A stretch of DNA of 24,294 nucleotides from Candidatus Aenigmatarchaeota archaeon. GTDB lineage: Archaea > Aenigmatarchaeota > Aenigmatarchaeia > QMZS01. This document shows, one piece after another, positions 1 through 24,294 of this stretch. Both the position numbers and the translations under genes were made by a program. The stretch is from positions 1 through 24,294 of the forward strand of contig JAFGCN010000004.1 in the NCBI GenBank assembly GCA_016932615.1, in the 5' to 3' direction. The notes under the pieces were generated by a model. The model searched no databases. It saw only the letters and a list, made by a program, of their open reading frames with translations, and was not told the DNA's origin. Positions within the stretch are counted from its first letter, which is position 1; each line of letters starts with the position of its first letter.

Positions 1-21
1 AGTAATAACATATAATAACCT

Positions 22-125
22 TAAAAAATAATACTTGTTGTTGAAAAAATACCTTTTTTAATAATTTCCGGTGCTTTTTTAAGCAGATTGAAGTGTTCCA
101 CAGGAAATGATGGGGTGAAGCCCCA
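22..125 (-). terminator. possible 3' end of the AAA+ ATPase transcript
   Basis: A short hairpin (TGGGG/CCCCA, 111-125) lies directly after the minus-strand stop codon. Further downstream the minus strand has T runs at about 44-49 and 23-28, the usual form of archaeal termination signals. No gene is visible in bases 1-128. Confidence 0.3.
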
Positions 126-128
126 AAA

Positions 129-1208
129 TTATGCCTTTACAAGTTTGGTTCTGGTTTGCGGGCCGAGAAGATATGCGTATGCCTTTCCGTTTTTGCTTCT
201 TTCTATATATCCTTCTTCAAGCATTCTTTTGAGAAGATTATTTACAGCACGAAGAGCGTGTTTTTCCGAAGGATAATCATTTATTTTCTTTGCAAGGTCT
301 GTCGGTGTTTGCGGTTCTTCTTCAAGCAAAAGGTCTATTATTTTTTTCTGTTTTTCGGGAAGATCCTTTAATTTGTTCGCGTCATAATTTCCTATTATTT
401 TTCCTGATTTGGATTCGCCAAGCAGGTTTTCATTTATTTCGTCTGCGTTTTTCTCTGCAGCGAGGTTAAACATGTGGTTGCATAAAGTAAGGACATCTCT
501 GGGAAAGCCACCTGTTCTCTGGTATATGAAATCTATGGATTTTGGAGTAAATGGGCGAATTTCTTTTCCTCCCGCGTATTCTATCCTCTTTCTTATAAGC
601 TCTTCAGTTTCGTCTCTTGACAGGGCAGACAGTTCTATTTTTTCGCTTACCCTCTTTTTTAAGGTTTCCAGGTTTTTTGTAAGGATATCATCAAATATTG
701 GAAGGCCGGATAGCACAAAGGTTATATTTTGAGTCTGGTCGGAAATTACCCTTAGCCACTCGAGAACTTCAATGCTTGCCTCGTGGGCTTCGTCTATAAA
801 TATTACCTTGTGTTCATTTGTAATTTTGTTAAGGTAATCTGAAATGTGGTGGACCTCTTTGGGCTTTTTTAGAAACAAACGAGTTATGAATGGAACGTCT
901 TTGTGGAAATAATCTGCAAGTTTTATCAGCTCTTCGGTCTTTCTGGGCGGCTTTCCAACAAATATATAATTTTTTTGGCTATCACAAAGGTGGTTTATCA
1001 GGGTTGTCTTTCCACTGCCAGTGGGACCCATGAGAAGCAGCAATTTCTGGCGCTGTTCGATGTTTCTTAAAAGAGTTGCGACCTGGTTTTTATAGCCCAC
1101 CCTGAGGGAAGGAATTATCTCAAGAGTGAAGGGGGTTCTTTGCAACTCATGCTTTTTTAGCCATTCCCTATATTTGCCAATTTCATCTTCTCTTTCCATT
1201 TTGTTCAT
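129..1208 (-). CDS. AAA+ ATPase with C-terminal winged helix; candidate Orc1/Cdc6-like initiator
   Basis: A 359-residue P-loop ATPase. Walker A is GPTGSGKT (61-68) and Walker B is IFIDEAH (136-142). There is a sensor-1-like stretch NITFVLSG (161-168), a GGFPRD sensor-2-like arginine motif (R237), and a C-terminal winged-helix region (about 285-350). This ATPase-plus-winged-helix layout is that of archaeal Orc1/Cdc6 origin-binding proteins, but the GG-x-PR motif is closer to the ExeA/TniB branch (AAA_22), so family membership is uncertain. The reading frame extends to a GTG at 1238, but that codon lies inside a TTCACGTGAA palindrome. I chose the ATG at 1208; the ATG at 1199 is also possible. 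The gene borders a kilobase of the same palindrome, which suggests that this protein binds it. The initiator role is inference. Confidence 0.85.
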   Translation of the reverse strand: MNKMEREDEIGKYREWLKKHELQRTPFTLEIIPSLRVGYKNQVATLLRNIEQRQKLLLLMGPTGSGKTTLINHLCDSQKNYIFVGKPPRKTEELIKLADYFHKDVPFITRLFLKKPKEVHHISDYLNKITNEHKVIFIDEAHEASIEVLEWLRVISDQTQNITFVLSGLPIFDDILTKNLETLKKRVSEKIELSALSRDETEELIRKRIEYAGGKEIRPFTPKSIDFIYQRTGGFPRDVLTLCNHMFNLAAEKNADEINENLLGESKSGKIIGNYDANKLKDLPEKQKKIIDLLLEEEPQTPTDLAKKINDYPSEKHALRAVNNLLKRMLEEGYIERSKNGKAYAYLLGPQTRTKLVKA

Positions 1209-1233
1209 GTTAAGTTCACGCTTTATTCTCAGG

Positions 1234-2220
1234 TTCACGTGAACACTCTATAACCATAATTTAGGATGCGGGTATATAAATATAGATTTGCGTGAAATTA
1301 ATTTCTTCATATTGTTTCACGCGCCATCTTTTTTGAGAAGAATTGGGGGCGGCGGCGAAGCAACGTATTGTTTATGAAGGTTTGGATTAATTCACGTGAA
1401 CTTCACACATCTTTAAAAGGTTCACCTTAAGAATGGAAGCTTGTGGATTGTTCCTCTCAGACTGCGCAATGATGGAGGGCTTTTTCACGTGAAATTCATA
1501 CACAAGCCCATATTAGTGGAATGTGCCTGGAGACATATGTATGGGGGAGCATATAGTTTTATTGTCATATTCACGTGAACTTCATGCTATTATGTGAACT
1601 ATGTGTGAACATCTAACTCTTTTTAGGGAGGGGTCTATTTTTTGTGAGAGTGTTTGTGGTGGCTTTGGGGACGGTCCGATCTCTATAACTGTTGCCTTTT
1701 ATAAGTTCACGTGAATATACTGTCCATATGCAGCCCGTATTTTTTCATTAATAGCATATTCACGTGAATTTCGTACCAAATTAAGGTTTTCTGCCCTAAC
1801 AGTTTCTGTGTCAAATCATCCTTGGGGGGTTTGTCCATGAAAAAGAATTGTTCACGTGAACTTCATATTATTTGGCGATAAATTGGATTAATTTAATCTT
1901 TATACCCCGATGCTCGCATTAGTTGAGCATTTCGTTTATGGTTTGCCTGCTCTTTTTTGTATAAGGGAACCATATATTCACGTGAACTTCACGCGTCGAC
2001 AGAAGGTTCCTGTGAGATTATTGTAGGTATTTAATCTAATCTCCAACCCCCAAGCTTATCTGCCCTTAACTTCACGTGAAGTTCACATGTGCAGAGATGT
2101 TCTTAAGGTGGTCAAGAAACCCCCCTTTAATTTGGCTTAGTTTTTAACCCTATATATAGAGGGGACCAGATTCACGTGAACTTCACAATCCCTGGAGGGG
2201 CTTGTTCACGTGAAGTTCAC
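1234..2220 (+). repeat. array of eleven TTCACGTGAA palindromes
   Basis: Exact copies of TTCACGTGAA start at 1234, 1391, 1484, 1570, 1706, 1759, 1851, 1977, 2071, 2171 and 2205. Start-to-start spacing runs from 34 to 157 bases. Nine of the eleven are followed on the + strand by one base and a third half-site: TTCAC at 1391, 1977, 2071, 2171 and 2205; TTCAT at 1484, 1570 and 1851; TTCGT at 1759. The copies at 1234 and 1706 lack it. The full box is TTCACGTGAA[c/g]TTCAC. All the extended copies point the same way. Isolated half-sites also occur, for example GTGAAC at 1594 and 1605. The irregular spacing and short unit exclude a CRISPR array. Confidence 0.97.
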
Positions 2221-2244
2221 GCAGCAAACTAGAAGCGGTTGTTT
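1239..2244. other. candidate replication origin (non-coding, repeat-rich)
   Basis: About 1 kb with no credible coding sequence on either strand, bounded by an ATPase/winged-helix gene on one side and a small winged-helix gene on the other. It contains the palindrome array and AT-rich stretches (about 1261-1320 and 1868-1912) that could unwind. Many archaeal origins lie beside orc1/cdc6 and carry repeated origin recognition boxes with a short dyad core (TTCC...GGAA). The TTCAC/GTGAA dyad here is not that consensus, so it would be a divergent box. Runs of four to six G or C also occur 5-45 bases before several boxes. An operator array or a plasmid-type origin is the alternative. Confidence 0.5.
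1273..1284 (-). promoter_or_regulatory. TATA box of the AAA+ ATPase gene
   Basis: The strong TATA-like tract TATATAAATATA puts transcription start near 1250-1253. The palindrome at 1234-1243 would then lie about 10-20 bases inside the transcript, where a bound protein could block transcription. That arrangement suggests autoregulation. Confidence 0.55.
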
Positions 2245-2538
2245 TTAAATATTCTTTGAAATCTCAAGGAATTTCCTCAATCTCTCAAGGCCGCCTTCAC
2301 GTATAATATCTACGACCTTTGGCTTGAGCCGTATTATCCTTAGCCCAAAATGGTTTCCTTTACCATCCTTTATTCCAAGATTATCCACTATATCGGAAAG
2401 GTCGCGCTCAAGGTAACGGTGAAGCGTTGCCGGAGGCACCTTTGTTATTTTAGAAAGGTTTCTAAGCCAGATTCCTTCCGGCTGGGCTGCCAGAACCTTA
2501 ATAATATTGTCCATTCTTGCCTGCTTGCTCGCCCCCAT
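2245..2538 (-). CDS. small winged-helix DNA-binding protein
   Basis: A 97-residue basic protein. Residues about 8-50 read as a helix-turn-helix: IIKVLAAQPEGIWLRNLSK, then a recognition-like helix PPATLHRYLERDL. A wing-like segment and a C-terminal helix follow. This resembles archaeal MarR/ArsR-like or generic winged-helix regulators, but I cannot name a family. The ATG at 2538 is about 23 bases from an AT-rich TATA-like tract (2556-2566), consistent with a leaderless message. It is encoded in the same direction as the ATPase, with the palindrome array between them. It could be a regulator of, or partner in, the candidate origin, or an unrelated neighbour. Confidence 0.75.
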   Translation of the reverse strand: MGASKQARMDNIIKVLAAQPEGIWLRNLSKITKVPPATLHRYLERDLSDIVDNLGIKDGKGNHFGLRIIRLKPKVVDIIREGGLERLRKFLEISKNI

Positions 2539-2567
2539 ATATTATATCTAGGGCTATTTATTAAAAA

Positions 2568-2582
2568 TGGAACAGTGTTCCA
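2568..2582. promoter_or_regulatory. palindrome upstream of the winged-helix gene
   Basis: TGGAACAGTGTTCCA is a perfect inverted repeat with 7-base arms around one central base. It abuts the upstream side of the TATA-like tract of the 2245-2538 gene, where the BRE or an activator/repressor site would be. It may be that regulator's own operator. A second small hairpin, GCCCT/AGGGC, lies at 2605-2618. Confidence 0.5.
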
Positions 2583-2673
2583 TGCGGATTCTGTCTCAGT
2601 TTTTGCCCTCACTAGGGCAGGAACAGACCCTCTTTTTAAGGCATAATCGCCAGATACCGACAAAAAATGGCAA

Positions 2674-2730
2674 CTCTCACACCCGCAGTTAGTGAATATT
2701 ACACAGTTATATCGGTAACCTCTCACACCC
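2674..2730 (+). repeat. direct repeat CTCTCACACCC (two copies)
   Basis: The 11-base unit CTCTCACACCC occurs at 2674-2684 and 2720-2730, 46 bases apart, upstream of the promoter of the gene at 2760. The second copy lies in the loop of an inverted repeat (TAACCT 2716-2721, AGGTTA 2733-2738). It could be a regulatory site; the function is unknown. Confidence 0.45.
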
Positions 2731-2735
2731 AAAGG

Positions 2736-2743
2736 TTATATTA
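2736..2743 (+). promoter_or_regulatory. TATA-like box for the pilin-like gene
   Basis: TTATATTA lies about 20 bases before the ATG at 2760, consistent with a leaderless transcript starting at or near the start codon. Confidence 0.45.
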
Positions 2744-2759
2744 GGCGTCACTTAATATT

Positions 2760-3071
2760 ATGAAAGGAGCCCTGGACAAGGAATTTGCTGTAGGCCTGAT
2801 AATTGTTTTTGGGGTGCTTGTGATTGCCTTGCTCTTCTATTTCAAGTTCATAAAGATTGGGGGCTTAGAAATAGGAAACACGCAGGATCTTAGCGCCGAA
2901 TGCGCCCGGTGGGTTTCAACAAGCCCACCCTGCAAAGAAACAAACCCCATTGAAACATCGCTTGATTCTTATCCGGGGTTGAAAGCAGCATATATAGCAA
3001 CAATGCCCCCACCGACAGACCTGAGAACAGCTCTTGATATGGCGAAAGCTTTCTGCTCCTGCCCTTGGTAA
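2760..3071 (+). CDS. small membrane-anchored protein with pilin-like N-terminus
   Basis: 103 residues, no family recognised. The N-terminus MKGALDKEFAVG is followed by a hydrophobic segment (about 10-30). A K-G pair, then E-F five to six positions on, then a hydrophobic helix matches the layout of archaeal class III (type IV pilin) signal peptides such as K-G-Q-x-S-x-E-F. If it is processed, a prepilin peptidase would cut near residue 3. The extracytoplasmic part is small and has four cysteines (48, 58, 99, 101), including a C-terminal CSCPW, which suggests disulfides. The next gene, 34 bases downstream, is also a single-pass membrane protein, so the two may form a pair. The pilin reading is inference from the N-terminus only. 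Confidence 0.7.
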   Translation: MKGALDKEFAVGLIIVFGVLVIALLFYFKFIKIGGLEIGNTQDLSAECARWVSTSPPCKETNPIETSLDSYPGLKAAYIATMPPPTDLRTALDMAKAFCSCPW

Positions 3072-3105
3072 ATATTGGCTTCTTTTTATTTCTGAAAGAT
3101 TAGTT

Positions 3106-3579
3106 ATGCAGAATATGATGGCCCCTAAGAATAGGAAGGAACTGGTGAGGAAAACCGCCATAGCTTTTGCGCTAATGGTGGGTCTTTTGTTTGTCCTTGA
3201 AATTATAGCAATACCTCTTTCTTATAGGGATTCCGGCTCAGAGAGTACAGCACAGGAAGATTTTAGTCAGAAGTTTGCCTCCAAGTGGATTTTTGAAAAC
3301 CTGACAGAAGAAGAGAAAGGATATCTCATACAGAACCAGAAGACGGTTGCAACTTATTATTACACCACCTCTCCTGACTTTTTTGAGCTTGAGTCGCTTG
3401 TAAGCCAGTTCCAGGGACAGGTTATATTACAGAGGCAAAAATCCGACCGGCATGAAGTTGAGCTTGTCAGCAGGAGAGAAACTGTATTTGTTGATAATTT
3501 GACACAGGAAAAAATATTTGCCGGACTTTGCCAGGTCCTGATTCTTCCTCCACCAGATTGTTCTTCTATAGAATATTAG
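3106..3579 (+). CDS. hypothetical single-pass membrane protein
   Basis: 157 residues, no family recognised. A basic N-terminus (PKNRKELVRK) is followed by one hydrophobic segment (about 18-38) and then a mostly polar, probably extracytoplasmic domain rich in Gln, Ser and Glu, ending in a proline- and cysteine-containing tail (PPPDCSSIEY). The frame is open back to 3034, but that would overlap the preceding gene. The ATG at 3106 leaves a 34-base gap and puts the membrane segment near the N-terminus; ATGs at 3115 and 3118 are alternatives. It is probably co-transcribed with the pilin-like gene. The shared single-pass layout hints at a joint surface role. Confidence 0.65.
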   Translation: MQNMMAPKNRKELVRKTAIAFALMVGLLFVLEIIAIPLSYRDSGSESTAQEDFSQKFASKWIFENLTEEEKGYLIQNQKTVATYYYTTSPDFFELESLVSQFQGQVILQRQKSDRHEVELVSRRETVFVDNLTQEKIFAGLCQVLILPPPDCSSIEY

Positions 3580-3594
3580 CTTATTTCTGGCAAG

Positions 3595-3610
3595 TTCACG
3601 TGAAGTTCAC
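3595..3610 (+). repeat. isolated twelfth origin-type box
   Basis: A full box, TTCACGTGAAGTTCAC, identical to the best-formed members of the array 1.4 kb away and in the same orientation. It lies between the hypothetical membrane gene and infB, about 100 bases before the infB start codon. Confidence 0.9.
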
Positions 3611-3706
3611 GCTCCACCCGACCAGTACACATTGGATAAAAAGGGCAAAATCGCCCTCCAGCCAAACTATTAGAAGACCTTAAGCGCTATATTTATGTAA
3701 GCTATT

Positions 3707-5416
3707 ATGTTCAGGCAGCCCATAGTGACGGTTCTTGGCCATGTTGACCATGGAAAAACAACCCTTCTGGATTACATCAGAAACACGAGAGTTGCAAAAA
3801 AAGAAGTTGGGGGGATTACACAGGATATTGGGGCAACAAATCTTCCGATGAACCTTATTTTTGACCTTGCCAGCAGCTACCTTGAGCCAATCAAGAATAA
3901 GATAAATATTCCGGGGCTTCTGTTCATAGACACACCCGGCCACCTGGCGTTCACATCCATGAGGGAAAAGGGGGGTGCAATTGCGGACCTGGCAGTGCTT
4001 GTTATTGATATTAATGAAGGGCTAAAGCCGCAGACACTTGAAAGCCTGGATATACTGAGAAAATTCAAGACCCCCTTTGTAATAGCCCTGACTAAAATAG
4101 ATAGGATTTCTGGGTGGAAAAATCTGGACAAGGACTTTATAAAAAATTACGAGATTCAGTCGGAATCAACAAAGCAGGAATTTGAAAACAAATTTTACAC
4201 GCGCGTAAGCGAACTTTCAGAATTAGATTTCAATATAGAGCTATTCTACAAGATAAAAGATTTTACAAGGGAGATTGCAGCAGTTCCGTGTTCGGGTATG
4301 ACTGGGGAAGGTGTGCTGAACCTTTTTGTTGTGCTTATCGGCCTCTCCCAGAAGTTTCTTTCCGAGGAGCTTAAGGTATCGGATAAGGGGCGGGGAGTTA
4401 TTCTTGAGGTAAAAAAAGAGGATAAGATTGGAAGCAATATAGACGCCATACTTTATGATGGAACTCTCTCTGTTGGAGACAGAATTCTGGTGGAGGGGGT
4501 CGAGCCGTTTGAGGTAAAAGTAAGGGCACTTTTGAAGCCAGCATCAATTCAGGACATAAGGGTTGAGAAGAAATTCATCGGCGTCGAAACTATTGCTGCG
4601 TCCTCAGGGGTCAAGATTCTCGGAAAGAACGTGGAGCTTTCCGTTGCCGGCTCGAATTTTTTTGTGATTCGCGATGATGCCGAAAAGGCAAACCTTCTGG
4701 CGGAAATAAACACAAGCACAAAGTCAAGGGAGATTGAGGACAGCAAGAAGGGAATAATCCTTCGCGCCCAGACCCTTGGAAACCTTGAAGCTTTGCTCAA
4801 TGTCTTTGAGAAGTTTCCGGTGCGCAGGGCAAAGGTTGGGCTTCCCACAAAAGAGGACCTGCTTCTTTTGGAAAATGCACCGCCTGAAGAAAAAGTGCTG
4901 GTGTGCTTTGGAGTGCAAAACCCACTTTCGGATATGGCCGAGGAAAAAGGTATTAGGGTTATAGAGGAAGGCATCATCTACAAGCTTTACGAGGAATTCA
5001 TAAAATGGCAGGAGAACCTGGAAAAAGAGCTTGAAGCGCAAAAGGAGGCGCGCATTAAGAAGCTTGCAAAAGTCAGGTTTCTTCCAGACTTTGTGTTCCG
5101 CCAAAGCAACCCGGCGGTTATAGGGGTCGAGGTTATCGAAGGCGTGCTTAGGGATAAGACCCGCCTTATGGGGATTGACGGAAAAATCCTGGGCGAAGTA
5201 ATACAGATGCAAAAGGAGGGCGAAGTAATTAAAACTCTTGAGAAGGAGGACCGCGCGGCGGTGTCAATAAGCGGGGTTACAGTTGGCAGGAATATCCGTG
5301 AAGGCGACACTATGTACACATTTGTAACCCGGGAAGACTACCGGGAGCTTAAGGGATACGAAAAGGCAAACCAGGACCTTCTTGAGGAGATAAGAAAGAT
5401 ACTGAATTATCGTTGA
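3707..5416 (+). CDS. infB: translation initiation factor aIF5B (IF2 family)
   Basis: A 569-residue GTPase that promotes ribosomal subunit joining and helps position initiator tRNA. It begins directly with the GTPase domain, as archaeal aIF5B does, without the long N-terminal extension of bacterial IF2 or eukaryotic eIF5B. G1 is GHVDHGKT (11-18), the switch-2/G3 motif is DTPGH (75-79), and G4 is TKID (129-132) in place of NKID. A G5-like SGMTGEG follows. The linking beta-barrels and C-terminal domains complete the usual archaeal length of about 600 residues. The ATG at 3707 is chosen because MFRQPIVTVLGHVDHGKT aligns with the start of the family. An AT-rich tract at 3687-3697 is close for a TATA box, so the promoter is unclear. 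The gene for its tRNA partner is also in this window (16862). Confidence 0.97.
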   Translation: MFRQPIVTVLGHVDHGKTTLLDYIRNTRVAKKEVGGITQDIGATNLPMNLIFDLASSYLEPIKNKINIPGLLFIDTPGHLAFTSMREKGGAIADLAVLVIDINEGLKPQTLESLDILRKFKTPFVIALTKIDRISGWKNLDKDFIKNYEIQSESTKQEFENKFYTRVSELSELDFNIELFYKIKDFTREIAAVPCSGMTGEGVLNLFVVLIGLSQKFLSEELKVSDKGRGVILEVKKEDKIGSNIDAILYDGTLSVGDRILVEGVEPFEVKVRALLKPASIQDIRVEKKFIGVETIAASSGVKILGKNVELSVAGSNFFVIRDDAEKANLLAEINTSTKSREIEDSKKGIILRAQTLGNLEALLNVFEKFPVRRAKVGLPTKEDLLLLENAPPEEKVLVCFGVQNPLSDMAEEKGIRVIEEGIIYKLYEEFIKWQENLEKELEAQKEARIKKLAKVRFLPDFVFRQSNPAVIGVEVIEGVLRDKTRLMGIDGKILGEVIQMQKEGEVIKTLEKEDRAAVSISGVTVGRNIREGDTMYTFVTREDYRELKGYEKANQDLLEEIRKILNYR

Positions 5417-5441
5417 CTACCCGATTTTGGCAAAATGTTCG

Positions 5442-5450
5442 TTATATAAA
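5442..5450 (+). promoter_or_regulatory. TATA box of gltX
   Basis: TTATATAAA is centred about 26 bases before the ATG at 5472. It sets the gltX start there and rejects the upstream in-frame ATG at 5427, which would precede the TATA box. Confidence 0.65.
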
Positions 5451-5471
5451 TTTTTCCGACAATTTAAATTA

Positions 5472-7133
5472 ATGGACGTCGATAAGTTGATTCTCAGAAG
5501 ATATGCACTTTCAAATGCGATAAAATACCATGGGAAAGCCGACGCTGGGTCAGTTATAGGCAAGATTCTTATAGAAAAGCCAGAGCTAAAAAAAGACGCA
5601 AAAGAGCTTAAGGGGCTTATTGAGCAGATGGTTATTGAAATTAACAAAATGAAGCCAGAAGACCAGAAAAAAGAGCTTGAAGCCCTGGGCGGGGCAATAA
5701 AAGAGCAAAAGCAGAAGGAGAAGGAAATGATACCTCTCCTGAAGGTTAAGTATGACTTTGTGGTCAGGTTTGCGCCTAACCCCAATGGGCCTCTTCACCT
5801 GGGTAATGCCCGGCAGGCGGTTGTTAACTGGCTTTACAGAAATCTTTATAATGGCACTTTCCTATTGAGGTACGATGACACAGACCCAAAAAACAAGAAG
5901 CCCATGAAGGAAGCTTACAAGTGGATTTTGGAAGATTTGGAATGGCTGGGAGTAAAGCCGGATAAGGTTTATCACGCTTCAAAGCGGCTTGACACTTATT
6001 ACGAACACTTTGAGAAACTGATTAAGATGGACAAGGCATATCTTTGCACCTGCGACAGGGAGGAATTCAAGAAGCTCCGGGAAAAGGGAATGCCCTGTCC
6101 TTGCAGGGACATGTCTTCGGCAACCCAGTTGAAGCGCTGGGAAAAGATGCTCAAACATGGATTCAAGGAGGGCGAGGTTGTTGCCCGAGTCAAGACCGAC
6201 CTTCTGGACAAGAATGTTTCGGTAAGGGACTGGCCGGCTTTTAGGATAATAGACAACCCCGAGCACCCCCTTGTAAAAAACAAGTTTGTCTGGCCTCTGC
6301 TTGATTTTGCTTCTGCAGTTGACGACCACCTTCTTGGAGTCACCCATATCATAAGGGGAACGGACCTTGCGCTTTCAAGAAACAAACAGCTTTATGTTTA
6401 CAATTACTTCAAATGGAAATACCCAATAATAAAGCTCCAGGGCCGATTCAGCGTTGCCGATACTGAGCTTTCGAAGTCAAAGGTTTCAGAAGGAATAAAG
6501 AACGGGACTTACAGCGGATGGGATGACGTGCGGCTTGCAACAGTAAGGGCTTTCAAACGGAAAGGTTACTTCCCAGAAGCTATCTCAAATATGATAAAGG
6601 AGATAGGCCCTAAAATTCGTGATGTTGAGGTGTCATGGGATTACATCAACAGCTTCAACAGAAAGCTTCTCGACCCTCTTGCAAACCGCTACTTCTTCGT
6701 CGAGGACCCGGTGGAGATAATGATTATGAACCCGCCTGCAGACAAGGAGACAAAGGTTCCTCTTCACCCGGATTATCCTGACCGGGGTGACCGGGCGCTC
6801 AAGGTTGGAAAATCGTTTTATATTTCAAAGGAGGACTTCCAAAAATACAATGGAAAGATTGTCCGGCTTATAGGGCTTTATAATATAAGGCTCGGAAAGC
6901 AGTCGCAGTTTCTTGGAAAGCAGGTTTTGCCATATCCAAAAATCCAGTGGGTTCCAAAGGACGCCATTTCAATGAAAGTGCTAAAGCCCGATAATACCCT
7001 TATGAAGGGGCTTGTCGAAAGGGAAATAACTAAAATCAAGCCGGGTGAGAGAGTCCAGTTGCAGAGGATTTGCTTTGTCTATCTTGATGTTGTAAAGCCA
7101 GATTATGTTTATGGCTACTACATCCATAATTAG
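5472..7133 (+). CDS. gltX: glutamyl-tRNA synthetase, archaeal type
   Basis: A 553-residue class I synthetase that attaches glutamate to tRNA(Glu). In archaea it usually also charges tRNA(Gln) for later amidation by GatDE or GatCAB. An archaeal N-terminal extension (about 1-90) precedes the catalytic core. The HIGH-type motif is PLHLGNAR (107-114) after FAPNPNG, and the KMSKS-type motif is LSKSK (333-337). Two Cys pairs (CTC 192-194, CPC 209-211) look like a metal knuckle inserted in the catalytic domain. The C-terminal part is the beta-barrel anticodon-binding region shared by archaeal GluRS and eukaryotic GlnRS/GluRS. The start is set by the TATA box 26 bases upstream. The gene converges with the SLOG-like gene, leaving 8 bases between them. 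Confidence 0.96.
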   Translation: MDVDKLILRRYALSNAIKYHGKADAGSVIGKILIEKPELKKDAKELKGLIEQMVIEINKMKPEDQKKELEALGGAIKEQKQKEKEMIPLLKVKYDFVVRFAPNPNGPLHLGNARQAVVNWLYRNLYNGTFLLRYDDTDPKNKKPMKEAYKWILEDLEWLGVKPDKVYHASKRLDTYYEHFEKLIKMDKAYLCTCDREEFKKLREKGMPCPCRDMSSATQLKRWEKMLKHGFKEGEVVARVKTDLLDKNVSVRDWPAFRIIDNPEHPLVKNKFVWPLLDFASAVDDHLLGVTHIIRGTDLALSRNKQLYVYNYFKWKYPIIKLQGRFSVADTELSKSKVSEGIKNGTYSGWDDVRLATVRAFKRKGYFPEAISNMIKEIGPKIRDVEVSWDYINSFNRKLLDPLANRYFFVEDPVEIMIMNPPADKETKVPLHPDYPDRGDRALKVGKSFYISKEDFQKYNGKIVRLIGLYNIRLGKQSQFLGKQVLPYPKIQWVPKDAISMKVLKPDNTLMKGLVEREITKIKPGERVQLQRICFVYLDVVKPDYVYGYYIHN

Positions 7134-7141
7134 GTTATTCT

Positions 7142-7828
7142 TTACTCGTCCCTTGAAACTGTTCCTTCTTCATATTCTGCTTTCAGTTTTTTGAAGGTTT
7201 CTTCAAGTTCTGCAGATTTGTTTACATAATAGACCCTGCCACCTACCTTTTTTATATAGGCCTCGAGTTCATAATCGAGCTTTCCTCTGGCAAAGGGCAG
7301 ATAGATTATCGCGCTAAATGGGAGTGTTTTGCCGGCTCTTATGTGATTTCCAATATCCATGCTTTTTGGCTGGACGCCCGGCTTCTTTTTGGTCAAAAGC
7401 TTGTAGATATAAAAACCAAGAGCCAGTTCCCCGATTGCCCCGAGACTCTTTCCAAGAACCAGCACTACGTCTCCGGTTGCCGCCTTACTCACATCAAGCT
7501 TATACCAGTTTCCAGCATCTATTAATTCATCGAACAGGGGCACGCCGTCAACTACCTCATTCATGTACGGCTGGATGTGGCGTATTCCATATTCCACGTC
7601 CGACTTGGGCACCGTTCCGTATATCTTTACCCCTGATTTTTTGTCTTTAACCTGTTTTGCAACCTCAAGAGACACACCCTTGTCTGGCGTCAGGACGATG
7701 TCGCAGCCGCTGTTCGATAGGGCAGTGGCGATTTCAGAGAGGTGCTTTTCCAGTTCCTGCGGCTTCATCTTGAGGAGCTCCTCAAAGTGGTATTTCATGT
7801 CACCAGGGCCAATAAGCGAAATTCTCAT
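7142..7828 (-). CDS. SLOG/LOG-like Rossmann-fold protein
   Basis: 228 residues. The N-terminus MRISLIGPGDMKYHF and the glycine-rich stretch VLGKSLGAIGELALGF (about 125-140) fit a SLOG-type nucleotide-binding Rossmann fold, the group that includes LOG/lysine-decarboxylase-like and DprA-like proteins. A CDIVLTPDKG segment near residues 43-52 resembles the second beta-strand region. Some SLOG proteins act on nucleotides (cytokinin phosphoribohydrolase) and others sense nucleotide signals or bind DNA; nothing visible picks among these. It starts 18 bases after the stop of endonuclease III on the same strand, so the two are probably one transcript. That points weakly to nucleotide or DNA-damage metabolism. 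Family assignment is moderate. Confidence 0.75.
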   Translation of the reverse strand: MRISLIGPGDMKYHFEELLKMKPQELEKHLSEIATALSNSGCDIVLTPDKGVSLEVAKQVKDKKSGVKIYGTVPKSDVEYGIRHIQPYMNEVVDGVPLFDELIDAGNWYKLDVSKAATGDVVLVLGKSLGAIGELALGFYIYKLLTKKKPGVQPKSMDIGNHIRAGKTLPFSAIIYLPFARGKLDYELEAYIKKVGGRVYYVNKSAELEETFKKLKAEYEEGTVSRDE

Positions 7829-7846
7829 AATCTTCTAGGCATAAAT

Positions 7847-8506
7847 TTACCTGCTTTTCTTAACCCCTGCCCGGGAACAGTATTTTTCAACAGGGCACCT
7901 GCTGCAAAAGGGGGAAAGCGGCGTGCAGACATTCTGGCCGAACAGTACAAAAGGCACGTTTATCAGGTCCCAGTGGCTTTCGGGAATAAGCTTTCGAAGA
8001 GCCATCTCGGTTTCAAGAGGGATTTTTGTCTGGACTGCCCCAAGCCGGTTCATGATTCTGTGCACGTGGGTGTCAACCCCTATGCTTTTTTTCCCGAAAG
8101 CGGCGTTTACGACTATGTTTGCGGTTTTTCTTCCAATTCCCGGAAGTGTTACCAGGCCTTCTATGGTGTCCGGGACTTTTCCCTTGAAGTCCATGCGCAC
8201 GCGGGCGGAGATTTCTTTCACTCTTTTTGCCTTTGTCTTGTAGAAGTTTACCGGGGTGATAAGCGCTTCGATTTCGGGCAGGCCCATTCTTTCGATTTCA
8301 TCTGGTTGGGGGGCTCTTGAAAAAAGCCGCCTTGCAGCCGCCGCAGTAATTTCGTCTTTTGTGCGCGATGAAATCATTACTGTTATAAGTATCCTGAATG
8401 GGTCGGCGCGCCATTCTTTTGAAAGCTCTGCCACCGGAAGACTATATTTTTCCGTGTACTTGAAGAGTATTTCAATGACATTACATATTCTGCTTTTCCC
8501 GGCCAT
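7847..8506 (-). CDS. nth: endonuclease III, DNA glycosylase/AP lyase
   Basis: A 219-residue HhH-GPD base-excision repair enzyme that removes oxidised pyrimidines and cuts the abasic site. The helix-hairpin-helix is LPGIGRKTAN (121-130) with catalytic Lys127, followed by VDTHVHR with catalytic Asp145. The C-terminal [4Fe-4S] ligands follow the family pattern C-x6-C-x2-C-x5-C (194, 201, 204, 210). Length is normal for the family. It is divergent from the surface-protein/exporter operon at 8558, with a TATA-like ATATTA around 8532-8537 at the right distance for a leaderless start. The SLOG-like gene follows in the same direction. Confidence 0.96.
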   Translation of the reverse strand: MAGKSRICNVIEILFKYTEKYSLPVAELSKEWRADPFRILITVMISSRTKDEITAAAARRLFSRAPQPDEIERMGLPEIEALITPVNFYKTKAKRVKEISARVRMDFKGKVPDTIEGLVTLPGIGRKTANIVVNAAFGKKSIGVDTHVHRIMNRLGAVQTKIPLETEMALRKLIPESHWDLINVPFVLFGQNVCTPLSPFCSRCPVEKYCSRAGVKKSR

Positions 8507-8530
8507 TCATATATATTTTTTAGTGCTACC

Positions 8531-8554
8531 TTAATATGTCAACCGATATATCGG
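8531..8554 (+). promoter_or_regulatory. TATA-like box and palindromic operator of the exporter operon
   Basis: A TATA-like TTAATATG (8531-8538) stands 24 bases before the ATG at 8558. Between it and the ATG lies the perfect 12-base palindrome CCGATATATCGG (8543-8554). A protein bound there would cover the transcription start. The operon encodes a PadR-type repressor, the obvious candidate ligand, although the site does not match the ATGT-n8-ACAT pattern of many PadR operators. Confidence 0.5.
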
Positions 8555-8557
8555 AAA

Positions 8558-9790
8558 ATGAAACACTCTCACTTTGGCATGGCGAAACTGATTTTTGTTA
8601 TGTGCGCGCTATCAATGCCGCTTAATATCTCTCTTGCTGAAGGCCTGTTTATCGACTCGCCCAACCTGATGGTCAGGGAGTTGAAGTATGACCCATTTCC
8701 CATAGAGTCGGGCCAGTACGTAACGATTTGGATAAAGCTTGACAATTACGGCTCGGAAAAGGCAAAGAACGCAACGTGCGAACTTTTGCCAAGATACCCT
8801 TTTTCCCTTGACCCAGACGATGACGGCACAAGGAATATAGGAATTCTTAACGGTCTTGAATCGGCAATAATGGATTTCCGGCTTTATGTCGACTCGAAAG
8901 CCGTGGAGGGATACAGCGAACTTGACATTCGCTGCAGGTCTTCTGAAAAAGACCCCCTGGTTACCCGCACAATAGACCTTTATGTATCTTCTGATGCCCC
9001 AGAGTTTGCAATTGGCTCTATGGAGTCCGTCCCATCAAAACTGTTTTCCGACACGGAGGACAATGAGCTGCGGATAGCTGTTACAAATGTGGGGACTGGC
9101 AGCGCTGAGCTTGTCAGTGTAAAGCTGATTCTTCCAGAAGGCATAATCCCTTCGGAGAGTTATTCCAATGTCGCAAACCTTGGAATCCTGCCTTCGGGCT
9201 CGTCCTCTGAAGCCATGTTTCATATAGACCTTGGCAGGTCAGTTGAGCCAAAGACGCACAAGGCGACGCTTGAGATTTCCTACCGGGATGAAGGAAGCAG
9301 GAACTCAAGATACCGCACCCAGCTTCTTGAAGCAGACATCAATGTGCGGCCTTCTCCAATAATGGAAGTTCTTGAGATAAACACAACTCCTGCTGAGATT
9401 TCACAGGGCGACCCGGTGACTCTCAGGGTAAAGGTGTCTAACGAAGGATACGAGGAAGCAAAATCAGTGTCCCTGAGAGTTTACAAGCAAAACGACCAGC
9501 CCTTTGAGCTTGATGAAAAATATGATTTTATTGGAAATCTTGGGCCTGGCGAAAGCGGGGACGCCCTACTTAAGCTGACTGTGGACGAGGAAGCTGCGAC
9601 AAAAACCCACCTGCTTGAAGGAGAGATAAGGTATGTTGTCGGAAGCGAAGTGTTCGTGGTCAATCGCCAGATTCCGGTGAGGGTAGATTCTGCCAAAGAG
9701 TCATCACAGAGCGGGCTTTTGGTAGGGGGGCTTTTGTTTCTTTTGCTTCTGGCGGCAGTGGTCTACTATGTCCGTGTCAAAAAAAGATAG
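8558..9790 (+). CDS. secreted, membrane-anchored COG1361-like (CARDB/NEW3-type) protein
   Basis: 410 residues. An N-terminal signal peptide (about 1-27; an alternative start is Met8) is followed by a long extracytoplasmic region of repeated beta-sandwich units. The units carry NVGTGSAELVSVKL-like and SNEGYEEAKSVSLRV-like segments, typical of CARDB/NEW3 and COG1361 S-layer-like domains. A C-terminal transmembrane helix (about 385-405) and a basic tail VRVKKR anchor it with the bulk outside. In archaea such proteins are commonly encoded beside RND-type exporters (COG1033), as here. It may be an extracellular scaffold or substrate-collecting partner. It overlaps padR by 23 bases, which implies co-transcription. 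Confidence 0.85.
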   Translation: MKHSHFGMAKLIFVMCALSMPLNISLAEGLFIDSPNLMVRELKYDPFPIESGQYVTIWIKLDNYGSEKAKNATCELLPRYPFSLDPDDDGTRNIGILNGLESAIMDFRLYVDSKAVEGYSELDIRCRSSEKDPLVTRTIDLYVSSDAPEFAIGSMESVPSKLFSDTEDNELRIAVTNVGTGSAELVSVKLILPEGIIPSESYSNVANLGILPSGSSSEAMFHIDLGRSVEPKTHKATLEISYRDEGSRNSRYRTQLLEADINVRPSPIMEVLEINTTPAEISQGDPVTLRVKVSNEGYEEAKSVSLRVYKQNDQPFELDEKYDFIGNLGPGESGDALLKLTVDEEAATKTHLLEGEIRYVVGSEVFVVNRQIPVRVDSAKESSQSGLLVGGLLFLLLLAAVVYYVRVKKR

Positions 9791-10313
9791 GCGCTGGTCC
9801 ACACTGGTGCCGCGCGGTTTTTTAAAAGCATGCCTCCTGGACCTGCTGAGCAAAGGTCCGCTCCACGGATATGCCCTGATGCATGAAATTCAAATTTCAA
9901 CCGGATTTTGGAAGCCGTCTCCTGGAACGATTTATCCTCTCCTGAAGTCTCTTGAAAAAGAAGGATGCATTAGGTTCACATTGGACCCCTCTCGCAGGAA
10001 AACTTATCAGTTGACTTTGAAGGGCAAAAAACTTGCTAAAGACGCCGAAAACCTGAGGGCCGACATGAGAAAAAGAATGTCCCGGTATCTGATGAAGCTC
10101 CACCCGGAGTCTGAAACAGCTCTTTCAGATTTTTTTGGAAAGTCTACCCAGAACTGCCGACGCCGGGTTTTATATCCGGTTCATATAACCTTGTCTCTTC
10201 TTCTTGACCTGTCGGCATATCCCGAAAAAACTCCTGCTGCATGCCTCATAATGGACGAAGCAAACCAAAAACTGCAAAATCTTCTCTCTTCACACAGAGG
10301 TGGATCAAGATGA
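9768..10313 (+). CDS. PadR-family transcriptional regulator
   Basis: 181 residues. The N-terminal winged helix has the family signature: LLSKGPLHGYALMHEI, then PGTIYPLLKSLEKEGCI, then SRRKTYQLTLKGKKLA (about residues 25-90). The C-terminal part (about 95-180) is a helical dimerisation and effector region. PadR proteins usually repress exporter or detoxification genes and are released by small ligands. The ATG at 9768 gives a 23-base overlap with the preceding gene; a GTG at 9807 (VPRGFLK) is a plausible later start close to the usual family N-terminus. It lies inside the exporter operon and ends in an ATGA overlap with the first RND gene, so it probably controls its own operon. Confidence 0.92.
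   Translation: MSVSKKDRRWSTLVPRGFLKACLLDLLSKGPLHGYALMHEIQISTGFWKPSPGTIYPLLKSLEKEGCIRFTLDPSRRKTYQLTLKGKKLAKDAENLRADMRKRMSRYLMKLHPESETALSDFFGKSTQNCRRRVLYPVHITLSLLLDLSAYPEKTPAACLIMDEANQKLQNLLSSHRGGSR
10297..10303 (+). promoter_or_regulatory. Shine-Dalgarno site of the first RND gene
   Basis: GAGGTGG six bases before the ATG at 10310 decides that start against the upstream in-frame ATG at 10241. The start codon overlaps the padR stop as ATGA. Confidence 0.8.
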
Positions 10314-11458
10314 AATTTCTCGAAGCCCTTGCGGGGTACCAATGCAGAAAGCCGTATTTTTTTATAGGTGTAACTGTTCTGCTTTTGGTTATGCTTGGTG
10401 CGGGGATTGCAAATACCCGCCTTCAGACGGACCTTAGCAAGGAAATGCCTCAGGATATTCCTTCCAATAGGATGCAGAACCGTGTTTCTGAAATTTTTGG
10501 AGGCGAAGACACCCTTCTGGTGCTTGTCTACCTGGATCGGGAATGCAGTCTTGATGGTGCGCCTAAGGACATAAGAGACCCCAAGGTAATCAGGGTTCTA
10601 ATGGACTCAGAAGAAGTAATTTCAAAAGAAAGTGGAGTTAGGTCTGTCCGTTCCGTGGGAGATGTTTTTGGAGCCATGGGGGGCGTGCCTTCGACAACTG
10701 AAGGTGTTCGGACCGTGCTTGAAAGCGTGCCTTCTTCAGGAAGATTTTTCAACCCAGATTATTCTGCAACTTTTATTTTGGTTTCTGCCACAGTCGGCTC
10801 CGGAGAGGAGAAGGTCAATAGTTTTGTCTCGAAAATAAATGAGGACCTTGAAAGCGTGCCAAGTCCTGCCTGCGTTCGTATGGTGGTTACAGGGAGCCCT
10901 CCGCTGCGCTCCATAATACTTGAAACTCTAAAAAGCGATCTTGTAGTCACCCTGGGGCTTGCTTCGGTTCTGATTTTCCTGCTGGTTTTTGCCATGAAAC
11001 GCTCTCTTGAGTCAGCAGTATTGGTTGTGTCTCCCCTGGCAATCGGGCTTTTGTGGACGCTTGGAATAGCGGGCTGGCTTGGCTTGGCTTTTTCTATTGC
11101 AACCGCGGGCCTTGGCGCAATGATACTGGGGCTTGGAACCGAGTATGGAATATTTCTTCTGGAAAGGTATCGTGAGGAAAGGTTAAGGGGACTGGGAAGG
11201 GAGAAGTCAATGAAGATAGCTCTTCCTTCAGTTGGCTCGAGCATTATCGGCTCGGGCATGACGACCATTATTGGGTTTATGGCTCTTCTAATTGCCCCGA
11301 TGCCGATGATTCAGAATCTTGGGAAAATGCTGGCCCTAGGAATTTTCTGCATACTTGTTGCGACTGTTTTTTCCGGACCTTCAATAATAATTGCCGTGGA
11401 GGATATTTCGGATAAGCTGAGGGGAAAGCTTGCAGGGCAGGGAGGTGAGGCAAAATGA
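10310..11458 (+). CDS. half-size RND/MMPL-family exporter subunit A
   Basis: 382 residues. One N-terminal transmembrane helix (about 17-35) is followed by an extracytoplasmic domain of about 165 residues and then a cluster of five helices (about 208-370), which is one half of a classical 12-helix RND protein. It belongs to the archaeal COG1033/HAE3-like group, of which single half-size members are known in methanogens. In the fourth helix, where RND/MMPL transporters carry the proton-relay Asp-Tyr pair, this protein has Glu278-Tyr279 (GLGTEYGIFLLERYREE). It is followed by a second half-size gene in ATGA overlap, so the pair probably forms a heteromeric transporter. The substrate is unknown. 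Confidence 0.9.
   Translation: MKFLEALAGYQCRKPYFFIGVTVLLLVMLGAGIANTRLQTDLSKEMPQDIPSNRMQNRVSEIFGGEDTLLVLVYLDRECSLDGAPKDIRDPKVIRVLMDSEEVISKESGVRSVRSVGDVFGAMGGVPSTTEGVRTVLESVPSSGRFFNPDYSATFILVSATVGSGEEKVNSFVSKINEDLESVPSPACVRMVVTGSPPLRSIILETLKSDLVVTLGLASVLIFLLVFAMKRSLESAVLVVSPLAIGLLWTLGIAGWLGLAFSIATAGLGAMILGLGTEYGIFLLERYREERLRGLGREKSMKIALPSVGSSIIGSGMTTIIGFMALLIAPMPMIQNLGKMLALGIFCILVATVFSGPSIIIAVEDISDKLRGKLAGQGGEAK
11441..11447 (+). promoter_or_regulatory. Shine-Dalgarno site of the second RND gene
   Basis: GGAGGTG seven bases before the ATG at 11455. With the ATGA stop-start overlap it implies translational coupling of the two exporter halves. Confidence 0.8.
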
Positions 11459-12627
11459 AAACGCTTATTGAGTCATATGCAGACTTTGTGGTTTCAAGGC
11501 CTTTGGTTGTTTTAGTGATGTCCCTTTTGTTGACGGGTGTGTTCCTGGTTGGGATGTCTCGTGTATCGACTTCGCAGATGGACTACTCGAACCTGTTGCC
11601 TGACGATGTGGCGGAAGTCACTGCCCTTTCCCAGATTTCTGACGAGTTTGAAAGCTCGGGGCAGTCTCTCACGGTCGTGGTCGAAATTGACCCGAATTAC
11701 AGCCCTTCAAGCGAGCCGCGTGACATAAGGTCACCTGAAGCGCTTGTTTACTTGGACACACTGGAAAAAAAACTTAGAATGTTGGGAGAGGCAACCTCTG
11801 TGTCTGGGCTTCCCGATATCTTCAGGTCCAAAAACAATGGAATCCTGCCAAAATCAAGGACTCAAATATTAGAGATAATGGCTCCTTATGAATCCCCTTC
11901 TTGCGCTCGGCTTGCAGATTCTTCTTTTGAAGACAGCCCCTTCGAGGATTATGTTTCAAAAGACTATGCATTAACGGTCATAAGGGTGGGCATCTATGAC
12001 CTGAGCGAGGAAAAAGAGGCCGAGCTCATAACAGAAATCCGGGAGATTATTGCTGAAACGGAAAAGCCCGCCGGAATTAAAGTGGGGCTTACTGGGGAGG
12101 CAGTTGTTTCCGCAGATATCGACCAGCTTATAACCCCCACCATGGCACGGACTTCATCTCTGTCCCTCCTGGGAATCTTTGTGCTGGTGAGCCTGCTTTT
12201 TTTCTCTCTGCGCCTTGGCATCACATCTCTACTTGGAATAACCTTTGGAATTATCTGGGTCTACGGGCTTGTAGGTTTTCTTGGAATCAACCTGTCCTCT
12301 GCAACCTCAGGAAGCCTGTCTATGATAATGGGCGTTGGCATAGATTTTGGAATCCAGGTGGTAAACAGGTACACTCAGGAGGCAAAAAAGAAGTCCTCTG
12401 AAAAAGCAATGAAAAGGACGCTATGCAGTACAATCTTTCCGATGTCTGTAACCACCCTTGCCGCGCTGATTGGTTTTAGGGCAATGTCTATGGGGCAGCT
12501 TACTCTTCTTGCAGACCTCGGGAACATAATGTCTCTTGGTATACTAACCTGCTTTATCGCAGCAATCTCGGTAATTCCTTCAGTGCTGCTTTTGAGCCAC
12601 AGAGTGAAAAATCATTTTGGAATTTGA
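11455..12627 (+). CDS. half-size RND/MMPL-family exporter subunit B
   Basis: 390 residues with the same plan as its upstream neighbour: one helix (about 15-34), an extracytoplasmic domain (about 38-228), then five helices (about 232-380). The fourth-helix relay position is Asp297-Phe298 (GVGIDFGIQVVNRY), so it keeps the acidic residue but not the tyrosine, whereas the partner has Glu-Tyr. The extracytoplasmic domains of the two halves differ clearly, for example DYSNLLPDDV here against DLSKEMPQDI there. They are therefore not a recent duplication. Together the halves equal the length of one full COG1033 protein. It is the last gene of the operon. Confidence 0.9.
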   Translation: MKTLIESYADFVVSRPLVVLVMSLLLTGVFLVGMSRVSTSQMDYSNLLPDDVAEVTALSQISDEFESSGQSLTVVVEIDPNYSPSSEPRDIRSPEALVYLDTLEKKLRMLGEATSVSGLPDIFRSKNNGILPKSRTQILEIMAPYESPSCARLADSSFEDSPFEDYVSKDYALTVIRVGIYDLSEEKEAELITEIREIIAETEKPAGIKVGLTGEAVVSADIDQLITPTMARTSSLSLLGIFVLVSLLFFSLRLGITSLLGITFGIIWVYGLVGFLGINLSSATSGSLSMIMGVGIDFGIQVVNRYTQEAKKKSSEKAMKRTLCSTIFPMSVTTLAALIGFRAMSMGQLTLLADLGNIMSLGILTCFIAAISVIPSVLLLSHRVKNHFGI

Positions 12628-12653
12628 ATATCGTCAATTGACTAAAAATTTGG

Positions 12654-12663
12654 CTAATATATA
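12654..12663 (+). promoter_or_regulatory. TATA box of the DUF378 gene
   Basis: CTAATATATA is centred about 23 bases before the ATG at 12681, implying a leaderless transcript separate from the exporter operon. Confidence 0.55.
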
Positions 12664-12680
12664 GTGCGGCTTTTAAAATT

Positions 12681-12881
12681 ATGGACAACAAGACTTTGTT
12701 GGACGTAATCGCCTTGATCCTTTTGGTCGTTGGCGGACTTAACTGGGGACTGTATGCGATAGGAATGAACCTTGTCGAGATGTTGTTTGGCACAACCATA
12801 ATTGCCACAATCATCTATGTCTTGGTAGCCCTTTCAGCAGTATACGCGATAACGATAGTGATGGACAAGATGAAGAAATAG
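12681..12881 (+). CDS. DUF378 small membrane protein
   Basis: 66 residues with two transmembrane helices (about 7-28 and 38-60) and a basic C-terminus. The segment VVGGLNWGLYAIGMNLVE is the hallmark of DUF378 (PF04070), a family of unknown function found in bacteria and archaea. It has its own TATA box and a T-rich terminator, so it looks monocistronic. Confidence 0.9.
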   Translation: MDNKTLLDVIALILLVVGGLNWGLYAIGMNLVEMLFGTTIIATIIYVLVALSAVYAITIVMDKMKK

Positions 12882-12884
12882 GGT

Positions 12885-12917
12885 CTTTTCATCTTTTGAT
12901 TTTTATTTTTTATCTTA
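12885..12917 (+). terminator. T-rich terminator after the DUF378 gene
   Basis: Several T runs (TTTT, TTTT, TTTTT, TTTTTT) follow within 35 bases of the stop codon, the usual archaeal termination signal. Confidence 0.6.
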
Positions 12918-12990
12918 TCAGCTTTTGCTTTCCTGTGGGGCTTTCTGATTTGAAAGAGAAGCCGAATAAGTTTTTCTCTGAAATATACTT

Positions 12991-13854
12991 ATGGCAAAAT
13001 TCCTGGTGATTGGAGACCTTCACGGGCAGATTCCGGATATTCACTTTAAGGATTTCGATGCGGTTCTTTTTACTGGGGACGTTTGTGATACCGGCTTTTT
13101 AAGAGACATTCAGTTCAGGCAGATTGCCTTAAAACAAAAAGAACCTTCGTACAAGATGAAGAATTGGTTTTCGATAACTGGAAAAGCCAAGGCAAAAAAA
13201 CTTGTCAAGGAGTCCCTTAAGGGCGGGCGCAAGTCTCTTGAATCTCTCAATTCTCTTGGAGTTCCGGTATATCTGGTGCCTGGAAATGCAGACTGGACCA
13301 AGGAAAAATCAACATGGGATTTTTTGAAGAAAGACCATTTCGCTGGAATTATGAAGGGCCTGAAAAACATTAAGAATGTCCACAAGAAAATTTCTGATAC
13401 TGGAGAATTTCAGGTTATTGGCTATGGCCTTTCCTTCGGGCCGGAGTTTCCCCAGCACAAGGAGGATCTCCGCTTTTTTGATGAAAAAAAACTTGTCGCT
13501 CGCAGGAAGACCTTTGATAAAACCTGCTCTCAAATGAGAGAGATATTTAAGCGTGCAGAAAGGCCGGTTATTTTTCTATCCCACAATGTTCCATTCAACA
13601 CAAAGATTGACCGAATTCTTATGAAGGAATCCCCTCGTTACGGCTTTCACCAAGGCTCTCTTGTTACAAGAAGGATGGTTGATGAATTCCAGCCCCTGGC
13701 CTGCATCGGCGGCCACATGCACGAGCACTATGGAAAAATCCTGCTTGGGAAAACAATCTGTATTGCTGCCGGATATGGAAAGGACGCAAACACGCTTCTT
13801 GAAATTTGCAGCCGAACCGTAAAGGTAAAATTCCACAAAGAAAAAACCAAATAG
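12991..13854 (+). CDS. calcineurin-like metallophosphoesterase
   Basis: 287 residues. The metal-binding blocks are in order: GDLHG (8-12), GDVCD (29-33), GNADW, SHNVPF, and GGHMHEH near the C-terminus. They give the Asp/His/Asn ligands of a two-metal phosphoesterase. The substrate cannot be read from sequence; relatives cleave phosphodiesters, nucleotides or phosphoproteins. An insertion of about 60 residues between the second and third blocks, rich in Lys and Arg, is longer than in the smallest family members. A TATA-like GAATAAGTTT (12964-12973) stands about 23 bases before the ATG. The gene converges with the Nudix gene with an 11-base gap. Confidence 0.92.
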   Translation: MAKFLVIGDLHGQIPDIHFKDFDAVLFTGDVCDTGFLRDIQFRQIALKQKEPSYKMKNWFSITGKAKAKKLVKESLKGGRKSLESLNSLGVPVYLVPGNADWTKEKSTWDFLKKDHFAGIMKGLKNIKNVHKKISDTGEFQVIGYGLSFGPEFPQHKEDLRFFDEKKLVARRKTFDKTCSQMREIFKRAERPVIFLSHNVPFNTKIDRILMKESPRYGFHQGSLVTRRMVDEFQPLACIGGHMHEHYGKILLGKTICIAAGYGKDANTLLEICSRTVKVKFHKEKTK

Positions 13855-13865
13855 CTTTCAGATTA

Positions 13866-14366
13866 TTACAAGAAGTATTTCTCAAGAAGGTATTTCAGGT
13901 CGGGATTGAATTTCTCTCCCGACTCAATCATGCCTTTAATCTTTTCTGCCTCAAAAAAATCTATCTTCTGTACCTCCGGGTTTGTCTTAAATGGCCCGCA
14001 GCATTTTGCCCTGAACGCCACAATCCATTTGCTGAGACCGTCATCACTGGTGTAATAGTCCTTGCTGAAGAACTCCAGGCGGCTGGTCAGCCCAAGATCT
14101 TCCTGGAACTTTCTTACTGCTGCGTCTTCGTAATCTTCTCCAGCTTTCACTCTCCCCCCTGCAGAGCTTGACCAGTGCTCGGGGCAGAAATTGCATGCTT
14201 TGCTTCTTAGCTGCAGGGCTATCTTTCCAGTTTGGTCAAAAGCAATCACGTGCACCACGCGGTGTGTGTGAAAATTCCTGTAAATCTCACTTTTTGGCAC
14301 AGTGTCAACAACTTTGTCGAGCATGTCTACGACATCGACAAGCTCTTCCTGAAACTTCTGTTTCAT
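13866..14366 (-). CDS. Nudix-domain hydrolase, IDI/YfcD-like subgroup
   Basis: 166 residues. The Nudix box lies at GGRVKAGEDYEDAAVRKFQEDLGL (about 90-113; read here only as G-x5-E-x7-R-K-F-x-E-D-x-G-L). The Glu normally after the Arg is Lys, and the second Glu of the EE pair is Asp. The upstream context (NFHTHRVVHVIAFD, then HWSSSAGGR) resembles YfcD and type-1 isopentenyl diphosphate isomerase. The isomerase catalytic Cys of the CCGHP motif is absent, so isomerase activity is unlikely. A role in hydrolysing a nucleoside or prenyl diphosphate is possible. It lies 20 bases downstream of the EamA transporter gene on the same strand and may be its operon partner. Confidence 0.88.
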   Translation of the reverse strand: MKQKFQEELVDVVDMLDKVVDTVPKSEIYRNFHTHRVVHVIAFDQTGKIALQLRSKACNFCPEHWSSSAGGRVKAGEDYEDAAVRKFQEDLGLTSRLEFFSKDYYTSDDGLSKWIVAFRAKCCGPFKTNPEVQKIDFFEAEKIKGMIESGEKFNPDLKYLLEKYFL

Positions 14367-14386
14367 TAATGTTATCAGAATTTAAT

Positions 14387-15250
14387 TTAAAAAAAGCTAT
14401 GGTGGCCAGACAGTAGGAGAACACCTATAACTATTACTGCTGCGGAGACCACCTTTTTCAGGACTTCTGTTCTCTCTTCCCTGAATGCGGCAAATCCGCC
14501 AATAACTGCAACAAACGAGCCGAGCCGGATTATGGGAAATACAGTGCTTGCGTCCGCAAGAGTGTATGCCTTTAGAATAGAGTAATATGCGGTTGCCCCT
14601 AGTAAAATCGCTGCAAGAACATACTTGCCTTTTGATTTGATGAGTTTTTTGGTCTCATTTGTCCTGCCTCTTGAAGCAGTTGCCAGTATGAGCCCGGGAA
14701 TGAGATACACAAAAAATCCGTACGTGCCCGGAGTAAAGTAGCCCAGGGCAATCTTGTCGATGATGGCAACGACAGACGCAAGAAATGCTGAGAGAATAGT
14801 GAGTTGTACTCCCCTGTCGGAGAGTTTTCCGAAAATTTTTCTTTTGTGGGTTGTAATGGCAATAAGCCCTGCAAATATAAGCAGTGTGCCAATAATCTTT
14901 TCCGTGCTCATGGCTTCCTTTAATAGAGCTACCGACAGGAGAAACACGAGTATAATTCTTGACTGGCTTATTGGCTCCTTTAGAGTTACCGGAGTATGCT
15001 TGTAGGCAGCAAATCCAGTCAGGGCAACAGCAACCCACAGAGCTGAAGATAACATTAGAAGAGCCCAGGCCGCCGGATCAGTTGGAACAAGAAAGTCGAA
15101 GTAAAGGAACGGGATAAATGCAAGTGCGGTCAGGAGGTTTTCAATAAGCGCGTAAGAGAATACACTCTCTGTCTTCATTACAGCCCGGTGGATTACGCTT
15201 TTTATCCCATCGGCAAGAGCAGCCGTTAACGCAAATACTAGCCACAGCAT
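14387..15250 (-). CDS. EamA-family (DMT) transporter
   Basis: 287 residues, about ten hydrophobic helices arranged as two five-helix repeats, which is the EamA drug/metabolite transporter layout. The first repeat ends near IIGTLLIFAGLIAITTHKR, and the second near VVSAAVIVIGVLLLSG, matching the characteristic final helix of each EamA unit. A basic loop of about 15 residues separates the halves. Substrates in the family range from amino acids to nucleotides and sugars, and none is indicated here. The Nudix gene follows by 20 bases on the same strand. Confidence 0.9.
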   Translation of the reverse strand: MLWLVFALTAALADGIKSVIHRAVMKTESVFSYALIENLLTALAFIPFLYFDFLVPTDPAAWALLMLSSALWVAVALTGFAAYKHTPVTLKEPISQSRIILVFLLSVALLKEAMSTEKIIGTLLIFAGLIAITTHKRKIFGKLSDRGVQLTILSAFLASVVAIIDKIALGYFTPGTYGFFVYLIPGLILATASRGRTNETKKLIKSKGKYVLAAILLGATAYYSILKAYTLADASTVFPIIRLGSFVAVIGGFAAFREERTEVLKKVVSAAVIVIGVLLLSGHHSFF

Positions 15251-15314
15251 AAATTTCTTTGCAAATTTTTTCTTCTACCCCAAGAGAAATTCCTCCAGAG
15301 ATGACTCAGGAAGA

Positions 15315-15340
15315 ACAAAATAATAATCAAAAAAATGAAA
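15315..15340 (-). terminator. T-rich terminator after the coiled-coil gene
   Basis: Immediately after the minus-strand stop the transcript reads TTTCATTTTTTTG and further T-rich sequence, separating this gene from the EamA gene downstream. Confidence 0.55.
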
Positions 15341-16087
15341 TTATTTCCAAAGCCAGCCCAAGAGTCCCTTGCTTTGCTTTTCTTCCTGTGCAAGCTGGTT
15401 TAAACGGATCTGCTCCTGCTCGAGGTTTTGCACCTGTTCTCTTAGAAGAAGCTTGATCTCCTCGTCACACTCGCAATCGGCAATAAGCCGGTTGAGCTCC
15501 TGGACTCTTTCCTGATTTTGGGTTGTTTCCTGCTCAAGCATTTGTGCAGCATTTTCATCTCCTCCGAAAAGGAATCGGCTAAAGTTGCTCCTGGTCTGTA
15601 TCTTCTCTTCTGCCTGTATAGTCTTGTTTACAGAGTTGTTGAATTCCCTTGCGATCTGCGATATGTTCTGGCCAATGCCTCCATATTGATTTTCCATTCC
15701 AAGCAGAGCATGAACTGCAAGCTTAACCTGGTTTTGGTTCTTGAGCACATTCTTTTGCTGTTCTGTCAGGTTCTCCATTTCCCTTTCCATTTCGCGCTGC
15801 TTTTCCTCAAGCTGTGACCTTACTTCCCGGGCATTTTCTGCACCTTTCTGGTCTCCCTGTCCGTTAGGGGCAATTACCATTCCATTCCCTTTTTCATCTC
15901 CGGCATTGTTTTCCGTGCTTATTTCTTCTCTTAACTGGTCGTCTTCACCAAGGTTTTTCTGCTGGTTTTCGACCATTAATTCTTCCGGGTTTTCCGAAGG
16001 CCCGCTTCCTTGGGAATTGGTGCCTGCTCCAAGCACCATTGAAAGCATGAGCAGTGCTGCGAATATTCCAAAAATTTCCTGTCTCAT
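15341..16087 (-). CDS. secreted coiled-coil protein of unknown function
   Basis: 248 residues. A signal peptide or N-terminal anchor (about 1-21, ending GAG) is followed by a low-complexity acidic Gln/Asn/Glu region (about 22-85) and heptad-rich helices (about 85-125 and 180-235). Arg, Glu and Gln dominate the helices (for example QLEEKQREMEREMENLTEQQ). A DCECDEE motif gives the only two cysteines. The C-terminus ends in the hydrophobic GLLGWLWK, which might touch the membrane. I recognise no family. A TATA-like tract (about 16102-16115) precedes the ATG by about 23 bases, so the gene is transcribed on its own. An exported structural or envelope role is inference. Confidence 0.8.
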   Translation of the reverse strand: MRQEIFGIFAALLMLSMVLGAGTNSQGSGPSENPEELMVENQQKNLGEDDQLREEISTENNAGDEKGNGMVIAPNGQGDQKGAENAREVRSQLEEKQREMEREMENLTEQQKNVLKNQNQVKLAVHALLGMENQYGGIGQNISQIAREFNNSVNKTIQAEEKIQTRSNFSRFLFGGDENAAQMLEQETTQNQERVQELNRLIADCECDEEIKLLLREQVQNLEQEQIRLNQLAQEEKQSKGLLGWLWK

Positions 16088-16118
16088 AACTCTATAGCCC
16101 CGAATATATAATAAATGC

Positions 16119-16787
16119 CTAGTATTCGCCGAGGTTTTTTTGGTCCACTCTTTTTTTGCGCGCTTCCAGGATCCTTTCTGCAGTAGACCACTTCAGCCTC
16201 ACAATTTCCGGGAACCTGCTCTCCTCAAGCTTTCCAAGGAAATTAACTGTCCTTGGGTCTGCAGGGTATCCCGATCCGAAGTCGCCGTAAGTTTTATGCA
16301 AGTCCTTGATTTTGCTGTCTCTTGTAACTTTCGCAAGGATGGATGCAGCGCCAACAACCGGGTGATTTTTGTCTGCCCGGTTCTCGGAAACAATTTTTGT
16401 TTCCTTGTCCTTTAAAAGAAATCTCAATTTCTGGGCGAACTTCTCAGTGTTTGCCTCAAAGGAGTCTATGACTACCCTTGGCTTTTTTTCCAAAAAATTA
16501 TTCACGATTTTTGCAACTCGCGCAAGCTCTATCTGATTAAGGTTCAAGATTCCCATTTCCGAATTCAGTTGTTGGGTCGTAATTTCAGCGATAAAAAAGT
16601 CCTCGCAGACCTGTTTTATTTCTTCTGAAAGTTTCTCCCTTTGCCTTGGAGTGAGCTCCTTGGAATCCTTCACACCCAGGATTTTCAGTTTTTCTTCGTC
16701 TTCTTCTTTTACGAGGCATCCGCAGATAATCAGCGGGCCGATAACTGGCCCCTTTCCCGCTTCGTCTATTCCAAGAAGGTAAACCAT
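16119..16787 (-). CDS. rnhB: ribonuclease HII
   Basis: 222 residues. It cleaves RNA in RNA-DNA hybrids, removing misincorporated ribonucleotides and primers. The active-site acids are Asp8-Glu9 in GIDEAGKGP, Asp108 in VVIDSFE and Asp139 in ENRADKNHPVVGAASI, the spacing seen in archaeal type 2 enzymes. The usual DEAGRGP has Lys in place of Arg. Length is normal. An AAATATAC tract about 26 bases upstream is a likely TATA box. The initiator tRNA gene is divergent on the other side. Confidence 0.96.
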   Translation of the reverse strand: MVYLLGIDEAGKGPVIGPLIICGCLVKEEDEEKLKILGVKDSKELTPRQREKLSEEIKQVCEDFFIAEITTQQLNSEMGILNLNQIELARVAKIVNNFLEKKPRVVIDSFEANTEKFAQKLRFLLKDKETKIVSENRADKNHPVVGAASILAKVTRDSKIKDLHKTYGDFGSGYPADPRTVNFLGKLEESRFPEIVRLKWSTAERILEARKKRVDQKNLGEY

Positions 16788-16900
16788 TAATACTTTTGTA
16801 ATCTTTCTGTATATTTGCGGGAAGCGTTTTCTTTAAGTTTGAATGTGCCCTATAATATTATAGCGGGGTAGAGCAGCTAGGAGTGCTCGTCGGGCCCATA

Positions 16901-16934
16901 ATTCCCTTTCGCTATTGCGATTTGGGAAGGAGTC
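16901..16934 (+). other. tRNA intron 1 (anticodon loop, 37/38)
   Basis: A 34-base intron at the canonical archaeal position. It folds as TTCCC/GGGAA enclosing TCGC-TATT-GCGA. Exactly seven bases lie between the inner helix and the anticodon stem on each side, which fits a four-pair helix with two three-base bulges. The central helix is poor (two G-C pairs), so it is a relaxed splicing motif. A one-base shift of both ends gives the same mature RNA. Confidence 0.8.
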
Positions 16935-16956
16935 ACCCGAAGGTCGGTGGTTCAAA

Positions 16957-17039
16957 GTCATCCCTTCTTTCTTGGAAGAAAGAAGGTCTGACAACCCCAA
17001 GAAAGAACGAATCTTTCGCAAAGGTTGTGATGGAGAAAC
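16957..17039 (+). other. tRNA intron 2 (T loop, 59/60)
   Basis: An 83-base intron between TTCAAA and T-CCACC. The junction forms a bulge-helix-bulge: T stem outside, TTCA opposite AGAA (three pairs), bulges AAG and ACT, then the inner helix TCATC/GATGG. Inside are a long hairpin (CCTTCTTTCTT 16963-16973 with AAGAAAGAAGG 16976-16986) and a second stem ACAACC/GGTTGT (16991-16996 with 17023-17028). Confidence 0.85.
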
Positions 17040-17057
17040 TCCACCCCCCGCTAGATT

Positions 17058-17525
17058 TTAAAGTTTCAGCTCGAGCGTAATTGCCTGGTCGAGGAAGCCC
17101 ACGCTTCTATAGAACTTCAGGGTTTTTGAGTTTCCAGCGGCAGTTGAAACTTTTACCGTCCGGGTCCTCTGCTTCTTGCACCAATTCAGGAATTCTTCGG
17201 CAAGTTTTGTCCCAACACCGTTTTTTCTGAAACCTTCAAGAACAAACATGTTTTCAAGCTCGGCTGTTTTGTTGGCCCGGCTTTTTTTGTCTGCAAAGCC
17301 GCCTGCAAGATACCCTACCACTTTGCCGCCCATAGTCGCCAAAAATATGCAGCCCTCATTAATATTTGAAAGGCGTTGCCTGAAGTATCGGTCTCCATCT
17401 TTACCGAAAGACCATTTGCTGTTTACCTGCCCCTCAAAATCCTGCATATGTTCTGCCAGCATGGAGTTTAACTCCTTAATCATTTCCAGATCCTGGGGGG
17501 TTGCTTTTCTGACATTTAACTCCAT
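17058..17525 (-). CDS. GNAT-family N-acetyltransferase
   Basis: 155 residues. The fold is the GNAT acetyltransferase: N-terminal VRKATPQDLEMIKELN, the central strand FLATMGGKVVGYLAGGF, then motif A with the acetyl-CoA loop R100-K-N-G-V-G105 after ENMFVLEGF. It ends with KTLKFYRSVGF, the conserved motif B tail. The acceptor is unknown. The frame is open to 17564, but the ATG at 17525 begins the family's usual N-terminus and has a TATA-like GTATTATTG (17548-17556) about 26 bases upstream. It converges on the tRNA gene, ending four bases from it. Confidence 0.92.
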   Translation of the reverse strand: MELNVRKATPQDLEMIKELNSMLAEHMQDFEGQVNSKWSFGKDGDRYFRQRLSNINEGCIFLATMGGKVVGYLAGGFADKKSRANKTAELENMFVLEGFRKNGVGTKLAEEFLNWCKKQRTRTVKVSTAAGNSKTLKFYRSVGFLDQAITLELKL

Positions 17526-17587
17526 AACTAGAATTAGTTCACAGATACAATAATACCTGAGCAAGCACTAACCTGAAGACACAGCAC

Positions 17588-18472
17588 CTAGTAGCGGAAC
17601 TTGAAAATGCTGCCTAGATGCACGTATGCGTCAAGCATGTTTTCAAGGGTAACTTTGCTTTCGGCCAGGGCTTTACTCACCTCAGGCAGGAGTCCGAAAA
17701 TTGCGGCTTGTTTTGAGAGGTCGTCCGAAACGGGGTTTACTTCCTGCCTGAGGGGCGTGAGGAATTTACGCACCGTTGCTTTGCTAAGGGTTACCTCTGC
17801 AATTTTCTGGTAATCTACAGATATTTTCTTGAACGGAAAAGCAAGCTCGATTTTTCCTGACTTAAGGAGGAACTGGGGAAGGTATACCTTGGGAGTGGCG
17901 CTTTCTCCGAACAGGTGTTTTGCAAGGAAAAGCCTTGCTTTCGGCCCCTGGCAAGGAGAACCTCTTTTGTCAGGCATTTCAAGAAATTCTTCAAGGTCTT
18001 GTCCGGAAAAAAGAGTTACGCCTCGGCTGCATTCTTCCAGGTGGCGCACAAAGCCAATCAGGAAATGATGGTAGTTTTCCGGATTCAGGCCTTTGTAGAG
18101 GCGATCGAGAACTTTTTGGGAAAGCGCGGCCTTTTTGTAAAAATATGTCCTGTCTGTTTTTAGAGGGGCTTTTTTTTCGCAGATTTCAAGCTTTCCGCAG
18201 GGGTAGCCCTTGATTGGAAACTTCCTGCACAACTCCGGCTTTTTTTCAAAGCCGTGCTTTATGTGAATGCTGCAAAGCCCCGACTCCAGGGAAAACGGGC
18301 ATCCTTCAGTCGAGGTTTTGATGTAATTTTTTCCATTCAGTTTCCGGAGAAACATTTTTTGGTCATAGCCGAGGCCGGAAAGTACGGAGATATCAGCTTC
18401 AGTCAGTGCAATCCTCCAGTTTCTACTGCAGCACTGCCCGCACAGGTCACACGACCATGAAAAGCCCTTCAT
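17588..18472 (-). CDS. YkgJ-like CxxCxxCC metal-binding protein
   Basis: 294 residues. The N-terminal domain has the cysteine signature of the YkgJ zinc/iron-chelating family (PF03692): C8-x2-C11-x2-C14-C15, then CPF at 58, Cys67 in GLCSIH, and KPELCRKFP at 82, with further Cys at 92 and 98. Related domains occur in FliB-type lysine methylases and in proteins that may hold an iron-sulfur cluster. The C-terminal 190 residues are mostly helical, have few cysteines, and match nothing I know. The function is unknown. An AT-rich TATA-like region directly precedes the ATG. It is divergent from the MscS gene. Confidence 0.85.
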   Translation of the reverse strand: MKGFSWSCDLCGQCCSRNWRIALTEADISVLSGLGYDQKMFLRKLNGKNYIKTSTEGCPFSLESGLCSIHIKHGFEKKPELCRKFPIKGYPCGKLEICEKKAPLKTDRTYFYKKAALSQKVLDRLYKGLNPENYHHFLIGFVRHLEECSRGVTLFSGQDLEEFLEMPDKRGSPCQGPKARLFLAKHLFGESATPKVYLPQFLLKSGKIELAFPFKKISVDYQKIAEVTLSKATVRKFLTPLRQEVNPVSDDLSKQAAIFGLLPEVSKALAESKVTLENMLDAYVHLGSIFKFRY

Positions 18473-18530
18473 AATTATATGCTTTTTTGCGATAAGGGGG
18501 TATTCAAATAAGATTGCCTTCCCTTATGTT

Positions 18531-19571
18531 ATGGCAATCGAACTACCCGCCCTGATAGCAAACGAATACCTGAGAGCCCTCTTTATCGTGATTGGCGCAT
18601 ACCTGTTTGCAAAAGTTTCTTACTTTGTCCTTAACCGGTATGTAAAGAAGATTACCGCAAAGACCAAGACTGACCTCGATGACAAGCTTCTGGACATATT
18701 CCAGAGGTATTTTACGCTTATTGTTACTGTCGCAGGGCTCTACTTTGCCTTAAACACGCTTTCGGCAACTGAGCCCTACCAGTCATATATAGACGGCGCG
18801 GCGGTGGTATTGGGCGTCTTTGTTGTCGCAACAATGGCATCAAAGATGTTTTCCGTGATTTTTATAAAATTCTTCAAGGTGCAAAGGGGCCATGAGAAGA
18901 CGCCACGCCTCATAACCAAGATTATTGCAATCCTGGTGTATGTTATCGCATTCCTGATGGTTCTGTCCTACTTTGAAGTTGAAATTACTCCTCTTATCGC
19001 AACCCTTGGAATCGGTGGCCTGGCTTTGGGCCTTGCGCTCCAGCCGACATTATCTAACTTTTTTTCCGGCCTGTATCTTGTTTCCGACAGGCCCATAAGC
19101 GTCGGCGAATTCATAGAGCTTCCCGACTCAAACCTTTCAGGCGTAGTCGAGGATATCGGCTGGAGGACAACCCGGATAAAGACACTCTCAAACCAGATAG
19201 TTGTGGTGCCAAATGCGCTCATTTCCGAAAGCGTTATCATCAACGACACCCTTTCAGACCCGGAGATGTCGGTCAAGGTGCTTGTCGGGGTATCTTATGA
19301 CTCGGACCTTGAGAAAGTCGAGAAAGTGACGCTTGACGTTGCAAGAAAAATCCTGAAGACCGTTCCCGGTGCCATAAAAGACTTCGAGCCAAAGGTTCGG
19401 TTCAAGACCTTTGGGGAGTCAAACATAGACTTTAATGTCATTTTAAGGGCAGAGAAGATGGACGACACTTACCTGATAACGCACGAGTTCATAAAGGCCC
19501 TCAAGAAGCGCTACGACAAGGAGAAGATTGAGATTTCCTGGCCGGTTGTGAAAGTGTACAAGGGGAAGTAG
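18531..19571 (+). CDS. MscS-family mechanosensitive channel
   Basis: 346 residues. Four to five N-terminal transmembrane helices (about 12-147) lead to the pore-lining helix GIGGLALGLALQPTLSNFF (about 161-179), rich in Gly and Ala as in MscS TM3. The beta domain follows (SVGEFIEL, VVEDIGWRTTRIKTLSNQIVVVPN, the hallmark MscS block). A C-terminal alpha/beta domain ends IEISWPVVKVY, close to the usual family end. It releases solutes on osmotic downshock. A TATA-like TTCAAATAAG (18503-18512) is about 23 bases before the ATG. Confidence 0.96.
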   Translation: MAIELPALIANEYLRALFIVIGAYLFAKVSYFVLNRYVKKITAKTKTDLDDKLLDIFQRYFTLIVTVAGLYFALNTLSATEPYQSYIDGAAVVLGVFVVATMASKMFSVIFIKFFKVQRGHEKTPRLITKIIAILVYVIAFLMVLSYFEVEITPLIATLGIGGLALGLALQPTLSNFFSGLYLVSDRPISVGEFIELPDSNLSGVVEDIGWRTTRIKTLSNQIVVVPNALISESVIINDTLSDPEMSVKVLVGVSYDSDLEKVEKVTLDVARKILKTVPGAIKDFEPKVRFKTFGESNIDFNVILRAEKMDDTYLITHEFIKALKKRYDKEKIEISWPVVKVYKGK

Positions 19572-19630
19572 GGTTTGTAAGTGGATTGTAATGCACCGCT
19601 CTTTTTAGGTTATATCCCTAAGCCAACATT

Positions 19631-19926
19631 ATGAAAACCGACCCGATTAGGAGGGCGCTGGAATTAAGAAAGACTCTTGTTCGAGAGGGGATTTTAGGAA
19701 AAGAGACCTTGCTTGCTGACCTGACAAACACTTTGCAGGGAAAAGACACCTCAAAAGTTGTAGATATGATGCCTAATGACCCCAAAAGTAGATTAGCTTA
19801 GTTCAATTGAGGTGGAACGATAATTACGACAAAGGCGTGAGGATAATTGACGGGTATCTGAGAGAGAATTATGGCGTTGGGTATAAGGATACTGTTAGGG
19901 CGGATGTGGAGTTGAGGGTGGCTTAA
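19631..19926 (+). pseudogene. small gene, probably broken by a frameshift
   Basis: An ATG at 19631 opens 56 codons (MKTDPIRRALELRKTLVREG...) to a TAG at 19799. A second frame, open from about 19786 to a TAA at 19924, continues with protein-like sequence (LRWNDNYDKGVRIIDGYLRE...). The two frames overlap near the stop, which suggests one original protein of about 95-100 residues with an indel near 19785-19800. A TATA-like GTTATATC (19609-19616) precedes the ATG by about 19 bases, so the first part may still be expressed as a 56-residue protein. No family recognised. Between MscS and this gene, and from 19927 to 20032, I see nothing else coding. Confidence 0.45.
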
Positions 19927-20032
19927 CGAAACCTCGGTATAGTACAAGTTACTTCTTGAAACTGAATTGAGGGTTATTGTTATACTGGCTAGTAGAGGAG
20001 AGGTTTGGGCAGAAATTCGAGTGAGAACGGTC

Positions 20033-20326
20033 TCAATTGGTGTCTTGCATATACTCTATGACTATGTTAATTATTTTTTTGACTGTCGGATTACAATGTT
20101 GAAAGTATATTTTGTCTAAAACCCCCACCCCTTTTTTCCTAATTACATCACTTATCAGGGCGTGTATGAATGACTGGGTGGCGGATTCAATCCCTTCAAA
20201 ATTGATTACTACTTCTTCACCAATATTCAACGCAGGAAGAAGTTCTCCGAGTCTTATATCTCGGGCAATATCTTTATTTTCTGCGAAACTCCCCCCAACT
20301 TTCTTGAAAATATCTATTTCTTTCAT
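20033..20326 (-). CDS. STAS-like domain protein (DUF4325)
   Basis: 97 residues. The segment EEVVINFEGIESATQSFIHALISDVIRKKG (about 37-66; key features V-x-x-x-F-x-G and S-F) matches the STAS-like DUF4325 core, in which a strand, a loop with Ser, and an amphipathic helix resemble SpoIIAA-type anti-anti-sigma proteins. It starts inside the end of the ATPase gene (ATGA overlap, 20323-20326), so the pair is translationally coupled. SpoIIAB/SpoIIAA-like pairs switch partners through phosphorylation; archaea have no sigma factors, so any target must differ. The codon choice is AT-rich compared with the neighbours. Confidence 0.82.
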   Translation of the reverse strand: MKEIDIFKKVGGSFAENKDIARDIRLGELLPALNIGEEVVINFEGIESATQSFIHALISDVIRKKGVGVLDKIYFQHCNPTVKKIINIVIEYMQDTN

Positions 20327-21285
20327 ATGAATTTTGCACCCTTGTATTTTTGTTGAGTTCTTTCCTTCCTTCCTTTTCGGTATACTGTTCGGATTAAGTC
20401 TAGGAGCGAATTAAATTTTTCGTGACTGCCTAAGGAGATATCAATTCCAACAGCAGTCCCTTGCCAATGTGGTAAATTATTCCCCTTAGAATGGTTATCC
20501 TTAAACGGGTCTGAAGGGAGTCTTATTTCTTTGTGGAGGGGAGTTTTCAAAAGCTTATATAGACCGTTTCCGCTGTACATCATAAAAAAATCTCGGTTTA
20601 CCTTTGCAATTGATTTTATAAAGAACAAGCCCGCACCTGCATTTTCGCCAGTTCCACCAATTTTTCTGGTTGTGCCGGTTATTCCAGGTTCCAACGCGAG
20701 TCTGATCGAGGAGAGATCATCTTCAGGATGGTAGCATCTAGTTAGTGATTCTTTTATACCTATACCTCGGTCAACAACACCAATTCGTATGATATTGCTG
20801 TCCTTATAATATTGGGCACAAACAATTGCTCCCACAGGAGACTTTGCATGTTCAAAAACATTTCTGACCAATTCACTTATCACATATTTTATTGACTCCA
20901 CCTCTTCCGGCTTTTTATGTAGAAGTGGAATCATTTCAGTTATAAATCTATCCAGTTGTGGATTATCTTCAATCTTTTGTATAGGTATAAAGCGTCCGGA
21001 AGATTCATGTGTTTTTATATGCATCTCAGAGTCCAGCCCTAAAAGTTCAAATAAGCCCATTCTTTCAAAATAGTGTTTGGACCGGGCCTCCATTTTTTTA
21101 AAATTCAGTTCCGAGGGTCTGACTGAAAGTCCTAGTCCTGCAACCATACAGAGTACCACCGGATGTACTGATACCCAACTTTTATGAGAAGTTATCTCGA
21201 GAGTGGTTTTATCCGTGGTATTGAATGAACGAATAAAGGGATCAATATTCCCTATCCAAGCACTATTTGGAAGATTAATTTTCAT
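20323..21285 (-). CDS. GHKL (histidine-kinase-like) ATPase partnered with a STAS-like protein
   Basis: 320 residues. The N-terminal 125 residues match no domain I know. Then comes a Bergerat ATP-binding fold: N box ELVRNVFEHA (138-147, Asn142), G1 box DRGIGI (172-177) and G2 box GGTGENAGAGL (210-220). No histidine phospho-acceptor domain, HAMP, PAS or membrane helix is present, so it is a soluble ATPase or serine kinase of the anti-sigma type and not a sensor kinase. The C-terminal tail is very basic (RKGRKERTQQKYKG). It is first in a two-gene operon with the DUF4325 gene. AT content is higher than on either side, which points to horizontal acquisition. Confidence 0.88.
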   Translation of the reverse strand: MKINLPNSAWIGNIDPFIRSFNTTDKTTLEITSHKSWVSVHPVVLCMVAGLGLSVRPSELNFKKMEARSKHYFERMGLFELLGLDSEMHIKTHESSGRFIPIQKIEDNPQLDRFITEMIPLLHKKPEEVESIKYVISELVRNVFEHAKSPVGAIVCAQYYKDSNIIRIGVVDRGIGIKESLTRCYHPEDDLSSIRLALEPGITGTTRKIGGTGENAGAGLFFIKSIAKVNRDFFMMYSGNGLYKLLKTPLHKEIRLPSDPFKDNHSKGNNLPHWQGTAVGIDISLGSHEKFNSLLDLIRTVYRKGRKERTQQKYKGAKFI

Positions 21286-21303
21286 ATATAATATATACTC
21301 AAA

Positions 21304-21316
21304 TACATATATATAC
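21304..21316 (-). promoter_or_regulatory. TATA box of the ATPase/STAS-like operon
   Basis: An alternating TA tract (TACATATATATAC) is centred about 25 bases upstream of the minus-strand ATG at 21285. Confidence 0.5.
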
Positions 21317-21326
21317 TAAGAAAATG

Positions 21327-21339
21327 CCGGGATTCCCGG
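21327..21339. repeat. GC-rich palindrome beside a T run
   Basis: CCGGGATTCCCGG is an inverted repeat just upstream of the operon's TATA box. On the + strand it is followed by TTTTTT (21343-21348), so it resembles an intrinsic terminator. However, no + strand gene ends here. It could be an operator or a remnant. Confidence 0.5.
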
Positions 21340-21430
21340 TAGTTTTTTAGCGGCTTTTTCTAAAAATCCCCCAAAATTATCCACAAATCACCGACAAAAG
21401 CCAATTTATGGTTTGCGGCATATAAATATA

Positions 21431-22588
21431 ATGGGAAAAATAGCAGAAAACGCCAAATATCTGATGAAGTTTTCCCTGGAAGCTGACAGCCTTGTCGAAA
21501 GGCCTGATGTGATTGGTGCAATTTTTGGCCAGACAGAGGGGCTTTTGGGGCAGGGAATGGAACTAAAGGAGCTCCAGGAAAGCGGCAGGGTTGGGCGCAT
21601 AGAAATAATATTCCAGGAAAGCAAAGACGGAAAAACACGCGCAGAGATAGTTATCCCTTCAAACCTTAGTATCAAGGAAACCGTCCTTTTGGCGGCTTCA
21701 GTTGAAACTGTGGACAAGGTTGGCTTTACGAGCGCAAAAATTCAGCTAAAAGACATAGAGGATGTTAGAAGCAGCAAGAGAAGTTACATTGAATCCAGGA
21801 GCAAGGAGCTTTTGAGCAGGGCCTACGGCCAGCTGGTCGACCCCAAGGAAGCTCTTGAAAAGCTGGACAAAGACGTCAAAATCGCCGAGGCAATCGAGTA
21901 CAAAGGGCTTTGCGCAGGGCCGGAAATCCACAATTCGCGGGAAATCGTGATTGTAGAGGGCCGCGCAGATGTCATAAACCTGCTTAAATACGGCATACGA
22001 AACGCGATTGCAATAGACGGAAGCAAGGTCTCGGAGAACGTCTCTGATATCGTAAAAGACCGCATAACCACGGTCTTTCTTGACGGCGACAGGGGCGGAG
22101 ACATGATTCTTAAGCGGCTAAAGCAGTTCTTAAAGGTGGATTACGTGGCAAGGGCCCCTGACGGCAAAGAAGTCGAGGAGCTCACGGGAAAAGAGATAAG
22201 GCAGGCATTGAAGACAAAGAAGCGGGAAGACAAGGCCCCCCCGCCCGAAATGGGCGGGGACAAGAAGGGCTTTTCCAAAAAGGCGGCACCAGAGCTCCCT
22301 GAAGACCTAAAGGCCCGCATAGGGCCCATTTTAAAGGACATGCTTGGCACTAAAGAAGTCAGGTTCCTTGACAGCTCGCTTGAGGAGGTCCACAGGGCCT
22401 CTTATGGGGAGCTTTCAAAGCTCCTGAAAGTCGTGGATTTCGACAACGTAGCCGTCGTCCTTATGGACGGAAAGTTCACAAAAGACCTGGCTGAAAGGTT
22501 TGAGAAAAAGAACATCCAGGCCGTCGCCTGCTTCGACAGGGAGAGGTTTAAGACCAAAATAAACGTTCTTTGCATTGACGAGTTTTGA
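21431..22588 (+). CDS. dnaG: archaeal DnaG-like primase
   Basis: 385 residues. The N-terminal domain (about 1-160) has the archaeal DnaG signature VERPDVIGAIFGQTEGLLG and ends before a Toprim domain with Glu176 in IVEGRAD and the DxD motif LDGDRGGD (218-224), which chelate catalytic metal. A Lys/Pro-rich linker (about 260-290) leads to a C-terminal domain. Archaeal DnaG has weak primase activity and is also a stable exosome component that helps bind poly(A)-rich RNA. The ATG at 21431 is chosen over an upstream TTG (21413) because it matches the family start and has AATTTATG (21403-21410) about 24 bases upstream. A second TATA-like stretch at 21418-21428 is too close. Confidence 0.96.
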   Translation: MGKIAENAKYLMKFSLEADSLVERPDVIGAIFGQTEGLLGQGMELKELQESGRVGRIEIIFQESKDGKTRAEIVIPSNLSIKETVLLAASVETVDKVGFTSAKIQLKDIEDVRSSKRSYIESRSKELLSRAYGQLVDPKEALEKLDKDVKIAEAIEYKGLCAGPEIHNSREIVIVEGRADVINLLKYGIRNAIAIDGSKVSENVSDIVKDRITTVFLDGDRGGDMILKRLKQFLKVDYVARAPDGKEVEELTGKEIRQALKTKKREDKAPPPEMGGDKKGFSKKAAPELPEDLKARIGPILKDMLGTKEVRFLDSSLEEVHRASYGELSKLLKVVDFDNVAVVLMDGKFTKDLAERFEKKNIQAVACFDRERFKTKINVLCIDEF

Positions 22589-22616
22589 TTTCTTTTCATT
22601 TATTTTCATATTTTTT
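22589..22616 (+). terminator. T-rich terminator of dnaG
   Basis: T runs of three to six (ending TTTTTT) directly follow the TGA stop. Confidence 0.6.
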
Positions 22617-22631
22617 GAACACTTGCTGTGG

Positions 22632-22641
22632 AATTTATATC
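22632..22641 (+). promoter_or_regulatory. TATA box of the protease gene
   Basis: AATTTATATC is centred 26 bases before the ATG at 22662, a leaderless arrangement. Confidence 0.55.
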
Positions 22642-22661
22642 ATTCCCTTCCTATATTATAG

Positions 22662-24294
22662 ATGGATAAGGCCAGTAAGCTCTTGGCGGCAATCCTCATG
22701 ATATCTATTCTAAGCCCCGCATTCGCTGCGGAATATATTATAGAGCCGCCCCAAATCCCTCCTGAGAGGCAGTTGCAGGCGTTTTCTGAAAGCTCCTCGC
22801 CTGAGCCGCTAAAGCCGGGCCTGAGGCGCATCTACGGAACCGATTCCCTTGCCGGCTCCCTGACTGAAGAGGAGGCAGCAGAATTGGAGGCGCAGGGCTA
22901 CACATTATACGAAAACTTCAGGGTTTACGGCTTTCTTGATGAGTCCGCTGCGATTATTAATGCGACCGAAGTATGGGCCGTTCAGGTGGGTGGAATAAAC
23001 CTCACCGGCGCAGGGCAGACGATTTGCGTCATAGACTCGGGGATAAATTACACCCACAGCGCCTTTGGAGGCAGCTGGGGCAGTGTAGTGCTAGGGGGGG
23101 CGGCTTTCCTGAATGACTCTGGCTACGTCGCAGAGTGCAATGAGACCAATTCCACACCGTGCTTTGACAATAACGGCCATGGCACAAAGCTTGCAGGGAT
23201 ACTGGTTTCTCAAGACGCAACCTATAGGGGCATTGCCCCCGATGCAAAACTGGTTGTCGTAAAGGCCCTTGAAGGGGAGTACAACAGCATCTCCAGCGGG
23301 TACGAGAGCGATATTGCCAGCGGCGTAAACTACTGCACTGAGCACAGCGCGGAATATAATATATCGGTAATTTCCCTGAGTCTCGGCTCGACCGGCAAGA
23401 GCAGCTATTACTGCGATAATGAGCCCTGGGTCTGGCCCGGGCTTAGGGATGCAATAGACAATGCTACTGCACATGGCATAATGGTGGTTGCAGCTGCCGG
23501 AAACAATTATTCTACGACCAACCTTTCGGCTCCGGCTTGCTTTTACAATGCAACGCCCGTTGGCGCAGTTGACAAGCTTGACGCAATACCGGCATTTAGC
23601 AACCGCTGGGAACTGCCTCTTGTTTTCGCTCCAGGGCAGAATATAATGACCTCCTACTGGCCGGGCGGCTTTGCTTATGCCTCTGGAACCTCTATGGCGG
23701 CGCCTCACTTAAGTGGGGTTTTCGCCCTAATGAAGCAGTACCTGTCCCTTGTCGGAGGAAACCTCACACCTCAGGAGCTTGAAACAAGGGCAATCTACAC
23801 GGGAACAAATGTTACCTCGAACGCCAATATGTCCCGCATAAATGCCTATGAGCTTTACCTGAACCTCTCGGAATACCTTTTTGTCGTAGTGTCTGCCCCA
23901 CTAAACCACTCAATTCAGAACTCCTCCGTTCTTTCGGTAAGCGGGTCATCGAGCCGCTCCGGCACTAATGTATCGGTATATTATACTAACGGCACGCTTG
24001 CAGATTCCACAAACCTCAGCGGACTGTACTGGTCTGCCAACTTCACGCTTTCGGACGGCGCATATAATATTGTCGCGCTCATCTCGAACGGAACCAACTC
24101 TGAAAATGTTACTGTTTCCAACATCACCCTGGACACTGTGCCGCCACAGGTGGAAATTGTTTCCCCTCTTCCTTCAGTTTACCTTCCTTCGAAAACAGTT
24201 TTAATAAACCTCACGGCAAACGACACAAACCTCAACTACACGAATATCTCCATCTACAACTCAACTGGAGGGCTTGTGAACTCCACAACGAAAA
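22662..24294 (+). CDS. secreted subtilisin-like (S8) serine protease, 3' end missing
   Basis: At least 544 residues, open to the window edge. A signal peptide (about 1-23, ending AFA) precedes a propeptide-like region (about 24-105). The catalytic domain has Asp125 in CVIDSG, His173 in NNGHGT, oxyanion Asn281 in VAAAGNN and Ser344 in GTSMAAPH, so the triad is complete. After about residue 400 the chain becomes rich in Asn, Ser and Thr, with an NxS/T sequon every few residues and beta-strand patterns (VSGSSSRSGTNVSVYY, TVPPQVEIVSP). These are Ig-like extracellular repeats that are probably N-glycosylated. The mature enzyme should act at or outside the cell surface. Four or more Cys in the catalytic domain may form disulfides. 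Confidence 0.95.
   Translation, partial: MDKASKLLAAILMISILSPAFAAEYIIEPPQIPPERQLQAFSESSSPEPLKPGLRRIYGTDSLAGSLTEEEAAELEAQGYTLYENFRVYGFLDESAAIINATEVWAVQVGGINLTGAGQTICVIDSGINYTHSAFGGSWGSVVLGGAAFLNDSGYVAECNETNSTPCFDNNGHGTKLAGILVSQDATYRGIAPDAKLVVVKALEGEYNSISSGYESDIASGVNYCTEHSAEYNISVISLSLGSTGKSSYYCDNEPWVWPGLRDAIDNATAHGIMVVAAAGNNYSTTNLSAPACFYNATPVGAVDKLDAIPAFSNRWELPLVFAPGQNIMTSYWPGGFAYASGTSMAAPHLSGVFALMKQYLSLVGGNLTPQELETRAIYTGTNVTSNANMSRINAYELYLNLSEYLFVVVSAPLNHSIQNSSVLSVSGSSSRSGTNVSVYYTNGTLADSTNLSGLYWSANFTLSDGAYNIVALISNGTNSENVTVSNITLDTVPPQVEIVSPLPSVYLPSKTVLINLTANDTNLNYTNISIYNSTGGLVNSTTK

Follow-up and report, generated by a model that had tools for sequence, protein, structure and literature searches.

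Among the closest described counterparts of the locus reported here are the Orc1/Cdc6-ORB pairs of archaeal origins, with which it shares an AAA+, winged-helix protein encoded beside repeated dyad or half-site motifs, with orc1 nearby. MuB and TnsC, two filament-forming AAA+ proteins, serve transposition target choice. Extra, non-ORB origin motifs also exist, such as ucm in Sulfolobus, whose reader, UBP, is a small protein of 111 aa distinct from Orc1 (PMC12141716). In Haloarcula, an ORB cluster negatively controls oriC2 (PMC4010727), and in the SegAB system of Sulfolobales the sites of SegB lie mainly close to segAB (PMC12284271). The ucm/UBP pair, the Haloarcula ORB cluster, the SegB sites and the Orc1-family protein Orc1-2 offer precedents for reading the present locus in terms of replication, control or segregation. 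How chromosomes are started and separated in the archaea considered here is essentially unstudied, and our searches of the open-access literature yielded no description of either the array or the ATPase that we describe.

The stretch of DNA that we analyzed (the window) is 24,294 nucleotides long and corresponds to the whole of contig C4 of a Candidatus Aenigmatarchaeota archaeon, whose genome of 1.26 Mb is distributed over 29 contigs.

An array of phased half-sites

The array extends over positions 1214-2219 on the forward strand and contains 11 exact copies of the 10-bp palindrome TTCACGTGAA (starting at 1234, 1391, 1484, 1570, 1706, 1759, 1851, 1977, 2071, 2171, and 2205), together with further TTCAC/GTGAA half-sites, 33 in total. 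A first-pass annotation of this DNA had reported eleven exact palindromes filling about 1 kb, with a chance expectation far below one. We recovered them at 1234-2214, and the expectation is indeed about 0.03 (0.027) exact boxes per window and 1.4 per genome. When up to two mismatches to TTCACGTGAA are tolerated, the window contains 28 matches, compared with 11 ± 3 in dinucleotide shuffles. Genome wide, there are 15 exact boxes, of which 12 are on the window contig, two on C21 (2.2 and 4.7 kb from the end of C21 that carries orc1) and one on C17. The probability that at least 11 of these 15 would fall inside 1 kb is ~1e-31. The twelfth box of the window, absent from the annotation's list, is found 1.4 kb past the array, in an extended form, TTCACGTGAAGTTCA (3595-3609, forward strand), between an unassigned ORF and an aIF2/IF-2-type gene.

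As for the fine structure of the boxes, a third half-site is found 11 bp downstream of 9 of the 12, on the forward strand every time (TTCACGTGAA-N-TTCA). The resulting extended box, TTCACGTGAACTTCA, occurs at 1391-1405 and again, on the same strand, at 1484, 1570, 1851, 1977, 2071, 2171, and 2205. The real unit of the array is the half-site TTCAC, which is finer than the 10-mer. Searches of the window for RNA families and tRNAs found none. Elsewhere in the window, a DUF4325 (STAS-like) protein gene overlaps a gene for a HATPase-type protein, forming a two-gene unit (20033-21285), and the right contig end (22610-24294) is a stretch of ~1.7 kb with no convincing gene and a GC content above that of the rest of the contig.

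The 10-bp core is identical to that of bacterial parS, and several copies sit near an origin, which could suggest a true bacterial-type parS bound by ParB. We consider this hardly credible. The full parS 14-16-mer, GTTTCACGTGAAAC (PMC7022226), flanks the core with GTT..AAC, which was found in 0 of the 12 boxes, and no ParB (TIGR00180) scored over the cut-off in the 60 genomes searched, the genome of the window included. The neighboring ATPase is AAA_22/initiator-like rather than a ParA/SegA-type partner, and ParA-like genes are on other contigs.

The ATPase and the small winged-helix protein

The genes that flank the array are those which the first-pass annotation had described. On one side (129-1199, reverse strand) is an AAA+ (AAA_22), initiator-like ATPase with a C-terminal winged helix. 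Its ORF can open as far as a GTG at 1238 but, since this codon falls inside the first box, a start at ATG 1199 or 1208 is more likely. On the far side of the array (2245-2538, reverse strand) is a 97-aa winged-helix protein, for which about 22 genomes have a strong homologue in the corresponding place across the array, whereas some families have none there.

The Orc1/Cdc6-like architecture that had been proposed for the ATPase was borne out by structural comparison. The model (pLDDT 88) displays the AAA+, lid and C-terminal winged-helix fold of Orc1/Cdc6, and its top PDB matches are archaeal Cdc6/Orc1 structures, covering nearly the whole chain. With Aeropyrum pernix ORC2, VIA-align gives a Z of 17.8 over 315 aligned residues, the rmsd of 8.8 likely reflecting domain movement. 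The values are similar for MuB (Z 17.6, rmsd 4.4 over 229 residues) and TnsC (Z 17.5). However, the ATPase scores only 17 bits against the Orc1/Cdc6 family profile TIGR02928, for which the cut-off is 181.3. Judged by sequence, the ATPase is not an Orc1/Cdc6 member and, judged by its model, its AAA+ core is as close to MuB and TnsC, which form filaments, as it is to Orc1/Cdc6. As for its provenance, a mobile-element origin was considered and rejected: no phage homologue was found, and plasmid matches are generic AAA ATPases, 24-29% identical. In the one annotated context examined for such a plasmid homologue (a Halobacterium plasmid), there were no origin signs.

The small winged-helix protein is modeled as a generic winged helix, with equally generic matches, and the Foldseek list includes 5k5o/4rs8 (AspA) with an E of about 0.03. 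The two proteins differ in the conservation of their recognition helices. In the ATPase, this helix (HAxRSVNNILxRL) has an entropy of 0.94 bits, compared with 1.53 for its domain and 1.5-1.6 elsewhere, while in the small protein it shows no extra conservation (1.51 bits, compared with 1.54 for the domain). An invariant recognition helix fits an invariant half-site, which favors the ATPase over the small protein as the putative reader, although the small protein could be the binder instead.

The annotation had suggested looking for the same pairing of gene and array in relatives, and the pairing recurs throughout the class. The ATPase is present in 48 of 60 relatives, and the gaps upstream of it contain 11-47 half-sites in 32 of the 32 loci examined, compared with 0.3-2.6 expected from mononucleotide shuffles, an enrichment in TTCAC/GTGAA of about tenfold. 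Half-sites on the same strand are spaced by 11, 20-22, 31, or 42 bp, with a period of 10.25-10.5 bp (R 0.70, compared with ≤0.08 for random placement), and this register is kept by the palindromes (5-bp offset) and by divergent pairs (6-bp offset). Such spacing would put the half-sites on one face of the helix. Among the families, f1, f2, f3, f5, and f12 have R values of 0.63-0.83; in f10, phasing is weak (R 0.34) and the half-sites lie largely inside the neighboring coding gene. Of the 60 genomes, 36 contain phased triples, and the reversed control is found in 5; among the matches listed, nearly all triples are at the ATPase locus. Extended boxes are likewise rare elsewhere and mostly found there. 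Boxes are present in 38 of 48 genomes with the ATPase and in 3 of 12 without it (Fisher 8e-4), counts that are not independent since the genomes compared are related. In at least two of these three exceptions (G001 and G005), the arrays are at contig ends. Not every member of the class has the system: in f17, f19, and f20, genomes without the ATPase are also without the array.

Two further features of the relatives concern the surroundings of the ATPase. In f10, a diverged winged-helix protein is encoded on the other side of the ATPase from the array, with a PRC-barrel gene in between. The PRC-barrel gene (PF05239) and the diverged winged-helix gene adjoin the ATPase, away from the array, at L059:8350-8610 (f10) and L145:7105-7735 (CP070662). 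Proteins with a PRC barrel have been connected with cell division in archaea. In the gaps of L069 (G031), L071 (G030), and L066 (G041), the part proximal to the small winged-helix gene contains repeated TGTGAGAGT/TGTGAG words, which are perhaps read by another protein, for instance the small winged-helix one.

That the array is directly upstream of the ATPase at every locus, often between it and the winged-helix gene, is what would be expected of an autoregulatory operator, bound by one or both proteins only to control their own transcription. A report on Orc1-2 points in the same direction, as it describes Orc1-family proteins that can be regulators rather than initiators (PMC9738581). Yet an operator would need far fewer than the 11-47 phased half-sites that occupy up to 1 kb here, those of f10 run into a neighbor's coding region, the twelfth box is well past the array, and half-sites recur far from the ATPase, beside ORBs and on contig C9. 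We regard an operator function as distinctly improbable.

A probable canonical origin next to the array

The first-pass annotation had read the array as a replication origin with a new type of box, fired by the ATPase as its initiator, and had named a clear orc1/cdc6 with canonical boxes elsewhere in the genome as evidence that would speak against it. We found just such a gene on C21 (394 bits for TIGR02928), 69 bp from the right end of the contig, with canonical ORBs. One ORB is directly upstream of orc1 on C21 (13 of 16 consensus positions), and another, GTTCCACAGGAAATGATGGGG, with a G-string and 14 of 16 positions, is at 95-115 of the window, on the forward strand. In relatives, the DNA upstream of orc1 displays ORB motifs, TTTCCANNNGAAANNAAGGGG, with a G-string, around an AT-rich dyad. 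The idea that a new box replaces ORBs is not supported. A strict ORB pattern matches 33 of 60 genomes, mostly near orc1, and 0 in the reversed control; this pattern and that of the half-sites were defined after viewing these sequences, and their reversed controls are nearly empty. In the genome of the window, the strict pattern is found at 96-115 and at C9:46743.

In two relatives from the same family (G004 and G008), the gene order is small winged-helix gene, array, ATPase, two inverted ORBs ~190 bp apart, and orc1. Since our two ORBs have the same orientation relative to the ATPase and to orc1, this synteny points to the right end of C21 and the left end of C4 as two halves of one oriC. The left edge of the window (1-128, an AT-rich stretch followed by the ORB, cut by the contig end) is therefore very probably half of a canonical oriC, and joining C21 to C4 would place an ordinary oriC ~1.1 kb from the boxes. 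More generally, the ATPase and orc1 are 1.4-60 kb apart in 24 of 24 genomes in which both are on one contig, and their proximity on eight large contigs has a combined P of 0.005.

These findings support one half of the annotation's proposal and undermine the other: the locus is linked to an origin, with orc1 within 60 kb, whereas the array itself is a poor candidate for one. Speaking for the array as an origin are the initiator-like fold, the repeated dyads beside an initiator-type gene, the AT-rich DNA and the conserved pairing. Nonetheless, we regard this reading as very improbable. Synteny places the canonical orc1/ORB origin ~1.1 kb away, in relatives it is within 60 kb, and two independent origins that close would be odd. 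The array (1214-2219) contains no ORB motif, the only strong ORB of the window being that at 95-115. GC skew, sampled on stretches of G031 and G051, is too weak and noisy to place an origin. Together, the canonical orc1, its ORBs and the synteny make it improbable that the array is a new type of oriC; it is a separate, origin-linked element.

The half-sites are also found beside ORBs. Within 150 bp of strong ORBs there are 96 half-sites, compared with 30 expected and 21 for a control word, a count that is not a formal test since some of the windows overlap. Upstream of orc1 alone, enrichment is only about twofold (46 vs. 23), so the link to ORBs rests on the strong ORBs and on two other kinds of sites, one beside polB and the other on C9. 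Several families are exceptions, with no half-sites close to ORBs (f1 and f2, at orc1, and some f8). The first kind of site is a second ORB site that separates polB from a TctA-family gene, a few kilobases from orc1, with clusters of 5-8 half-sites in G056, G024, G046, G037, and G020; in these families, it may act as the working origin. These conserved ORB and half-site regions are at L204:7238-7406, L205:3392-3591, L206:5123-5322, L208:3825-3956, and L209:3470-3682. Besides polB, orc1 and a gene resembling that of the DNA polymerase D small subunit are found nearby, with the TctA-family gene where both flanks were identified. The other site is in the genome of the window, where a second ORB, TTTCCACGTGAAACAAGGGGG, is found upstream of an ABC transporter, in an intergenic region (C9:46743-46903, L184:8720-8920). 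It has seven TTCAC/GTGAA half-sites within 180 bp, among them the only phased triple of this genome, 114-160 bp from it. This is possibly a second origin.

A proposed docking array near the origin, compared with known systems

The array appears to behave like an initiator-and-box system beside an origin. We tentatively propose, with somewhat less than even confidence, that this kilobase serves, close to the origin, as a docking array on which the neighboring initiator-type ATPase acts with Orc1 at oriC. From what the sequence shows (a phased array, conserved with the ATPase and linked to orc1, and half-sites of the same kind next to ORBs), we infer a binding protein, a filament and an effect on replication, as follows. 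The C-terminal winged helix of the ATPase would read one TTCAC half-site per helical turn, and protomers with bound ATP would assemble along one face of the double helix, with nucleation at the TTCACGTGAA palindromes. The resulting nucleoprotein array would cooperate with Orc1 at the canonical oriC nearby, either as an auxiliary initiator or as a control site, a role like that of DnaA-box clusters, and the small winged-helix protein would be an accessory.

Since as much as 60 kb can separate the array from orc1, the array is not necessarily part of oriC, and this variable distance keeps alive the main rival reading, unlikely though it is in our view, in which the array is centromere-like. It would then be an archaeal counterpart of parS, a segregation site near the origin that, with the ATPase, the small winged-helix protein or both bound to it, pairs or tethers newly replicated origins. 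Proximity to the origin (1.4-60 kb) with no contiguity with ORBs is also the situation of bacterial parS (PMC7333895), whose core is identical to the palindrome (PMC7022226). The form of the array and the small winged-helix protein recall AspA of archaeal plasmids (5k5o/4rs8), and a diverged winged-helix gene is near the ATPase in f5/f10, with a PRC-barrel gene between them in f10. However, AspA is just one among many generic winged-helix matches, the ATPase is not ParA/SegA-like, and the genome encodes ParA-like and SMC proteins elsewhere. Moreover, the TTCAC half-sites beside ORBs at origin-like sites favor a role in replication over one in segregation.

Taken more broadly, it is an even call whether this DPANN-type class has a second machine in the origin region, beside the orc1/ORB origin, in which an Orc-like ATPase sits in register on phased TTCAC half-sites and either co-activates or times the origin or marks a centromere, converging on the parS core. 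As the ATPase is found class wide, is linked to the origin and has an evident DNA address, the question could be addressed with a single purified protein and a single oligonucleotide. Were the ATPase a second initiator, archaeal origins could run two initiator systems in parallel. Were it a segregation factor, the array would be an archaeal centromere that uses the parts of neither ParABS nor SegAB and yet converges on the core sequence of parS.

Set against known systems, the docking array that we favor resembles Orc1/Cdc6-ORB pairs in the features named above, and ORBs containing CACGTG exist in this clade, as on C9 (TTTCCACGTGAAACAAGGGGG). In contrast to ORBs, the boxes are without the TTCC..GGAA core and the G-string and consist of 5-bp half-sites phased at 10.5 bp; besides, a separate canonical orc1 with ORBs exists, and the score of the ATPase falls far short of the orc1/cdc6 cut-off. 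Bacterial chromosomal parS (ParABS) similarly has the TTCACGTGAA core in several copies near the origin, but here there is no ParB, the flanks are different, the boxes are inside phased half-site arrays, and the neighboring ATPase is AAA+ rather than ParA. SegAB of Sulfolobales and AspA-ParB-ParA of pNOB8 are archaeal segregation systems with a small DNA-binding protein, whose SegA/ParA ATPases are of another type than the AAA+ protein here and whose arrays have a different form. With MuB/TnsC, the AAA+ core superposes at 3.7-4.4 Å over about 230 residues, whereas the winged helix and the conserved DNA sites set the present protein apart, and no transposase was seen. Finally, unlike ucm, one 11-bp motif between two ORBs, the array spans a kilobase outside the ORB pair and is tied to an AAA+ gene.
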